From: Pseudooceanicola antarcticus
GTDB lineage: Bacteria; Pseudomonadota; Alphaproteobacteria; Rhodobacterales; Rhodobacteraceae
Direction: 5' to 3'
DNA length: 64,000 bases
NCBI RefSeq assembly: GCF_900215355.1
Contig: NZ_OBEA01000001.1
Coordinates: forward strand, 372,001 to 436,000
Part shown: positions 1 to 64,000 of the stretch, in pieces
Numbering within the stretch: position 1 is the stretch's first letter
Layout: each line of letters starts with the position of its first letter
Notes under the pieces: generated by a model
Database searches by the model: none
The model's input: the letters and a program-made list of their open reading frames with translations, nothing else
Told to the model about the DNA's origin: nothing
Translations under genes and position numbers: made by a program

Positions 1-174
1 CCGGCGCTCGAGATCCTGCCCATGGTCACCTCGATCTTCGCCGTGGCCATCTCTCTCTTCGCCATCGGCCTGCTGACCCGAGACGGTCTGTTTACCCTGC
101 TGGGCTACACCCAGGTGGCGCTGTCGAGCGGGTTGGTGCTGTGGCTGCTGACAGGCGGCGCAGGAGGGGGCTGA
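1..174 (+). CDS. exoD: Exopolysaccharide synthesis protein ExoD family, 3' end only
   Basis: Only the last 57 codons are in the window, in frame 1 from the first base. The translated tail is hydrophobic and includes LPMVTSIFAVAISLF and GLLTRDGLFTLLGY, which I recognise as the conserved C-terminal part of ExoD-type membrane proteins, named for their effect on exopolysaccharide in rhizobia. It probably forms the last two membrane segments. The TGA stop at 172-174 directly abuts the stop of the converging mrr gene at 175. The assignment rests on this short tail, so the family is likely but not certain. Confidence 0.7.
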   Translation, partial: PALEILPMVTSIFAVAISLFAIGLLTRDGLFTLLGYTQVALSSGLVLWLLTGGAGGG

Positions 175-1107
175 TCAGGCGTCGCCAAAGTAGTCTTCGT
201 CGACACCCTTGACCACATAGGTCTGCCGGGAACGGACTCCGACCCCATGGCGGATCATAAGTTCCGCAAGCCTGCGTCCGTCGATCAGGACAACGCGCTG
301 CTGAACCCGATCAAGGAAGGCAATCGCCTCGCGCGAGAAGCTGGAGGTGGTGACGAACACGCCCTTGGTCGCGCTGACGCCAACAAGGCTGCCGATAAAT
401 TCGCGGATTGCGGGACTTCCAACGGTATTCTTGGGATCGTATCGCTTGGCCTGAATGTAGACCGCATCCAACCCAAGAGGGTCTTCGTTGACCACACCGT
501 CAATACCGCCGTCACTGGACTTGCCTAACCGCTCTGCCATCTGACGCTTTCCGTCGCCGTACCCCATGGCGAGAAGCAGGTCGACAATAAGCTGCTCGAA
601 GCGCGTGGGGTCCATGCCAAGCACAGCTTCCAACAGGTCGCTTTCAAGCGCCGAAAAGAGTTCTGCCGCCGCCGCCTCCAGGGCCTCTTCCGGAGGAAGA
701 CTGGTAGCTTGCGCTGGCGTTTTCGCCGTGTCGCCCACGGCACCCGGTTGCGTACTATCCCGGTCAGGCACCCTCCATTCCTCGAAGGTCTCGAATTGAG
801 CGAGTGTGGCATTCCCTATTGGACCGGAGTGCGACCTGAGAAGTTTGCGTCCCAGATCGGTAATCTCATGAAAACCGCGCCTCGAAGACTGCACCAGTCC
901 AGCCTTGGAAAGATAAGTCCGCGCCCAATGAGCTCTGTTTGCCAAGACGGTTTGGGTGCCACTGGGAAGCAGCTCCTCGACCTCATCGGGTGTCAGATCA
1001 TAACGTTCTATCAAAGACGGAAGAATATCCCGGACGCGATGCGCATTCCCATCTGAGAGAGCTTCCAATACCGGTCTCATCAAGGTCTGGTAGTCTGGAA
1101 CAGGCAT
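175..1107 (-). CDS. mrr: Mrr-type restriction endonuclease (type IV restriction)
   Basis: This 310-residue protein has the two-part Mrr layout. Residues 1-95 form a winged-helix Mrr_N domain (RPVLEALSDG, EITDLGRKLL). Residues 165-300 form the Mrr_cat nuclease domain. The catalytic core is visible as GGIDG around D203 and YIQAKR at 217-222, matching the D-x(n)-QxK signature of this nuclease fold. Known family members cut modified (methylated) DNA, so no partner methylase is expected, and none is present. The gene sits alone between exoD and dxs. Its sequence looks less GC-rich than its neighbours by eye, with codons such as ATA and TTA in view, which suggests acquisition by transfer. The 23-bp gap to dxs means it may be transcribed with dxs and its upstream genes. 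Confidence 0.85.
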   Translation of the reverse strand: MPVPDYQTLMRPVLEALSDGNAHRVRDILPSLIERYDLTPDEVEELLPSGTQTVLANRAHWARTYLSKAGLVQSSRRGFHEITDLGRKLLRSHSGPIGNATLAQFETFEEWRVPDRDSTQPGAVGDTAKTPAQATSLPPEEALEAAAAELFSALESDLLEAVLGMDPTRFEQLIVDLLLAMGYGDGKRQMAERLGKSSDGGIDGVVNEDPLGLDAVYIQAKRYDPKNTVGSPAIREFIGSLVGVSATKGVFVTTSSFSREAIAFLDRVQQRVVLIDGRRLAELMIRHGVGVRSRQTYVVKGVDEDYFGDA

Positions 1108-1130
1108 GGCGTCTCCGATGCGATCTGGCG

Positions 1131-3056
1131 TCAGGCCCTCTTCCCCAGCCGTTCCACGCCCAGCACGTCCAGCGCCTTGGCTTCGATGTCCTCGGCGTTG
1201 AGGCCTGCGGTGGCGTACATGTCCGCCGGGCTGGACTGGTCGATGAAGGTATCGGGCAGCACCATCGAGCGGAATTTCAGACCCTTGTCGAAGACACCCT
1301 CGTCGGCCAGCAGCTGCGCCACGTGGCTGCCGAAGCCGCCGATGGCGCCTTCCTCGATGGTGATCAGGGCTTCGTGGTCGGCGGCAAGCTGCAGGATCAT
1401 CTCACGGTCCAGCGGCTTGGCGAAACGGGCGTCGGCGACGGTGGGGGTGATGCCGCGCGCTGAAAGCGCCTCGGCGGCGTCCTGGACCTCTTTCAGGCGG
1501 GCACCGAAGGTCAGCAGCGCCACGCGCCCGCCCTCCTGGATCATCCGGCCCTTGCCGATCTCCAGCGGCACGCCCTTCTCGGGCATCTCGACGCCCACGC
1601 CCTCGCCGCGCGGGTAACGGAAGGCGATGGGACCCTCGTCATGGGCGGCGGCGGTGGCGACCATGTGCTTCAGCTCGGCCTCGTCGGCGGCGGCCATGAC
1701 GACCATGCCGGGCAGGTTGGCCATGAAGGCCACGTCGAAGCTGCCCGCATGGGTGGCGCCATCGGCGCCCACCAGGCCGGCGCGGTCGATGGCGAAGCGC
1801 ACGGGAAGGCGCTGGATCGCCACGTCATGCACCACCTGGTCGTAGCCGCGCTGCAGGAAGGTCGAATACATCGCGCAGAAGGGCCGCAGCCCGCCTGCGG
1901 CCAGCGCCGCGGCGAAGGTCACCCCGTGCTGCTCGGCGATGCCCACGTCGAAGGTGCGCGAGGGGTAGCGCTCGGCCATCAGCTGCAGGCCTGTGCCATC
2001 GGGCATGGCGGCGGTGACGGCGCAGACGCGGCTGTCCTCGGCGGCCAGACGCACCAGCTCGTCCCCGAAGACCGAGGTGTAGCTGGGCGCGTTAGACGGC
2101 GCCTTCTTCTGCTTGCCCGAGGGCACGTCGAACTTGGCGGTGGCGTGGCCCTTGTCCGAGGCGCGCTCGGCTGGGGCATAGCCCTTGCCCTTCTTCGTCA
2201 CCACGTGGATCAGCACCGGCCCGGTGGCGCGCGCCTGCACGGTGCGCAGCACCGGCAGCAGCTGGCCCATGTCGTGGCCGTCCAGCGGACCGAGGTAGGA
2301 GAAACCCAGCTCTTCAAACAGCGTGCCGCCGACGGCCATGCCCTTCAGCATTTCCTTGGCCCGCTTGGCGCCTTCCTGGAAGGGCGGCGGCAGCAGCGAG
2401 ACCGCGCCCTTGGCAGCTTCCTTGAAGCTCTGGAACGGGTCGCCCGCGTAGAGGCGGGACAGGTAATTGGACAAAGCGCCCACGGGCGGCGCGATGGACA
2501 TCTCGTTGTCGTTCAGGATGACGATCATCCGCTTGCCCAGGTGGCCCGCGTTGTTCATCGCCTCGAAGGCCATGCCCGCCGACATGGCGCCATCGCCGAT
2601 CACCGCGATCGCATCTCCCAGCCCCTCGGGCAGCTGGCCGCCCAGGTCGCGCGCCACGGCAAAGCCCAGGGCGGCGGAAATCGAGGTCGAGCTATGGGCC
2701 GCGCCGAAGGGGTCGTAGGGGCTTTCCGAACGCTTGGTGAAGCCCGACAGCCCGCCTTTCTGGCGCAGCGTGCGGATACGGTCACGGCGCCCGGTCAGGA
2801 TCTTGTGCGGATAGCTCTGGTGGCTGACGTCCCAGATGATCTTGTCGCGCGGCGCCTCGAAGATCGCATGCAGCGCCACGGTCAGCTCGATCACGCCCAG
2901 GCCTGCGCCCAGGTGGCCGCCGGTTTCGGACACCGCGGCGATGGTCTCGGCCCGCAGCTCGTGGGCGAGACGCACGAGCTCGGCATCCGAAAGGCCCTTC
3001 ATGTCCGCCGGGGTGACGATACGGTCAAGCAACGGGGTCTCGGGTCTGGAGGTCAT
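1131..3056 (-). CDS. dxs: 1-deoxy-D-xylulose-5-phosphate synthase
   Basis: Dxs condenses pyruvate and glyceraldehyde 3-phosphate, using thiamine diphosphate, in the first step of the MEP isoprenoid pathway. The 641-residue length is normal for the family. Visible motifs are the N-terminal [16 protein letters not shown], the thiamine-binding [18 protein letters not shown], and the transketolase-type [15 protein letters not shown] in the second half. It lies downstream of xseB and ispA on the same strand with only about 40 bp between ispA and dxs. This is a common alphaproteobacterial order and implies co-transcription of isoprenoid genes. The ATG at 3056 begins a sequence ([13 protein letters not shown]) typical of the family. 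Confidence 0.97.
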
Positions 3057-3096
3057 GGGCTATGGCTCTTCGGGGCTGGGGGCGATCCGGGGCAGA

Positions 3097-3957
3097 TCAG
3101 CTTTGGCGCGAGATAACGAAGCGGGCGGCTTGCCGCAAGTTTTCTGCTGCCTCACCATATGGGGCAAGGGCGTCACAGGCCAAGGAGACAAGTCGCCCCG
3201 CCTCGCTGCGGGCGGGCTCCAGCCCCATCAGCGAGACGAAAGTGGCCTTTCCGGCCGCCTCGTCCTTGCCGACGCGCTTGCCGGTGGCGGCCTCGTCGCC
3301 TTCGACGTCCAGGATGTCATCGGCAATCTGGAAGGCCAGGCCGAAGGCGCTGGCATAGGTCGAGAGCGGCGCGGGGTCCGCCCCGGCCATCACGGCACCC
3401 GCCGTGGCCGACCAGTCAAAGAGCGCGCCGGTCTTCAGTGCCTGCAAGCGGGTGATCTGATCCAGCGTCAGCGGGACAGAGGCGCTTTCGGCGGCGATAT
3501 CCTGCACCTGCCCCAGCACCATGCCCTGGCCGCCGCCCGCGCGCGCCAGGCCCTGCATCAGCGCCAGGCGGCGCTCGGCGGGCAGGTCGAGGCCCGCGAC
3601 CAGCTCGAAGGCCAGCGATTGCAGCGCGTCGCCGGTCAGCACGGCCATGGCCTCGTCCCACTTCACGTGGACGGTGGGCAACCCGCGGCGCAAGTCATCG
3701 TCATCCATGCAGGGCATGTCGTCATGTACCAGGGAATAGGCATGCAGCGCCTCGATGGCCGCCGCCGCATCCAGCGCGGGCGCCTCGGCCACGCCATGCA
3801 GCCGGGCGCTTTCCAGCACCAGGAAGGCGCGGAGCCGCTTGCCGCCGCCACAGGCATAGCGCATGGCCGCGCCCAGCTCTCCCTCGTAGCCCGAGAGTAC
3901 CTTTTCCAGATGCGCGGTGACGGTCTCTGCCGTCCCGGCCAGCGCCGTCTTGAACAA
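3097..3957 (-). CDS. ispA: Polyprenyl synthetase, farnesyl/geranylgeranyl diphosphate synthase type
   Basis: Chain-elongating prenyl transferase that uses IPP and DMAPP made downstream of Dxs. The first aspartate-rich motif is DDMPCMDDDD at about 79-88, of the bacterial DDxxxxD type. The second is DDILD near residue 220. GGGKRLRAF near residue 37-45 is the usual lysine/arginine site. I place the start at a TTG at 3957, giving MFKTALAG and 286 residues, because upstream in-frame codons run into xseB and no ATG exists near the family's normal N-terminus. The xseB stop is at 3960, so the start lies 2 nt beyond it, which suggests coupled translation. A CTG at 3963 is the alternative start. Product chain length (C15 or C20) cannot be told from sequence alone. 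Confidence 0.92.
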   Translation of the reverse strand: MFKTALAGTAETVTAHLEKVLSGYEGELGAAMRYACGGGKRLRAFLVLESARLHGVAEAPALDAAAAIEALHAYSLVHDDMPCMDDDDLRRGLPTVHVKWDEAMAVLTGDALQSLAFELVAGLDLPAERRLALMQGLARAGGGQGMVLGQVQDIAAESASVPLTLDQITRLQALKTGALFDWSATAGAVMAGADPAPLSTYASAFGLAFQIADDILDVEGDEAATGKRVGKDEAAGKATFVSLMGLEPARSEAGRLVSLACDALAPYGEAAENLRQAARFVISRQS

Positions 3958-3959
3958 GA

Positions 3960-4202
3960 TCAGAGCCCCTCGACCGGCTTCAGACCGCTGGGGTTGCCGT
4001 CGCCATCCAGGGTGATCGCCGCAACCTTCTCTTCGGCCTCGGCCAGCTTCTTCTCGCAATGTTTCTTCAGCAGCGCGCCGCGCTCGTAGAGCTTGATCGA
4101 GGCCTCGAGCTCGACATCGCCGCGCTCGAGCTGGCCGACGACGCCTTCCAGCTCTTTCATGGCAGCCTCAAAGGACATTTCGGCGATCGGGGTATCGGAC
4201 AT
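3960..4202 (-). CDS. xseB: Exodeoxyribonuclease VII small subunit
   Basis: An 80-residue protein beginning MSDTPIAEMSFEAAMKELE, with the characteristic small helical XseB pattern (LEGVVGQLERGDVELEASI, LYERGALLKKHCEKKL). It binds the large subunit XseA to form an enzyme that degrades single-stranded DNA. xseA is not in the window. It is the first gene of the xseB-ispA-dxs run on the minus strand, an arrangement conserved widely in proteobacteria. Confidence 0.94.
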   Translation of the reverse strand: MSDTPIAEMSFEAAMKELEGVVGQLERGDVELEASIKLYERGALLKKHCEKKLAEAEEKVAAITLDGDGNPSGLKPVEGL

Positions 4203-4334
4203 CTGAGGGCTCCTTCGTGGCAGTCAGGCAGGACGATCGGGGCGTTTGCGCGCACCATAGCCCCGGCGCGAGGGCGGTTCAATTGAGCTTCTGGCGCGTT
4301 GACCTTGCCCGGCGACGGGGCGCAACATGGAGGA

Positions 4335-5303
4335 ATGAACGCCCTGCTGGAAAATGCCGCCGAATTGCACCCCGAAGCCGCCGCCCAGGCCGCCCGGCGG
4401 CTGGCGGCCGTGCTTGCGGCCCGCGGCGGCGAGGCGGGCGAGATCCTGCACCTGGTGCCCGGTCGCCGCGCCGTCTTCGCGGGCAGCTGGCAGGGCGCGG
4501 AGGTGGTCTTTCACCTGGCGCTGGACCCAGAGCAGGCGCGCGCCTTCGCCTCGGGCTTCGCCGAGCAGACCCGCGTGCATGGCTACATGGGCCAGGGCGC
4601 CTTCCGGGTGCCCGAGCCGCTGGCCCTGCTGGAGGGCGGAGAGCTGACCGCCGTGGCCCGGATCGAGGGGCAGCCGCTGCTGCAGGCCATGTGGCAGGCC
4701 GAAGCCGGCGAACGCCCCGCCCTGCAGGCGCTTGGCGCGGGCTGGCTGGCCGCCCATGCGGCGCCCACGCTGGAGACAAGCCCGGTGAACCGGGGACCCT
4801 GGCGCAAGTGGGCCGACAAGGGGCTGGAGCAGCAGCCCCATGAGGCCCTGCGCGGGATCGAGACCCGCGTGGCGCAGAAGTTCCACGCCCTGTCGCGGCG
4901 CATGCGCGGGCAGGAGACCTGGCGCACGGCGCTTGGTCACGGGGATTTCCACCCCAACAACCTGATGCTGGACGGCGCGGGCCTGTGCTGGGGCATCGAC
5001 CTCGGCGCCTCGACCCGCGCGCCGCTTTGCCGCGATATCGCCCGCTACCTGGTGCATGGGGCGCGACGCGGCATGCTGCCGTCGGGCCAGATGCGCTACG
5101 GGGTGGACGCGGGCGGCCTCCAGGCCTTTGCGCAGGCCTTTTCCCTGACGGATCAGGAGCTTGCCACTGACCTGCCTTTCTTCATCTGCCACGAGGTCCT
5201 GTCGCGGGTCGAGCATCCCCAGATGCCCGGCCGCCGCATCCGCCTGACCCAGGAGATGACGGAGGCCCTGTTCGAGGACATGCGCGCCCTGATGAAGGAC
5301 TAG
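4335..5303 (+). CDS. Aminoglycoside phosphotransferase (APH)-family protein
   Basis: A 322-residue protein with the APH/choline-kinase fold signature: the catalytic loop HGDFHPNN at 202-209 and the metal-binding IDLG at 221-224. The true substrate is unknown; chromosomal members of this family often act on metabolites, not antibiotics. I start at the ATG at 4335 (MNALLENAAE) and not at an upstream TTG at 4299, because the ATG has GGAGG just before it, although the spacing is very short. The gene is transcribed divergently from xseB and converges on the next gene, with the stop codons overlapping over 5300-5303. Confidence 0.75.
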   Translation: MNALLENAAELHPEAAAQAARRLAAVLAARGGEAGEILHLVPGRRAVFAGSWQGAEVVFHLALDPEQARAFASGFAEQTRVHGYMGQGAFRVPEPLALLEGGELTAVARIEGQPLLQAMWQAEAGERPALQALGAGWLAAHAAPTLETSPVNRGPWRKWADKGLEQQPHEALRGIETRVAQKFHALSRRMRGQETWRTALGHGDFHPNNLMLDGAGLCWGIDLGASTRAPLCRDIARYLVHGARRGMLPSGQMRYGVDAGGLQAFAQAFSLTDQELATDLPFFICHEVLSRVEHPQMPGRRIRLTQEMTEALFEDMRALMKD

Positions 5304-6226
5304 GCCCCGGCGGCAATCAGCCCGTCGACATGTACCGCCGCGGCCTCGGCCAGGGCTTCGAGGTTGTAGCCCCCCTCCAGGCAGGACACGAGCCGCCCGC
5401 CGCAGACCTTCGCCGCCAGCGCGGTCATCTGGTCGGTCAGCCAGGCGAAATCCTGTGTTTCCAGGTTCACCGAGGCGAGCGGGTCGTCCTTGTGGGCATC
5501 GAAGCCCGAGGACAGCAGGATCAACTCTGGCGCGAAGCTCTCGATCTTGGGCAGCACCTGCTGGGTGACGATCATCCGATAGGTCTCGCCATCGGTTTCG
5601 GGCGGCAGCGGGATGTTGCGGATCGTGTCGTGGGGGCCGTATTCGTCACGGTTGCCGGTGCCGGGATAGAGCGGCTGCTGATGGGTCGAGATGAACAGGA
5701 TACGGCCGTCCGATTGCACCAGGTCCTGGGTGCCGTTGCCGTGGTGCACATCCGGGTCGAAGATCGCCACGCGCTTCAGGCCACGCCGCTCCAGCGCATG
5801 TTTCGCCGCGATGGCGACATTGCCGAAGAGGCAGAAGCCCATCGGGCTTTCCGTCTCGGCGTGGTGTCCCGGCGGACGGGTGGCGACGAAGGCATTGTCC
5901 GCGCGCCCGTCGAGCACCGCGTCCACGGCGGCAATCGCCCCGCCGGCGGCCCGCAGCGCCGCCCGCATCGAGCCCGGCGACATCCAGGTATCGGGGTCCA
6001 TCTGGGTGATGCCCTCTGCGGGCTCCGAGCTGCGCACGTGGTCGATATAGCGCTGCGGATGGCAGAGACGCAGGTCGGCTTCTTCGGCCAGGGGGGCCTC
6101 ATGGCGGTCCAGCGCCTTGCCCTCCAGCGCCGCCAGCACGTGACGCAAACGCGCCACCTGCTCCGGATGTCCTTCGGGGGTGACATGGGAGAGGCAGTCG
6201 GGATGGGTATAGAGCGCGGTGGTCAT
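5300..6226 (-). CDS. Histone deacetylase family protein (acetyl-amide hydrolase)
   Basis: A 308-residue zinc hydrolase of the HDAC/AcuC/acetylpolyamine amidohydrolase superfamily. Visible motifs are the N-terminal HPDCLSHVTPEGHPEQ, the active-site RPPGHHAE at 117-124, the zinc-binding DPDVHHGNGT at about 157-166, and a later GFDAHKDDPL carrying another metal-ligand aspartate. Substrate is not predictable from sequence; bacterial members remove acetyl groups from small amines or proteins. Its stop overlaps that of the converging phosphotransferase gene by 4 nt. A petR gene and a repeat element lie upstream. Confidence 0.9.
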   Translation of the reverse strand: MTTALYTHPDCLSHVTPEGHPEQVARLRHVLAALEGKALDRHEAPLAEEADLRLCHPQRYIDHVRSSEPAEGITQMDPDTWMSPGSMRAALRAAGGAIAAVDAVLDGRADNAFVATRPPGHHAETESPMGFCLFGNVAIAAKHALERRGLKRVAIFDPDVHHGNGTQDLVQSDGRILFISTHQQPLYPGTGNRDEYGPHDTIRNIPLPPETDGETYRMIVTQQVLPKIESFAPELILLSSGFDAHKDDPLASVNLETQDFAWLTDQMTALAAKVCGGRLVSCLEGGYNLEALAEAAAVHVDGLIAAGA

Positions 6227-6265
6227 GGGGGCTTTCCGTCAGATGTCAGGCCCGGCAGAAAGCTG

Positions 6266-6300
6266 CGCCTCCGGCGGGCATACTTGGGGCAAGCTGAAAG
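6266..6300. repeat. Short intergenic repeat-like element between petR and the HDAC gene
   Basis: The sequence CCTCCGGCGGGCATACTTGG followed by GGCAAGCTGAAAG resembles a recurrent intergenic motif that I recall from Rhodobacteraceae genomes (CCTCCGGCGGG-ATA-TTGGGGC-A-GA-GAAAG). It contains the short palindrome CCTCCGGCGGG. Only one copy is in this window, so the repeat status rests on recollection and not on sequence comparison here. Confidence 0.35.
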
Positions 6301-6331
6301 GCGGAACGGAGGTCCTGTCAATCAGGAGCGG

Positions 6332-7045
6332 TCAATCGGGGGCCAGCATGTAGCCCGCGCCGCGAATGGTCTGCAGGTAGCGGGGCTGCTTCGGATCGGC
6401 CTCGATCTTGCGGCGCAGGCGGGTGATCTGCACATCCACGGCCCGTTCCTGCGCACCGGGCTGGTCGGCGCTGGCGCCACGGCCCAGCTCTTCGACCAGC
6501 TGCTGACGCGACAGGGGTTCGCCCGGATGGGCCGAGAAGACCCGCATCAGCTGCACCTCGGTGGCGGTCAGGCGCACGGGGGTGTCACCGGCCCAGAGCT
6601 CTGCCCGGTCGACATCGTAGCGCACCTCGCCCAGGTGCAGCACCTTGGGCAGGGCGCGGGTGGCGGGGCTGTCGGGCACCCGGCGCAGGATGGCGTTGAT
6701 GCGCAGGGCCAGCTCGCGCGGCTCGAAGGGTTTGACGAGGTAGTCATCGGCGCCTGCCTCGAAGCCACGGATGCGGTCCTCGGATTCGCCACGGGCGGTG
6801 AGCAGCAGGATCGGGGTGCGGATCTCTTCGCGCAGGCTTTCGGTCAGGCTGATCCCGTCCTCGCCCGGCATCATCACGTCCAGCACGATCAGGTCGAACT
6901 CCAGCCCGGCCAGCAGGCGGCGGGCATGAACGGCGTCGCGGGCGGTGGTGATCAGGAAGCCCTGCCGCTTGAGGAACCGCGCCAGCAGATCGCGGATGCG
7001 TTCGTCATCATCGACGATCAGCAGATGCGGGTCCGGGTCGCTCAC
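6332..7045 (-). CDS. petR: OmpR-family response regulator PetR
   Basis: Two-domain response regulator of 237 residues. The receiver domain has acidic residues 12-14, the phospho-acceptor D56 in LIVLDVMMPGEDG, and the lysine in YLVKPFEPREL. The C-terminal winged helix ends with RRKIEADPKQPRYLQTIRG. I choose the GTG at 7045 as start, since the petP stop overlaps it in GTGA and upstream residues are petP sequence in another frame. No sensor kinase is adjacent. The pairing with an upstream MarR gene matches petP-petR of Rhodobacter capsulatus, which is needed for cytochrome bc1 expression there. Here the bc1 genes are not nearby, so the functional link is inferred. Confidence 0.88.
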   Translation of the reverse strand: MSDPDPHLLIVDDDERIRDLLARFLKRQGFLITTARDAVHARRLLAGLEFDLIVLDVMMPGEDGISLTESLREEIRTPILLLTARGESEDRIRGFEAGADDYLVKPFEPRELALRINAILRRVPDSPATRALPKVLHLGEVRYDVDRAELWAGDTPVRLTATEVQLMRVFSAHPGEPLSRQQLVEELGRGASADQPGAQERAVDVQITRLRRKIEADPKQPRYLQTIRGAGYMLAPD

Positions 7046-7539
7046 GGGGTGTTCTCTCGCAGGGCGGCATGGGACTGGCGGATCTCGCCGTCCATCAGCG
7101 CTTCCAGTACCTGGCGGAAGCCGGCGACCGCCTCGGGGCCGGCCTTGCGGTAGGCGTCGCGCATCCACTTGCGCTGCGCATCCGACAGCTTCTGTTCCAG
7201 CGCCGCACCCTCTTCGGTCAGGTAGAGATGCCGTTCGCGCTTGTCGGCCCGGCCGACTCGGCTTTCCACCAGCCCGTCGGCGATCAGGGTCCGCAGCACC
7301 CGATTGAGGCTCTGCTTGGTCACGCCGAGGATCATCAGCAGCCGGTTCACGTTCATCCCCGGCGCACGGGCGATGAAGTGCAGCGCCCGGTGGTGAGCCC
7401 GGCCATAGCCGGTGCCTTCGAGGATCTGATCGGGCGCGACAGTGAAACCGCGATAGGCAAAGAACATCGCCTCTATGCCCTGACGAAGTTGTTCATCCGT
7501 CAGGAAAAGGAGCGAGTCTCCGACCTGGACCTCAGACAT
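7042..7539 (-). CDS. petP: MarR-family transcriptional regulator PetP
   Basis: A 165-residue winged-helix protein with the MarR core (GRAHHRALHFIARAPGMNVN, LGVTKQSLNRVLRTL, DKRERHLYLTEEG). The start at ATG 7539 (MSEVQVGD) is supported by GGGAGG five bases upstream; an ATG four codons earlier is less well placed. Its stop overlaps the petR start by 4 nt, so the two are translationally coupled. Family knowledge: the Rhodobacter PetP-PetR pair works together. The divergent upstream gene is ilvE, with a 240-bp spacer holding both promoters. Confidence 0.87.
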   Translation of the reverse strand: MSEVQVGDSLLFLTDEQLRQGIEAMFFAYRGFTVAPDQILEGTGYGRAHHRALHFIARAPGMNVNRLLMILGVTKQSLNRVLRTLIADGLVESRVGRADKRERHLYLTEEGAALEQKLSDAQRKWMRDAYRKAGPEAVAGFRQVLEALMDGEIRQSHAALRENTP

Positions 7540-7669
7540 GGTGCCTCCCATCTTGCTGGCCTTATGGCTGGCCCTGTTGCTGGTTCCTTGTGTGGCCTCG
7601 GGACGATAGGCGCTCGGCCCGATTTAGCCAAGCCTCCGCCTCGGGTGGTCCGAGAATAAGTCAGGCTTG

Positions 7670-7698
7670 TTGACATTCCAAGAATCAAAAGTTACCAA
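7670..7698 (+). promoter_or_regulatory. Possible ilvE promoter
   Basis: A perfect TTGACA hexamer at 7670-7675 is followed 17 bp later by TACCAA (7693-7698), a weak -10 box. It lies about 80 bp before the ilvE start in a stretch that is clearly more AT-rich than the surrounding genes. The -35 match is good and the -10 match is poor, so this is a tentative call. Confidence 0.3.
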
Positions 7699-7779
7699 AC
7701 CCCCGTTGAGACGAAATATTATGCCCGCTTCGGACCATTTCGGCGCAACATATGAAAATTTTGATGTCAGGAGGTTGCG

Positions 7780-8646
7780 ATGTCTGCATATGACGACCGC
7801 GACGGCAAGATCTGGATGGACGGCAAACTGGTGGACTGGCGCGACGCCAATGTACACCTGCTGACCCATGCGCTGCATTATGCCTCCTCCGTCTTCGAAG
7901 GTGAGCGCTGCTACAACGGCAAGATCTTCAAGGGGGTGGAGCATTCCGAACGGCTGAAGAAATCGGCCCAGATGCTGGACTTCGAGATCCCCTATTCCGT
8001 GGAAGAGATCGAGGCGGCCAAATACGCCATGCTGGAAGCCAACGGCTGGACCGACGCCTATGTGCGCGCGGTTGCCTGGCGCGGTGCCGGTGAAGACATG
8101 GGTGTCAGCGCACGGCGCAACCCGGTCCGCCTGGCCATCGCCGGCTGGGAGTGGGGCAACTACTACGGCGACGCCAAGATGAAGGGCGCCAAGCTGGATA
8201 TCGCCAAGTGGAAGCGCCCCTCGCCCGAGACGATCCCCGTGCATGCCAAGGCCGCCGGTCTCTACATGATCTGCACCATGTCCAAGCACGCGGCCGAGTC
8301 CAAGGGCTGCTCTGACGCGCTGTTCATGGATTACCGCGGCTACGTTGCCGAGGCGACCGGCGCCAATATCTTCTTCGTCAAGGATGGCGAGGTGCATACT
8401 CCGCTGGCCGACTGCTTCCTGAACGGCATCACCCGTCGCACGGTGATCGACCTGCTGAAGCAGAAGGGCATCACGGTGCACGAACGCCACATCATGCCCG
8501 AAGAGATGGAAGGCTTCGAGCAGTGCTGGCTGACCGGCACCGCCGCCGAGGTGACCCCGGTGGGCCAGATCGGCGATTACACATTCGAGGTGGGCGCCAT
8601 GGCCAAGGATATGGTCGAGACCTACGAGAAGCTGGTCCGCGCCTGA
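7780..8646 (+). CDS. ilvE: Branched-chain amino acid aminotransferase
   Basis: PLP-dependent class IV aminotransferase of 288 residues that interconverts valine, leucine and isoleucine with their 2-oxo acids. The N-terminus has THALHYASSVFEGERCY. The PLP lysine is expected in AKAAGLY. The phosphate-binding region is YVAEATGANIFF, and TGTAAEVTPV completes the family pattern. The start is well supported by AGGAGG seven bases upstream of the ATG at 7780. The gene is monocistronic: it is divergent from petP and followed by a terminator hairpin that overlaps the end of the convergent channel gene. Confidence 0.95.
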   Translation: MSAYDDRDGKIWMDGKLVDWRDANVHLLTHALHYASSVFEGERCYNGKIFKGVEHSERLKKSAQMLDFEIPYSVEEIEAAKYAMLEANGWTDAYVRAVAWRGAGEDMGVSARRNPVRLAIAGWEWGNYYGDAKMKGAKLDIAKWKRPSPETIPVHAKAAGLYMICTMSKHAAESKGCSDALFMDYRGYVAEATGANIFFVKDGEVHTPLADCFLNGITRRTVIDLLKQKGITVHERHIMPEEMEGFEQCWLTGTAAEVTPVGQIGDYTFEVGAMAKDMVETYEKLVRA

Positions 8647-8678
8647 TCCGTCAGCGCTTGCGCTTCAACACTTGCGAT

Positions 8679-9617
8679 TCAGGGGGCTCCGCGCGGCGGG
8701 GCCCCTTTTGCCTTTCCCATCCCTCCATCGCCCATCTTGCCCGCTCCGCTCCCGCCGTGATCCGACGGATGCGCCTCGACATCGGCCCGTACCTGGGCAT
8801 GGGCGACAAGGGCGAAGATCAGCGTGCCGCCGATGACATTGCCCGCCAGCGTCGGCAGCCAGAACTCGCCCAGCACGGCGACCAGCCCCTCGTTGCCGAG
8901 GAAGACGAGGTAGAGCACCTCGACCGTGCCGGCGACAACGTGGGGGAAGTCCCCTAGCGAGATGATCCAGGTGGCGAGGAAGATCAGCGGCAACCGGGCC
9001 TGCGGCGCCGCCGCCATGGCCCAGACCAGCGTGGCGATCAGCCAGCCCGAGACGATGCCGCCGGCGAACATCTCGCCCGCGGGCTTGCCGATCAGGTGCA
9101 GCCCGATCTGCGCGAAGCTTTCCGAGGTCTCGGCATCGAAGAGCGGCATCCAGGCGAAAACCGCCGCGGCCACCGCACCGCCGATGGTATTGCCCGCCAG
9201 CACGATGCCCCAGAGCCGCAGCACCCGCCACAGCTTGGACAGGCGCGGCTGGGACATCAGCGGCAGCACCGGGGTGACGGTATTCTCGGTGAACAGCTGC
9301 TGCCCGGCACAGATGACGAAGATGAAGCCGACCGTGTAGCCCATGGCCTCGAAGAGAAAGCCGACCTCAGTCTCGGGCAGATGCGCATGCAGCAGGCCGC
9401 GCGCCATGAAGGAGGTCGCCATGGTGATGCCGCCCGCGATGGCGGACCACATCAGCGCCATGCCGTCGCGGTCCATCTCCTTCTCGCCGGCGCGGCGGAT
9501 CACCTCGTGGACGGCGGCGGCGGTCGAGGGCAGATGCGGCTCGAGCTCCTCGACATCGGCGGCGTCCGATTGCGGGGCCAGGTGGCCGGAGTCTCGGTCG
9601 TCGGAAAGATCGGTCAC
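8679..9617 (-). CDS. Formate/nitrite transporter (FNT) family channel
   Basis: A 312-residue membrane protein with the FNT pattern of about six membrane helices between residues 55 and 285. Diagnostic stretches are AGQQLFTENT, AGNTIGGAVAAAVFAW, GDFPHVVAGTVEVLYL and LAGNVIGGTLIFALVAH. FNT channels are pentameric and move formate, nitrite or hydrosulfide; the substrate cannot be assigned here. The N-terminal 50 residues are acidic and the C-terminus is a short basic Gly/Pro-rich tail encoded by the ilvE terminator hairpin, so the exact end may be under little protein-level constraint. Confidence 0.88.
   Translation of the reverse strand: MTDLSDDRDSGHLAPQSDAADVEELEPHLPSTAAAVHEVIRRAGEKEMDRDGMALMWSAIAGGITMATSFMARGLLHAHLPETEVGFLFEAMGYTVGFIFVICAGQQLFTENTVTPVLPLMSQPRLSKLWRVLRLWGIVLAGNTIGGAVAAAVFAWMPLFDAETSESFAQIGLHLIGKPAGEMFAGGIVSGWLIATLVWAMAAAPQARLPLIFLATWIISLGDFPHVVAGTVEVLYLVFLGNEGLVAVLGEFWLPTLAGNVIGGTLIFALVAHAQVRADVEAHPSDHGGSGAGKMGDGGMGKAKGAPPRGAP
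8681..8708 (+). terminator. Terminator of ilvE, embedded in the 3' end of the convergent FNT gene
   Basis: AGGGG at 8681-8685 pairs with CCCCT at 8702-8706, with a GC-rich imperfect inner stem, followed by TTTTG on the plus strand. It starts 34 bp after the ilvE stop and covers the last codons of the converging formate/nitrite channel gene. Confidence 0.6.
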
Positions 9618-9744
9618 GGCGGGCTCCAGTCACATCTGTTGTACAGATGGAACGCCCCCGGAGAGACCGGGTTCCGCCACGAGGCCGGGCCCGAAACGCG
9701 AAGGGGCGCCCCGCAGGACGCCCACTCTCGTACCGTGCGCCGGA

Positions 9745-11139
9745 TCAGGCGGCGACGAACAGCCCCTCGGCCTTCACCTTCTCGTAGGCCTCGTCGAGGC
9801 TGAGACGGGCGCGTTCGATCAGCGTATCGACTTCCTCGTTGGTGATCACCAGCGGCGGAGAGATGATCATCCGGTCGCCCACGTGGCGCATCACCAGGTT
9901 GTTGGCGAAGCAGCGCTCGCGCACCATGTAGCCCACCGTACCGGCAGGGGCGGCGAACTTGGCGCGGCTGGCCTTGTCCGGCGTCAGCGCAAGAGAGCCC
10001 ATGCCGCCAACGATGTTCGCCTCACCCACCATCGGGTGATCGGCGAGGCTTTGGAACTTTTCCTTCAGGTAGGGCGCGGTCTGGGCGCCGAAACGGGCCA
10101 CGACGCCCTCTTCCTCCAGGATGCGCAGGTTCTCCAGCGCGACGGCCGCCGCGACGGGGTGACCCGAGTAGGTATAGCCGTGGTTGAACTCGGTCGCGCC
10201 GATCACGGCGGCGACCTCGTCGGACAGGATCGAGCCACCGATGGGCTGGTACCCCGAGCTGAGACCCTTGGCGATGGTCATGATGTCGGGACGGATACCC
10301 ACGGTTTCAGAGCCGAACCACTTGCCGGTGCGCCCGAAGCCGCAGATCACCTCGTCCGCGATCAGCAGAATCTCGTACTTGTCGCAGATGCGCTGGATCT
10401 CGGGCCAGTAGGTCGCGGGCGGCACGATGACGCCACCGGCGCCCTGGATGGGCTCGGCGATGAAAGCCGCGACCTTGTCCTCGCCCAGCTCCAGGATGGC
10501 CTTCTCCAGCTGCTGCGCGCGCTCCAGGCCGAAGTCCTCGGGGGACATGTCGCCGCCTTCGTTCCACCAGTCGGGCTGGTCGATGTGGTGGATGCCGGGG
10601 ATCGGCAGACCGCCCTGGGCATGCATGCCCTTCATCCCGCCAAGCGAGCCCGAGCCCACGGAAGAGCCGTGATAGGCATTCCAGCGCGAGATGATCACCT
10701 GCTTCTCGGGCTTGCCCTTCTCGGCCCAGTAGGTGCGGACCAGGCGCAGGTTGGTGTCATTCGCCTCGGAACCCGAGGAGGAATACATCACGTGGTTCAG
10801 ATTGCCCGGCGCCAGCTCCGCCAGCTTCTTCGACAAGGCGATGACCGGCACATGGGTCGTCATGAAGAAGGTGTTGTAATAGGGCAGCTCGCGCATCTGC
10901 TGCGCGGCGACCTCGGCCAGCTCGTCGCGGCCATAGCCGATGTTGACGCACCACAGCCCCGCCATGGCGTCGAGAATGGTCTCGCCGTCGCTGTCGGTCA
11001 GCCAGCAGCCGTCGGCGCGGGTGATGACACGGGCGCCACGCTCTGCCAGCTCGGCCTGGGTGCTGAAGGGATGGACATGATGCGCCGCGTCCAGAGCCTG
11101 AAGCTCTGCCGTCGGCAGGTGGTTGCTGATCTTGTTCAT
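9745..11139 (-). CDS. Class III omega-aminotransferase, likely polyamine (putrescine) aminotransferase
   Basis: A 464-residue PLP-dependent class III aminotransferase. The usual landmarks are present: AMAGLWCVNIGYGRDEL, SSSGSEANDTN, WNAYHGSSVGSGSLGGMKGMH, ADEVICGFGRTGKWFG and the PLP lysine in TIAKGLSSGYQPIGG. The start is set at ATG 11139 (MNKISNHLP), 9 codons inside the longest frame, with GAGG upstream. It lies downstream of the GntR regulator on the same strand and beside a polyamine ABC operon. A SpuC-like role, moving an amino group from putrescine or a related diamine to pyruvate, is therefore the best inference. Other amine donors are possible, since this family is broad. Confidence 0.82.
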   Translation of the reverse strand: MNKISNHLPTAELQALDAAHHVHPFSTQAELAERGARVITRADGCWLTDSDGETILDAMAGLWCVNIGYGRDELAEVAAQQMRELPYYNTFFMTTHVPVIALSKKLAELAPGNLNHVMYSSSGSEANDTNLRLVRTYWAEKGKPEKQVIISRWNAYHGSSVGSGSLGGMKGMHAQGGLPIPGIHHIDQPDWWNEGGDMSPEDFGLERAQQLEKAILELGEDKVAAFIAEPIQGAGGVIVPPATYWPEIQRICDKYEILLIADEVICGFGRTGKWFGSETVGIRPDIMTIAKGLSSGYQPIGGSILSDEVAAVIGATEFNHGYTYSGHPVAAAVALENLRILEEEGVVARFGAQTAPYLKEKFQSLADHPMVGEANIVGGMGSLALTPDKASRAKFAAPAGTVGYMVRERCFANNLVMRHVGDRMIISPPLVITNEEVDTLIERARLSLDEAYEKVKAEGLFVAA

Positions 11140-11187
11140 GCTGGAATCCTCGAACTCCGCCCGCAAAGGGCGCTCGAATCCAGAATA

Positions 11188-11202
11188 TGATCAAATTGAT
11201 CA
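11188..11202. promoter_or_regulatory. Perfect palindrome before the aminotransferase gene, candidate GntR operator
   Basis: TGATCAAATTGATCA is a perfect 15-bp palindrome with a single central base, located between the GntR gene (end 11225) and the aminotransferase start at 11139. The core TTGATCAA / TGATCA also occurs in the palindrome upstream of potF. FadR-subfamily GntR proteins bind short palindromes of this size, so it is a good candidate site for the adjacent regulator. Confidence 0.55.
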
Positions 11203-11224
11203 GTGTCAATCGAATCGCGGCACT

Positions 11225-11929
11225 TCAGAGCGCGCGAAGGATCATCTCCATTCCCTGCTCCAGATCGCCCTGCATGGCGCGGGCAGCGCCCTCTCCATCG
11301 CCTGTTTTCAGGGCGGAAAGAAGATCCTTGTGCATGTCCGGCAGGTTCCGCGTGCCGAAGGCGCCGCAGACCACGCGCAGCGAGGGACCGAAGCGCAGCC
11401 AGAGCCCCTCGACCAGCTCGGCCAGGATCGGCGCCTCGGCGATACGGTTCAGATCAGAGTGGAAACGGTGGTTCTCGACCAGGTAGTCATGCACGTTTCC
11501 GCGCCGGATGGCGTCGTCCAGCGCCATGTCGATTCGCTCCAGCGCGGCCACGTCGCGCGGCGTGATCCGGGCGCAGGCACGGCGCGCCAGCTCGGGCTCG
11601 AGGCCCCGGCGGGCGGTCAGAAGCTGCTCGATCTCGGATTGGCCAAGCTGGGGGACGGAAATCCGCCGATTGCCGCGAAACTCGAGCGCACCCTCGGCCA
11701 TCAGCCGGCGCAGCGCCTCTCTCACCGGGGTCATCCCGGCGCCGAGCTCGGCCACCAGCCCCTGGATCGTCACCGCCTGCCCAGGCTCGAACTGGCCAAA
11801 GAGCACACGGGCCCGGAGGGTCCGATAGACCACTTCATGGGCGGGCAAACCCGCCCCCTGCCGCTCGTTCTGCGCCTCCTGGGGGGTGATCCCGCCAGAT
11901 GTGGCCTCTGCTGCCTGCAAATTACTCAC
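11225..11929 (-). CDS. GntR-family (FadR/FCD subfamily) transcriptional regulator
   Basis: A 234-residue regulator. The winged helix spans about residues 25-90 (VYRTLRARVLFGQFEPGQAV, ELGAGMTPVREALRRLMAEG, and a recognition-wing end at FRGNRRISVPQL). The C-terminal FCD ligand domain is all-helical, with metal-ligand-like positions in ENHRFHSDLNRIA. The start is a GTG at 11929; no ATG is available nearby. It lies between the aminotransferase and the divergent polyamine importer, and TGATCA-type palindromes occur on both sides of it. It most likely senses a polyamine or a catabolite and controls both flanking transcription units. Confidence 0.85.
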   Translation of the reverse strand: MSNLQAAEATSGGITPQEAQNERQGAGLPAHEVVYRTLRARVLFGQFEPGQAVTIQGLVAELGAGMTPVREALRRLMAEGALEFRGNRRISVPQLGQSEIEQLLTARRGLEPELARRACARITPRDVAALERIDMALDDAIRRGNVHDYLVENHRFHSDLNRIAEAPILAELVEGLWLRFGPSLRVVCGAFGTRNLPDMHKDLLSALKTGDGEGAARAMQGDLEQGMEMILRAL

Positions 11930-11979
11930 CTCGGACCAAACCTCCGTTCTCGCAGGCCATCTTGCACGGCTTCCGGCCG

Positions 11980-11997
11980 CATGAAAACATCTTCATG
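11980..11997. promoter_or_regulatory. Inverted repeat in the gntR-potF divergent promoter region
   Basis: CATGAA and TTCATG form 6-bp arms around a 6-bp centre (AACATC). The site lies 50 bp from the GntR start and 80 bp from the potF start. It could be an operator, but arms this short can arise by chance. Confidence 0.35.
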
Positions 11998-12008
11998 TTG
12001 CCAGAAGC

Positions 12009-12032
12009 CCTGGTTTTTGATCAAAATCCAGG
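12009..12032. promoter_or_regulatory. 24-bp palindrome upstream of potF, candidate GntR operator
   Basis: CCTGG-TTTTTGATCAAAAT-CCAGG is a 24-bp palindrome with one mismatched pair (14 against 27 within the 12000s), centred on TGATCA. It lies 47 bp upstream of the potF ATG in an AT-rich patch, where it could also overlap promoter elements. The central TTGATCAA is shared with the palindrome before the aminotransferase gene at 11188. Confidence 0.6.
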
Positions 12033-12078
12033 GGCGAGGGGCGAAAGACCCCGAAATACGCAAACGGGAGAGTATATC

Positions 12079-13167
12079 ATGAAGACGATTCTTGGCCTCA
12101 CGGCCGCGACCCTCGCGCTTGGAGCCGTCATGGCCCAGGCTGAAGAGGTCCATGTCTACAACTGGTCCGACTACATCGACGAAGAGCTCCTGTCGAAGTT
12201 CGAGGAAGAAACCGGCATCAAGCTGGTCTACGATGTCTTCGACAGCAACGAGCTGCTCGAGACCAAGATGCTGGCCGGCGGCTCCGGTTACGACGTCGTC
12301 GTTCCCACCGGCACCTTCCTGCAGCGCCAGATCATGGCCGGCGCCTTCCAGCCGCTGGACAAGTCCAAGCTGCCGAACCTGGAAAACATGTGGGACGTGA
12401 TCGAAAAGCGGACCGATGTCTACGATCCCGGCCACGAGTATTCGATCAACTACATGTGGGGCACCACCGGCCTCGGCGTGAACGTCGGCAAGGTCCAGGA
12501 GATCCTGGGCGAGGACGCGCCGATGAACTCGCTGTCGCTGATCTTCGATCCGGCCAACGCCGAGAAGCTGGCCGAATGCGGCATCATGATGCTCGACGCC
12601 CCGACCGAGACGGTGCCCGCCGCGCTGACCTATGCCGGCTGGGACAACCCCGACGACAAGTCCGACGAGGCCCTGGCCAAGGCACAGGAAGTGCTGACCG
12701 CCGTGCGTCCCTTCATCCAGAAGTACCACAGCTCGGAATACATCAACGCGCTGGCCAATGGCGATGTCTGCGTCGCGCTCGGCTGGTCCGGCGACGTGCT
12801 GATCGCCCGTGACCGTGCCGCCGAGGCCGACAACGGTGTCGAGGTGGGATACTACATCCCCACCGAGGGTGCGCTGATGTGGTTCGACATGATGGCGATC
12901 CCGGTCGATGCCCCGAACCCCGAGGCGGCGCATACCTTCCTGAACTTCATCATGGATGCGCAGAACATGGCCGCGGCGTCGAACTACGTCTACTACGCCA
13001 ACGGCAACAAGGCCTCCCAGGAATACCTCATCGAGGACGTGATCGGCGACAACGCCATCTACCCCGACGAGGCGACGCTGGAGAACCTCTACACGGTCAC
13101 GCCCTTCGACCTGCGCTCTCAGCGCAAGCTGACCAAGCTCTGGACCGAGGTGAAGTCGGGTCTCTGA
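12079..13167 (+). CDS. potF: Polyamine ABC transporter, periplasmic substrate-binding protein (PotF/SpuD type)
   Basis: A 362-residue secreted binding protein. The start at ATG 12079 gives a clean Sec signal peptide (MKTILGLTAATLALGAVMAQA) followed by EEVHVYNWSDYIDEELL, the hallmark N-terminus of PotD/PotF proteins. An upstream frame extension lacks the signal peptide and is rejected. Later motifs (YMWGTTGLGVN, ALGWSGDVLIA, PTEGALMWFDMMAIP) fit the polyamine-binding subfamily, including aromatic and acidic residues that contact the diamine. It is the first gene of a potF-potG-potH-potI-oxidase transcription unit. Confidence 0.93.
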   Translation: MKTILGLTAATLALGAVMAQAEEVHVYNWSDYIDEELLSKFEEETGIKLVYDVFDSNELLETKMLAGGSGYDVVVPTGTFLQRQIMAGAFQPLDKSKLPNLENMWDVIEKRTDVYDPGHEYSINYMWGTTGLGVNVGKVQEILGEDAPMNSLSLIFDPANAEKLAECGIMMLDAPTETVPAALTYAGWDNPDDKSDEALAKAQEVLTAVRPFIQKYHSSEYINALANGDVCVALGWSGDVLIARDRAAEADNGVEVGYYIPTEGALMWFDMMAIPVDAPNPEAAHTFLNFIMDAQNMAAASNYVYYANGNKASQEYLIEDVIGDNAIYPDEATLENLYTVTPFDLRSQRKLTKLWTEVKSGL

Positions 13168-13241
13168 TCCCGCCTCGCCATCCTTCCCGCGCCATGCCCC
13201 CATGGCGCGGGATCACTCATGCCTAGGAGCCCGGCCCGCGC

Positions 13242-14363
13242 ATGCCCCAGACCGTCTTTGCCCCCTGGGAAGATCCCGAGGAGAAGCCGCTGATCCGCTT
13301 CCAGAACGTCACCAAGAAATTCGGTGACTTCACGGCGATCCACAATATCGACCTCGATATCTACACCCGCGAGTTCTTCGCTCTCCTGGGCCCCTCGGGC
13401 TGCGGCAAGACCACCCTGATGCGGATGCTGGCAGGCTTCGAGACGCCCACCTCGGGCAAGATCCTGCTGGGCGGAGAGGACATCGCCGCGACGCCGCCGA
13501 ACAAGCGCCCGGTGAACATGATGTTCCAGAGCTACGCGCTGTTTCCGCATCTGTCGGTCTGGGACAACATCGCCTTCGGCCTGAAGCGCGAGGGCCGCGA
13601 CAAGAGCGATATCGAAACCCGCGTCGCCGACATGATGCGCCTGACCCGGCTCGAGAAATTCGCCCGCCGCAAGCCGCACCAGCTTTCGGGTGGCCAGCGC
13701 CAGCGCGTGGCCCTGGCCCGTTCGCTCGCCAAGGCGCCGAAACTGCTGTTGCTCGATGAACCGCTCGGCGCGCTCGACAAGAAGCTGCGCGAGGAAACCC
13801 AGTTCGAGCTGATGGACATCCAGGAGAAGACCGGCACCACCTTCGTCATCGTCACCCACGACCAGGAAGAGGCGATGACCGTCGCCTCCCGCGTGGCGGT
13901 GATGGACGAGGGCCAGCTCGTGCAGGTCTCGACCCCCGACCGGATCTACGAGAACCCGAACTCGGTCTACGTGGCCGATTTCATCGGCGACGTGAACATC
14001 ATCAAGGGCAGCGCCAGCCAGTCCGGCGACAAGGTGCTGGTCAGCTGGGCCGAGGGCGCTTCGCCGCTCGTCGCCACCTCGACCGCCCTGCTGCAGAAGG
14101 ACCAGACCTGCTACCTGGCCATCCGCCCCGAGAAGATCACCATCTCTTCCGAAGAGCCCGAGACCAGCAACAAGGTCCATGGCGAGATCATCGACATCGG
14201 CTACCTGGGCAATATCTCGACCTACCACGTCAAGCTGCCGACCGGAGAGATGATCAAGGCTCAGTCCACCAACACCCGTCGCATCTCGCGCCGCAATTTC
14301 ACCTGGGAAGACAAGGTCTGGCTCAGCTGGTCCGACACCGCCGCCGTGGTGCTGGAGCGGTGA
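13242..14363 (+). CDS. potG: Polyamine ABC transporter ATP-binding protein
   Basis: A 373-residue ABC ATPase. Walker A is GPSGCGKTT near residue 50, the Q-loop is MMFQSYALFPHLSVWDN, the signature is LSGGQRQRVALARSLA, Walker B is LLLLDEPLGALD, and the switch histidine is in VTHDQEEAM. The C-terminal TOBE-type domain includes LAIRPEKITI. It powers the PotHI channel fed by PotF. An AGGAG lies 12 bp before the ATG, a rather long spacing. It is separated from potH by about 300 bp of palindromic repeats, which is unusual inside an ABC operon. Confidence 0.94.
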   Translation: MPQTVFAPWEDPEEKPLIRFQNVTKKFGDFTAIHNIDLDIYTREFFALLGPSGCGKTTLMRMLAGFETPTSGKILLGGEDIAATPPNKRPVNMMFQSYALFPHLSVWDNIAFGLKREGRDKSDIETRVADMMRLTRLEKFARRKPHQLSGGQRQRVALARSLAKAPKLLLLDEPLGALDKKLREETQFELMDIQEKTGTTFVIVTHDQEEAMTVASRVAVMDEGQLVQVSTPDRIYENPNSVYVADFIGDVNIIKGSASQSGDKVLVSWAEGASPLVATSTALLQKDQTCYLAIRPEKITISSEEPETSNKVHGEIIDIGYLGNISTYHVKLPTGEMIKAQSTNTRRISRRNFTWEDKVWLSWSDTAAVVLER

Positions 14364-14389
14364 GCGTGCGCAGGCCCATCCCGCTGGAC

Positions 14390-14631
14390 GACCGGCACGC
14401 CGGTCAGCGGGGGCTCTGCCCCCGGTCGGGCAAGCCCGACTCCCCCGGAGGTATTTCCAGCCTGGTGATGCAGCGGGACATGGCCCGGAAGGGCGGCCTC
14501 GTTTTGCCACAGGCGTTTGCACGCTCTCACTGGGAAAGTAGGCCGCTTCGGGGGCACGACCTGTTCCATCACCAGGCCGAAAATACCTCCGGGGGGAGTC
14601 TCCGGCACGGAGACGGGGGGCAGCGCCCCCC
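14390..14631. repeat. Inverted pair of composite palindromic modules between potG and potH
   Basis: This gap holds no gene. Two 30-31-bp cores face each other at 14441-14470 and 14567-14597 and match in inverted orientation except for a few positions (TCCCCCGGAGGTATTTCCAG-type arm). The symmetry continues inward to about 14499 and 14540 around a 40-nt loop. Outward from each core comes a perfect 7-bp hairpin: GTCGGGC-AA-GCCCGAC at 14425-14440 on the left, GTCTCCG-GCA-CGGAGAC at 14598-14614 on the right. Beyond these lie G/C hairpins GGGGGC-TCT-GCCCCC at 14409-14423 and GGGGGGC-AGC-GCCCCCC at 14615-14631. An extra hairpin GACCGGC-AC-GCCGGTC is at 14390-14405. A third copy of the module is at 48311-48375. 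The layout resembles an inverted REP doublet. Confidence 0.8.
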
Positions 14632-14667
14632 CGCCCCCCTCGGCACGAGCACCAGCGGAGGCATCCC

Positions 14668-15558
14668 ATGCGCCGCCTGATCCTGATCGCCCTTCCCTAT
14701 CTCTGGCTGCTGGCGCTCTTCCTGGTGCCCTTCCTGATCGTCGTGAAGATCTCGCTGTCGGACGTGGCGCTGGCGCGCCCGCCCTATCTGCCGCAGGTCG
14801 ATTTCGCCGCCGGCTGGGCCGGGTTGAAGGACTTCTTCTCTCAACTCGACTTCGAGAACTTCGCCTTCCTGGCCTCGGATGACCTTTACTGGCGCGCCTA
14901 CCTGTCGTCGCTGAAGATCGCGCTGATCTCGACCGTGCTGACGCTGCTGGTGGGCTACCCCATCTCCTATGCCATGGCCTCGGCCGCGCCCGAGTGGCGC
15001 CCGACGCTGATGATGCTGGTGATCCTGCCCTTCTGGACCTCCTTCCTGATCCGCGTCTATTCCTGGATGGGTATCCTCAGCCAGAACGGCATCCTCAACA
15101 GCTTCCTGCTGTGGACCGGGCTGATCAGCGAGCCGCTGACCATCATGAACACCGAGATCGCGGTCTATATCGGTATCGTCTATACCTACCTGCCCTTCAT
15201 GATCCTGCCGATCTACGCCACGCTCGAGAAGCTGGATGTCTCGCTGATCGAGGCGGCCGAGGACCTGGGCTGCTCGCGCGCTTCGGCCTTCTGGCTGGTC
15301 ACCATTCCGCTGTCGCGGCCCGGCATCATCGCCGGCTGCTTCCTGGTCTTCATCCCTGCCCTCGGCGAATTCGTCATCCCCTCGCTGCTTGGCGGCTCGG
15401 GCACGCTGATGATCGGCAAGGTGCTGTGGGAAGAGTTCTTCAACAACCGTGACTGGCCCGTGGCCTCGGCGGTGGCCGTGGTGCTGCTGCTGATCCTGAT
15501 CATCCCCATCGTGCTCTTCCAGCGCAACGAGCAGAAGAACCGGGAGGCCGGCAAATGA
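14668..15558 (+). CDS. potH: Polyamine ABC transporter permease
   Basis: A 296-residue inner-membrane permease with about six helices. The EAA-type loop that docks the ATPase is visible as EAAEDLGCSRASAFWLVTIP, and the N-terminal RLILIALPYLWLLALFLVPF is the first membrane segment. It is the PotB/PotH type subunit by order and by the VPFLIVVKISLSD start. GGAGG six bases before the ATG supports the start. The stop overlaps the potI start in ATGA at 15555-15558. Confidence 0.93.
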   Translation: MRRLILIALPYLWLLALFLVPFLIVVKISLSDVALARPPYLPQVDFAAGWAGLKDFFSQLDFENFAFLASDDLYWRAYLSSLKIALISTVLTLLVGYPISYAMASAAPEWRPTLMMLVILPFWTSFLIRVYSWMGILSQNGILNSFLLWTGLISEPLTIMNTEIAVYIGIVYTYLPFMILPIYATLEKLDVSLIEAAEDLGCSRASAFWLVTIPLSRPGIIAGCFLVFIPALGEFVIPSLLGGSGTLMIGKVLWEEFFNNRDWPVASAVAVVLLLILIIPIVLFQRNEQKNREAGK

Positions 15559-16376
15559 GACGGATGAGCGCTTTCAACGTGGTCTCGCTGACCTTCGGCC
15601 TGGCCTTCCTCTACCTGCCGATGCTGATCCTGGTGATCTACAGCTTCAACGCCTCGAAGCTGGTCACCGTCTGGGCCGGCTTCTCGACCCGCTGGTACGG
15701 AGAGCTGATCCGCAACGAGGCCTTCCTCGACGCCGCCCTGGTGACGCTGAAGGTCGGGCTGATCTCTTCGACCATCGCCACGGTGCTGGGCACCATGGCG
15801 GCCTGGATCCTGGTGCGCTCGGGACGTTTCCTGGGGCGGACGCTGTTTTCCGGCATGATCTACGCGCCGCTCGTCATGCCCGAAGTGATCACCGGCCTGT
15901 CGCTGCTTCTGCTCTTCATCGGCATCGGGCTGGATCGTGGCGTGCTGACCATCGTGCTGGCCCATACCACCTTCTCGATGTGCTACGTCTCGGTGGTGGT
16001 CTCCTCGCGGCTGGCCTCCTTCGACATCTCGCTGGAGGAAGCGGCGCTGGACCTCGGCTGCACCCCCTGGCAGAGCTTCCGGCTGGTCACCCTGCCGATC
16101 ATCGCGCCGGCGGTGGTCTCGGGCTGGCTGCTGGCCTTCACCCTGTCGCTGGATGACCTGGTGATCGCCTCCTTCGCCGCCGGCCCCTCGTCGACCACGC
16201 TGCCGATGAAGATCTTCTCGGCCGTGCGCCTCGGGGTCTCGCCCGAGATCAACGCGCTCTCGACCATCATGATCGGCATCGTGGCCATCGGCGTGATCAT
16301 CTTCTCCCTGGCCTCGAAGCGGGCCTCGGTGCGGCAGATGCAGGAAGAGCGTGACGCGGTACGGGACGAAGCCTAA
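15555..16376 (+). CDS. potI: Polyamine ABC transporter permease
   Basis: A 273-residue permease of the PotC/PotI type. It shows the PotC-like opening FLYLPMLILVIYSFNASKL and the ATPase-docking loop EEAALDLGCTPWQSFRLVTLP, followed by LDDLVIASFAAGP, a conserved stretch in polyamine and Fe/spermidine permeases. It is translationally coupled to potH through a 4-nt overlap and is followed after 9 bp by the oxidase gene, so the three are one transcript. Confidence 0.93.
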   Translation: MRRMSAFNVVSLTFGLAFLYLPMLILVIYSFNASKLVTVWAGFSTRWYGELIRNEAFLDAALVTLKVGLISSTIATVLGTMAAWILVRSGRFLGRTLFSGMIYAPLVMPEVITGLSLLLLFIGIGLDRGVLTIVLAHTTFSMCYVSVVVSSRLASFDISLEEAALDLGCTPWQSFRLVTLPIIAPAVVSGWLLAFTLSLDDLVIASFAAGPSSTTLPMKIFSAVRLGVSPEINALSTIMIGIVAIGVIIFSLASKRASVRQMQEERDAVRDEA

Positions 16377-16385
16377 AGACCTCTC

Positions 16386-17732
16386 ATGACCAATACAGAA
16401 CGCCGGATTTATCCCGGCTACACCTACTCCCGCGCGCCCATCGAAACCTGCTACTGGTCCGAGGACGTGCCCGACGCCAGTCTCGAACGTCCCGTTCTCG
16501 AGGGCAGCCACCGGGTGCCGGTGCTGGTCATCGGCGGCGGTTTCACCGGGCTGAACGCCGCGCTCGACCTGGCCCGCGCCGGCGAAGAGGTGATGCTGAT
16601 CGAGGCCCAGTTCCCGGCGTTCGGCGCCTCGGGGCGCAACGGCGGTTTCTGCTGCCTCGGCTCCTCGCGCGCCTCGGACCGGCAGCTGCGCCGCTTCGGC
16701 CCCGAAGAACCCGCCTCGGTGCGCCGCGCCGAGGCCGCCGCCGTGGCCCATGTGGAACGGCTGGTGAAGGATCTCGACCTGGACGTGGACCGCCACTCTA
16801 CCGGAGAGACCATCCTGGCCCATTCGCCCAGGGCCATGCGCGCCCTGAGGCACGAGGCAGAGGCGCTTTCGCAGGCCTATGGCGTCACCTGCCGGGTGCT
16901 GGAGAAATCGGACCTGGGCTGCGAGGGGCTGGAGGGCCCCACCTGGCATGGCGGTCTGCATGTGCCCATCGGGTTCGCCCTGCATCCGCGCAAATACGCC
17001 GCCGGCCTGCTGGCGGCGGCCGAGCGCGCGGGCGCGCGCATCCACGGGGGCACACCTGCCCTGCGTGTCGAACAGGCGGCGACGGGCCTGCGTGTCACGA
17101 CGCCTGCCGCCGAGATCCACGCCGACCGTGTGCTGATCGCCACCAATGGCTATACCGCCGAGAGCCTGCTGCCCTGGCTCAGGGGGCGGTTGCTGCCGGC
17201 GCAGAGCTCGGTCCTGACCACCCGCCGGATGAGCCAGGACGAGCTCGAGGCCCAGGGCTACTGGTCGCGTCAGATGGCCTATGAAGAACGGCGGCTGCTG
17301 CATTACTTCCACCTGACGCCGGACGGCCGCATGGTCTTCGGCCAGAGGGGCGGGTTGCTGTCCTCGCCACGGGTCGAAGCGAAGATCGCCGCCCGCGTCC
17401 GGGCCGACTTCGAGGCCGCCTTCCCCGCCTGGCGCCACGTCGAGACGCCGCACCACTGGTCCGGCATGGTCTGCCTGACGGCCTCGCTGACGCCCTATTG
17501 CGGACCGATCCCCGACATGCCCGGCGTCTTCGCCGCCTTCGGCTATCACGGCAACGGGGTGGCCATGGGATCTTACCTCGGGGCGCGGATGGCAGAGCTG
17601 TCGCGCGGAGAGACCCCTTCCGAGATCCTGCCCGCCGCCTTCGCCGCCCCGCCCCCGCGCTTCCCGTTGGGGCGTTTCCGCCGCGCCTTCCTGGCGGCGG
17701 AATACGGCATGGCGAAGCTCTTCGATCTGTGA
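16386..17732 (+). CDS. puuB: FAD-dependent oxidoreductase, PuuB-like (gamma-glutamyl)polyamine oxidase
   Basis: A 448-residue DAO-family flavoprotein. The dinucleotide-binding motif is VLVIGGGFTGLNAALDLA near residue 45, followed by AFGASGRNGGFCC, where PuuB-like enzymes hold the flavin. Mid-protein ATNGYTAESLLPWLRGRLLP and the C-terminal YHGNGVAMGSYLGARMAEL are typical of the group. By position at the end of a polyamine importer operon it probably oxidises putrescine or its gamma-glutamyl derivative to an aldehyde. No PuuA synthetase gene is in the window, so the exact substrate is uncertain; D-amino acid or sarcosine-type oxidation are alternatives. Confidence 0.8.
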   Translation: MTNTERRIYPGYTYSRAPIETCYWSEDVPDASLERPVLEGSHRVPVLVIGGGFTGLNAALDLARAGEEVMLIEAQFPAFGASGRNGGFCCLGSSRASDRQLRRFGPEEPASVRRAEAAAVAHVERLVKDLDLDVDRHSTGETILAHSPRAMRALRHEAEALSQAYGVTCRVLEKSDLGCEGLEGPTWHGGLHVPIGFALHPRKYAAGLLAAAERAGARIHGGTPALRVEQAATGLRVTTPAAEIHADRVLIATNGYTAESLLPWLRGRLLPAQSSVLTTRRMSQDELEAQGYWSRQMAYEERRLLHYFHLTPDGRMVFGQRGGLLSSPRVEAKIAARVRADFEAAFPAWRHVETPHHWSGMVCLTASLTPYCGPIPDMPGVFAAFGYHGNGVAMGSYLGARMAELSRGETPSEILPAAFAAPPPRFPLGRFRRAFLAAEYGMAKLFDL

Positions 17733-17760
17733 AGGGCCCCGCCGTGCCAGGCCTGCGGCC

Positions 17761-18588
17761 CTAGCCTTTCACACCGGCCGAGATCATCACGGCCTCGGTC
17801 ACGCGCTTCTGGAAGATCAGGTAGCCGATGATCACCGGGGCCGCGGCCAGCAGCGCCAGGGCCATCATCCGGGCATAGGCCACGCCGAAGGAATCCGTCA
17901 CCTGGGTGATCCCGACCGGGATGGTCATCATGCCTTCGCTGGTCACCACCAGGAAGGGCCAGAAGAAGTTGTTCCAGGCCGAGATGAAGGTGATGATCCC
18001 CAGCGCCGCGGTGATGCCCCAGTTGAGCGGCAGGTAGAGCTTGAAGAGCAGCGCGAAGTCGCCGCCTCCGTCCAGGACCACGGCTTCGCGCATCTCTTTC
18101 GGGATGGCGTCGAAGAACTGCTTGTAGACGATGATCACCACCGGAACGATGAGCTGCGGCAGGATGATGCCCCACCAGGTGTTCACCAGCCCGAGGTCGT
18201 TCATCAGCACGAATTGCGCGACATAGAGCGCCGGAACCGGCACCATGAAGCTGCCTACCACCACCAGGTAGAGCAGGCGGCGGCCGGGGAAGCGCAGCTG
18301 CGACAGCGCATAGGCGCACATCATGCCGGTGAGCAGCACCACCGCGGTGATGATCAGCGAGGTCCCGACCGAGTTCAGGTACCAGACCGGCAGTTTCGAG
18401 TTCTTCAGGATCTCGACGAAGGCGGCGAAGTTGAGCTCGTCGATGAGCCAGCCGGCATCGGCGACGATGCGGTTCTCGCTGCGCAGCGAGGTGGTGAGTG
18501 CCCAGTAGAGCGGGAAGATCCAGATCGCCGCGGCGATCAGCACGAGGGTGGTGAAGGCGATGTTGCGGGCCTGCTTGATGGTGATCAT
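17761..18588 (-). CDS. Sugar ABC transporter permease (MalG/AraQ type)
   Basis: A 275-residue CUT1-family permease with about six membrane helices. Visible are IWIFPLYWALTTSLRS at the N-terminus and the ATPase-docking loop REAVVLDGGGDFALLFKLYL. The start is the ATG at 18588, overlapping the upstream permease stop by 4 nt. It is the last gene of the arabinoside operon. Its stop is 28 bp from the end of the converging oxidase gene, with a short GC-rich palindromic gap between them. Confidence 0.9.
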   Translation of the reverse strand: MITIKQARNIAFTTLVLIAAAIWIFPLYWALTTSLRSENRIVADAGWLIDELNFAAFVEILKNSKLPVWYLNSVGTSLIITAVVLLTGMMCAYALSQLRFPGRRLLYLVVVGSFMVPVPALYVAQFVLMNDLGLVNTWWGIILPQLIVPVVIIVYKQFFDAIPKEMREAVVLDGGGDFALLFKLYLPLNWGITAALGIITFISAWNNFFWPFLVVTSEGMMTIPVGITQVTDSFGVAYARMMALALLAAAPVIIGYLIFQKRVTEAVMISAGVKG

Positions 18589-19469
18589 TTGCGGCCTCCC
18601 ATGCGCAGCAGCTGGAATTGCAGAACCGACAGCACGACGATGAACAGGAACAGCACCATGGCGATGGCCGAGGCGTAGCCTCCGTGGTTCAGCTGGAAGG
18701 CCTCGCGGTAGATCTGCATCAGCACGACGTAGGAGCGGTTGAAGGGCCCACCGTTGGACAGCAGGTAGACCTGGTCGAAGATCTTCAGCTGAAGGATCAG
18801 CTGCAGGGTCAGCACCAGCGCGATGACCGGCCAGAGCAGGGGCCAGGTGACGCGCCGGAAGCGCTGCCAGGCGGTGGCCCCGTCCAGGGCGGCGGCCTCG
18901 TAGAGATCGGCGGGGATGTTGCGCAGCCCGGCAATCAGCAGCAGCACGTTGAAGCCATTGGTCCACCAGATGGTCACCACGGCGATCATCGGCATCACCC
19001 AGTAGGGGTTCATGAACACCGGCACCGGCTTGCCGGTGATGGCGGCGATCACCGGCTGCAGGATGCCGAACTGGAAGTCGAGCATCCAGGCCCAGATCAT
19101 CGTCACCACCGAGACCGGCAGCACGAAGGGCAGGAAGAACAGGGTCAGCACCAGGGCCTGCATGCGGCCCTTCAGCTTGCTCACCGCCAGCGCGATCAGC
19201 AGCGCGATCACCGTGGTCGGGATCACCGTCAGCAGCACGAAATAGAAGTTGTTCCACAGCGAGGTGTAGAACAGCCGGTCGTTCAGCAGCTTGGCGTAAT
19301 TGCCCAGGCCGATCCACTCGCCCTTACCGATCAGCGGCGCATCCGTGAAGCTGAGCGCGATGACACTGAACGTCGGGTAGAGGAAGAAGGCGATGAAGAT
19401 GGACAGGAACGGGGCAATCATCAGGAATGCCGTCCGGCGTTCTCTGCGCCGACGCTTGGGTGTCAACAT
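18585..19469 (-). CDS. Sugar ABC transporter permease (MalF/AraP type)
   Basis: A 294-residue permease opening with a basic patch (KRRRRERR) and then FLMIAPFLSIFIAFFLYPTF, the usual first helix of MalF-like subunits. The EAA loop is YEAAALDGATAWQRFRRVTW. It pairs with the following permease to form the channel. It is preceded by the binding protein gene with a 73-bp gap, and overlaps the next permease by 4 nt. Confidence 0.9.
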   Translation of the reverse strand: MLTPKRRRRERRTAFLMIAPFLSIFIAFFLYPTFSVIALSFTDAPLIGKGEWIGLGNYAKLLNDRLFYTSLWNNFYFVLLTVIPTTVIALLIALAVSKLKGRMQALVLTLFFLPFVLPVSVVTMIWAWMLDFQFGILQPVIAAITGKPVPVFMNPYWVMPMIAVVTIWWTNGFNVLLLIAGLRNIPADLYEAAALDGATAWQRFRRVTWPLLWPVIALVLTLQLILQLKIFDQVYLLSNGGPFNRSYVVLMQIYREAFQLNHGGYASAIAMVLFLFIVVLSVLQFQLLRMGGRK

Positions 19470-19542
19470 GGGGGCCTTCCATCCACTTTGGTCTTCGGAT
19501 GCCGGGGGCCGGCCCTGACGGGCAGGCCCCCGGCGGTCTCGA

Positions 19543-20820
19543 TCAGTCCAGCAGCGATTGCAGCTGGTCTTTCATCTGTGCCGCAGCGTCTTCAGGGCTG
19601 AGGAAACCATGAACGGCAGGGGCGATCAGATTATCCACCGCATCGTAGATGGGCGAAGCCACACCGGCGATCTTCGAGCGCGGATCGAAGGCCGCGTTCT
19701 GTGCCAGCGAGGCATAAGTGGCATTGGGCTGCAGCGCGGCGTAGGCGTCGCTGTCGACCGTGGGCGTATAGGCGGGAATGTGGCCCGCACCGGCCCAGGC
19801 CAGCGAATGCTCCTGCATCCAGCCGATGACCGTCAGGACCGCGTCGCGGGTCTCGGCGGACATGTCGGGATCATTGGGGATGGCGAAGGCGTGGCTGTCC
19901 GCCCAGGTGGCGGGCTGCTCGAGCAACTGGGGCACCTCGTTGGCGAACCAGTCGAAGCCCAGGGTCTCGGCCTCGGCGGAATCCTTGAAGGTCGGGACCT
20001 CCCAGACGCCGTTGATGTGCAGCAGCGACTTGCCGCCCGAGAAGAGCGCCACCGACGCCTCGTAGGAGGCCTGCTCGGGGATCAGCCCCTCGGCGCGCCA
20101 GTCGGCCAGGATCTGGATCGACTTCACGGCCTTGTCCAGGTTGTCGCCGGCCAGGACCTCGCCATCGGTCAGCATCTCGCCGCCCTGCTGACGCATGAGG
20201 GTGTAGAACATCCGCCAGGTGCCGCCGCCGCCTTCGGACTGGAAGCTGAGCGGATCGCTGAAGCCCTGCTCCTTGGCCCAGGTCAACAGCTCGGTCATGT
20301 CCTCGACCGAGTCGAGGCCGGTGAGGTTGCCGTCGGCGTCCAGCCAGTCGGTGCCCTCGAGCGCGGTGCGGTTGTAGTAGGTGACCACGGCGTGGATGTC
20401 GAAGGGCACCGCCATCAGCGTGCCGTCATCGGTCGAGGCTGCGGCCAGCGGGGCCTCGAAGAAGTCACCGGCCGACAGGCCCGCGGTCTCGAGATCCGCC
20501 GCGGTGATCGGAGACAGCACGCCCTCTTCCAGCGCCAGCGGCAGGCGCGACAGGTGGTAGGTCATCACGTCGGGTCCCTGGCCGACGGCGACCGAAGTAC
20601 GCACCTTGGTATAGAAGGGCAGGCCCCAGTCCAGAGTGGTGCCGTTGATCTGGATGTCGGAATGCTCGGCGTTGAACTCCTCGATCAGCGCCTTCATCCG
20701 CACGCCGTCACCGCCGCCGAGGAAGTCCCACCATTCGACTTCGACCTGCGCCATGGCCGGAGCCGCAAGGCCCAGGGTCAGCGCGGAGACCGCTGCTAAT
20801 GTCTTGAAAGTCCGTTTCAT
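19543..20820 (-). CDS. Sugar ABC transporter, periplasmic substrate-binding protein
   Basis: A 425-residue family 1 (MalE-like) binding protein. It has a Sec signal peptide, MKRTFKTLAAVSALTLGLAA up to PAMAQ, then VEVEWWDFLGGGDGVRMKAL and later LLHINGVWEVPTFKDSAEAE, a pattern common to oligosaccharide-binding proteins. It is the third gene after the arabinofuranosidase, so arabinan or arabinoxylan oligosaccharides are the inferred ligand. A strong GGAGGAG precedes the ATG at 20820. Confidence 0.9.
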   Translation of the reverse strand: MKRTFKTLAAVSALTLGLAAPAMAQVEVEWWDFLGGGDGVRMKALIEEFNAEHSDIQINGTTLDWGLPFYTKVRTSVAVGQGPDVMTYHLSRLPLALEEGVLSPITAADLETAGLSAGDFFEAPLAAASTDDGTLMAVPFDIHAVVTYYNRTALEGTDWLDADGNLTGLDSVEDMTELLTWAKEQGFSDPLSFQSEGGGGTWRMFYTLMRQQGGEMLTDGEVLAGDNLDKAVKSIQILADWRAEGLIPEQASYEASVALFSGGKSLLHINGVWEVPTFKDSAEAETLGFDWFANEVPQLLEQPATWADSHAFAIPNDPDMSAETRDAVLTVIGWMQEHSLAWAGAGHIPAYTPTVDSDAYAALQPNATYASLAQNAAFDPRSKIAGVASPIYDAVDNLIAPAVHGFLSPEDAAAQMKDQLQSLLD

Positions 20821-20850
20821 GTTTTCTCCTCCTCCAAAATATTCAGTTTT

Positions 20851-21936
20851 TCACCGAATTCTCTTGTCCTCTTCGTCGAAGACGAAGATGCGGCCACCCT
20901 CGGGGGTGACCGTCTGCGTCGTGCCGCCCATGTCGTGGCGGGCACCGGATTGCTGGAAGATCACGGGCTCCCCCCCCTCAAGGGTGCCGTGCTGGTAGGA
21001 CATGCCGCCCAGTTCCTCGGCCACGTCCACCGCCACGCGCAGGCCGGGACCATCGGTCAGGCTGAGGTGCTCGGGGCGGATGCCGATGGTGATCTTCGCG
21101 CCCTCGGCGGGCGGATTCTCCAGGGCCACGTCGAAGCTCTGGTCGCCCTGTCCGTCCAGCTGCGCGGTGATGCCGCCCGCGGTCCGCGCGGTCACCGTCG
21201 CGGCGAAGAAGTTCATCGACGGAGAGCCGATGAACCCTGCCACGAAGCGGTTGGACGGGTCGTCGTAGAGATCCAGCGGCGCGCCGGATTGCTGCACGTA
21301 GCCGCCCTGGAGCACGAAGATCTTGTCGGCCAGGGTCATTGCTTCGACCTGGTCATGGGTGACGTAGATCATCGTCGCGCCAAGCGCCTTGTGCAGCCGC
21401 GCCAGCTCGAGGCGCATCTGCACCCGAAGCTCGGCATCGAGGTTCGACAGCGGCTCGTCGAACAGGAAGACCTCGGGCGCGCGGACGATGGCGCGGCCGA
21501 TGGCGACCCGCTGGCGCTGGCCGCCGGAAAGCTGCGAGGGCTTCTTCTCGAGGTGGTCGGTCAGCTGCAGGATCGCTGCCGCCTCCTGGACCTTCTTGGT
21601 GACCTCGGCCTTGGGACGCTTGGCCAGGCGCAGGCTGAAGGCCATGTTCTCGAAGACCGACAGATGCGGGTAGAGCGCATAGGACTGAAAGACCATGGCG
21701 ACGCCACGATCGGCAGGATCCTCGTCGGTGACCTCCCGTTCACCGATATGGATCTTGCCATCCGTGGTGTCCTCAAGCCCCGCCACCATGCGCAGCAGGG
21801 TCGACTTCCCGCAACCCGACGGGCCGACGAAGACCGCGAATTCCCCGCGGCGGATCTCCATGTCCACGCCGCGGATCACTTTCATCGGTCCAAAGCTCTT
21901 CTGGACCCCTTGCAGATGAACGCCCATGTCCTCCAT
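20851..21936 (-). CDS. Sugar ABC transporter ATP-binding protein (MsmK/UgpC type)
   Basis: A 361-residue CUT1 ATPase: Walker A GPSGCGKSTLL, signature LSGGQRQRVAIGRAIV, Walker B VFLFDEPLSNLDAELR, switch VTHDQVEAM, and the C-terminal TOBE domain with IGIRPEHLSL. I prefer the ATG at 21936 (MEDMGVHLQG), which has GGAGG six bases upstream, over one eight codons earlier that has only a poor ribosome site. It is placed between the arabinofuranosidase and the binding-protein gene in a tight minus-strand operon. Confidence 0.92.
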   Translation of the reverse strand: MEDMGVHLQGVQKSFGPMKVIRGVDMEIRRGEFAVFVGPSGCGKSTLLRMVAGLEDTTDGKIHIGEREVTDEDPADRGVAMVFQSYALYPHLSVFENMAFSLRLAKRPKAEVTKKVQEAAAILQLTDHLEKKPSQLSGGQRQRVAIGRAIVRAPEVFLFDEPLSNLDAELRVQMRLELARLHKALGATMIYVTHDQVEAMTLADKIFVLQGGYVQQSGAPLDLYDDPSNRFVAGFIGSPSMNFFAATVTARTAGGITAQLDGQGDQSFDVALENPPAEGAKITIGIRPEHLSLTDGPGLRVAVDVAEELGGMSYQHGTLEGGEPVIFQQSGARHDMGGTTQTVTPEGGRIFVFDEEDKRIR

Positions 21937-21985
21937 GGCGGTTCCTCCCCCCATATTCATGTCTTTCAGCTCGTCTCCCCCCTGT

Positions 21986-23503
21986 TTATCCGACCGAGAG
22001 CCGGATCAAGGAATAGGAGAAGGCCGGCAGCTCGCCCTTGAGCGATCCGTCGACGACTCCCAGCTTGTCGCCCTTGCGCGGCTTGATGCGGTCGGGCTCG
22101 GCCTCGGTGTTGGCCACCCGCGCCTCGCTGAAGTCGCCGCCCATCACCTGGTGGTCGATGATCGTCACGTTGTCGAAGCCCTGCAGGTCCAGACTGACCT
22201 CCATCGGTTCCTCGAGGCTGCGGTTGATGGCGAAGAGGGTCACCGACTTGCCGTCGGGCGCCAGCACGGCGGCGATATCTAGGAAGTTCACGTCCTGCGC
22301 CGCATCCTCGTCGTAGCGCGGGCAGTCCACGGCGACGTTGAGCGCGGTGCCGCGGCCATGGAGGCTGGCGAACTGGTAGGGATAGTAGATCGAGGTCGCC
22401 CAGGCGCTGCCGCCCCTGGTGGTGCGGATCGGGGCGATCACGTTCACCAGCTGCGCGATACAGGCGATCTTCACCCGGTCCGAACGGCGGATGAACTCGT
22501 TCAGCAGACCGCCGACGAAGATCGCATCCTCGAGGTTGTAATCCTCTTCCAGCAGCGCCGGCGCCTCGGGCCAGTCCCAGGAGTGCCAGTTCTTACTGTC
22601 CTGCTCGCGGTTGTGATACCAGACGTTCCACTCGTCGAAGCAGATGTAGATATCGTTCTTGGCCCGCTTCTTGGCCTTCACGTAGTCGATGACCCCGGCG
22701 ATGGACTGGATGTAGCGGCCGGTCTCTTCGATCTTGGCGAAGTAGTTCAGCGTGTTGCGGCTGGTGTTGCCGAAGTACTTGTGCAGCGAGATGTAATCGA
22801 CGTTCTCATAGCATTCCTCCAGCACCTGGCGTTCCCAGTCGGGATAGGTGGGCATGCCATCGTTGGACGAGCCGCAGACCACGGTCTCGATCCCGCCGCC
22901 GAAGGCCTTCACCGCCTTCGAGGTCTCATCCGCCAGGCGACCGTATTCCTTGGCCTCCATGTGACCGATCTGCCAGGGGCCATCCATCTCGTTGCCGAGG
23001 CACCACATCTTCACGCCATAGGGGCTCTCGACCCCGTGGCTGCGCCGCAGGTCGCTCCAGTAGGTGCCCGAGGGGTGGTTGCAATATTCGACGAAGTTGC
23101 GCGCCTCCTCGATGCCGCGGGTGCCCAGGTTGACCGCCAGCATCATCTCGATGCCCGCATCCTCGGCCCAACCGGCGAATTCGTTGATGCCGACCTGGTT
23201 GGTCTCCTTCGAGCGCCAGGCAAGATCGAGACGCACCGGACGATCCTCTTGCGGACCGATGCCGTCCTCCCACTTGTAGGCCGAGACGAAGTTGCCACCC
23301 GGATAGCGGATCGCGGGGATGTTCAGCCCCCGGACAAGCTCCAGGACATCGGTGCGGAACCCCTGCGCATTGGCCGTGGGATGGTCCGGTTCATAGATGC
23401 CGCTGTAGATGGCGCGGCCCATATGCTCGATGAAGGCGGAATAGAGACGATCATCAATCCTGGCGATCTTGTAGTCCCGATGAACTGTTGCGCGGCCCTT
23501 CAT
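21986..23503 (-). CDS. abfA: Alpha-N-arabinofuranosidase, glycoside hydrolase family 51
   Basis: A 505-residue retaining glycosidase that releases arabinose from arabinosides. N-terminal FIEHMGRAIYSGIYEP, IPAIRYPGGNFVSAYKWEDG and the acid/base glutamate in WCLGNEMDGPWQ identify GH51. The nucleophile glutamate is in ICFDEWNVWY. The C-terminal all-beta domain (about 380-505) has LAPDGKSVTLFAINRS. There is no signal peptide, so it acts in the cytoplasm on imported oligosaccharides. It is the first gene of an operon with the ATPase, binding protein and two permeases. Its promoter should lie in the AT-rich gap upstream. Confidence 0.93.
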   Translation of the reverse strand: MKGRATVHRDYKIARIDDRLYSAFIEHMGRAIYSGIYEPDHPTANAQGFRTDVLELVRGLNIPAIRYPGGNFVSAYKWEDGIGPQEDRPVRLDLAWRSKETNQVGINEFAGWAEDAGIEMMLAVNLGTRGIEEARNFVEYCNHPSGTYWSDLRRSHGVESPYGVKMWCLGNEMDGPWQIGHMEAKEYGRLADETSKAVKAFGGGIETVVCGSSNDGMPTYPDWERQVLEECYENVDYISLHKYFGNTSRNTLNYFAKIEETGRYIQSIAGVIDYVKAKKRAKNDIYICFDEWNVWYHNREQDSKNWHSWDWPEAPALLEEDYNLEDAIFVGGLLNEFIRRSDRVKIACIAQLVNVIAPIRTTRGGSAWATSIYYPYQFASLHGRGTALNVAVDCPRYDEDAAQDVNFLDIAAVLAPDGKSVTLFAINRSLEEPMEVSLDLQGFDNVTIIDHQVMGGDFSEARVANTEAEPDRIKPRKGDKLGVVDGSLKGELPAFSYSLIRLSVG

Positions 23504-23612
23504 AGCCCCTCCCGATACGAATCCTGATTGACGGGACCCTACGCAGCGGAAGCGTTAACAGAAATTTACTTTTTCTTCTCTCGCGTTGACAGAATTGATA
23601 ACAAAAGGCGGT
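23504..23612 (-). promoter_or_regulatory. AT-rich control region upstream of abfA
   Basis: This 109-bp gap between the LysR gene and abfA is much richer in A and T than its surroundings (TTACTTTTTCTTCTCT on the plus strand). It carries GTTGACAGAATTGATAAC at about 23585-23602, a site with partial dyad symmetry. It is the logical place for the abfA operon promoter and for a regulator site. I cannot identify a convincing -35/-10 pair on the minus strand. Confidence 0.4.
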
Positions 23613-24581
23613 TTACGCCCCTGAAATACGGCTCTTGACCAGATCTAGAAGGCGCGAAGCGGCCGGAGAAATCAGGCGATCTCGCGGGCAAAGCACGTAA
23701 TATGGCTCGATCGCGATGGGTCTTTCGGTCTCGAGCAGGGTCAGATCGGCGCAATAGGGCGGCGAGAGCAGCAGGTCCGCGACCTCCTGGGTGACCACCG
23801 CGATGACGTCCGAATCCCGCAGCAGCGCCATGATCGCGACGACCGAGGCGGTCTTGATCATGCTCTGCGGCAGGTCGATGCCCTCTTCGTAGAAGGCGAT
23901 CTCGAGCGCATGGCGAATCGGCGCGCCACGGTCCTGCATGGTCCACAATGCGTCCTGAAGTTCGGCCAGGGCTATCGGGCCGGCGTCGGCCAGCGGATGG
24001 CTGCGCCGCACCATGAGCAGGATCGACTCGGTCTTGGCGGGGATGATGTCGAAGTCGCGGGAATAATCATGCGAGCCCACGCGGCTCAGGGTGAAGTCGT
24101 AGTCACCCCGCTCCAGCCCCAGCATGAGATGCGACGAGGACGAGACATCGAGCGAGACATCGACCTGCGGCGCGATGTGCTTGAGATCCAGGATCGAGGG
24201 GATCAGCACCGCCAGCGCGCCGCCGGTCACCGCGCCGACCCGCACGGCACCGCCCTGCCCGCCGAGATGGGCCGAGAATTCCTCTGCCATCTGGTCGACA
24301 TCATGGACCAGCTTGCGGGCATGTCGGGCCAGGACCTGGCCTGCCGGGGTCGGCACCATGCCCTTGGCCTTGCGCTCGAACAATTCCGTTTCAAGCTGCG
24401 TCTCCATGTCGGCCAGCATGCGCGAGGCGGCGGGCGTGGTCATGCCGCAGGCGTCTGCCGCCAGGCGCAGCTTGCCATGGGTGGAGATGGCAGAGATCAG
24501 GCGCAGCTGAACCGGCCGGAGAGAGCGAAGATAAAGACCCAATTGCTTACAAACCCGGTTTCCTGTTGTCGCCTGCGCCAA
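23613..24581 (-). CDS. LysR-family transcriptional regulator
   Basis: A 322-residue LysR protein. The helix-turn-helix at about 22-82 reads LRLISAISTHGKLRLAADAC and PAASRMLADMETQLETELFE. The effector-binding domain starts near VRVGAVTGGALAVLIPSILDL and ends with LISPAASRLLDLVKSRI. The profile resembles the GbpR group that controls sugar binding-protein genes. It sits upstream of the arabinofuranosidase/ABC operon on the same strand, so control of that operon by an arabinose-type inducer is inferred. Confidence 0.85.
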   Translation of the reverse strand: MAQATTGNRVCKQLGLYLRSLRPVQLRLISAISTHGKLRLAADACGMTTPAASRMLADMETQLETELFERKAKGMVPTPAGQVLARHARKLVHDVDQMAEEFSAHLGGQGGAVRVGAVTGGALAVLIPSILDLKHIAPQVDVSLDVSSSSHLMLGLERGDYDFTLSRVGSHDYSRDFDIIPAKTESILLMVRRSHPLADAGPIALAELQDALWTMQDRGAPIRHALEIAFYEEGIDLPQSMIKTASVVAIMALLRDSDVIAVVTQEVADLLLSPPYCADLTLLETERPIAIEPYYVLCPRDRLISPAASRLLDLVKSRISGA

Positions 24582-24657
24582 CCATGCTGGAGAAGGACAA
24601 GGCTCTGCAAGGGGCGGCGGTGGAGCGGGTCCCTGCCCCCGCCCCGGTACCGTCGCC

Positions 24658-25578
24658 TCAGGTCGGGGTCTTGGCCGAGCGCGCCGCCTCGCGCTTCAGG
24701 CCCAGATGGCGCTCGCGCAGGATGATGATCACCCCCGCCGAGATGATGATCGCCGCCCCGAGCAGCATTTGCGGGGTCGGCACCTCGTCGAAGATGAAAT
24801 AGCCGATGCCCAGGGCAAAGAGCATCGAGGCATAGTCGAAGGGCGCCACCACCGAAGCATCGGCGAAGCGGTAGCTGGAGGTCAGGAAGATCTGCCCCAT
24901 CCCGCCGATGAGCCCCGCCGTGATCAGCATCAGCACCGTCGGTATCGAGGGCACGGCCCAGCCGAAGGGCAGGGTCAGCAGCGACAGCAGGGTCGAGGTG
25001 ACCGAGAACCAGAAGACGATGGCCGAGGTCTGCTCGCTCCGCACCATGTTGCGGATGTGAACCTGGGCAAGGGCGGCGCAGACCGCGCCGAAAAGGACGA
25101 TGATCGCGCCGACCGCCTCGGTCACCTGCATGGTGTCGTCGCCCAGGGTGCTGAGCCGTGGCGCCAGCACGATCAGCACGCCGACCAGGCCCAGGAAGAC
25201 CGCGCCCAGGCGGTAGATGCCGACCTTCTCGGACAGGAACATCGCGGCGAAGACCACCGTCAGCAGCGGTGCCGCATAGCCAAGCGCGGTGACCTCGGGC
25301 AGCGGAAGAAGGGCCAGGCCGGCAAAGCCGCACCCCATGCCCATGGTGCCGATGAGCCCGCGCCAGACGTGGGCCTGGGGTGATTTCACCCGCCAGCCGG
25401 TGGTCAGGTCACCGCGCAGGGCCAGCCAGCCCAGGATCACCGGCAGGGCGAAGAACGAACGGAAGAAGACCGACTGGCCCGGCGGCACCTCGGCCGACCC
25501 GGCCTTGATCAGCGAGGACATGGTGATGAAGCAGAGCACCGCGACGAGTTTCAGGAGGATGCCCTTGAGCGGCTGCAT
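24658..25578 (-). CDS. DMT-superfamily transporter with two EamA domains
   Basis: A 306-residue membrane protein with about ten helices in two repeated EamA halves (first half with WLALRGDLTTGWRV and WRGLIGTMGMGCGFAGLALL; second half with IVFWFSVTSTLLSLLTLPFG and YASMLFALGIGYFIFDEVP). It ends with a basic tail. Members export amino acids, nucleosides or other metabolites, and the substrate here is unknown. The gene ends 76 bp before the LysR gene on the same strand and could belong to its transcript. Confidence 0.85.
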   Translation of the reverse strand: MQPLKGILLKLVAVLCFITMSSLIKAGSAEVPPGQSVFFRSFFALPVILGWLALRGDLTTGWRVKSPQAHVWRGLIGTMGMGCGFAGLALLPLPEVTALGYAAPLLTVVFAAMFLSEKVGIYRLGAVFLGLVGVLIVLAPRLSTLGDDTMQVTEAVGAIIVLFGAVCAALAQVHIRNMVRSEQTSAIVFWFSVTSTLLSLLTLPFGWAVPSIPTVLMLITAGLIGGMGQIFLTSSYRFADASVVAPFDYASMLFALGIGYFIFDEVPTPQMLLGAAIIISAGVIIILRERHLGLKREAARSAKTPT

Positions 25579-25766
25579 GGCCCTTGCCTTTCCGGTGGGT
25601 TACGCGGCGTTTGTCGCGCGCGGCAGGTAGGAGGTCAATTGCCAAGGCGGGTTTGCATCCGCGCCACAGCTTCCGCCCCGGCGGCCCGACAGGGCCCGAG
25701 CCAGATTGACCCTCCGTGGCCGAAAGGTCATCTTGGCGCGCAATCCCCGCCACGAAAGATCCCCCC

Positions 25767-26360
25767 ATGCGCCTGAACCGCCTTCCCCTGCTGCCCCTCG
25801 CCCTTGCCGTCCTTGCCCTGCAGACCGGCGTGGCCCAGGCCCATACCAGCACCGGAGCAGGCGGCTTCGCCAGCGGCTTTGCCCATCCGATCCTGGGTTG
25901 GGATCACGTGGTGGCCATGGTGGCCGTGGGTCTCTGGGGGGCGGTGCTTGGCCGTCCCGCGCTCTGGCTGCTGCCGCTGGTCTTCCCGCTGGTCATGGCG
26001 CTTGGTGCCGCCGCCGGCATCCTCGGCCTGCCGCTGCCCGCCGTCGAGACCGGCATCGCGCTGTCCGGCGTCGTGCTGGGGCTGATGGTGGCTCTGGCCT
26101 GGCCCGCGCCGCTCTGGGTGGCCGCCCTGATCACCGGCGCTTTCGCCATCTTCCACGGCCACGCCCATGGCACCGAGCTGCCGGGCACGGCGGGGCCGCT
26201 GGCCTATGGCCTGGGCTTCGTGCTGGGCACCGGGCTGCTGCACATGGCGGGCATCGGCTTCGGCCTGCTCTGGACCTCGCCCCGAGGCCGCCTTGCGGTG
26301 CGCGCCGCCGGCCTTGCCATCGCCGCCGCCGGAGGCGCCTTCCTGACCGGCCTCGCCTGA
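25767..26360 (+). CDS. HupE/UreJ-family membrane protein (probable nickel or cobalt transporter)
   Basis: A 197-residue protein starting at ATG 25767 (MRLNRLPLLPLALAVLALQT), with a signal-like first helix ending AQAHT. The family metal motif is clear: HPILGWDHVVAMVAVG, with a second histidine-rich segment FHGHAHGTE. About six helices follow. Family members import nickel for hydrogenase or urease; neither enzyme is in this window, so which metalloenzyme is served is unknown. A 17-codon upstream extension of the frame is rejected because it would bury the signal sequence. Confidence 0.83.
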   Translation: MRLNRLPLLPLALAVLALQTGVAQAHTSTGAGGFASGFAHPILGWDHVVAMVAVGLWGAVLGRPALWLLPLVFPLVMALGAAAGILGLPLPAVETGIALSGVVLGLMVALAWPAPLWVAALITGAFAIFHGHAHGTELPGTAGPLAYGLGFVLGTGLLHMAGIGFGLLWTSPRGRLAVRAAGLAIAAAGGAFLTGLA

Positions 26361-26364
26361 GCCC

Positions 26365-27003
26365 TTGCGCCAGGCACAGCTCCGCCTCCTGCCCAGCGTC
26401 CTGACCAACCTCGGGGTCCTTGCCCTGCCAGGCATGGCCCTGCCCGGCACGGCCCTGGCGCATCCGGGCAGCACGCTGCAACACCAGGCCGGGGACTTCA
26501 CCCTTGGCCTGGGCCTCTCGCTGGGTCTGCTGGAAAGTCTGTTGCCCCTGATCGCCCTGGGCCTGGCACTGGCCGGCCGCCCGCGCCTGCCCTGGCTGCC
26601 CATGCTGATCGGCCTCGGCGCGGGGCTGAGCCTCGCTGGCCTGGCGCCCGAGGGCATCGGCGCTGCCGCCCTCGGGGCCGGCTGCCTCCTGGCGCTGGTC
26701 ACGGCGCTCTGCCCGCCCCCCCTGCCCGCCGCGCTGCAAGGTGCCGCTGCGGTGCTGCTGCCGGGGCTGGCCGTGGCTAGCCTCTACCACGGCGGCAGCG
26801 CCACACCGCCCATGGCGATGATCCTTGGAAGCCTGTCGGGGGTGATGCTTGCGGTGCTGGGGCCTGCCCTTGGCGGGCGCCAGATCCTGCGATTGCCGGG
26901 CAAGATCCCGGCTCTGGCCTTGCGGATCGCGGCCAGCTGGCTCGCCGCGATCCTGATCATCGTGCTGGCCTTCGTCCTGGCGGGTCCGCCGGACGGGCTC
27001 TAG
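26365..27003 (+). CDS. HupE-like membrane protein lacking the metal motif
   Basis: A hydrophobic protein of about 212 residues immediately downstream of the HupE gene. It has a similar plan: a leader ending ALAHPGSTLQHQAGDF, then about six helices. It keeps HPG at the expected place but not the GxDHxxAM metal motif, and lacks the HGHAHG segment. A diverged duplicate is the best reading. The start is uncertain: TTG at 26365 preserves a leader peptide, while the first ATG at 26434 would remove most of it. The frame ends 4 bp from the msrA stop on the other strand. Confidence 0.6.
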   Translation: MRQAQLRLLPSVLTNLGVLALPGMALPGTALAHPGSTLQHQAGDFTLGLGLSLGLLESLLPLIALGLALAGRPRLPWLPMLIGLGAGLSLAGLAPEGIGAAALGAGCLLALVTALCPPPLPAALQGAAAVLLPGLAVASLYHGGSATPPMAMILGSLSGVMLAVLGPALGGRQILRLPGKIPALALRIAASWLAAILIIVLAFVLAGPPDGL

Positions 27004-27006
27004 CGC

Positions 27007-27516
27007 CTACTCCGCCGCAGAGCGCTTGGGCAGCACCCAGTCGGGGCGCGGGAAGTGGCAGGTATAGCCGTTCGGGATGCGCTCCAGGTAATCCTGGTGC
27101 TCGGGCTCGGCTTCCCAGAAATCGCCCACGGGCTCGACCTCGGTGACCACCTTGCCGGGCCAGATGCCCGAGGCGTTCACATCGGCGATGGTATCCAGCG
27201 CCACCTGCTTCTGCTCTTCGTCCACGTAGTAGATGGCCGAGCGGTAGGACATGCCGATGTCATTGCCCTGGCGGTTCGGCGTGGTCGGATCATGGATCTG
27301 GAAGAAGAACTCCAGCAGATCGCGGTACGAGATCACCTCGGGGTCGTAGATGATCTCGATCCCCTCGGCATGGGTGCCGTGGTCGCGGTAGGTCGCATTG
27401 GGCACATCGCCGCCGGTATAGCCGACGCGGGTGCGGGCGACGCCGGGCTTCTTGCGGATCAGGTCCTGCATGCCCCAGAAACAGCCGCCGGCCAGAACTG
27501 CACGTGCTTCACTCAT
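27007..27516 (-). CDS. msrA: Peptide-methionine (S)-S-oxide reductase MsrA
   Basis: A 169-residue MsrA with the catalytic motif [11 protein letters not shown] (Cys in GCFW) near the N-terminus, [20 protein letters not shown] and [18 protein letters not shown], all conserved. It repairs the S epimer of methionine sulfoxide. No extra resolving-cysteine pair is seen at the C-terminus. The start at ATG 27516 overlaps the msrB stop in ATGA, and earlier codons belong to msrB. It lacks a signal peptide, so it is cytoplasmic. Confidence 0.95.
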
Positions 27517-27962
27517 TCCACTTCCTCCACTTGATCGAGGTATTTGCCGTAGCCCTCTGCCTCCATCTCGTCCTTGGGGACGAAACGCAGCGAGGCCGAA
27601 TTGATGCAATAGCGCAGCCCGCCGCGTTCGGTCGGACCATCGGGGAAGACATGGCCCAGGTGACTGTCGCCATGTTTCGAGCGCACCTCGATGCGCACCA
27701 TGCCATGGCTCTCGTCACGCAGGTTGACGATGTTCTCTTCCTCGATCGGCTTCACGAAGCTGGGCCAGCCACAGCCGCTTTCATATTTCGCCGAGGAGGC
27801 AAAAAGCGGCTCGCCCGAGACCACGTCAACGTAGATCCCGACCCGCTTGTTGCCCAGCAGGGCGCCTGTGAAGGGCCGCTCGGTGCCGCTTTCCTGGGTC
27901 ACCCGGTATTCCTCGGGGCTCAGTCGGGCGAGGGCCTCTTCGGTCTTGCGGTACTCCGTCAT
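27513..27962 (-). CDS. msrB: Peptide-methionine (R)-S-oxide reductase MsrB
   Basis: A 149-residue MsrB that repairs the R epimer. Motifs are [32 protein letters not shown] and the catalytic cysteine in [11 protein letters not shown]. The two CxxC zinc-binding pairs of the zinc form are absent. The ATG at 27962 is supported by GGAGGA five bases upstream, and the 20-codon upstream extension is rejected. It is the first gene of the msrB-msrA pair, so both epimers are repaired by one operon. Confidence 0.95.
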
Positions 27963-28248
27963 GGGTTCCTCCATTGCTGCTGCTTTATGTGGGCAAGCCT
28001 GGGCGAAAGGAAAGGGGCGCACCGGCGGAAGGCGTCAGAAACGGGGATGGGGCGGGATAGTTTCACCCAGGCCTGACCCCTGGCCAAAACCGGCAGCGGC
28101 TTGCCAACTGACGCGGGTTCGACAGGCAAGCCCCTGCCACCAAACGACTTTCCCTAAGACCGCAGGAACCGGGCCGCGCGGCCTTCCGTTGATGCAGCGA
28201 CCGGCACCAATCACCGGCCCATATTGAACTAACGTCAAAGGAAACGAC

Positions 28249-28803
28249 ATGACCACCAAGACCCGCTCCATCGCGCTCGCCACCCTGCTTGCCACCACCA
28301 TTTCCGGCGCCGCCATGGCCGATATCTCTCTCGATACCGGCGGCTCGCTCGGGGTGTCCGTCGGCGACAGCGGCATCAGCACCGACGGCGGCCTCTCGGT
28401 GAATGCCTCCGAAGACGGTCTGAACGCGGATCTGGGCGGCGCGCTGAACGCCGATGCCGATGGCGAAGCGGAAGGCTCGCTTGCCGCTGATGGCTCTGCC
28501 AATGTCTCGACCGATGAGGGTGAGGCCTCGGGCGGCCTGCTGCTCTCGAGCATGCTGGACGGCGACGAGCTGAACGCCACCACGGTGACCGAGCTGATGG
28601 CCAAGGGCTCCATCGACGAAGAGGGCCTGGACGCCGCCGTTTCGGCCAACGCCGAGGCCATTGCCTCGATGCGCGACGCCATTGCCGCAGATGCCGAGCT
28701 TTCGGCTGCCCTGGACGCGGAAGGCTATGCCGCAGAGGACGTGATCGGCGCCCAGGCAATGGCCGATGGCAGCACCCGCCTGGTGATCGACGACCGCAGC
28801 TGA
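28249..28803 (+). CDS. Secreted acidic repeat protein with a C-terminal domain shared with the next gene
   Basis: A 184-residue protein of unknown function. A Sec signal peptide (about 1-24, ending SGAAMA) is followed by an Asp/Gly/Ala-rich, highly acidic segment (25-105) with loose repeats such as SEDGLNADLGGALNADADGE. The last 49 residues (136-184) align without gaps to the last 49 residues of the protein at 29112-29936, with 18 identities, including R at alignment position 7, EG at 23-24, DV at 29-30, DGS at 38-40 and DDR at 46-48. There are no cysteines. AAAGGA before the ATG supports the start. A clear terminator follows, so it is its own transcription unit. It may sit in the periplasm or outside the cell. 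Confidence 0.75.
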   Translation: MTTKTRSIALATLLATTISGAAMADISLDTGGSLGVSVGDSGISTDGGLSVNASEDGLNADLGGALNADADGEAEGSLAADGSANVSTDEGEASGGLLLSSMLDGDELNATTVTELMAKGSIDEEGLDAAVSANAEAIASMRDAIAADAELSAALDAEGYAAEDVIGAQAMADGSTRLVIDDRS

Positions 28804-28853
28804 TCCCCGGATCAGCGCCGCTTTTCCAGGCGCGCCAAGGTTTGAAAACGGAT

Positions 28854-28884
28854 GCCTCCGCCCGGTTCGGGCGGGGGCTTTTCG
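28854..28884 (+). terminator. Rho-independent terminator after the first acidic repeat protein
   Basis: An 11-bp stem (GCCTCCGCCCG with CGGGCGGGGGC, one G-T pair) closes on a 3-nt loop at 28865-28867 and is followed by TTTTCG. It lies about 50 bp after the stop at 28803. Confidence 0.8.
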
Positions 28885-28921
28885 CGTTTATCGGCAAGAA
28901 TTCGCCGGCACACGGAACATC

Positions 28922-28984
28922 ACGTTAACGTTTGATTCACAAGAGATTCTTGTCTCGTCAAATGCTTTGGTCACAAATTTGACC
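28922..28984. promoter_or_regulatory. Cluster of three palindromes upstream of the second acidic repeat protein
   Basis: Three separate dyads occur in 63 bp: ACGTTAACGT (28922-28931, perfect), ACAAGA-GAT-TCTTGT (28939-28953, perfect 6-bp arms) and GGTCA-CAAATT-TGACC (28969-28984, 5-bp arms). The region is AT-rich relative to the genome and lies 130-190 bp upstream of the start at 29112, where a promoter would be expected. It could be a multi-operator control region. No regulator gene is adjacent. Confidence 0.45.
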
Positions 28985-29111
28985 CTCTCGACAGGAGCGA
29001 AAATTCGCCAACTCTCCCCCTGGTTGCAACCGCCTCTGCGTCTCTCACGTTTCTTCCATGCAAGGCCCGGACATTATTCCGGCCCCAACGAGCTGATGGA
29101 GGAAGTAGCTC

Positions 29112-29936
29112 ATGACTGGTACATTTATTAAGAAAGCAGCACTTACTACCGCCGTACTCGCCCTTATGGCCCCCGCCGCGGCGCAGGCAGACATTGGATT
29201 GGACGTTGATCTGGGGCTGGATGACGGCGTCCAGGCAGACGTCGACCTGGACCTCGGTCTGGGCGGAGATGACGGGGTGAACGCGGATGCCGACGTCGGC
29301 CTCGGTATCGGCGGCGACGATGGCGTGAACGCCGACGCAGACCTGAATGCCGGGCTCGGTGGCAGTGACGGCGTCACTGCGGATGCCGACATCGGCGCCG
29401 GTCTGGGCGGCGGTGACGGCGTTACCGCTGATGCCGATGTCGTGGCCGGTGTCGGTGGCGATGATGGGCTGGGCGTCGACGCAGAGGTCGATGCAGATGT
29501 CCTGAGCCAGTCGATTGCCGATCTGGGCGCCGATCTGGGCGTGACCACCAACGGCGGCTCGGGTTCCGGTGGCTCCGGCACGGGCACCACCACCGCGCAG
29601 GGCACCACGACCAGCACCACCACGACGAACACCACCGGTGGAAATACCTTCGCCTTTGCCGATACCAGCACCTCTGTGGTCGCCACGGCCCCGCCCTCGG
29701 CCTTCGGCCTGGTGACGGTGACCCAGCTGCAGCGCCGCCGCGAGATCGACCTGCAATGGTTCGACTGGAAGATCTCTCAGTCGCAGGGCTGGATCGCCAA
29801 CCTGCGCCAGCGCGTGGCCTCGAACCGTCCGCTGGCCTCCTGGCTGGTCGGTGAAGGCTGGTGGCCCCAGGATGTGGTGGGCTTCTACCGCAAGACCGAT
29901 GGCAGCCTCTGGCTGATCGTCGACGACCGCGCCTGA
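29112..29936 (+). CDS. Secreted acidic 16-residue-repeat protein with shared C-terminal domain
   Basis: A 274-residue protein of unknown function. A signal peptide (1-26, ending APAAAQA) is followed by about five imperfect 16-residue repeats (roughly 40-120) of the form D-hydrophobic-xx-G-x-GG-x-DGV-x-ADA. A Ser/Thr/Gly-rich linker (about 145-175: GSGSGGSGTGTTTAQGTTT) leads to a basic, aromatic C-terminal region (about 205-274). The final 49 residues are homologous to the end of the upstream gene product. The regular acidic repeats could form a beta-solenoid or bind divalent cations, but they are not canonical RTX nonapeptides. GGAGGAAG before the ATG supports the start. Confidence 0.78.
   Translation: MTGTFIKKAALTTAVLALMAPAAAQADIGLDVDLGLDDGVQADVDLDLGLGGDDGVNADADVGLGIGGDDGVNADADLNAGLGGSDGVTADADIGAGLGGGDGVTADADVVAGVGGDDGLGVDAEVDADVLSQSIADLGADLGVTTNGGSGSGGSGTGTTTAQGTTTSTTTTNTTGGNTFAFADTSTSVVATAPPSAFGLVTVTQLQRRREIDLQWFDWKISQSQGWIANLRQRVASNRPLASWLVGEGWWPQDVVGFYRKTDGSLWLIVDDRA
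29190..29477 (+). repeat. Imperfect 48-bp tandem repeats coding for a 16-residue protein repeat
   Basis: About five tandem units of 48 bp lie within the gene at 29112. Each carries a GGC-x-GATGACGGCGTGAAC-like core encoding GG-x-DGV. The protein sequence is better conserved than the DNA, which suggests selection on the protein repeat and not a recent DNA expansion. Confidence 0.75.
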
Positions 29937-29972
29937 GGCGCGACGCTGCCCCACTCACGGACCAAGATCACG

Positions 29973-30003
29973 ATCACACCCGGAGCTCGCTTCCGGGTGT
30001 GAT
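29973..30003. terminator. Hairpin between converging secreted-protein and queG genes
   Basis: A perfect 12-bp stem, ATCACACCCGGA with TCCGGGTGTGAT, encloses a 7-nt loop at 29985-29991. It is placed 36 bp after one stop codon and 1 bp from the other. No T-run follows on either strand, so it may act as a weak bidirectional terminator or an RNA 3'-end stabiliser. Confidence 0.6.
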
Positions 30004-30004
30004 C

Positions 30005-31072
30005 TCATGCGGAGGGCAGCCGGTCGAGGGCCCAGCGGGCCGCCTCGGCCAGGGTCGGATCGGGGTCCTCGGCCAGCGGCGCCACCGCCGTGCGCAGATC
30101 GGCCCGGCCCGAGTTGCCGATGGCATAGGCCACGTTGCGCAGGAAACGGTCCCGTCCGATGCGCTTGATCGGAGACCCCGAGAACCGCGCCCGGAACGCC
30201 GCATCATCAAGCCCCGCCAGCTCTGCCAGCGCGGGGGCGTTCAGGTCGTCGCGGGCGTGGTACTTCACCTCTGATGCGCGGCGGGCGAACTTGTTCCAGG
30301 GACAGACCGCAAGGCAGTCATCGCAGCCGTAGATCCGATTGCCGAGCGCCGGGCGCAGCTCTTCGGGCACCGGGCCCTTGTGCTCGATCGTCAGGTAGGA
30401 AATGCAGCGCCGCGCATCAAGCTGGTAGGGCGCGGGGAAGGCATCGGTCGGGCAGGCATCCAGGCAGCGGCGGCACTGGCCGCAATGGTCGACCTCCGGC
30501 GCGTCGCGCGGCAGCTCCAGCGTGGTGAAGATGGCGCCCAGGAAGAACCAGCTGCCCAGCTCGCGGCTGACCAGGTTGGTGTGCTTGCCCTGCCAGCCCA
30601 GCCCGGCGGCCTGGCCCAGGGCCTTTTCCGGCACCGGCGCGGTATCGACGAAGACCTTCACCTGCGCCGCCGCGCCATCCTCCTGGGGCCCGGCCTCGGC
30701 GATGAGCCAGCGCGCCAGCCGCTTCAGGCGCTTCTTGACCACATCGTGGTAGTCCTTGTTCTGCGCATAGACCGAGATACCCGCCCGGTCGGGTTGCTCC
30801 AGCACCGCCAGCGGATCATGGTCGGGTCCGTAGTTCTCGGCCAGCATGATGATACTCTGCGCCTCGGGCCAGAGCTGCGCCGGGTCGCCGCGCCAGTGGC
30901 TGCGCTCTTCCATCCACTGCATCTGGCCGTGGAAACCCGCCTCGAGAAAGGCCTGCAGCCGCCCGGCCACCTGCGGCACCGCCTCGGGCGCGCAGATGCG
31001 CACGGCGGAAAAGCCCTCGGCCAGGGCCTGCCGTTTCAGCGTTTCGACAAGGGTGTCGCCGGGCATCGTCAT
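30005..31072 (-). CDS. queG: Epoxyqueuosine reductase
   Basis: QueG reduces epoxyqueuosine to queuosine in tRNA wobble position 34, using cobalamin and two [4Fe-4S] clusters. The ferredoxin-like cysteine motifs are [12 protein letters not shown] and [10 protein letters not shown]. Upstream conserved segments are [18 protein letters not shown] and [19 protein letters not shown]. The C-terminal HEAT-like part contains [15 protein letters not shown]. The ATG at 31072 (MTMPGDTL) is my start; an ATG two codons later is equally possible. The protein is 355 residues, normal for the family. Confidence 0.95.
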
Positions 31073-31132
31073 GGGCACCGTTCTGCCAGAAAACACCGGC
31101 AAGGGCCATCGGCGGCCCGTCTTGCGCGCAGA

Positions 31133-31804
31133 TCAGAAATCCAGGTCGGCGTAGTGGGCCGGCGGCGGGAAGCCCGGCACCTGGTCCATCAGGATCGACC
31201 GGAAGGCAGGCCGGGACTTGATCTTGGCATACCAGTCCTTCACCCCCGGTGCGCGATCCCAGTCTACGTCCGAGATGTAGTCGAGCGAGGACAGGTGCGC
31301 GGCGGCGGCGAAATCGGCCAGGGTCATGCGGTCGCCCGCCAGCCAGCGGCGGTGATCCAGCAGCCAGCCCATGTAATCGAGGTGGAACTTGATCGCCCGA
31401 AGACCGGCCATGACATTGGTGGAATTGGGGAAACCCTGCCCGGTGATCTTCTTGTTCACCCGCTCGTAGAGCAGTTTCGAGGTCACCTCGTGGTGGAACT
31501 TGTCGTCGAACCACATCACCAGGCGGCGCACCTCGTGCCGGGTCAGCGGGTCAGAGGGCATCAGCGCGGGCTCGGGGTAAAGCTCTTCGAGGTACTCGCA
31601 GATCGCGGCGCTCTCGGCCAGCGCATGGCCGTCCAGCTTCAGCACCGGCACCTTGCCGGCGGGATTGCGGCGCAGGAAGTCGGGGTCCTTCTCCCAGTAG
31701 CGCTCTTCGATCAGCTTCACTTCGACCTTCTTCTCGGCCAGCGACAGGCGGACCTTGCGGCAGAAGGGGGACAGGGGAACGTGGTAAAGCTCGGCAGAAA
31801 TCAT
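31133..31804 (-). CDS. Glutathione S-transferase family protein
   Basis: A 223-residue GST-fold protein. The thioredoxin-like N-terminal domain has a cysteine at SPFCRKVRLSLAEK, which suggests a Cys-type active site of the omega or beta kind, and the cis-proline region GKVPVLKLDG followed by ESAAICEYLEELYP. The helical C-terminal domain contains LAGDRMTLADFAAAAHLSSL, with the conserved N-capping aspartate. The ATG at 31804 has AGAGG upstream; an ATG three codons earlier is the alternative. Substrate unknown. It lies between mtgA and queG in a minus-strand group. Confidence 0.86.
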   Translation of the reverse strand: MISAELYHVPLSPFCRKVRLSLAEKKVEVKLIEERYWEKDPDFLRRNPAGKVPVLKLDGHALAESAAICEYLEELYPEPALMPSDPLTRHEVRRLVMWFDDKFHHEVTSKLLYERVNKKITGQGFPNSTNVMAGLRAIKFHLDYMGWLLDHRRWLAGDRMTLADFAAAAHLSSLDYISDVDWDRAPGVKDWYAKIKSRPAFRSILMDQVPGFPPPAHYADLDF

Positions 31805-31853
31805 CGACAACATCCTCTTACCTGACCCGTCTTGCCGCGCCGGGACGTGAAGT

Positions 31854-32603
31854 TCAACTCTGGAAACAGGCCGCGCGCCCGTCCCGGTCGATGGTCGCCG
31901 CACCATCGCGGATTGCCGCCGAGCGGCGCTGCAGATATTCCGTGGGCTTGCTGGCCGACCGCGACTTGGGCGAGGGCAGCACCGAGGCCAGCCGCGCCGC
32001 CTGCTGGTCCGAGAGCGCCTCGGCGGAGACGCCGAAGTAATGCTGCGCCGCCGCTTCGACACCGAAGACGCCCTCATCGAACTCCGCGACGTTCATGTAA
32101 ACCTCCAGGATGCGGCGCTTCGACCAGAAGAGCTCGACCAGGGGGGTCAGCAGGGCCTCCAGCGCCTTCCGGGTATAGGTGCGCCCGTGCCAGAGGTAGA
32201 CGTTCTTCACCACCTGCTGGGTCAGGGTCGAGCCACCGCGATTGCCGCCCTCCGAGATGGCCTCGCGCAGGGCGGTCATGTCGACGCCCCAGTGCAGGCA
32301 GAAATTCGCATCCTCCGCCGCCACGACCGAGCGCGCCATCACCGGGGCGATCTTGTCCATCGGCACCCACTGGCGCTGGATCTCATCGAGTCGCAGGTGC
32401 TCTCTGGTCATGTAGAGACCGGGCCAGGGCCGCAGGAAACCGTGCAGGGCGATGACGAAGATCACCACCGCCACCACGCCGAGAAAGGCGCGGGCCAGGT
32501 TGTGAACGGCACGGCGCAGCAGGCTGCGGGCCGGGCGCCGGGATGCCGCCTTGCCTTTGCCGCGCTTGCGGGTGCTGCTCTTGGGTTTCGCCTTGCGTGC
32601 CAC
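31854..32603 (-). CDS. mtgA: Monofunctional biosynthetic peptidoglycan transglycosylase
   Basis: A 249-residue GT51 enzyme that polymerises lipid II glycan strands in the periplasm. It has a strongly basic cytoplasmic tail (about 1-32), one membrane anchor (FLGVVAVVIFVIALHGF) and the GT51 motifs: the catalytic glutamate in VAAEDANFCLHWGVD, GNRGGSTLTQQVVKN, and the second-glutamate region KRRILEVYMNVAEF. There is no transpeptidase domain, in keeping with MtgA. A 49-bp gap precedes the GST gene on the same strand. Confidence 0.94.
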   Translation of the reverse strand: MARKAKPKSSTRKRGKGKAASRRPARSLLRRAVHNLARAFLGVVAVVIFVIALHGFLRPWPGLYMTREHLRLDEIQRQWVPMDKIAPVMARSVVAAEDANFCLHWGVDMTALREAISEGGNRGGSTLTQQVVKNVYLWHGRTYTRKALEALLTPLVELFWSKRRILEVYMNVAEFDEGVFGVEAAAQHYFGVSAEALSDQQAARLASVLPSPKSRSASKPTEYLQRRSAAIRDGAATIDRDGRAACFQS

Positions 32604-32738
32604 CGTCCCGATATACGTGCCAAGGCGGTGCAGGAAAAGCGTTCAACTTGAATGGAGGAGAGGGGGGCGCAGGGCTGCCGCAGCGGCGGGCAGCGGCAGA
32701 AAACCGGCCTGATCTTCTGACATCTGCGTGAAAATGCG

Positions 32739-32774
32739 AAAGGGGCTCTTCCCCGGGGAGGGAAGAGCCCCTTT
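32739..32774 (-). terminator. Terminator of the small QTPFVY-repeat gene
   Basis: A perfect 14-bp stem, AAAGGGGCTCTTCC with GGAAGAGCCCCTTT, encloses an 8-nt loop at 32753-32760. Read on the minus strand it is followed by CGCATTTT. It lies about 100 bp beyond the stop of the gene ending at 32875. Confidence 0.8.
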
Positions 32775-32874
32775 CTACGACCAGAGGGGAGGAGGTCGTT
32801 TCATCCGGGTCGGGCTGGCCGGCCTGGCCGACGGGGATCTGAACCGAGTGGTCAGCCCGCTCCGGAGGGTCCGA

Positions 32875-33174
32875 TTACTCGGCATAGACGAAGGGGGTCT
32901 GAGCAGCCGCGTCGTCCTCATCGGAGACGAAGAAGGAGTTCAGGACCGAAGTGTCGCCGCGCGAGGTCGCGTTGGAGGCTTCTTCGTAGACGAAGGGGGT
33001 CTGACGAGCGGCGTCTTCGGTGCCGCGGTTCACGCGGACCACGGTCGGAGCGGCGTTTTCAGCTGCGCCATAGACGAAGGGGGTTTGCTCGGCTGCGTCA
33101 TCGCTTGCGAAGGCGGCGGTGGTGGCGGAGGCGGCGATCAGGGTTGCGATGCCGAAGGCTTTGAGGGTTTTCAT
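32875..33174 (-). CDS. Small secreted protein with three QTPFVY repeats
   Basis: A 99-residue protein of unknown function. The start at ATG 33174 gives a textbook signal peptide (MKTLKAFGIATLIAASATTA, ending AFA). The mature part of about 76 residues is acidic and carries three copies of the same element: DDAAEQTPFVYG, EDAARQTPFVYEE and DDAAAQTPFVYAE, the last forming the C-terminus. The copies are spaced by about 25-33 residues. There are no cysteines. I know of no family with this motif. It has its own AT-rich upstream region and its own terminator, so it is an independent gene. It may be periplasmic or surface-exposed. Confidence 0.75.
   Translation of the reverse strand: MKTLKAFGIATLIAASATTAAFASDDAAEQTPFVYGAAENAAPTVVRVNRGTEDAARQTPFVYEEASNATSRGDTSVLNSFFVSDEDDAAAQTPFVYAE
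32884..33105 (-). repeat. Three dispersed copies of a short coding repeat
   Basis: On the plus strand the sequence TAGACGAAGGGGGTCTG or a one-base variant occurs starting at about 32884, 32986 and 33070, each followed by a GC-rich stretch encoding the DDAA part. The DNA copies are nearly identical over the QTPFVY-coding part, so a recent duplication or gene conversion is possible. Confidence 0.75.
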
Positions 33175-33453
33175 TTCTAAATCCACTTCTTGAGTTGTCG
33201 GCGCCGGCTTGTTTCGTTTGCGGCGTCGTCTGATGGAATGAAGATAGGGGTCGCCTCGGGCAGAGTGAAGTGCATCCATGCACATCAAACATCGCAAAAT
33301 GGCCCGACAGTTTTCAGGAAAACATACAGATCAAACTAAGTATCTGATTTTTATGTATTTTCATAATTCATTCCAGACTGAACAAATAGACTTACAAGTT
33401 CAAAACTAGCCGAAATCCGCCGCTTGAAAGCCTGAAATCGTCCCCAAAACGCA
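33175..33453. promoter_or_regulatory. AT-rich promoter region of the QTPFVY gene, with a palindrome
   Basis: This noncoding stretch contains a markedly AT-rich patch (about 33310-33410) and, 96 bp upstream of the ATG, the perfect inverted repeat GTGCAT-CC-ATGCAC at 33270-33283. The palindrome has the form of an operator. No exact promoter boxes are assigned. Confidence 0.4.
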
Positions 33454-33483
33454 AAGAGGGGCCCGACGGTGCGGGCCCCTCTT
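33454..33483 (-). terminator. Terminator of the glutamate synthase operon
   Basis: A perfect 12-bp stem, AAGAGGGGCCCG with CGGGCCCCTCTT, and a 6-nt loop at 33466-33471. On the minus strand it is followed by TGCGTTTT. It is placed 33 bp beyond the gltB stop. Confidence 0.88.
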
Positions 33484-33515
33484 GAAAGCGGGATCTTGGC
33501 TTCTACTGGCTGGAA

Positions 33516-36500
33516 TTATTCAGCCGGAACAGCAGCTTCCTTGTTCGAGAGCGGATGCGACAGGTGCACCAGCATCTCTTTCGGGCAGATCTGCAGGAAG
33601 TTGCCCTTCTCCATGTCCCAGTGCTGAAGGATGTCCCCGGCCTTGCGCGAGCCGGTTTCAGCATGGTGACGCTCGATCAGGCCTTTCAGCTGCTGCTCCC
33701 AGTGATCCACGGTCACCGGGCAGGTCACCAGGGTCTCCATGTTCATCAGCGTCTGGGCGCGACCCTCGGGGTCGTAGAGATACGCCATGCCTCCGGTCAT
33801 GCCCGCGCCGAAGTTCGGCCCGATGGAGCCGAGGATCACCGCGATACCGCCGGTCATGTACTCGCAACCGTTCGAGCCACAGCCCTCGATCACCACCTTG
33901 GCGCCGGAGTTGCGGACCGCGAAACGCTCGCCCGCGCGGCCGGCGGCAAAGAGATAGCCGTCGGTTGCGCCGTAAAGCACCGTGTTGCCGATGATGGTGT
34001 TCTCGGAGGCGACCAGGGGCGACTGCATCGAGGGACGCACCACCACGGTGCCGCCCGAGAGGCCCTTGCCCACGTAGTCGTTCGCCTCGCCCGAGACCTC
34101 GATCTTCAGACCGGGGGCCGCGAAGGCGCCCAGGGACTGACCGGCAGAGCCTTCAAGCTTGACCGTCAGGTGGTCGGGCTGCAGCGCGTTGCGCATGCCG
34201 AAGGCCCGGACGATGTGGCTGGACGTGCGCGTGCCCACTGTCCGGTGCGTGTTCTGCACCGCGTAGGACAGCTGCATCTTCTCGCCGTCCTTGAGGAAGC
34301 GCGCCGCGTCGCGGACGATTTCCGCATCCAGCGTGTCCGGCACCGCGTTGCGCGGCTTCAGACGGTCGTAGTGGATGTCCTTGGCGCCATCGACGGTGAT
34401 CAGCAGCGGGTTCAGGTCGAGATCGTCGAGGTGCTCGGCACCGCGCGACACCTGGTGCAGCAGATCGGCGCGGCCGATCACGTCATCCAGGGACTTCGCG
34501 CCGATCTCGGCCAGGATCTCGCGCACTTCCTGGGCGTAGAAGGTGATGAGGTTCACCACCTTGTCCGCCGTGCCGGTGAACTTGGCGCGCAGGCTCGGGT
34601 CCTGGGTACAGACGCCGACCGGGCAGGTGTTGGACTGGCACTGACGCACCATGATGCAGCCCATGGCGATCAGGGCGGCGGTGCCGATACCGTATTCCTC
34701 GGCGCCCATCATGGCGGCCATGACGATATCACGGCCGGTGCGCAGACCGCCGTCGGTGCGCAGCGTCACACGCTCGCGCAGCTTGTTCATCGCCAGAACC
34801 TGGTGGGCTTCGGTCAGACCCATCTCCCACGGCAGACCCGCGAACTTGATCGAGGTCGCCGGAGAGGCCCCCGTGCCGCCGTTGTGGCCCGAGATCAGGA
34901 TCACGTCGGCCTTGGCCTTGGCCACACCCGCCGCAATCGTGCCGACGCCGGAAGACGACACCAGCTTCACCGTCACCTTCACGGTGGGGTTGATCTGCTT
35001 CAGGTCGTAGATCAACTGCGCCAGATCCTCGATCGAGTAGATATCGTGGTGCGGCGGCGGCGAGATCAGCGTCACGCCCTTGGTCGAGTGGCGCAGACGG
35101 GCGATCAAGTCGGTGACCTTCATGCCGGGCAGCTGGCCGCCCTCGCCGGGCTTGGCGCCCTGGGCCACCTTGATCTCGAGCTCTTCACACTGGTTCAGGT
35201 ATTCGGCGGTGACGCCGAAACGACCCGAGGCCACCTGCTTGATCTTGGCAGAGGGGTTGTCGCCATTGGGCTCGGGCACGAAGTGTGCCGGATCTTCACC
35301 GCCCTCGCCCGAGTCGGACTTGGCGCCGATACGGTTCATGGCGACGTTCAGCAGCTTGTGCGCCTCGGGCGACAGGGCGCCGAGGGACATGCCGGGGGTG
35401 ACGAAGCGCTTGCGGATCGAGGTGATCGATTCGACTTCCTCGATGGGGATCGACTTGCCCAAGGGCTTGATCGCCAGCAGGTCGCGCAGGTGGATCGGCG
35501 GGTTCGCTTGCATCCGGGCGGAATACTGCTTCCAGATCTCGTAGCTGGCACGGTCGCAGGCGGCCTGCAGCATGTGCATGGTCTGGGCTTCCCAGGCGTG
35601 GGTCTCGCCCGACTTGCGGGACTTGTAGAAACCACCGATGGGCAGCACGTCCTGCGTGCCTTTCCAGCCAAGGGCGTGGACGTCTTCGACCTTCTTCTGG
35701 ATACCGTAGATGCCGATACCCGAGATCCGCGACAGCATGCCGGGGAAGAATTCGGCGCACATGGCGCGCGACAGGCCGACGGCCTCGAAGTTCAGACCAC
35801 CGCGGTAGGAGCTGATCACCGAGATGCCCATCTTTGCCATGATCTTCAGCAGACCCTGGTCGATGGCGTCACGGTAGCGCTTCATGTTCTCGGTCAGGGT
35901 GCCATCCAGCAGGCCGCGCTTGATGCGGTCGGCAATGGAATCCTCGGCCAGGTAGGCGTTCACGATGGTCGCGCCCGAGGCGATCAGCACGGCGAAGTAA
36001 TGCGGGTCGACGCATTCGGCAGAGCGCACACCGATGGAGCAGAACGTCCGCAGGCCCTTCTGGGTCAGCCAGGAGTGCACCGCAGAGGTCGCAAGGATCA
36101 TCGGCATGGCCACCTTGTCGGGGCCCTGGTGCTGATCGGTCAGGATGATGTGACCGCCGCCGGAGCGCACGGCGTCCTCGGCTTCCTGGCGGATACGGTT
36201 CAGCGCCTCGCGCAGCGCGCCGCGCTCGCCGGTGGCCGGGAAGGTACAGTCGATCTCGACCATCTCGGCGTTGAAGTGCTTCTGCAGCTCGGTGAACTGG
36301 GCGTTGCCGACGAAGGGCGTATCCAGCACCAGGATCTCGGTCTGGGCGCTGCTTTCGTCCAGCACGTTCTTCAGGTTGCCGAAGCGGGTCTTCAGGCTCA
36401 TCACGCGGAATTCGCGCAGGGAGTCGATCGGCGGGTTGGTCACCTGGCTAAAGTTCTGGCGGAAGAAGTGGCTCAGCGGGCGGTACTTGTTCGACAGCAC

Positions 36501-38054
36501 GGCAGAGGGCGTGTCATCGCCCATCGAGGCCAGGGCCTCCTTGCCGTCTTCGGCCATGGGCGCCAGCATGGTTTCCAGCTCTTCGACCGAATAGCCGGCC
36601 GCGATCTGGCGCTTGCGCAGCTCGGCACCCTCGAAGAGGGGCTTTTCCTCGACCTGGTCCAGGACCTCGTCCAGCTCGGAGATCTTGCCGACCCATTCGC
36701 CGAAGGGCTGACCGGCGGCCAGTTTGTCCTTGATTTCGACGTCGTGATAGAGCTTGCCCTCGCGGGTATCCACGGCCAGCAGCTGACCCGGTCCAAGCGC
36801 ACCCTTCTCGCGGACGGTACCTTCGTTGGTCGGCACCATGCCCGCCTCGGAACCGGCGATCAGCAGGCCGTCGCCCGTGACGACGTAGCGCATCGGGCGA
36901 AGACCGTTACGGTCGGTGCCGGCGCAGACCCAGCGACCATCGGTCATGGCCAGGGCGGCGGGACCGTCCCAGGGCTCCATCACCGAGTTGCAGTAGGAAT
37001 ACATGTCGCGCCAGGCTTCGGGCAGCTCTTCGGCCTGCTTGGACCAGCTTTCGGGCACCAGCATGGTCTTGGCCATGGGCGCCGAGCGACCGGCACGCAC
37101 CAGCACCTCGAAAACCGCATCCAGCGCGGCAGAGTCCGAGGACCCACCGGGGATGATCGGCTTGATATCCTCGGCCAGGTCGCCGAAGGCGCCCGAGGCC
37201 ATGCGGATCTCGTGGCTCTTCATCCAGTTGACGTTGCCCTTCAGCGTGTTGATCTCGCCGTTGTGGGCCAGCATGCGGAAGGGCTGGGCCAGCCACCACT
37301 GGGGGAAGGTGTTGGTGGAATAGCGCTGGTGATAGAGCGCGAAGGTCGATTCGAAGCGCTCGTCCATCAGGTCCGGGTAGAAGACGGCGACCTGCTCGGC
37401 CAGCATCATGCCCTTGTAGATGATCGACCGGCAGCTGAGCGACGCCAGGTAGAGCTCGTTGATGCCTGCCGCGGCGGCGGCCTTCTCGATCCGGCGGCGG
37501 ATCACGTAGAGCTCGCGCTCGAAGGTGTCTTCGTCGACGCCCTTGATGTTCGAGATCAGGATCTGCTCGATCTCGGGGCGGGTGGCATTGGCCTTCTCGC
37601 CCAGGCAGTCGATGTCCACGGGCACGTGACGCCAGCCGTAGATGTAGTAGCCCATCTTCAGGACTTCGGATTCGACGATCGTCCGGCAGGTTTCCTGGGC
37701 ACCGTGGTCGGTGCGCGGCAGGAAGACCTGGCCGACGGCCATCAGCTCATCCTTGCGGGGCTCGTGGCCGGTGCGCTTGATCTGGTCGTAGAAGAAGGGA
37801 ACGGGGATCTGCACGTGGATGCCCGCGCCGTCGCCGGTCTTGCCGTCGGCGTCCACGGCACCACGGTGCCAGATCGCCTTCAGCGCGGTGATGCCCGCCT
37901 CGACGACCTTGCGCGAGGGCTTGCCGTCGATGGACACGACGAGGCCAACGCCGCAGGAGGAATGCTCATGCTCCTCGCGGAACAGGCCGTTCTCTTCCAT
38001 CCACTTGCGCTTGGCTTCCTCGGCGCGCACCCAGTCTGCATCGTACTTGGTCAT
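33516..38054 (-). CDS. gltB: Glutamate synthase (NADPH) large subunit
   Basis: A 1512-residue enzyme making two glutamates from glutamine and 2-oxoglutarate. The start at ATG 38054 (MTKYDADWVR) leaves a short propeptide before the class II amidotransferase nucleophile in SSCGVGLV (Cys34). The central and FMN-binding domains include GHNGGTGASPATSIKFAG. The [3Fe-4S] cysteines lie in CIMVRQCQSNTCPVGVC. The C-terminal beta-helix domain has GLSGGTVVVRP and GCGSNGCEYMTGG. An upstream 41-codon extension of the frame is rejected because it overlaps the end of the preceding gene. It is last in the gltD-X-gltB operon and is followed by a strong terminator. Confidence 0.97.
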   Translation of the reverse strand: MTKYDADWVRAEEAKRKWMEENGLFREEHEHSSCGVGLVVSIDGKPSRKVVEAGITALKAIWHRGAVDADGKTGDGAGIHVQIPVPFFYDQIKRTGHEPRKDELMAVGQVFLPRTDHGAQETCRTIVESEVLKMGYYIYGWRHVPVDIDCLGEKANATRPEIEQILISNIKGVDEDTFERELYVIRRRIEKAAAAAGINELYLASLSCRSIIYKGMMLAEQVAVFYPDLMDERFESTFALYHQRYSTNTFPQWWLAQPFRMLAHNGEINTLKGNVNWMKSHEIRMASGAFGDLAEDIKPIIPGGSSDSAALDAVFEVLVRAGRSAPMAKTMLVPESWSKQAEELPEAWRDMYSYCNSVMEPWDGPAALAMTDGRWVCAGTDRNGLRPMRYVVTGDGLLIAGSEAGMVPTNEGTVREKGALGPGQLLAVDTREGKLYHDVEIKDKLAAGQPFGEWVGKISELDEVLDQVEEKPLFEGAELRKRQIAAGYSVEELETMLAPMAEDGKEALASMGDDTPSAVLSNKYRPLSHFFRQNFSQVTNPPIDSLREFRVMSLKTRFGNLKNVLDESSAQTEILVLDTPFVGNAQFTELQKHFNAEMVEIDCTFPATGERGALREALNRIRQEAEDAVRSGGGHIILTDQHQGPDKVAMPMILATSAVHSWLTQKGLRTFCSIGVRSAECVDPHYFAVLIASGATIVNAYLAEDSIADRIKRGLLDGTLTENMKRYRDAIDQGLLKIMAKMGISVISSYRGGLNFEAVGLSRAMCAEFFPGMLSRISGIGIYGIQKKVEDVHALGWKGTQDVLPIGGFYKSRKSGETHAWEAQTMHMLQAACDRASYEIWKQYSARMQANPPIHLRDLLAIKPLGKSIPIEEVESITSIRKRFVTPGMSLGALSPEAHKLLNVAMNRIGAKSDSGEGGEDPAHFVPEPNGDNPSAKIKQVASGRFGVTAEYLNQCEELEIKVAQGAKPGEGGQLPGMKVTDLIARLRHSTKGVTLISPPPHHDIYSIEDLAQLIYDLKQINPTVKVTVKLVSSSGVGTIAAGVAKAKADVILISGHNGGTGASPATSIKFAGLPWEMGLTEAHQVLAMNKLRERVTLRTDGGLRTGRDIVMAAMMGAEEYGIGTAALIAMGCIMVRQCQSNTCPVGVCTQDPSLRAKFTGTADKVVNLITFYAQEVREILAEIGAKSLDDVIGRADLLHQVSRGAEHLDDLDLNPLLITVDGAKDIHYDRLKPRNAVPDTLDAEIVRDAARFLKDGEKMQLSYAVQNTHRTVGTRTSSHIVRAFGMRNALQPDHLTVKLEGSAGQSLGAFAAPGLKIEVSGEANDYVGKGLSGGTVVVRPSMQSPLVASENTIIGNTVLYGATDGYLFAAGRAGERFAVRNSGAKVVIEGCGSNGCEYMTGGIAVILGSIGPNFGAGMTGGMAYLYDPEGRAQTLMNMETLVTCPVTVDHWEQQLKGLIERHHAETGSRKAGDILQHWDMEKGNFLQICPKEMLVHLSHPLSNKEAAVPAE

Positions 38055-38106
38055 GATCAGGTCTCCCTTTGCCGAAGTGGCGGGTTTTTGCGGGGAAGAG
38101 CGGGCC

Positions 38107-38841
38107 TCAGCCCTGCTCTCCGGCTGTTTCGGTTTCGCCACCTTCGGGCAGCACATCTTCACGGCGGTAGACGCCAAGCGGTTCCAGGGCGAGCCGCAGC
38201 TTGCGGGCCTGGTTGAGGAAGGCGCGTTCCAGCACCTCTCCGGTCAGTCCGGCCTCGTCCAGCAGCTCGGGCACCGTGTTGGTGCCGGTCGGCAGGACAT
38301 ATTGATGAATGTTCGGCGCCACCGGGAAGCTTTCCAGGTGGGCGGCCTCACCCGGCGCTTCGCCGTGGATGAGGTAGTAATCGGCATGCTGCCCCATGAC
38401 CTCGCCGAGGTTGTGCAGGCGCAGGTCTTCCAGGCTCTGGCCCTCGGGGATGGCGCGGGTCGGGATGGCGTAGAGCGGGCTCAGCGCCAGCGCCACGTCG
38501 ATCTCGATATAGGCGGGCATGGCGAGCGCCATGAAGCCACCCATCCCCTGGCCGAGGGCCATCACGCTCTGCGCCTCGCATTCGCGGCGATAGGCGATGG
38601 CCCATTCGACGATCTCTTCCACCAGGCGCTCGCCGTTGAGCCAAGTATCACCGGGATCGGCGAAGAAAAGCACGTTGTCGCGACCACCATGGCTGGCGGC
38701 ATGGGCGAAGGCCGCCAGCGGCGCCCCGCCCTCTTCGCTGTCCCAGAAGGACAGCACGAGACGCTTGCTGGTGCCACGGTACAGCCAGACCTTCAGCTGA
38801 TCGCTGTCGGATACAACGGAGATGTCGAGTTCATCGGCCAT
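38107..38841 (-). CDS. Unassigned alpha/beta-hydrolase-like protein between gltD and gltB
   Basis: A 244-residue cytoplasmic protein with a strong ribosome site (GGAGGTGAC) before ATG 38841. The pattern of a beta strand, then a GxGxGG turn and a helix in SVMALGQGMGGFMALAMPAY resembles the nucleophile elbow of alpha/beta hydrolases. However, the position normally held by Ser (GxSxG) is Gly here. Other hydrolase-like features are VLSFWDSEEG, VLFFADPGDTWLNG and ALALSPLYAIP. I infer a catalytically dead or altered hydrolase fold that may bind a ligand or partner. It is enclosed by glutamate synthase genes (79 bp from gltD, 52 bp from gltB), so a role linked to that enzyme or its regulation is possible. 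Confidence 0.7.
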   Translation of the reverse strand: MADELDISVVSDSDQLKVWLYRGTSKRLVLSFWDSEEGGAPLAAFAHAASHGGRDNVLFFADPGDTWLNGERLVEEIVEWAIAYRRECEAQSVMALGQGMGGFMALAMPAYIEIDVALALSPLYAIPTRAIPEGQSLEDLRLHNLGEVMGQHADYYLIHGEAPGEAAHLESFPVAPNIHQYVLPTGTNTVPELLDEAGLTGEVLERAFLNQARKLRLALEPLGVYRREDVLPEGGETETAGEQG

Positions 38842-38920
38842 GTCACCTCCCCGGACGCCGGGGCCATCCTCTGCTGCCTGCTGACGCGCGCCGGGGCGGG
38901 CCGGCGCGCCATGGTTCTGC

Positions 38921-40390
38921 TTATTCCGCGGCCACCGCGGCGGGGGCATCCAGATCCTCGAGGATCGCGGCGGCGCAATCGCGCCCGTCCCGGATCGCCC
39001 AGACCACCAGCGAGGCACCGCGCACGATGTCGCCGACGGCATAGACCCGGTCCAGAGAGGTCCGGCCCGAGCCGAAGTCGGCGCGCACGGTGCCCCAGCG
39101 GGTCACTTCCAGGCCCTCGGTATCCCAGAGGGCGGGCAGATCCTCGGGCTCGAAGCCCAGGGCCTTGATCACCAGGTCGGCCTCTTCGGCATAGTCGCTG
39201 CCCTCGATCACCTCGGGGCTCTGACGGCCCGAGGCGTCGGGCTGGCCCAGGCGCATCTTCTGCACCATGGCCTGGCGAACACGACCGGCACCGGCACCGG
39301 CGCCCTCGGGCTCGATCACGCCGGTGGTGAAACCGACGGGGTTGGACAGCCAGACGAATTCCACGCCTTCTTCCTCGGCGTTCTGCACTTCGCGCTGCGA
39401 GCCCGGCATGTTCTTGCGGTCGCGGCGGTAGAGGCACTTCACGCTCTCGGCGCCCTGGCGGATCGCGGTGCGGACGCAGTCCATCGCGGTGTCACCACCG
39501 CCGACCACGACGACCTTCTTGCCCTTGGCGTTCAGCTCGCCGCTCTCGTATTCGGCAACTTCGTCACCGAAGGAGACCTTGTTGGAGCAGGTCAGATAGT
39601 CGATGGCGCGCACGATGCCCTCGGCACCCGCATTGGGGCCGGTGAGGTCGCGGGTCTTGTAAACGCCGGTGGCAATCAGCACGGCGTCATGCTTGCCGCG
39701 GATCGCGTCGAAGGAGATATCCTCGCCGACGTTGCAGTTCAGCACGAATTCGACGCCCGAGGCCTCGAGCTGGGCGACGCGGCGCATGACCACGTCCTTT
39801 TCCAGCTTGAAGCCGGGAATGCCGTAGGTCAGCAGGCCACCGGCGCGGTCGTAACGGTCGTAGACCGTGACCTGCACACCGGCGCGGCGCAGCATGTCGG
39901 CGGCCGCCAGGCCACCGGGGCCGGCGCCGATGATCGCAACGCTCTCCTCGCGCTCGACATCGGGGACGACGGGCTTGACCCAGCCGTTCTCCCAGGCGGT
40001 ATCGGTGATGTACTTCTCGACGGCGCCGATGGTGACGGTGCCGTGACCCGACTGCTCGATGACGCAATTGCCTTCGCAGAGGCGGTCCTGCGGGCAGATG
40101 CGGCCACAGATCTCGGGGAAGGTATTGGTGGCCTGCGACACCGCGTAGGCCTCTTCCAGCCGGTTGGTCGCGGTCAGGCGCAGCCAGTCGGGGATGTTGT
40201 TGTGCAGCGGGCAATGGCTCTGACAGTAGGGCACGCCACACTGGCTGCAGCGGCTCGCCTGCTCTTCAGCCTTGGCGGCAGCATATTCGGCATAGATTTC
40301 GTCGAAATCATGCGAGCGGACCTTCGCATCGCGCTTCTCGGGCATGTCCCGGTCGACGTTCACGAATTTCAGCATCGGTTGCTTCGCCAC
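38921..40390 (-). CDS. gltD: Glutamate synthase (NADPH) small subunit
   Basis: A 489-residue flavoprotein that passes electrons from NADPH through [4Fe-4S] clusters to GltB. The N-terminal cluster cysteines are in CSQCGVPYCQSHCPLHN and CGRICPQDRLCEGNCV. The FAD site is VAIIGAGPGGLAAADML and the NADPH site is VVVVGGGDTAMDCVRT. The C-terminal ALGFEPEDLPAL and VYAVGDIVRGASLVVWAI are typical. I start at GTG 40390, which has GAGGAG six bases upstream; a TTG two codons earlier would abut that site. It is first in the operon, and its promoter must lie in the 230-bp AT-rich spacer shared with uppP. Confidence 0.96.
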   Translation of the reverse strand: MAKQPMLKFVNVDRDMPEKRDAKVRSHDFDEIYAEYAAAKAEEQASRCSQCGVPYCQSHCPLHNNIPDWLRLTATNRLEEAYAVSQATNTFPEICGRICPQDRLCEGNCVIEQSGHGTVTIGAVEKYITDTAWENGWVKPVVPDVEREESVAIIGAGPGGLAAADMLRRAGVQVTVYDRYDRAGGLLTYGIPGFKLEKDVVMRRVAQLEASGVEFVLNCNVGEDISFDAIRGKHDAVLIATGVYKTRDLTGPNAGAEGIVRAIDYLTCSNKVSFGDEVAEYESGELNAKGKKVVVVGGGDTAMDCVRTAIRQGAESVKCLYRRDRKNMPGSQREVQNAEEEGVEFVWLSNPVGFTTGVIEPEGAGAGAGRVRQAMVQKMRLGQPDASGRQSPEVIEGSDYAEEADLVIKALGFEPEDLPALWDTEGLEVTRWGTVRADFGSGRTSLDRVYAVGDIVRGASLVVWAIRDGRDCAAAILEDLDAPAAVAAE

Positions 40391-40619
40391 GGCCAACTCC
40401 TCGTTTCGATTGTCGCTACCTTGTGGGGCGCCTTCTACAGCAGGTGTTTCAGGAATAAAAGTCAGAAGTAGTGACCTATATCCCAGCTTTCACACCACCC
40501 CGAGGCCCCAAGTGCATTTTTCTTCGGTTTATTAGGTCCGGTTCGGAACAATTAACGTGCTTCCCTCTGACTCCCAAAGGGTTAATCCTTCAGGCACGCT
40601 TTCTCCTCCAGGATTTCAC
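40391..40619. promoter_or_regulatory. Divergent promoter region of gltD and uppP
   Basis: This 229-bp spacer separates two diverging genes and is AT-richer than the coding sequence around it. Stretches such as CGGTTTATTAGG, GAACAATTAACG and AAGGGTTAATCC could hold promoter elements. No operator is recognised with confidence. Confidence 0.4.
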
Positions 40620-41423
40620 ATGCCCCTCTTTCAGCTACTTCTTCTCGCGATTATTCAGGGTATTACCGAGTTTCTTCCGATTTCTTCCTCAGGTCACCTG
40701 ATTCTCCTGCCCGGCCTGACCGGCATGCAGGATCAGGGCCAGGTGATCGATGTTGCCGTTCATGTCGGCACTCTTGGCGCCGTTGTGCTATATTTCTGGG
40801 ACGATGTGAGAGAGGCCCTCGGCGGCATTCCACGTCTCCTGCGCGGAAAGACCGATACGCCCGGCGCGCGAATGGCCTTCCTGCTGATCATTGCGACGAT
40901 TCCCGGCGTGCTCTTCGGGCTCTTCCTTGCCATCACCGGCATCGACGACAAGCTGCGCTCGGTCGCGGTGATCGGCTGGACCATGCTGATTTTCGGCGTG
41001 GTGCTCTTTATCGCCGACCGGCGCGGAGACAGCGGCCGCGCCGCCAAGGACTGGACCCTGCGCGATGCGCTGGTGCTGGGCCTCTGGCAGGCGGTGGCGC
41101 TGATTCCCGGCACCTCGCGGTCGGGCATCTGCATCACCGGCGCGCTCTTCGGCGGCTTCGACCGCCAGGCGGCGGCGAAGATCTCGATGCTGATGTCGAT
41201 TCCGATGATCCTGGCCTCGGCGGCCTATCTCTCGGGCGAGGTCATCGCCACGGCGGATGCCAGGGCGGCGATCGACGGCACCATCGCGGCCTTCTTCTCG
41301 TTCCTGTCGGCGCTGCTGGCCCTGGTGCTGATGATGCGGCTTCTGAAGTCAGTCAGCTTCACGCCCTACGTGATCTATCGGGTCCTGCTGGGAGCCTTCC
41401 TGCTGTGGTGGGCCTACGCCTGA
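40620..41423 (+). CDS. uppP: Undecaprenyl-diphosphatase (bacitracin resistance protein)
   Basis: A 267-residue membrane enzyme that recycles the C55 lipid carrier used for peptidoglycan and polysaccharide synthesis. The active-site stretches ITEFLPISSSGHLIL (N-terminus) and LIPGTSRSGICITGALF (middle) are intact, with about eight helices overall. The start at ATG 40620 (MPLFQLLLL) matches the family N-terminus; the 21-codon upstream extension is rejected. It is followed by a short terminator shared with the convergent gene. Confidence 0.95.
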   Translation: MPLFQLLLLAIIQGITEFLPISSSGHLILLPGLTGMQDQGQVIDVAVHVGTLGAVVLYFWDDVREALGGIPRLLRGKTDTPGARMAFLLIIATIPGVLFGLFLAITGIDDKLRSVAVIGWTMLIFGVVLFIADRRGDSGRAAKDWTLRDALVLGLWQAVALIPGTSRSGICITGALFGGFDRQAAAKISMLMSIPMILASAAYLSGEVIATADARAAIDGTIAAFFSFLSALLALVLMMRLLKSVSFTPYVIYRVLLGAFLLWWAYA

Positions 41424-41477
41424 AGAAACTGGCGCCTGAAGGTGGATCGGCATCCACCTTCCCGATCAGCCAAAGAA

Positions 41478-41502
41478 AAAGCCCGGCCAATGGCCGGGCT
41501 TT
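41478..41502. terminator. Bidirectional terminator between uppP and the NDUFA9-like gene
   Basis: AAAGCCCGGCCA and TGGCCGGGCTTT form a perfect 12-bp inverted repeat around a single central base, flanked by A residues on the left and T residues on the right. This allows termination on both strands between two converging genes. Confidence 0.8.
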
Positions 41503-41522
41503 CACTGTCAGGCGGGGCGCTC

Positions 41523-42512
41523 TCAGTTCTTGAGATTCGCCGCCGAGGCCTTGATGGCCGCGTATTGGCCCGAGGGGCGGTGCGGCCAGAGGTAGTCGGG
41601 CATCACCGCTTCCGGCGCGACGGGCTCGAGGCCCAGGTCGGCAAAGCCCCTGGCGCCTTCGGCAACCACATTGTCCGAGCGCAGCTGACGCACCTGGTCA
41701 CGGGTCAGAACGCTGTTGTTGAACAGGCCAAGGCTGAGCGTCTGCGCCAGATCCAGGCACCAGGCCATGAACTGGCCGACCACGAAGGGTAGGCCCATGA
41801 TCAGGCGGCGGCGCTGCACGATGCCCAGCATGGTCTTGACCCAACCGGAGAAGGTGTCGACCTCGGGCCCGCCCAGCTCGTAGACGCCGGCATCGGCCTG
41901 GCCCAGCACGGCCTTCTCGGCAGCGGCGGCCACATCATCCACCCAGACCGGCTGGAATTTGGAGCCGGCACCGAAGAGCGGCAGGATCGGGCTCATCTTG
42001 GCCATGTTGGCGAAACGGTTGAAGAACGCGTCTTCGGTCCCGAAGATCACCGAGGGGCGCAGGATCACGGCGCCGGGCATGGCGTCCAGAACGGCCTCTT
42101 CACCGGCGGCCTTGCTCTGCGCATAGAGGCTTTCGCTCTCGGCATCCGCCCCGATGGCCGAGACATGCACCATGCCGGCCACGGCTTCTTCGGCGGCGAT
42201 ACGGGCGATGCGCCCCGCGCCCTCGGCCTGAACGGCCTCGAAGTTGTTCTTGCCCTTGGCGGCGAAGGTGCCGACGCAGTTCACGACCACGTCCGAGCCG
42301 CGGGTGGCGGCACGCACCGAATCGTCATCGCGGATGTTGCAGAAGATCGGCTCGACCTGGCCGACGACCCCATAGGTGCGCACGAAACCCGCTTCGCCGG
42401 GCCGACGGCAGGCCACACGCACGCGCCAGCCCTGCTGCGCCATGCGCCGGGCGATATAACGGCCGACGAATCCCGACCCGCCGAAAATGGTGACAAGCTT
42501 CGAATTGGGCAT
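41523..42512 (-). CDS. Complex I NDUFA9-like NAD(P)-dependent dehydrogenase (atypical SDR)
   Basis: A 329-residue extended/atypical SDR protein. The Rossmann motif is VTIFGGSGFVGRYIARRMA, with VVVNCVGTF and AVILRPSVIFGTEDAFFNR later. Residues 170-240 (GAGSKFQPVWVDDVA) match the complex I NDUFA9 group, accessory subunits of mitochondrial and alphaproteobacterial NADH dehydrogenase. The start at ATG 42512 has GGAGG six bases upstream. A catalytic YxxxK is replaced by YAQSKAAGEE, so the Tyr/Lys pair is shifted but could remain. Function beyond NAD(P) binding is inferred. Confidence 0.85.
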   Translation of the reverse strand: MPNSKLVTIFGGSGFVGRYIARRMAQQGWRVRVACRRPGEAGFVRTYGVVGQVEPIFCNIRDDDSVRAATRGSDVVVNCVGTFAAKGKNNFEAVQAEGAGRIARIAAEEAVAGMVHVSAIGADAESESLYAQSKAAGEEAVLDAMPGAVILRPSVIFGTEDAFFNRFANMAKMSPILPLFGAGSKFQPVWVDDVAAAAEKAVLGQADAGVYELGGPEVDTFSGWVKTMLGIVQRRRLIMGLPFVVGQFMAWCLDLAQTLSLGLFNNSVLTRDQVRQLRSDNVVAEGARGFADLGLEPVAPEAVMPDYLWPHRPSGQYAAIKASAANLKN

Positions 42513-42669
42513 GGAAGACCTCCGGCTGATCGAATTCTTCCTGTTCCTAGCCCCGCTTTTCCTTGTGAGCAAGGCGCTTGGCAGCTTTGCGCTACGGAGT
42601 TTCGGAAAATACGAAAAAACCTCGTTGACACTCTCCGGGCTGACCCATATATCGCCCTCCACGACACCG

Positions 42670-42756
42670 GCCCAGGTGGCGGAATTGGTAGACGCGCTAG
42701 CTTCAGGTGCTAGTACTCGCAAGGGTGTGGAGGTTCGAGTCCTCTCCTGGGCACCA
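42670..42756 (+). tRNA. tRNA-Leu, anticodon CAG
   Basis: An 87-nt gene including the encoded CCA. The acceptor stem GCCCAGG pairs with CCTGGGC. The anticodon stem CTAGC/GCTAG encloses the loop TTCAGGT, giving anticodon CAG for the CTG codon. A long variable arm typical of tRNA-Leu follows, and the T arm GGAGG-TTCGAGT-CCTCT is intact with one G-T pair. CTG is the dominant Leu codon in this GC-rich genome. A terminator follows within 8 bp. Confidence 0.95.
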
Positions 42757-42763
42757 CAAACAA

Positions 42764-42796
42764 GCCCCCGTGAAACCTCTGGTTTCCGGGGGTTTT
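42764..42796 (+). terminator. Terminator of the tRNA-Leu gene
   Basis: GCCCCCGTGAAACC pairs imperfectly with GGTTTCCGGGGG around the loop TCT, and is followed by TTTTTT. It begins 8 bp after the tRNA 3' end. Confidence 0.88.
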
Positions 42797-42895
42797 TTGT
42801 TGCCCAAGCCCCAGGGCACCCTTCCAGAAACGCCCCGCAAGGTCCCCCGGCCACGGCCAGCCGACCGATGCGGCGACGCAGGACCGGGCCGGACG

Positions 42896-42929
42896 AAAAA
42901 ACCCCGGCGCCCGATGTCGGGAGCCGGGG
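42896..42929 (-). terminator. Terminator of tpa
   Basis: On the minus strand CCCCGGC-T-CCCG-ACAT-CGGG-C-GCCGGGG forms an 11-pair stem with one internal mismatch, followed by TTTTTT (42901-42896). It lies 30 bp downstream of the tpa stop. Confidence 0.88.
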
Positions 42930-42958
42930 CCAGGGGCCGGCCGGGGAAGAGGGACCGA

Positions 42959-44326
42959 TCAGCCGAAGACGCGAGTCAGGGCCACGTCCATGGCGCCGGT
43001 GATCTCGTCGATATTGTCCTTCGTCGCGATCAGCGCGGGGCTGAGGCAGAGCGTGTTGTTGAAGCCGGGCAGCGAGCGGTTGGTGACACCGATCATCACG
43101 CCCTGGGCGCCACATTCGGCCACCACCTGCTGGGCCAGCTTCTCGGCCACGGGTTCCTTGGTGGCACGGTCGGCCACCAGCTCGGCACCCAGGAACAGGC
43201 CCTTGCCGCGCACGTCGCCCACGACCTTGTGCTTCTCCATCAGCTCTTCGAGCTTGGTCAGGCAGTACTCACCCATCTGGGTGGTGTTCTCCAGCAGACC
43301 TTCGTTCTCGATGATCTCCATGTTGGCCAGGGCCGCCGCCGGACCAGCGGTGCAGCCGCCGAAGGTGGAGATATCGCGGAAGTAGTTCAGCGGGTCGCTG
43401 GCATCGTCCTTGAACATGTCGAAGACCTCTTCGGTCGTGACAAGGCAGGCGATGGCGGCATAGCCCGAGGCCACACCCTTCGCCATGGTGACGAAATCGG
43501 GCTTGATGCCATAGTGCTGATAGCCGAACCAGGTGCCGGTCCGGCCGACGCCGCAGACGACCTCGTCGATGTGCAGCAGCACTTCGTACTTCTTGCAGAT
43601 CTCCTGCACGCGCTCCCAGTAGCCCTTGGGCGGGGTGATAACGCCACCGCCGGCGGTGACGGGTTCCAGGCAGATGGCACCGACGGTCTCGGGGCCTTCG
43701 CGCAGGATGACCTCTTCAATGGCATCGGCGGCGCGCTGGCCGTAGTCCTCGACATCCCACTGCTTGCGGTACTCAAGGCAATGCGGGACCTCGACGAAGC
43801 CGGGGGTCAGCGGGCCGTACTGCATGTGGCGCTCGGGCTGACCGCAGGCCGACAGGGCGGCAATGGTGGTGCCGTGGTAGTCGCGCTCGCGGAACAGGAT
43901 CTTGGTCTTCTTGCCGCCAAAGCGCTTGTGCGCGATCTGGCGGACCATCTTGAAGGCCTTCTCGTTCGCCTCGGAGCCCGAGTTGCAATAGTAGACGCGG
44001 CTCAGGCCCGGCATCTTCTCGATCAGCTTTTCCGAGAACTTCGCACCGGGGATCGAGCCCGCGGAACCGGCGAAGTAGTTCAGCTTCACCAGCTGCTCGC
44101 GCACCGCATCGGCGATGCTTTCGCGGCCATAGCCGACATTGACCGTCCAGACCCCGCCCGAGACGGCGTCCAGGTAGCGGGTGCCCTTGGCATCCCAGAC
44201 ATGGATGCCCTTGCCCTCGACGATCACGCGGGGATCGGAGGTCTCGAAGGGCTTATGCTGGGTCAGGTGGTGCCAGACGTGGGCCTTGTCGGCGGCCACG
44301 ACATCGCTGAGATCGTTATCGTACAT
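42959..44326 (-). CDS. tpa: Taurine--pyruvate aminotransferase
   Basis: A 455-residue PLP class III aminotransferase. The N-terminus MYDNDLSDVVAADKAHVWHH and AVSGGVWTVNVGYGRESI are diagnostic of Tpa proteins. PLP motifs include SGSEANEKAFKM, DEVVCGVGRTGTWFGYQ and the lysine in FVTMAKGVASGYAAIA. It converts taurine and pyruvate to sulfoacetaldehyde and alanine. It is divergent from the tauR regulator gene and is followed by its own terminator. Spacing and content match taurine catabolic loci in Rhodobacteraceae. The assignment is strong. Confidence 0.9.
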   Translation of the reverse strand: MYDNDLSDVVAADKAHVWHHLTQHKPFETSDPRVIVEGKGIHVWDAKGTRYLDAVSGGVWTVNVGYGRESIADAVREQLVKLNYFAGSAGSIPGAKFSEKLIEKMPGLSRVYYCNSGSEANEKAFKMVRQIAHKRFGGKKTKILFRERDYHGTTIAALSACGQPERHMQYGPLTPGFVEVPHCLEYRKQWDVEDYGQRAADAIEEVILREGPETVGAICLEPVTAGGGVITPPKGYWERVQEICKKYEVLLHIDEVVCGVGRTGTWFGYQHYGIKPDFVTMAKGVASGYAAIACLVTTEEVFDMFKDDASDPLNYFRDISTFGGCTAGPAAALANMEIIENEGLLENTTQMGEYCLTKLEELMEKHKVVGDVRGKGLFLGAELVADRATKEPVAEKLAQQVVAECGAQGVMIGVTNRSLPGFNNTLCLSPALIATKDNIDEITGAMDVALTRVFG

Positions 44327-44384
44327 GTTCTTCTCCCTGAGGGGTTCTGCGCCCTAAAAGACCATCTGACCGGTGTTGGGACAG

Positions 44385-44413
44385 GTCCAGCGGGCGGACT
44401 TCCATGGGGCCAG
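44385..44413 (-). promoter_or_regulatory. Direct repeat in the tpa-tauR intergenic region
   Basis: Read on the minus strand, CTGGCC (44413-44408) and CTGGAC (44390-44385) form a direct repeat spaced 23 bp apart, about two helical turns. A related CTGACC lies nearby at about 44366. MocR-type regulators such as TauR are known to bind short direct repeats in front of the genes they activate, so this is a candidate TauR site for tpa and/or tauR itself. Confidence 0.45.
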
Positions 44414-44519
44414 AGGCGTTTTCGCCCGATTTCCGCCGGATCACCCGCCCCGGTGCCGCGACATTCGGCAGCCAAGGGGCTATCCTGCGGCCCCGGACCC
44501 CGCCAGTAGACCACGAACC

Positions 44520-45950
44520 ATGCTGAATTTCATCTCCCGTCACGGCTCAGAGCCGATCCAGTCGCAGCTGCGGCGGGGCATCGTGGATGCGATTCACTCG
44601 GGCCAGATGCAACTGGGCCAGAAGATGCCCGCCTCGCGGCAGCTGGCCGGGCAGCTCGGCATTGCCCGCAACACGGTGACGGCGGTCTACGAGGACCTGG
44701 TGGCGCGCGGCTACCTGGAATCGCGGCCCCGGCTGGGCGTCTTCGTCGCCCGCGACCTGCCCGCCGAACCCGGCACCGCGCCGCGCCCCCGCCCCGGCGA
44801 CGGGCCCGACTGGGACACCCGCCTGAACCAGCGCCCCTCGCGCCTGCGCCACCTGCAGAAGCCCTCGAACTGGCAGGATTACCGCTATCCCTTCATCTCG
44901 GGGCAGGTCGATCCCAGCCTGTTTCCGATCAACACCTGGCGCAGCTGTTCCCGCGATGCGCTTGGCCGCTCGGCCATCGACTGGTGGACCGCCGACCGCG
45001 CCGACGAGGACGACCCCCTGCTGGTCGAGCAGATTCGCAGCCAGATCCTGCCCCAGCGCGGGATCTACGCCCGCAGCGACGAGATCCTCGTGACGCTCGG
45101 CGCGCAGGAGGGGCTCTACCTGCTGGCCCGCCTGCTGGCCGGGCCCGGCACCACCGTGGGCTGCGAGCGCCCCGGCTATCCCGACAGCCGCCACATCATG
45201 CAGCTCTCGGGCGCCGCGATCCGCGACCTGTCGGTGGACGGCGAAGGGGCAAGGCTGGAGGGGGCCATGGACCTGGCCGTGCTGACACCGGGCTTCCAGA
45301 GCCCCACCATGGTCACCATGTCCCCCGCCCGCCAGGCCGAGGTGCTGGACCGCGCCGCCCGCGACGACATCCTGCTGATCGAGGACGATTACGAAGGCGC
45401 CACCGCCGCGCCAGGCACCACCACCCTGCGCGGGCTCGACCGCTCGGGCCGGGTCGCCTACCTGGGCACGCTGTCGAAGATCCTGGCGCCGGGCGTGCGG
45501 CTTGGCTTCCTCGTCGCCGACCCGGCGCTGGTGGCCGAGGCCCGCTGGCTGCGTCGCCTCATCCACCGCTCTGCCCCGCTGAACAACCAGCGCACCGCCG
45601 GGATCTTCCTGGCCGAAGGCCACTACCTGGCCCTGCAACGCCGCCTGCGCGAGGCCCTCATGCGCCGCCACGCCGAGGTGCTGGCCGCCTGCGCCCGCTA
45701 CCTGCCGGGCTTCCGTCACCCCGAGACCTCGGGCGGCACCTCGCTCTGGCTGGAATGCCCCGAGGGCCTGGACGGCCGCGCCCTGATCACGGAAGCCGCC
45801 CGGCGCGGGGTACTGATCGAATCCGGTGACGCCTTCGTCCCCGAAGAACAGGCCGGGCGCTTCCTGCGCCTCGGGATCTCTCATATCGACGAAGCGCGGA
45901 TCGACGACGGCCTGGCAGAGCTGGGACGCGCTGCCGACAGCCTGCGCTGA
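44520..45950 (+). CDS. tauR: MocR-family (GntR plus aminotransferase domain) regulator TauR
   Basis: A 476-residue fusion of an N-terminal GntR winged helix (about 1-80: GEPIQSQLRRGIVDAI-like, PASRQLAGQLGIARNTVTAVYEDLVARGYL) and a C-terminal class I aminotransferase-like domain with LLIEDDYEG and the PLP-lysine motif GTLSKILAPGVRLGF. The start is ATG 44520; earlier in-frame codons are not supported. It diverges from tpa and precedes the aldehyde dehydrogenase. TauR is known to activate taurine genes in Rhodobacter in response to taurine, and the context here fits well. Confidence 0.87.
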   Translation: MLNFISRHGSEPIQSQLRRGIVDAIHSGQMQLGQKMPASRQLAGQLGIARNTVTAVYEDLVARGYLESRPRLGVFVARDLPAEPGTAPRPRPGDGPDWDTRLNQRPSRLRHLQKPSNWQDYRYPFISGQVDPSLFPINTWRSCSRDALGRSAIDWWTADRADEDDPLLVEQIRSQILPQRGIYARSDEILVTLGAQEGLYLLARLLAGPGTTVGCERPGYPDSRHIMQLSGAAIRDLSVDGEGARLEGAMDLAVLTPGFQSPTMVTMSPARQAEVLDRAARDDILLIEDDYEGATAAPGTTTLRGLDRSGRVAYLGTLSKILAPGVRLGFLVADPALVAEARWLRRLIHRSAPLNNQRTAGIFLAEGHYLALQRRLREALMRRHAEVLAACARYLPGFRHPETSGGTSLWLECPEGLDGRALITEAARRGVLIESGDAFVPEEQAGRFLRLGISHIDEARIDDGLAELGRAADSLR

Positions 45951-45981
45951 TCTGGCCACATCAAAGCGCGATTCTGGCCCT
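45951..45981 (+). promoter_or_regulatory. 22-bp-spaced direct repeat upstream of the aldehyde dehydrogenase gene
   Basis: TCTGGCC begins at 45951 and again at 45973, 22 bp apart, in the 141-bp gap between tauR and the dehydrogenase gene. The repeat unit resembles the CTGGCC/CTGGAC pair before tpa, so both may be TauR-binding sites. Each is about two DNA turns apart. Confidence 0.45.
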
Positions 45982-46091
45982 ATCGGCCCCGCCCCGATCC
46001 TCCTAGGTTCGCGCCGACCGGCCGCATCTCCTCCGAGGCGGCCCCTCCCCCAATTGCGACCCATGCGCCCGAGGCGCCAAGGAGAACAACA

Positions 46092-47579
46092 ATGACCACG
46101 CCTGTCCTTCCCCACTCCCCCGAAGCCCTGATCGCCACCTATGAAGGCGTCAACCTGGTCGGCGGCGCGAAGGTCCCTGCTGCGGCGACCCTGCCGGTGA
46201 TGAACCCCGCCACCGGCGCGCAGATCGGCCTGGCCGCCGCCTCGGACGAAGCCGAGACCGCCGTCGCCATCGAGGTCGCCGCCGCCGCCTTCACCGCCTG
46301 GTCGCAGACCCCGGCCCGCGCCCGTGGCAAGCTGGTCGCCGAAGCCGCCCGCGCGCTGAGCGCCAACGCCGAGGTCATCGCCCAGGTCCTGGCCCGCGAG
46401 ACCGGCAAGGCCATCCGCACCGAATGCCGCGGTGAAGTCGCCACCGCTATCGACATCCTGGACTTCTACGCCGGCCTCGGCTCCGAGCTGAAGGGCGAGA
46501 CGGTGCCCTTCCACCCCCGCTCGCTGACCACCACCATCCGCGAACCGCTCGGCGTGGTCGGCGCCATCCTGCCCTGGAACGTGCCGCTGGTGCTGATGAT
46601 GCTGAAGATCGCCCCGGCGCTGGTGGCGGGCAACACCGTGGTGGTGAAAGCCTCCGAAGAGGCCCCCTTCGCCACCTTCGCCATGGTCGACCTGATCGCC
46701 CGGATCCTGCCCGAAGGCACGGTGAACGTGATCAACGGCACCGGCCCGGCCTGCGGCGCACCGCTCTGCGCCCACCCGAAGGTCGCCAAGATCACCTTCA
46801 CCGGCTCCGAGGCCGTCGGCCAGGCCGTCTATGAAGCCGCCGCCAAGAAAATCATCCCGGTCAGCCTGGAACTCGGCGGCAAATCCCCGATGATCGTCTG
46901 CGCCGATGCGGATCTGGGCAAGGCTGTCTCCGGGGCCATCTCGGGCATGCGCTTCACCCGCCAGGGGCAAAGCTGCACCGCCGCCAGCCGCATCTACGTC
47001 CACGCCGACCTGATGGAGCCCTTCCTGTCCCAGCTGACCGAGGCACTGGAGAAGCTGAAGATCGGCGACCCGCTGGACGAGTCCACCGACGTCGGCACCA
47101 TCATCAACGCCAAGCAGGCAAAGGTGATCCGCGATTTCGTCGCCAAGGCGGAAGAGACCCCCGGCGCCCGCGTGTTGCGCTTCGGCCAGCTGCCCGAGGG
47201 CACTGACCTCTCGCCCGATCTCTTCCTGCAGCCCACGCTGCTGATGGACCTGCCCGCCGATCACCCCTGCATCCAGCAGGAAATCTTCGGCCCCGTCGCC
47301 TATCTGGAGGCCTGGACCGACTACGAAGAGGTGATGGCCAAGGCCAATGACACCCACTACGGCCTCGCGGCCTCGGTCTGGACGACCTCTCTGTCCACCG
47401 CGCTCGACAGCACGGCGCGACTCAACGCGGGCTACGTGCAGGTGAACCAGAACCTGACCATCCAGCCCAATGTCTCCTACGGCGGCTTCGGGCGCTCGGG
47501 GCTGGGCAAGGAGGCCTCGCTGGAGGCCATGCTGGCACATTTCACCCGGTCGAAAACCATCGTTCTGAACTTCGACTGA
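46092..47579 (+). CDS. safD: Aldehyde dehydrogenase, likely sulfoacetaldehyde dehydrogenase (SafD)
   Basis: A 495-residue NAD(P)-dependent aldehyde dehydrogenase. It has the cofactor region PWNVPLVLMMLKIAPAL, FTGSEAVGQ, the base glutamate in LELGGKSP, the catalytic cysteine in GQSCTAASR and EIFGPVAYLE. In Neptuniibacter a SafD enzyme oxidises sulfoacetaldehyde to sulfoacetate. Here the gene lies between tauR and a TauE/SafE exporter and near tpa, so the same role is likely. The substrate cannot be proved from sequence. The stop codon overlaps the exporter start by 1 nt (TGATG). Confidence 0.8.
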   Translation: MTTPVLPHSPEALIATYEGVNLVGGAKVPAAATLPVMNPATGAQIGLAAASDEAETAVAIEVAAAAFTAWSQTPARARGKLVAEAARALSANAEVIAQVLARETGKAIRTECRGEVATAIDILDFYAGLGSELKGETVPFHPRSLTTTIREPLGVVGAILPWNVPLVLMMLKIAPALVAGNTVVVKASEEAPFATFAMVDLIARILPEGTVNVINGTGPACGAPLCAHPKVAKITFTGSEAVGQAVYEAAAKKIIPVSLELGGKSPMIVCADADLGKAVSGAISGMRFTRQGQSCTAASRIYVHADLMEPFLSQLTEALEKLKIGDPLDESTDVGTIINAKQAKVIRDFVAKAEETPGARVLRFGQLPEGTDLSPDLFLQPTLLMDLPADHPCIQQEIFGPVAYLEAWTDYEEVMAKANDTHYGLAASVWTTSLSTALDSTARLNAGYVQVNQNLTIQPNVSYGGFGRSGLGKEASLEAMLAHFTRSKTIVLNFD

Positions 47580-48307
47580 TGGATCAGATCACGCTTATCT
47601 GCACCGCCGTCTTCGCGGCGGCGGTGCTGCGCGGGCTGACGGGCTTCGGCTTCGCCCTGGCGGCGGTGCCCGCGCTCAGTCTCTTCCTGGACCCGGCGCA
47701 GGCGGTGACCATCGCCATCCTGCTGCAATGCATGGTGGGTCTGCGCGACCTGGCGCTGATGCGGAAACTGGTGCAATTCCGAGCGCTTGGCCTGATGGGC
47801 GCGGGCGCGCTGATCGGCACGCCACTGGGCATCTGGGGGCTGACGCTGCTGCCGGCGGATGTCATGCGGCTGGTGCTGGCGGGGATCGTCGGCATCGGCC
47901 TCGCCGCGCTGATCCTGAAGACCCGCCTGCCGCCGGGCCCCGGCCCGGCCATTGGCGCGGGCTTCGCCTCGGGGCTCTTCTCGGGGCTGGCGGCCATGCC
48001 CGGCCCGCCCGCCATCGCCTACTTCCTGGGCACGGAAACCCCGGCGAAACAGACCCGCGCCTCGCTCATGGTCTTCTTCTTCCTGACCTCGCTGATCGCC
48101 ATGCCGGGCCTCTGGCTGACCGGCCGGCTACATGCGGAAACCTTCACCCAGGCCCTGATCGCCTTCCCGGCGCTGCTGATCGGCACCTGGGCCGGAGGCC
48201 GCGCCTTCGAGAAACTGGGCGAAGGCGGCTACCGCACCGCCGCCACCGCCCTGCTGGGCGTCACGGCAGCGGTCACCGCGACCCGCGGCCTTGCCGGGCT
48301 CCTCTAG
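47579..48307 (+). CDS. safE: TauE/SafE family membrane exporter, likely sulfoacetate export
   Basis: A 242-residue TauE/SafE (DUF81) protein with about seven to eight helices. Visible are RGLTGFGFALAAVPALSLFL at the N-terminus, GALIGTPLGIWGL and a second-half repeat GAGFASGLFSGLAAMPGPP, typical of this two-repeat family that exports sulfonates or sulfite. It is coupled to the dehydrogenase by overlapping stop and start. A palindromic module follows directly after the stop at 48307. Sulfite export is the alternative role, but there is no Xsc gene here to make sulfite. Confidence 0.85.
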   Translation: MDQITLICTAVFAAAVLRGLTGFGFALAAVPALSLFLDPAQAVTIAILLQCMVGLRDLALMRKLVQFRALGLMGAGALIGTPLGIWGLTLLPADVMRLVLAGIVGIGLAALILKTRLPPGPGPAIGAGFASGLFSGLAAMPGPPAIAYFLGTETPAKQTRASLMVFFFLTSLIAMPGLWLTGRLHAETFTQALIAFPALLIGTWAGGRAFEKLGEGGYRTAATALLGVTAAVTATRGLAGLL

Positions 48308-48310
48308 CCT

Positions 48311-48375
48311 CATCACCAGGCTGAAAATACTCCGGGGGGGAATTGAGCCGCAGGCTCAAGGGGGGCAGAGCCCCC
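48311..48375 (+). repeat. Composite palindromic module after the exporter gene (third copy)
   Basis: A 31-bp core (CATCACCAGGCTGAAAATAC, then TCCGGGGGGGA) matches the cores at 14441 (inverted) and 14567. It is followed by the perfect hairpin TTGAGCC-GCA-GGCTCAA (48343-48359) and the G/C hairpin GGGGGC-AGA-GCCCCC (48361-48375). The layout core, variable 7-bp hairpin, constant G/C hairpin is the same as in the two copies at 14390-14631. It begins 3 bp after the exporter stop, so it may also form its 3' end. Confidence 0.8.
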
Positions 48376-48446
48376 ACCCCCAAGCGACATTTGCATCCTG
48401 CCCCGCAACGCCCTAAGTCATTTCCAACTGCCGAAGGATGCCGCCC

Positions 48447-49061
48447 GTGACCAATCACCTGTACAAGAACGACCTGCCCGACGGTCTGGACCTCGGCCCC
48501 GTGGTGGCCATCGACTGCGAGACCATGGGCCTGAACCCGCACCGCGACCGGCTCTGCGTGATCCAGATGTCCGGGGGCGACGGCAATTCCCATATCGTCC
48601 AGGTCGAGAAGGGCCAAACCGAGGCCCCGAACCTCTGCCGCATGCTGGAGGACCCGCAGGTCCTGAAGCTCTTCCACTTCGGGCGCTTCGACATCGCGGC
48701 CATGTACAATGCCTTCGGCGCGCTCGCCGCGCCGGTCTATTGCACCAAGATCGCCAGCCGGCTGGTGCGCACCTATACCGACCGCCACGGGCTGAAGAAC
48801 CTGACCCAGGAGCTGATCGGCGTCGATATCTCGAAACAGCAGCAGATGTCGGACTGGGGCGCGCCCGAGCTGACCGATGCGCAGCTCGACTACGCGGCCT
48901 CGGATGTCCTCTACCTGCACCAGCTGCGCGACAAGCTGGACCAGCGCCTCGCCCGTGAAGGCCGCACGGAGATGGCCCAGGCCTGCTTCGACTTCCTGCC
49001 GATGCGCGCCAAGCTCGACCTGGCCGGCTGGCCCGAGATCGACATCTTCGCCCATTCGTAA
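48447..49061 (+). CDS. rnd: Ribonuclease D (DEDD 3'-5' exonuclease)
   Basis: A short RNase D of about 204 residues, lacking the HRDC domains of the E. coli enzyme. The DEDD exonuclease residues are seen in VVAIDCETMGLN, LKLFHFGRFDIAAMYN and LDYAASDVLYLHQLRD. I prefer the GTG at 48447 (TNHLYKNDL) as start over the ATG at 48438, because AAGG lies 9 bases upstream of GTG but directly next to the ATG, and the next residues match the family N-terminus. It trims stable RNA 3' ends. It is the first gene of a run leading into lptC with a 9-bp gap. Confidence 0.9.
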   Translation: MTNHLYKNDLPDGLDLGPVVAIDCETMGLNPHRDRLCVIQMSGGDGNSHIVQVEKGQTEAPNLCRMLEDPQVLKLFHFGRFDIAAMYNAFGALAAPVYCTKIASRLVRTYTDRHGLKNLTQELIGVDISKQQQMSDWGAPELTDAQLDYAASDVLYLHQLRDKLDQRLAREGRTEMAQACFDFLPMRAKLDLAGWPEIDIFAHS

Positions 49062-49070
49062 GGAGCGCCA

Positions 49071-49679
49071 ATGGCCGTCAGCGAGGCATCCCGCGCCCGG
49101 TATATCCGCTGGCTGAAGATCGCCCTGCCGCTGGCGGCCATGGCCCTGCTGTCGACGCTCTTCCTGCTCTCGGACAATGCCGATCCCATGGCCGAGATCC
49201 CCTTCTCGACCATCGACCTCGAGGAATCCGCCCGCAGCCAGCGCGTCACCCGGCCCAGCTTCGCCGGCGCCAGTGCCGAGGGCGACCTGATCGCCTTCAC
49301 CGCCGCCGAGGCCCGCCCCCGCGACGACAACCGGCTCGACGCCACCGAGCTCAACGCGCGGATCGACATGACCTCCGGCAACGGGCTCGACGTCAGCGCC
49401 GCGACGGGGCTGATCGACCAGCCCGCCGATACCGCGACGCTGGCGGGCGGGGTGCTGATCACCACCACCACCGGCTACCGGATCCAGACCGAAGAGATCG
49501 ACATGGGCATGAAGGCCCTGCGCGCCCAGACCGCCGGAGAGATCCGCGCCGAAGGTCCGCCGGGCCGCTTCACCGCCGGGCGCATGGAACTGACCACCGA
49601 CCCGGAAACCGGCAAGCCCTATTTGGTTTTCACCCAAGGGGTGAAGCTGGTATATCTGCCCGGAACGACCGAGGAGTGA
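49071..49679 (+). CDS. lptC: LPS export protein LptC
   Basis: A 202-residue single-span inner-membrane protein. A basic N-terminus is followed by a membrane helix (IALPLAAMALLSTLFLL) and a periplasmic beta-jellyroll (LDATELNARIDMTSG, ATLAGGVLITTTTGYRIQTEE) that carries lipopolysaccharide from LptB2FG to LptA. The sequence is weakly conserved across bacteria, but position in front of lptA and lptB makes the call firm. The stop lies just before the lptA ATG. Confidence 0.9.
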   Translation: MAVSEASRARYIRWLKIALPLAAMALLSTLFLLSDNADPMAEIPFSTIDLEESARSQRVTRPSFAGASAEGDLIAFTAAEARPRDDNRLDATELNARIDMTSGNGLDVSAATGLIDQPADTATLAGGVLITTTTGYRIQTEEIDMGMKALRAQTAGEIRAEGPPGRFTAGRMELTTDPETGKPYLVFTQGVKLVYLPGTTEE

Positions 49680-49684
49680 CCGCC

Positions 49685-50197
49685 ATGACCCGCGCCAAGA
49701 CCCGCCAGATTTCGCTGCGCAGCCTCACCCTCGTGACCGGGATGCTTGCCGCGATGAGCCTCGGCGCCCAGGCCCAGGAGACCTCGATCCCCTTCGGCAC
49801 CGCCTCGGACAGCGCCGCACCGATCCAGGTCGAATCCGAGACGCTCTCGGTCAGCCAGGACGATGGCGCGGCGATCTTCCAGGGGGCCGTGCTGGTCGAG
49901 CAGGACGAAATGCGCCTGACCGCCGCCAGGGTCGAGGTGATCTATGACGAGGACCAGTCCCGCATCGAGCGGCTCGAAGCCACCGGCGGTGTGACCCTGG
50001 TCTCGGGCGAGGACGCCGCCGAGGCCGATCGCGCCGATTACGCTGTCGAGGATGGCGATCTCGTGCTTTCCGGCAACGTGCTGCTGGTGCGCGGCCTCTC
50101 GACCATCTCGGCCGAGCGGATGCGCATCAATGTCGACGCCGGCACCGCCGTGATGGAAGGCCGCGTGCGCACCTTCCTGACCCAGGACGGTAACTGA
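49685..50197 (+). CDS. lptA: LPS transport periplasmic protein LptA
   Basis: A 170-residue OstA-like protein. The ATG at 49685 (MTRAKTRQISL) is preferred to a GTG at 49676 because GAGGAG lies 8 bases upstream of it. A signal peptide ending GAQAQ precedes IQVESETLSVSQDDGAAIFQ, then GVTLVSGEDAAEADRADYAV and LVLSGNVLLVRG, the repeated beta strands of the LPS-bridge fold. It forms the periplasmic bridge between LptC and LptDE. Confidence 0.92.
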   Translation: MTRAKTRQISLRSLTLVTGMLAAMSLGAQAQETSIPFGTASDSAAPIQVESETLSVSQDDGAAIFQGAVLVEQDEMRLTAARVEVIYDEDQSRIERLEATGGVTLVSGEDAAEADRADYAVEDGDLVLSGNVLLVRGLSTISAERMRINVDAGTAVMEGRVRTFLTQDGN

Positions 50198-50200
50198 GCC

Positions 50201-50959
50201 ATGACCGCCGCCCATCTCACGCTTGAGGAAGGTCAGCAGGGCCTGCGCATCCAGTCCCTGCGCAAGGCCTATCGCAAGCGCGTGGTGATCCGCGATGTCT
50301 CGATGAGCCTGGACCGGGGCGAGGTGGTGGCGCTGCTCGGGCCCAATGGCTCCGGCAAGACGACCACCTTCTATTCCATCGCCGGGCTGGTGATTCCCGA
50401 GGGCGGCCGGGTGATTCTCGACGGCACCGACGTGACCGGCCTGCCGATGTATCGCCGCGCCAAGCTGGGCATAGGCTATTTGCCGCAGGAGATGTCGATC
50501 TTCCGCGGCATGAACGTCGAGGACAACATCGCCTCGATTCTCGACATCACCTATTCCGACCGCCACAAGCGGCGCGAGCGGCTGGAAGAACTGCTGTCGG
50601 AATTCTCGATCGAGCACCTCCGCCGCGCCCCCGCCCTGGCCCTGTCGGGCGGCGAAAGACGCCGGGTCGAGATCGCCCGCTGCCTTGCCGCCGAACCCAA
50701 GTACCTGCTGCTGGACGAGCCCTTCGCCGGCGTCGATCCGATCTCGGTCGCGGATATCCGCCACCTGGTGGCGGACCTGAAAACCCGCGGCATCGGGGTG
50801 CTGATCACCGATCACAACGTCCGCGAAACCCTCGAGATCGTCGACCGCGCCTATATCCTGCACGACGGCAAGGTGCTGATGTCGGGCACCCCCGACGAAG
50901 TGGTGCAGAACGACAATGTGCGCCGCGTCTACCTTGGCGACTCTTTCCGCATCGGCTGA
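50201..50959 (+). CDS. lptB: LPS export ABC ATPase LptB
   Basis: A 252-residue cytoplasmic ATPase: Walker A GPNGSGKTTTFY, Q-loop YLPQEMSIFRGMNVEDN, signature LSGGERRRVEIARCLA, Walker B YLLLDEPFAGVDPISVADI and the switch histidine in ITDHNVRETL. It drives lipopolysaccharide out of the inner membrane with LptFG, which are not in the window. It follows lptA by 3 bp, completing an lptC-lptA-lptB run. Confidence 0.96.
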   Translation: MTAAHLTLEEGQQGLRIQSLRKAYRKRVVIRDVSMSLDRGEVVALLGPNGSGKTTTFYSIAGLVIPEGGRVILDGTDVTGLPMYRRAKLGIGYLPQEMSIFRGMNVEDNIASILDITYSDRHKRRERLEELLSEFSIEHLRRAPALALSGGERRRVEIARCLAAEPKYLLLDEPFAGVDPISVADIRHLVADLKTRGIGVLITDHNVRETLEIVDRAYILHDGKVLMSGTPDEVVQNDNVRRVYLGDSFRIG

Positions 50960-51330
50960 CACCGGCCACCTCGGGCCGCCCCGCAAACCGGGCCAATCCA
51001 AGTGATTTTTCCGTGCGGTCCCGGCGCGGTTTTCAAGGGCATTTCCCTCACAAACCCTTGAGAGGGCGGGAAAAAGCCCAAGGCCGCACCGGCATGGGCA
51101 GGGTTACGCCTTGGCAAGCTACCCTACCGGATTTCATTGACAGAAGCGCCCGACTCCTCGTCAAATGAACCCATGACAGCTTTGCGACACGCCGAATTCG
51201 GATTTTCGGTCCGCCCTTGCGGAAGCGGGGGATATTGGCGCCGCAACCTGTCGATTTTCCGCAGCATTCGAGCCTGAGCCCGCGGCACCCGCCGCAGGCT
51301 GACGCCCGACATGTCATGAGAGGAGACGGA
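50960..51330. other. Noncoding gap between lptB and hpf
   Basis: This 371-bp gap holds no recognisable gene. It contains a hairpin-like CCTTG...CAAGG element at 51057-51084, with an inner GGC/GCC pair and an A-rich loop. It also has an AT-containing stretch leading to AGAGGAGA before the hpf ATG. In many proteobacteria rpoN lies here; I see no remnant of it in either strand. Confidence 0.65.
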
Positions 51331-51900
51331 ATGCGTTACAAGATCACCGGCAAACAGATCGACATCGGCGATGCGTTGCAAACCCACGTCAAGGACGGCG
51401 TGAACGCGGCAATTGCGAAATACGCCGAACGACCTACGGACGCGAGCGTGACCTTCTCCAAGGACGCCCACGAATATACCTGCGAAACCACCGTTCACCT
51501 GTCGACCGGGCTGACCGCCCAGGCCAAGGCAAATTCGACCGAAATTTACGCCGCTTTCGAGAAATGCTGCGACAAGATGGAGAAGCAGCTGCGCCGTTAC
51601 AAGCGCCGGTTGAAGGACCACCACAAAACGCGGGCGACCCCGGTTGAAATTATGGAGGGGTCCTCGTATATCCTCGCCTCGGATCAAGAGAGCACGGACC
51701 CTGAACCGGAAAGCCTGCAACCCGTCATCGTGGCGGAAATGGAAACCCGGATCCCGTCGCTCTCCGTCGGCGAGGCCGTCATGCAAATGGAACTGGCCGG
51801 AGCCCCGGTGTTGGTGTTCCGAAATGAAGGTAAGAACGGGCTGAACGTGGTGTATCGCCGCGATGATGGAAATATCGGCTGGATCGACCCACGCAGTTAG
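51331..51900 (+). CDS. hpf: Ribosome hibernation promoting factor, long form
   Basis: A 189-residue long-form HPF that pairs 70S ribosomes in stationary phase. The N-terminal RaiA/S30AE domain has MRYKITGKQIDIGDALQTHV and DKMEKQLRRYKRRLKDHHK. A linker (about 100-135) leads to the C-terminal dimerisation domain, with ETRIPSLSVGEAVMQMELAG and VYRRDDGNIGWIDP. The start at ATG 51331 has AGAGGAGA upstream. It is followed 52 bp later by ptsN. Confidence 0.94.
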   Translation: MRYKITGKQIDIGDALQTHVKDGVNAAIAKYAERPTDASVTFSKDAHEYTCETTVHLSTGLTAQAKANSTEIYAAFEKCCDKMEKQLRRYKRRLKDHHKTRATPVEIMEGSSYILASDQESTDPEPESLQPVIVAEMETRIPSLSVGEAVMQMELAGAPVLVFRNEGKNGLNVVYRRDDGNIGWIDPRS

Positions 51901-51952
51901 AGGCCATGGCGCCCCTCTGCAGGGGTGAACCGCCCGAAAAACGTGAGGCAGA

Positions 51953-52417
51953 ATGAAACTGTCACAGATCCTCAAGCCCGAGGCGATCAAGGTGATCGCC
52001 TCGGCTTCGAGCAAGAAACGCCTTTTGCATGACGTTGGCGAACTGGCCCATTCGGCTCTGAAGCTGAACCAGTCGCGCGTTGTCGAGGCGCTGCAAGAGC
52101 GTGAATCGCTCGGCCCTACCGGCGTCGGCCATGGCGTTGCGCTTCCGCATGCGCGCCTGGACGGCGTGGATTCGGTCCGTGGCTGCTTCATCATGCTCGA
52201 GAAGCCCGTCGATTTCGACGCCATCGACCGCCAGCCGGTGGACCTGGTCTTTGCGCTCTTCGCGCCGCAGGAAGCCGGTGTCGATCACCTGAAGGCCCTG
52301 GCCCTCGTCTCGCGTTCGCTGCGCGACCAGGCGCTGTGCCGCAAGCTGCGCGCCAATCCCGATGCCTCGACGCTCTACGCGCTGCTGACCTCGGACCAGA
52401 ACGTTCAGGCCGCCTGA
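51953..52417 (+). CDS. ptsN: PTS EIIA-Ntr component PtsN
   Basis: A 154-residue EIIA protein of the nitrogen phosphotransfer system. The phosphorylatable histidine is His66 in GVGHGVALPHARL. Other conserved parts are LQERESLGPTG and VDLVFALFAPQ. It regulates metabolism by its phosphorylation state. It lies next to hpf, a common order in proteobacteria. The N-terminal MKLSQILKPEAIKV fits the family. Confidence 0.95.
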   Translation: MKLSQILKPEAIKVIASASSKKRLLHDVGELAHSALKLNQSRVVEALQERESLGPTGVGHGVALPHARLDGVDSVRGCFIMLEKPVDFDAIDRQPVDLVFALFAPQEAGVDHLKALALVSRSLRDQALCRKLRANPDASTLYALLTSDQNVQAA

Positions 52418-52544
52418 CCGGGGCGGCCGCGCGACCAGGGCTGCAAGCGGAAGACCGCAAGGTCGAAGCCAGGCGCCCGGTTCAACCCGGTGAAGTCCCG
52501 GGGCGCCACCACCGCGCCGGTACCCAGGCCGCGGGCGGGCCCTG

Positions 52545-53951
52545 CTACCGCCAGGGGCCGAAGCCGAACAGCAGGTAGTCACGCGCATAGGCATCTGCGG
52601 CGGCGGCCTCGATCTCTTCGTCGTATATCTCCGCCAGCTCGAATGGGCTGTCCTTCGGCCCCTCCGCCAGCTGCGGCGCCGCGCGCCCGACACGGGCGGC
52701 GAGATGCGCCAGATCGGCCTCCATCTCGTCCTCGCGCAGCACCAGGTCCGGCGTGACGAACTGAGAGAACCCCTCGAGCACCGCCGCCTGGCTGGCCCAA
52801 TGGGGGTCGATCCTGAGGCCGGTCTGCTGCGCCAGGTTGGCCTTCAGGAAACCCAGGAAGCCCAGGAAGGCCTCGCGGTGCTGCTCCTGCGAATAGGCAC
52901 CACCGGGCGTGCCGGGGATGGGCAGCTTGTAGCGCTGGCGCAGCACCTTGCGGATCTCGGCGAAACCGCCGCCCAGGATCTTGTCACAGAACACCCTGTG
53001 CGCCCGCCGGACGGGATGGGGCAGCACGGTGAAGCTGCGATGTCCGGGCCGCGCCCGCAGCCATTGCCGCAGCTCCTTCTGGCTGAGTTTTCTCTGCAAA
53101 TCCCGCGGCTTGCCCCCCTCCAGCGCGGCCAGCCACTGCAAGACCTGCCGCTCGGGCCCGCCCTTCACCGGCATGTAGAGCAGCGGCACGTCCCGGCAGG
53201 CGGCGAAACTGGGCACCTGCGGCCCGCGCCGGGGCTCGAAGTTCGGGGTGCGCGAGAGGTTGAAACGGTCCAGCCGGGCGAGGCTCTCGGCCATCTCCGC
53301 GAAGTTCTCGACCTTCTCGGAGAGGGGCTCGGGGTTCTGCACCTTCAGCTTCTGCTCCAGCCCCTCCAGCCGCGCCTCGACGCCCAGGAAGGCGGCCAGC
53401 CCGTTCATCACCTCGAGGCTCTGCAGGTCGTCGTAATCGACATAGAAGGCGGTCTGCCCGGTGACCTGGAGGCTGCGCATCACGCGCATCTGGAAGCCCT
53501 GGAGCGCCTCGAGGTGGGCCTCGAACTCGGCGGCGTCGAAAGAGGCGCGGGTCTCCTTGCGGCGGCGCACGTCGGTCAGCTTCCACTGGCCGGTGGCCTG
53601 GGCGATCTTCCAGCTGACATAGCTTTCCGCCGGGTTGCGGGTCAGCACGATCTTGGCGCAGCCGGGATCGGTCAGCAGCAGGTCCAGCACCCGCTGGTCA
53701 TGGTCGTGGAAGAAGCGGAACCCGTTGAGCCCCGGCGCCTGGCGTATCGCCTGCAACAGCGCAAGGGGGTCGGCATCCCGCGCCGCCTTGTCGAAGCCGA
53801 GGCAGTCCTCGGCATTGGGATAGGCGATGAAGGCCGGGTTGAAGACCTCGCCCAGGCACGAGACGCCCTCAAGCGCATTCAGGTTGGCCTCGAGAAGATT
53901 CGAGCCGGTGCGCATCTCGGCGAGCAGGATGAAGGAGTGGAAGCGGGTCAT
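52545..53951 (-). CDS. NodH-type sulfotransferase with a second sulfotransferase-like domain
   Basis: A 468-residue protein. The N-terminal domain (1-200) has the PAPS 5'-phosphosulfate loop AEMRTGSNLLEANLN (11-25) and the 3'-phosphate loop IVLTRNPAESYVSW (101-114), so it is a NodH-like carbohydrate sulfotransferase. The C-terminal half (about 250-450) follows the Sulfotransfer_2 pattern: LLYMPVKGGPERQVLQWLA, FTVLPHPVRRAHRVFCDKI, then PHWASQAAVLEGFSQFV and EMEADLAHLAARV. Its first loop lacks the usual PKxGxTS residues, so this half is probably inactive. It is directly downstream of the GT14-like gene (stop and start abut), so the two are coupled. Confidence 0.75.
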   Translation of the reverse strand: MTRFHSFILLAEMRTGSNLLEANLNALEGVSCLGEVFNPAFIAYPNAEDCLGFDKAARDADPLALLQAIRQAPGLNGFRFFHDHDQRVLDLLLTDPGCAKIVLTRNPAESYVSWKIAQATGQWKLTDVRRRKETRASFDAAEFEAHLEALQGFQMRVMRSLQVTGQTAFYVDYDDLQSLEVMNGLAAFLGVEARLEGLEQKLKVQNPEPLSEKVENFAEMAESLARLDRFNLSRTPNFEPRRGPQVPSFAACRDVPLLYMPVKGGPERQVLQWLAALEGGKPRDLQRKLSQKELRQWLRARPGHRSFTVLPHPVRRAHRVFCDKILGGGFAEIRKVLRQRYKLPIPGTPGGAYSQEQHREAFLGFLGFLKANLAQQTGLRIDPHWASQAAVLEGFSQFVTPDLVLREDEMEADLAHLAARVGRAAPQLAEGPKDSPFELAEIYDEEIEAAAADAYARDYLLFGFGPWR

Positions 53952-55664
53952 CTATTTCTTCACCATATAGGGTCGGCGCGGCTTGTCGTCTGGCTCTTCG
54001 TCCTGGGCCGGCTCGTCGACCTCGGCGGGGAAATCGCCCATCAGGTAGGGGTGCATCCCCTGGTTCTTCAGCGATTGCAGGAAGGCCCCGAACCCCGTCA
54101 GGTCGCGCATCTCGGGGAGCTCGGGCAGGCGTCGGGCGGTGCGCAGGCCCATCTCGTCGATGCTGGCCTGCAGCGCCTCGGAGGGGGCCTCGACCACCTC
54201 GGCCATGGACCAGATCTGCGCCCGCGCCTTCGCCCAGGGAGAGCGCAGCGCATCCAGAAACTCATGCTCGATCCGTTGCAGCCGCGCGGCCTCGCGGCGG
54301 ATCTCCTCGAAGGGGCGGCGGGTGCGGAAGAGCGGCACCGCCCAGGCCCCGGCAATGACCGAGACATGGGCGTTGCCATCCTTGGCCATGTCCCAGGCAA
54401 CCGCCTGGTTGGCGCGGGGGGAATACTGGAAGCACTGGCGCTCGCCACGGGTGTTCCAGATCAGGTTGGTCAGGAAGGTGCGCGGGCTGTGATCGCGCAG
54501 CGCCGCCTTGGCCGTCAGCGCGCCGTTGATCACCTGCTGCCCCCCCGAGAACTCGGCGTCGCCGGGGCCGAAGATCTGGCCATGCACGCGGCAGCCCGCG
54601 GTGCGCGACAGCCAGGCCTCGAAATCCTCGAAGAGCTCGGTGAACCCCTGGAAGACCGAATACCTGGCCCCGGTGAGCCCGCCCTCCCAGCCCTCGCGCG
54701 GGAAGCGCGACTGCATGTAGAGCCCGGTGCGCCCGCGGGTGCGCCGCTCCGAGGCGGTCGAGAAGATGCGGTCGATCTTGCCGGGGTTCGGCTCGCGCCG
54801 CTTCATCGCGCCTTCGGCATCGGTCAGGAAGACCCGGTAGAGCCGGTTGGCATGGGGCCAGATCTTGCGGGCGACGAAGCAATCCGAACGGCGCAGCAGC
54901 TGCAGGTGATCGTCGTAGAAGATATGCGGCTTGCCCTGGAAATCGAACTTCGACAGCGTCAGAGAGCGGCTTTCCACATGGGTGGAATGCTTGCGCGCCA
55001 GGGTCTGGAAATAGCTTTCGTCCGGAATCCAGACCTTGCGGAAGTAGCGGTCGTACTCGGCGCGCTGCGGGTCCGTCAGGATGGCCTGAAGGGTCTGCCG
55101 GGTCAGGCACCACCACTGGCTGCCCATATGCGGCACCACGCCATCGGGGATACGGCGGCGAAAGCCCAGCTTGCGCTGGAACTCCACGTATCTGTCGAAG
55201 GCCCGTCGCTGGGTCTTCCACGAGAAGGGGAAGCGCAGGGTGAAGCGTTCCTCGTCCAGGCCGCCGACGGTCCAGGGCACATCGGCCGTGGTGGCGCTTT
55301 CGATGAAATCGGTGCGCGGACGGGCGGCCAGGTAGGTCTTCAGCTCGTCCACCGGGCGCAGAGGCAGGCAGGAGCCCGAGGACAGGAAGACATGCTGCAC
55401 CTCCGCATGGTCCCCCAGCAGCATCTCGCAGGCATCCTGGGTGGCGGCGACGATGCCCCAGGCGCCCCAGGTACAGACATGTCGGCTGCTGAAACGGATC
55501 AGGGCCACATCCGACAGCGCCTCGCGAAAGGCCTTGTAGCGGCGATCCGAGACCTTGGCATCGACATGGATCACCACCGGGCAACCGGCAGCGGCCCAGT
55601 GCCGCGCCACCTGCTCGGCCCGGCCAAGGGCGGTGTGCACCAGCATGACGATGCCGACGCTCAT
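53952..55664 (-). CDS. GT14-like glycosyltransferase (core-2/I-branching type) with C-terminal extension
   Basis: A 570-residue protein. The N-terminal part (1-260) matches the Branch/GT14 family: MLVHTALGRAEQVARHW, VIHVDAKVSDRRYKAFREAL, HVFLSSGSCLPLRP and PHMGSQWWCLTRQTL. The C-terminal part (about 270-550) is a domain that I recall as restricted to this bacterial group. It includes GLYMQSRFPREGWEGG, which may bind a partner or acceptor. The ATG at 55664 overlaps the upstream gene stop in ATGA. It probably adds a GlcNAc- or xylose-type branch to a surface polysaccharide that is sulfated by its coupled partner. Confidence 0.75.
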   Translation of the reverse strand: MSVGIVMLVHTALGRAEQVARHWAAAGCPVVIHVDAKVSDRRYKAFREALSDVALIRFSSRHVCTWGAWGIVAATQDACEMLLGDHAEVQHVFLSSGSCLPLRPVDELKTYLAARPRTDFIESATTADVPWTVGGLDEERFTLRFPFSWKTQRRAFDRYVEFQRKLGFRRRIPDGVVPHMGSQWWCLTRQTLQAILTDPQRAEYDRYFRKVWIPDESYFQTLARKHSTHVESRSLTLSKFDFQGKPHIFYDDHLQLLRRSDCFVARKIWPHANRLYRVFLTDAEGAMKRREPNPGKIDRIFSTASERRTRGRTGLYMQSRFPREGWEGGLTGARYSVFQGFTELFEDFEAWLSRTAGCRVHGQIFGPGDAEFSGGQQVINGALTAKAALRDHSPRTFLTNLIWNTRGERQCFQYSPRANQAVAWDMAKDGNAHVSVIAGAWAVPLFRTRRPFEEIRREAARLQRIEHEFLDALRSPWAKARAQIWSMAEVVEAPSEALQASIDEMGLRTARRLPELPEMRDLTGFGAFLQSLKNQGMHPYLMGDFPAEVDEPAQDEEPDDKPRRPYMVKK

Positions 55665-56671
55665 GCCCAGTTCCCCTTGGACATCAGCCCGAGAATCTCG
55701 AGCTGGCGCCAGTTGATGTATTTCTCGCTCCATTTGCACCACAGATCGGGGTCGGCCTGCAGGCGCTCGTGATAGGCGATATATTCGCGCGACTTGCCGT
55801 AGTGCTGACCGCGCAGCAGCTCTTCCTGGGCCTTGGCGCCGAAGGTATCCAGGAACTTGGTGTGCAGCAGCGCGCCCGAGGCCTTCTCGCCGCCCCACTC
55901 ATCGAAGACCAGGTTCAGCCCGCGTGGCAGCAGCGAATGGGTCGAGGAGTTGTAGGCGTAGCGCCGGCTCCAGCGCACCAGCGGGATCTTGTTCAGCGCC
56001 GGAGCCTTCCAGGGGTCATCGTCGAAGAAGACCCGCATGCGCGGACCGCCCTGGATCCACAGGTTTCCGTGCTTCCAGTTGCGGCTGATGGTGTAATTTC
56101 CCGCATCGAACCAGCAGGCGATCTCAAGCGGGTCCTGCCCTTCGACGTAGGGCTGCGCGCTGAGCGGCCCCTTGGGGTACATGTCCAGCAGCATGGCCGA
56201 GAACGAGCGGATCTCGCAGGCGTCCAGCCAGTCGCAGAGCGCGGCCATGGGGCGGGTGTCGCAGAAGGGGTAGACGAAGAACTCGTCGGGATCGACGGTC
56301 AGGCACCAGTGCTCGTGGCCGTAGCGCATCAAGAGCCAGTTGATCCAATCCATGCCGTAACGCGACTGCCGGTAGCTGGCCGAGGTGGTCCAGACCGAGC
56401 AATCCTCCTGCCCGGCCAGGTACTCTCGGGAGCCATCGCTGCTGTCATTGTCCACGAAAAGGAAATGATTCACCCCCAGATCGCGGTAGTATTCAAGGAA
56501 GTAGGGCAGCCGGACGCGCTCGTTTCGCAGCGTCGTGAAGGCCAGGATATCGCGGCGGCGGATCTTGCGGGCACGGTTGCTTACGGGCTTGAGCTGATGG
56601 CGTTTGCGCAGGGCGCGGTAGAGATGAAAGCGCCTCTCTCGTCCCAGTTTGTAGGCGTCCATCAGGCCCAA
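55661..56671 (-). CDS. GT2-family glycosyltransferase (Glyco_tranf_2_4 type), paralogue 1
   Basis: A 336-residue cytoplasmic glycosyltransferase. It has LAFTTLRNERVRLPYFLEYY, the nucleotide-sugar motif FVDNDSSDGS and the metal-binding DPDEFF in CLTVDPDEFFVYP. C-terminal landmarks are STHSLLPRGLNLVFDEWGG and ALLHTKFLDTF. The sequence aligns along most of its length with the next gene, so the two are paralogues. It is translationally coupled to the GT14-like gene. Confidence 0.85.
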   Translation of the reverse strand: MGLMDAYKLGRERRFHLYRALRKRHQLKPVSNRARKIRRRDILAFTTLRNERVRLPYFLEYYRDLGVNHFLFVDNDSSDGSREYLAGQEDCSVWTTSASYRQSRYGMDWINWLLMRYGHEHWCLTVDPDEFFVYPFCDTRPMAALCDWLDACEIRSFSAMLLDMYPKGPLSAQPYVEGQDPLEIACWFDAGNYTISRNWKHGNLWIQGGPRMRVFFDDDPWKAPALNKIPLVRWSRRYAYNSSTHSLLPRGLNLVFDEWGGEKASGALLHTKFLDTFGAKAQEELLRGQHYGKSREYIAYHERLQADPDLWCKWSEKYINWRQLEILGLMSKGNWA

Positions 56672-56797
56672 TGCGCTGCTCCCCGACCGGGCTGCGTCCC
56701 GGCCCCGCCATTGTTTCGATCCTTCTACAAGTCATTTCTCTATGAAAAAGGAACCCACTGAAAGCGGGAACTTGGCAGCAGGGCGGGGCATCAGGGC

Positions 56798-57843
56798 TCA
56801 GGGAAGCTTCAGCGCTTGCATCAGGCCAAGATATTCCAGCTGCTCGGGGCTTTCGTAGCGCAGGCTCGCAGGAGAGAGCATCTGCGCCCCCGCCGCGACG
56901 GCGCGATAGTAATCATCGAAGTCCTCGGGCGCGCCGAAATGCTCGCGCCGGCTGCGCTCTTCGCGGGCCCGGCTAGGACTGTCGGGCAGGAACTTGGTGT
57001 GCAGCAGCACCCCCGAGGGGTCATCGCCCTCGGGCCCGGAATAAAGCGCGTTGAGCCGCGCCGGCAGCAGCGAATGGGTCGAGTTCAGATAGGCGTAGCG
57101 GCGGTTCCACCGGACCAGCGGCAGCTTGTTCAGCGTCGGCGCGCGCTCCGGGGTCTCGGCGAAGAAGACCCGGTCGCGGCTGCCGCCCTGCAGCCAGAGA
57201 TTGCCGTGCCGCGCCTGCCAGCGGGCGCGGAAGGGGCCGGGGTCAAAATGGGTCAGCAGCTGCACCGGGTCCTCGCCCGGCTGGTAGATGCCCTGGCCCA
57301 GGGGCGCCTCGGGTAGCAGATCCAGCATCAGCGCGCCCATGGCCGGGCGCCCGGCGACCTCCAGGCGGCGGGTCAGGCGCGGCAGGCTCTCCATGCCCGG
57401 CGTCACCAGAAGCTCGTCGGCATCCACCGTCAGGCACCAGTGACCATGGCCGTGGCGCATCAGCAGCCAGCCCAGCCAGTCCATGCCAAACCGCGCGGCC
57501 CGGTAGCTGCGCCCTGTGCGCCAGATCGAGACATCGCCCTGGTCGGCCATCCACTCGGCGGAGCCATCCTGGCTTCCATTGTCCACGACAAGGAAGTGGG
57601 ACACCCCGAGGCTACGGTAATGGCTCATGAAGTAGGGCAGCCTGAGCGCCTCGTTGCGCAGGCAAACGAAAAGCAGAACCTCGCCGTCCGAGATCCCGTC
57701 GGTGCGGTCGGAGAGCGGGCTCAGCGCATGACGGGCCCGGAACGCGCGCCAAAGCAGACGGCGGCGCAACAGCCTCTGCCGATAGCGCCGCCACGGGCCG
57801 GGACGCGGCGGCGGACCCGGAGGCCCCCCGTCCGCGCCGCGGC

Positions 57844-57847
<4 letters not shown>
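56798..57847 (-). CDS. GT2-family glycosyltransferase (Glyco_tranf_2_4 type), paralogue 2
   Basis: A 349-residue enzyme starting at GTG 57847 (VSRGADGG), overlapping the galE stop in GTGA. Its core matches paralogue 1: FVCLRNEALRLPYFMSHYRS, VVDNGSQDGS, CLTVDADELLV and STHSLLPARLNALY. It has a more basic N-terminal extension (PWRRYRQRLLRRRLLW). The pair likely adds successive sugars of a polysaccharide repeat. The 126-bp gap to paralogue 1 has no gene. Confidence 0.83.
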
Positions 57848-58827
<980 letters not shown>

Positions 58828-58838
58828 GGCCTGCGTCC

Positions 58839-59735
58839 TTACTGTGCGGCCTGCGGATGCTGAACCACATCCTGCAGGTAGCCCATCAGCTCGTCGCGCA
58901 GGTCGTCACGGGCCAGACCGAAGGACACGGTGGCCTGCAGGAACCCGGCCTTCGAGCCGCAGTCGAAGCGCTGGCCGTTGAAACGGAACCCGTGGACGGG
59001 GCGCCCGGCGGTGAGTTCGTCGGCGATGGCGTCGGTCAGCTGGATCTCTCCACCGGCGCCGGTCTTCATCTGGTGCAGGTTTTCCATGACATTCGGCGTC
59101 AGCACGTAGCGGCCGATGACCGCCAGGTTCGACGGCTCGGTGCCGGGGGCGGGCTTCTCGACCATGCCCTTGACCGACACGACAGAGCCCATGTCCTCTT
59201 TCACGTCGAGGATACCGTAGGACTTGGCCTTGTCCGAGGGCACTTCCATGGCGGCGACCATGCAGGCGGGGTTCTCTTCAAAGGCTTCGACCATCTGCTG
59301 CAGGCAGGGCTTCTCGGCGGCGATGACATCGTCGGGCAGGATCACCGCGAAGGGTTCATCGGCGCGCAGCAGGCGGCGGGCACACCAGACCGCGTGACCC
59401 AGGCCCAGGGCCTTGTGCTGGCGGATATAGGCGATCTGACCGCTGTCCATGTAGGTGGACTTGAGCACCTCAAGCAGGTCGTCCTTGCCCTTGGCCTGAA
59501 GCTCGGCTTCCAGGATGGCGCTGTGGTCGAAGTAATCCTCGAGCGCGGATTTGCCCCGCGAGGTGACGAAAATGAATTCCTCGATCCCGGCGGCGCGGGC
59601 CTCGTCGATCGCGTACTGGATGAGCGGGCGGTCAACCAGGGTCATGATCTCCTTCGGAACCGACTTCGTCGCGGGAAGGAAACGGGTGCCCAGGCCGGCA
59701 ACGGGGAAAATGGCTTTGGTGACTTTGTTCTTCAC
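58839..59735 (-). CDS. galU: UTP--glucose-1-phosphate uridylyltransferase
   Basis: A 298-residue enzyme making UDP-glucose. Motifs are AIFPVAGLGTRFLPATKSVP, IMTLVDRPLIQYAIDEA, VWCARRLL, VILPDDVI and GMVEKPAPGTEPSNLAVIGRYVLTPNV, written here as separate short pieces: GMVEKPAPGTEPS and LAVIGRYVLT. It begins a minus-strand operon with galE and downstream polysaccharide genes. GAGGG lies upstream of the ATG at 59735. Confidence 0.95.
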   Translation of the reverse strand: MKNKVTKAIFPVAGLGTRFLPATKSVPKEIMTLVDRPLIQYAIDEARAAGIEEFIFVTSRGKSALEDYFDHSAILEAELQAKGKDDLLEVLKSTYMDSGQIAYIRQHKALGLGHAVWCARRLLRADEPFAVILPDDVIAAEKPCLQQMVEAFEENPACMVAAMEVPSDKAKSYGILDVKEDMGSVVSVKGMVEKPAPGTEPSNLAVIGRYVLTPNVMENLHQMKTGAGGEIQLTDAIADELTAGRPVHGFRFNGQRFDCGSKAGFLQATVSFGLARDDLRDELMGYLQDVVQHPQAAQ

Positions 59736-60567
59736 TGTTTGCCCTCAATGACTGTGCTTCGGGTTCAAGGACCCATCAGCTTCAACAAGAATGCCGAGGC
59801 TTTCGCGCACGGCTGGATAGGTAGAATGGACCAATAATCTCTGACCAAGATGACCATTGCTTAATCCCTGGGGAGTTACCACAGCAGACGGGTGACTTTG
59901 ATGACCACGGGCGGCTCATTGCCCGGAATCTGCCAAAGTTTTCGCCGCGAGCCGGGATGCCTTCCTCTTCCACCCATGCGCTCCGATTGCGCCGCTGCCG
60001 GACGCAGGGCGCTTCTGGTCATGGTAGTGCAGTCCACGAAATAAGCAAAATGTGATTGGATCCATGATCCGGAGGCCCCGCGCATCACCTCTGGCCCCCG
60101 TCAGCAGGAGCACAGGCAGCCCCGCGCCAAGCTGAGATCCGAGCGGACCCCGCCGAAGGACCACCCTAAGCTTTTGTAATTCAACAACTCTGTCACGGAG
60201 GCACCCAGGGAACACATGGCCCGCGCCCGCAAGGCCCGCCGGGGCGCGCCCTTCGGCAACACGCGGCCACGCGGGCCGGGCCGGCCCGCCGAAACAACCG
60301 GCAAAGGGCCTGTTGCCGGCGCTTTCACGCCGCCGCGCCGCAGCACAACCGGGGCGGGCAAGCCGTCCGGAGGGTCAGGGGTGTTGCGCGAAGGCCTCGG
60401 GGCGGGGCCCTCGGTCACCGGGAACATGCCGGGAAAGGCGCCCTTGATCGCGCGGGTGATCACCCCATTTGCCTGACACCGCAGGGCAGGTTATCTTCGC
60501 CCCAGGACAGACCCCCAATGGCACGCCGAAACGGCGGTCGGGCGGGTCCAGGGCAGAGTTTCGGCAT
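59736..60567. other. Long noncoding or weakly coding gap between galU and the export permease
   Basis: This 832-bp gap lies between divergent genes. It contains the galU promoter side and an AT patch at about 60170-60200. I see no repeat family, RNA gene or convincing gene; a weak 86-codon frame is listed separately. It is the largest gap in the window. Confidence 0.55.
60216..60476 (+). CDS. Possible small basic protein, doubtful
   Basis: An 86-codon frame starting at an ATG with AGGGA five bases upstream and an AT patch 20-40 bp before that. The product is rich in Arg, Gly and Pro, like many chance frames in GC-rich DNA, and resembles no family I know. It ends just before the frame that leads into the permease. 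It may be a leader or simply noncoding. Confidence 0.2.
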   Translation: MARARKARRGAPFGNTRPRGPGRPAETTGKGPVAGAFTPPRRSTTGAGKPSGGSGVLREGLGAGPSVTGNMPGKAPLIARVITPFA

Positions 60568-61389
60568 ATGTTTCAGCAACGCGCCAGGAAGACACGGCTG
60601 CAATCTGCCATCTCGATGGCAGAGCTCATCTTCCATTCCACCGCCCACAACATCCGCAAGAGCCACAACAACGCGATCCTGTCGATCGTCAACAACCTGA
60701 TCCGCGTGGCGATCATGCTGGCGGTCTTCTACGGCATGTTCGCCATCCTCGGGCTGCGCCGCACGGCGATCCGGGGCGACTTCCTGTTGTTCATGCTCTC
60801 GGGGATCTTCCTCTACATGACACACGTGAAGACGGTCTCGGCGGTGATGGGGGCGGATGGCCCCAGCTCTCCGATGATGAAACACGCGCCGATGAACACG
60901 CTGATCGCGCTGGCCTCCTCGGCGATGTCGACGCTCTACCTGCAGATCCTGACGCTCTTCGTGATCCTCTTCGTCTACCACGTCGCGGTCACGCCCTTCG
61001 ACATCTACGATCCCGCCGGGGCCTTCGCCTGCATCATGGTGGCCTGGTTCTACGGAATCGCGGTCGGAGTCTGCTTCCTGGCGCTGAAACCCTGGTTCCC
61101 CGAGTTCACCGGCATTGCCGCCCAGCTCTATACCCGCGCCAACATGATCGCCTCGGGCAAGATGTTCGTCGCCAACCAGGTGCCCCCGTCGATGCGCAAC
61201 ATCTTCGACTGGAACCCGCTCTATCACACCATCGACCAGGCGCGCGGCTACACCTTCATCAACTACAATCCGCATTTCTCGTCGCTGACCTATGCGCTCA
61301 TCGTGGCGGTGGCGATCTTCTGCATCGGCATGATCGGAGAGTTCTACACCCGCCGCCATGCCTCGCTCAGCTGGAACGCGCGCCGCTGA
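60568..61389 (+). CDS. ABC-2 type polysaccharide export permease (KpsM-like)
   Basis: A 273-residue membrane protein with about six helices, starting at ATG 60568. HSTAHNIRKSHNNAILSIVN precedes the first membrane helix, which is a typical amphipathic start, and later DWNPLYHTIDQARGYTFINY and SLTYALIVAVAIFCIGMIGE match the capsule-export permease family. Its ATPase partner (KpsT-like) is not in the window. It lies divergent from galU and next to alkB, so export of the polysaccharide made by the neighbouring genes is likely but unproved. Confidence 0.82.
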   Translation: MFQQRARKTRLQSAISMAELIFHSTAHNIRKSHNNAILSIVNNLIRVAIMLAVFYGMFAILGLRRTAIRGDFLLFMLSGIFLYMTHVKTVSAVMGADGPSSPMMKHAPMNTLIALASSAMSTLYLQILTLFVILFVYHVAVTPFDIYDPAGAFACIMVAWFYGIAVGVCFLALKPWFPEFTGIAAQLYTRANMIASGKMFVANQVPPSMRNIFDWNPLYHTIDQARGYTFINYNPHFSSLTYALIVAVAIFCIGMIGEFYTRRHASLSWNARR

Positions 61390-61401
61390 GGGGCCGCTGC
61401 C

Positions 61402-62013
61402 CTAGTCCACCACCCGGCAGGTCAGGTTGATCCGACCGCCCTGGGCCAGCAGCGTGGAAGACCCCGCGCGGATCTTGTCGACCCCGTGGTGCAGCAGCCG
61501 CGCCTCTCCGCCCAGAACCGCCACGTCGCCGCTTTGCAGCCAGATCGACTCGGTAGGGCCGCCGCGCTCCAGGTTGCCGATGCGGAAAAGCCCGTCATCG
61601 CCCAGGGAGATCGACAGCACGGGCCAGCTGAAATCGGCCTCGTCACGGTCCTGGTGCAGCCCCATGCGGGCGCCCTCGCGGTAGAAGTTCACCAGGCAGC
61701 AATCCGGGGTGCGGTCGAGGCCGGTGATACGATGCCAGAGCTCCAGCACCGCCTGCGGGATCGGCGGCCAGTCCACCCCCGAGGGATGCCGCCGCTCGTA
61801 GCGATAGCCGCGCCGGTCCGAGTACCAGCCGTATTTCCCCGCCGAGGTCATCTGCACCGACATCTTCCGGCCGAAGCGTGTCTCGGGCGAAAAGAGCGGC
61901 GCGGCACGCTGCACGGCGCGCAGATCCTCGAGCAGCGCTTCCTGCGCGGCGCGGTCAAGCGCCTGCTGGTAGATCTGGACCCCGCGCAGGGTCAGGCTGG
62001 GGGGAAGACTCAT
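61402..62013 (-). CDS. alkB: AlkB-type 2-oxoglutarate/Fe(II) dioxygenase
   Basis: A 203-residue enzyme that reverses alkylation damage such as 1-methyladenine in DNA and RNA. The iron triad is seen as HQDRDE (HxD) near 120 and the distal histidine in LLHHGVDKI, and the 2-oxoglutarate arginine is in GGRINLTCR at the C-terminus. Substrate-side features SAGKYGWYSDRRGYRY are typical of bacterial AlkB. It converges with the permease gene and is divergent from dnaK. Confidence 0.93.
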   Translation of the reverse strand: MSLPPSLTLRGVQIYQQALDRAAQEALLEDLRAVQRAAPLFSPETRFGRKMSVQMTSAGKYGWYSDRRGYRYERRHPSGVDWPPIPQAVLELWHRITGLDRTPDCCLVNFYREGARMGLHQDRDEADFSWPVLSISLGDDGLFRIGNLERGGPTESIWLQSGDVAVLGGEARLLHHGVDKIRAGSSTLLAQGGRINLTCRVVD

Positions 62014-62362
62014 CCGGGGCTCCTGTTTCCCTGGCCGTAGGGTAGGCCCGGAGGGCGCTCGGGCAACCCGTTTCCTGCGCCTCGGGCCCGGAACGTCCCG
62101 CAGGAAAGGGAAGAATCGGCAGAACGGAATCCCGGAAAACCGCCCAAACCGACACCAAAGAACGTAGCGGCGCGGGGATTAGCAGTATTTTTTGACGATC
62201 TCGCGCTTGTGAGCGGCTTGCAGGCCCGAAACCCCCTCCTTATATACCCCTCGAAGCCCGGCGGGCGGGGCGAAACCCCCGCCGGACCGGGTCTCGGAAG
62301 AGCCGATGCCGTAATCGGGTCGGACTGCCAGACCATCGCCTTAAGTAGAAGGGATTGCAAAC
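62014..62362. other. Noncoding gap between alkB and dnaK
   Basis: This 349-bp divergent spacer holds the dnaK promoter candidate at 62217-62245 and a T-run (GTATTTTTTGACG at about 62185-62197). It ends with AGAAGGG before the dnaK start. No gene or further repeat was seen. Confidence 0.6.
62217..62245 (+). promoter_or_regulatory. Candidate heat-shock (RpoH) promoter of dnaK
   Basis: CTTGCA at 62217-62222 and CCTTATAT at 62238-62245 resemble the sigma-32 -35 (CTTGAA) and -10 (CYTATNT-like) boxes known in alphaproteobacteria, with a 15-bp spacer. The site is about 120 bp before the dnaK ATG. No CIRCE (HrcA) inverted repeat was seen. Spacing and sequence are plausible but not exact. Confidence 0.4.
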
Positions 62363-64000
62363 ATGGGTAAAGTGATCGGGATTGACCTCGGCACCACCAA
62401 CTCCTGCGTCGCCATTATGGATGGCGCACAGCCGAAAGTTATCGAAAACTCCGAAGGCGCACGTACCACGCCTTCGATCGTCGCCTTCACCGATGAAGAG
62501 CGGCTGGTCGGCCAGAGCGCAAAGCGCCAGGCCGTCACCAACTCCACCAACACCATCTTCGGCGTGAAGCGCCTGATCGGCCGTCGTGCAGACGACGCGG
62601 ATCTGGCCAAGGACCTGAAGAACCTGCCGTTCAACGTCATCGACGGCGGCAACGGTGATGCATGGGTGGAATCCAAGGGCGAGAAGTACTCTCCCAGCCA
62701 GATTTCCGCCTTCATCCTCGGCAAGATGAAGGAAACCGCCGAGAGCTACCTCGGCGAAGAAGTCGACCAGGCGGTCATCACCGTCCCGGCCTACTTCAAC
62801 GACGCCCAGCGTCAGGCCACCAAGGATGCCGGCAAGATCGCCGGTCTGGAAGTGCTGCGGATCATCAACGAGCCGACCGCCGCTGCCCTCGCCTATGGCC
62901 TGGACAAGGAAGAAAGCCACACCATCGCGGTCTATGACCTCGGCGGCGGTACCTTCGACGTCACGATCCTGGAAATCGACGACGGCCTGTTTGAAGTGAA
63001 GTCGACCAACGGCGACACCTTCCTGGGTGGCGAAGACTTCGACATGCGGATCGTCAACTACCTGGCCGGCGAGTTCAAGAAAGAGCACAACGTCGACCTG
63101 ACCCAGGACAAGATGGCCCTGCAGCGTCTGAAGGAAGCCGCCGAAAAGGCCAAGATCGAGCTCTCCTCCAGCCAGTCGACCGAGATCAACCAGCCCTTCA
63201 TCTCGATGGGTGCCAACGGTCAGCCCCTGCACATGGTCATGAAGCTGACCCGTGCCAAGCTGGAAAGCCTGGTGGGTGACCTGATCAAGGGCTCGCTGAA
63301 GCCCTGCCAGGCAGCCCTGAAGGATGCGGGCCTGTCCACCTCCGACATCGACGAAGTCGTTCTGGTCGGCGGCATGACCCGCATGCCGAAGGTCATCGAA
63401 GAGGTGACCAAGTTCTTCGGCAAGGAACCCCACAAGGGCGTGAACCCGGATGAAGTCGTCGCCATGGGCGCCGCCATCCAGGCCGGCGTTCTGCAGGGTG
63501 ACGTGAAGGACGTGGTCCTGCTGGACGTGACCCCGCTGTCCCTGGGCATCGAAACCCTGGGCGGTGTCTTCACCCGCCTGATCGACCGCAACACGACCAT
63601 CCCCACCAAGAAGTCCCAGGTCTTCTCGACCGCCGAGGACAACCAGAACGCCGTGACGATCCGCGTGTTCCAGGGTGAGCGTGAGATGGCCGCCGACAAC
63701 AAGATGCTCGGCCAGTTCAACCTGGAAGACATCCCGCCGGCGCCGCGTGGCATGCCCCAGATCGAGGTGACCTTCGACATCGACGCCAACGGCATCGTGT
63801 CGGTCTCTGCCAAGGACAAGGGCACCAACAAGGAGCAGAAGATCACCATCCAGGCCTCCGGTGGCCTCTCGGACAGCGACATCGAACAGATGGTCAAGGA
63901 CGCCGAGGAGAACGCCGAGGCGGACAAGCAGCGCCGCGAGCTGGTGGAAGCCACCAACCAGGCGGAAAGCCTGATCCACTCGACCGAGAAGTCGATCGAG
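62363..64000 (+). CDS. dnaK: Chaperone DnaK (Hsp70), truncated by the window end
   Basis: The first 546 residues are present and open at the window end; a full DnaK has about 640. The ATPase domain has [57 protein letters not shown] and [11 protein letters not shown]. The substrate-binding domain begins after the linker region near 390 ([19 protein letters not shown]). It refolds proteins with DnaJ and GrpE; dnaJ is usually downstream. An AGAAGGG ribosome site precedes the ATG at 62363. Confidence 0.98.

Follow-up and report, generated by a model that had tools for sequence, protein, structure and literature searches.

Two adjacent genes on the plus strand of the analysed window (the whole stretch of 64,000 nucleotides from Pseudooceanicola antarcticus) encode acidic proteins, here called P1 and P2, that end in the same conserved domain. 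Both open reading frames lie where the initial annotation had placed them, and the positions of the genes, of their parts and of their neighbours are collected in Table 1.

Table 1. Features of the P1/P2 locus (positions in the window)
Feature	Position	Strand	Basis or remark
msrA-msrB (presumed), left border of conserved slot	27007..28022	-	synteny
P1 EcfG-type promoter (putative), GGAAC-N17-CGTT, 9/9	28165..28190	+	starts 84 nt before ATG
P1, 184 aa acidic protein, predicted exported	28249..28803	+	signal-like segment, low-complexity acidic stalk, C-terminal domain
P1 signal-peptide-like segment, ends in AMA	28249..28320	+	rule-based: hydrophobic core and AxA motif
P1 C-terminal conserved domain, last residues VIDDRS	28546..28800	+	sequence alignment
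P2 EcfG-type promoter (putative), GCAAC-N17-CGTT, 8/9	29026..29051	+	starts 86 nt before ATG
P2, 274 aa acidic protein, predicted exported	29112..29936	+	signal-like segment, 16-aa acidic repeats, Gly/Thr-rich linker, C-terminal domain
P2 repeats, five 16-residue units, residues 51-130	29262..29501	+	sequence and Tandem Repeats Finder
P2 C-terminal conserved domain, last residues IVDDRA	29676..29933	+	alignment; end modelled helix-helix-strand-strand
queG-like gene (presumed), right border of conserved slot	30005..31102	-	synteny

The best local alignment of P1 with P2 runs over 73 residues without a gap and reaches a BLOSUM62 score of 120, whereas the best score in 2000 shuffles of the C-terminal part of P1 is 35; the last 73 residues of the two proteins hold 26 identities. 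An ungapped match of residues 136-184 of P1 with residues 226-274 of P2, with 18 identities in 49 positions and the ends DDRS and DDRA, had been reported before and is correct but understated, being the end of this longer match. The Asp/Gly-rich repeats that the initial annotation ascribed to both proteins are found in P2 only, as five copies of a 16-residue unit of about GGDDGVNADADVGLGI, for which Tandem Repeats Finder gives a period of 48 bp and 5.1 copies at 29220-29464. The program reports no array in the P1 stalk, which is irregular and acidic, and its sole row for P1 lies in the domain, where a 21-bp unit occurs twice (28653-28694). The comparison thus bears out the earlier view of the shared end as a homologous domain joined to variable acidic stalks. 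Judged by sequence, the two are tandem paralogues and belong to a family that has no name.

The conserved C-terminal domain of this family is about 105 residues long and has homologues well beyond the two proteins, so that the alternative foreseen in the initial annotation, a block confined to this pair, did not occur. With an 18-row profile, 18 of the 394 genomes searched in this bacterial family and 16 of the 22 genomes of the genus are positive, and at class level the profile matches two of 385 genomes, namely the own genome and one with a marginal match. The C-terminus of P2 alone, used as query, finds four of 198 genomes of the bacterial family, the own genome included. A five-row profile gave 20 of 394, two of them rejected as spurious (matches L029 and L030, judged by eye). 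In the 394-genome searches at most 13 (five-row profile) or 12 (18-row profile) candidates were scored per genome, and the first-look filter may miss divergent members; a 41-row profile, with up to 34 candidates scored per genome, returned seven positives in 139 genomes, all among the 18. A match in G750 (E = 5e-4) and a second weak match in G047 (L054, E = 6e-4) were left out of the counts. In total 44 members were collected, 21 outside the genus and 23 inside it (P1 and P2 included). Alignment A2 has 18 rows, with L028, L032 and L033 excluded; alignment A4 holds 41 of the 44 members, with L076, L072 and the second L057 gene excluded.

Among the relatives are a protein of Carideicomes alvinocaridis and three plasmid-borne ones, from Pelagibacterium sp. 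H642 (47% identity), Paracoccus liaowanqingii and Thioclava nitratireducens, the last being weak in tblastn (E = 4e-3) yet scoring 69 bits with the profile. Since the Pelagibacterium plasmid belongs to a member of the Devosiaceae, the domain reaches beyond the roseobacters. Among the products annotated next to the gene on the Paracoccus plasmid are a ferritin-like protein, a PRC-barrel protein, an HWE histidine kinase and a response regulator. Phage records and viral contigs, each searched with one query, gave no match. L106, L108, L073 and L109-L111 represent two divergent domain subfamilies in which, by eye, Gly/Asp repeats are absent. A shortened P1-type remnant (L121 of genome G781, 1854-2498) is missing much of the domain but still has its signal segment and a DDR-like end; the same genome carries a P2-type gene at L103, between the border genes given in Table 1.

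The initial annotation knew of no named family with this end, and the library searches agree: no match of P1, P2 or their relatives above the curated cut-off was seen in Pfam or NCBIfam, and PHROGs, a library without a cut-off, returned weak and scattered matches only. Membership of the block in an already described domain, which these searches looked for, was not found. No weak family match is common to more than two of the 18 A2 rows; in the searches over these rows, cut-offs were displayed for the first row only. KIAA1549, WHEP-TRS, HprR and DevB, at E-values of 2e-4 to 8e-4 in single rows, were rejected as unshared and, where the cut-off is shown, below it. We discarded dTale2 (5e-5) and BURRH (2e-11) because their E-values sum many weak stretches, none of which passes alone. 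PRC-barrel, a further candidate, is absent from every Pfam list for the family. The sequence search of the PDB gave no usable match, and the best Foldseek match to the PDB of a domain model (pLDDT = 70.9, pTM = 0.59) has an E-value of 1.4. The protein family is therefore unnamed in the libraries searched.

The architecture is common to the family: a signal-like segment, a variable stalk rich in Gly, Ala and Asp, with a length of 10 to 218 residues among the 44 members, and the C-terminal domain. In a rule-based test an AxA motif occurs in 41 of 44 members and a hydrophobic core follows the chosen start; as start codons were picked by a rule that rewards signal-like segments, this signal is partly built in. 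The mature part is free of cysteine in all 44 members (the signal segment contains one in two of them), and the mature pI lies below 4.5 in 42 of them. The sequence ends in DD followed by two residues in 31 of 44 members, 26 of which read DDR and one further residue. Within the 41 aligned domains Leu79, Gly83, Val89 and Asp105 (first-row numbering) are at least 90% conserved.

The domain model mentioned above, made for the Carideicomes protein from three sequences, shows a first stretch with pLDDT below 50 and then a helix, a strand, four helices and two further strands. A model of P2 made without an alignment has poor overall confidence (46.3), its last ~50 residues being arranged helix-helix-strand-strand with pLDDT of 67-80. 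In all 16 orthologue pairs compared the domain is free of gaps, whereas the stalk is gapped in 15. Among the window and the two loci of the closest species (L099 and L100), dN/dS is 0.12-0.30 for the domain and 0.14-0.58 for the stalk; in distant P2 pairs the values are 0.46-0.63 for the domain versus 0.29-0.37 for the stalk, the domain there not being the more constrained part.

The two genes sit between what we take to be msrA-msrB, encoding methionine sulfoxide reductases, and a gene that is presumably queG-like. Of 17 further loci of the genus, 11 have family genes in this msrAB-queG slot and the other six lie elsewhere; P1-type and P2-type genes occur together in it at three of the 11 (L099, L100 and L102). 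The genes of L109-L111 occupy the slot too, despite N-terminal parts of entirely different appearance. Outside the genus, msrA, msrB, queG and gst recur as neighbours at two of the loci L057-L073, namely L068 and L071, and L057, L069 and L070 have neighbours in common; apart from the slot, no conserved operon partner was found. In five genomes of the genus the 1.5 kb before msrB hold neither a family gene nor the promoter motif described below. In the domain tree the P1-type genes (four rows, 99/93) and the P2-type genes (five rows, 96/93) form separate clades, with the bootstrap not settled, and the duplication therefore looks older than these species. Farther along the window, the product of a minus-strand gene (32875-33297) is a small protein that has a signal-like N-terminus and contains AAxQTPFVY three times; in L099 and L100 related genes follow past mtgA in an unchanged order.

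A close examination of the upstream regions identified a promoter-like element in front of both genes (Table 1), a feature absent from the initial annotation and more informative than any other seen here. Its motif agrees with the published EcfG consensus (PMC12148442, PMC6599016), written GGAAC-N16-17-C/GGTT in a legend of PMC12148442, and the GCAAC form seen before P2 also precedes, with a spacer of 16, the P2-type genes of L099, L100, L102 and L103; GCAAC variants occur among the EcfG-regulated genes tabulated for Sphingomonas melonis (PMC6599016). In a strict scan (positions -120 to -20, spacer 16 or 17), GGAAC-N16/17-CGTT is present at no fewer than 8 of 9 positions before 34 of the 44 members, with a median site start of -79.5. 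Among control genes, drawn from 19 loci (the window and L056-L073, the genus loci L095-L111 not being among them), 6 of 157 have such a site, as do 5 of the 97 whose free upstream region is 100 nt or longer; the rate in 8800 dinucleotide shuffles is 2.6%. Members from outside the genus, taken by themselves, give 15 of 21 (Fisher p = 1e-12). Sites with 9 of 9 positions are weakly enriched (3/21 outside the genus versus 3/157 controls, p = 0.02), and a control gene with a perfect site, at locus L073 of the Carideicomes genome, itself encodes an EcfG-like sigma factor. Ten members have no 8/9 site in the strict window, among them L058, whose perfect site lies too close to the chosen start. A preset-free dyad scan over 30 of the 44 members, chosen to thin close relatives, ranks GGAAC-N17/18-GTT first, with 10/30 versus a maximum of 7 in 30 shuffle sets. 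A wider scan (spacers 15-18, 200 nt) had given 40 of 44 members and 23 of 178 controls at 8/9 or better, and was replaced by the strict one because its controls still held family genes. The terminator scan after P1 found nothing on the plus strand, so that the two promoter-like sites alone speak for separate transcription of P1 and P2.

The window contains three exact sites where 0.74 are expected on average, a number reached by 4 of 100 shuffles. Besides that of P1, one lies on the minus strand at 9651-9675 (GGAAC-N16-CGTT), where a gene of this strand may start with a GTG at 9617, ~33 nt farther on; by eye its product resembles a formate/nitrite-type transporter. The third, also on the minus strand (63647-63671), falls inside a gene on the other strand that by eye is dnaK-like, and is probably there by chance.

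The family co-occurs with the regulator: in the 394-genome set a NepR match is present in 18 of 18 family-carrying genomes versus 188 of 394 overall, with a hypergeometric p-value of 1.05e-6 that is uncorrected for the relatedness of the genomes and comes from a search scoring at most 19 candidates per genome; the figure of 188 is possibly too low and the p-value therefore possibly too good. In the genus 20 of 22 genomes have NepR, and one genome of the same genus (G786), which is 66% complete, has a family gene and no NepR match. Most NepR-positive genomes are without the family (170 of 188, and 5 of 20 within the genus), which makes the family an accessory member of any such regulon. In the own genome an EcfG-like sigma factor, NepR, PhyR and an HWE/HisKA2 kinase are encoded side by side (L115), with Pfam matches to Sigma70_r2/r4_2, NepR, PhyR_sigma2, PhyR_sigma-like with Response_reg, and HisKA_2; in the other genomes presence of the regulator was judged by NepR alone.

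Taken with the signal-like segments and the low pI, these observations suggest a reading that we consider rather likely on sequence grounds, namely that P1 and P2 are EcfG-induced, Sec-exported acidic envelope proteins of the alphaproteobacterial general stress response. Stress would activate the HWE/HisKA2 kinase, NepR would be captured by PhyR and EcfG thereby released, and EcfG would transcribe P1 and P2 from the GGAAC/GCAAC-N17-CGTT promoters. The products would then leave the cytoplasm via Sec, the default destination of such proteins in Gram-negative cells being the periplasm. In the envelope the conserved ~105-residue alpha/beta domain may be the working or docking module, and the fast-changing acidic stalk, with its repeats in P2, may serve as a hydrated polyanionic spacer or ion buffer. 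We infer EcfG-dependent expression, export and an envelope site from the features above, which also suggest a docking role for the domain and protection of the cell envelope under stress. PhyR of R. sphaeroides, according to PMC5830050, matters in membrane stress and UV survival and has no major role in general or oxidative stress; the former fits an envelope role and the latter warns against assuming a broad response. An unnamed exported family would in this way gain a likely regulatory home, and a family under this promoter type is a ready candidate for the envelope effect of that response.

The surroundings of the two genes resemble the known EcfG (PhyR-NepR-sigmaEcfG) regulon in the promoter GGAAC-N16/17-[CG]GTT, in the NepR of the carrying genomes and in the ecfG-nepR-phyR-kinase locus of the own genome; the difference is that the libraries searched contain no described relative of the P1/P2 type of protein. 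Many ECF factors have a GGAAC-like -35 element, so another such factor might drive the genes outside the EcfG regulon. However, the second element and the spacing fit the EcfG consensus and NepR is matched in all 18 positive genomes of the 394-genome set, and we regard this explanation as very improbable.

As to what the proteins do, the domain could instead be a small periplasmic inhibitor or chaperone-like module, with a PepSY- or BON-like role, whose binding partner under stress would be a periplasmic enzyme or unfolded protein, while the stalk would merely provide solubility. The predicted alpha/beta nature of the domain would suit this, as would the parallel with OsmY of E. coli, a stress-induced periplasmic protein with BON domains, which is alike in outline (exported, small and stress-regulated, properties inferred on the P1/P2 side) but is under another sigma factor and lacks an acidic stalk. 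No sequence relation of OsmY to the family was found, its hhalign probability against the family profile being 0.1% (one sequence, not a BON profile). PepSY_2 matches two of eight full-length proteins: once within the domain (L020, residues 136-156, E = 0.023, 15.2 bits) and once in the signal segment (L012, residues 11-31, 13.1 bits), both under the cut-off of 24.3, and it is absent among the 25 families listed for the 18 A2 rows. With no fold match in the PDB either, we think an inhibitor or chaperone rather unlikely. A surface adhesin or matrix protein, in which the domain would be an outer-membrane anchor and the acidic repeats a Ca2+-binding stalk of RTX- or biofilm-like type, draws on the anatomy of P2 (signal-like segment, 16-residue Gly/Asp repeats, Gly/Thr-rich linker before the domain), on the variable stalk length and on a weak match of the P2 linker to Pfam New_glue (E = 0.011, 15.9 bits). 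That match is far under the 31-bit cut-off and covers the Thr-rich linker (residues 150-193), not the domain; a Pfam search of P1 and P2 up to E = 1 returned no calcium-binding family, a conserved partner gene is missing beside the genes, and many members are by eye without regular repeats. RTX proteins share with P2 the Gly/Asp-rich repeats, but their repeat is the nonapeptide GGxGxDxUx, whereas the P2 unit has 16 residues and neither P1 nor P2 has such a Pfam match. An adhesin is in our opinion unlikely.

Among exported proteins of similar build, PRC-barrel proteins such as the neighbour of the Paracoccus liaowanqingii plasmid gene (L076) have a signal-like segment, a repeat-rich acidic N-terminal part and an annotated C-terminal domain, the latter being a different, named domain; a PRC-barrel gene is listed as EcfG-regulated in Sphingomonas melonis (PMC6599016). 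A bolder form of the EcfG reading, which we offer as speculative and rather doubtful, would see in the family an undescribed envelope module: an alpha/beta domain of new fold with a functional face at its extreme C-terminus (VDDR), displaying fast-evolving polyanionic stalks at the command of PhyR/EcfG as a stress-switched acidic shield of Rhodobacteraceae. Searches of the open-licence literature on the general stress response, combined with secreted or periplasmic proteins in Rhodobacteraceae, with roseobacters and with Paracoccus, turned up no paper on such proteins, judged by title and the opening of the abstract.

The EcfG regulon itself is known, and perfect sites of its type were also seen near family genes at three loci, before an unannotated gene of L065 (10030-10587), a gene for a DJ-1/PfpI protein in L068 (120-677) and one for a Host_attach/baeRF12 protein in L069 (6449-6907), which are possible further members of the regulon.
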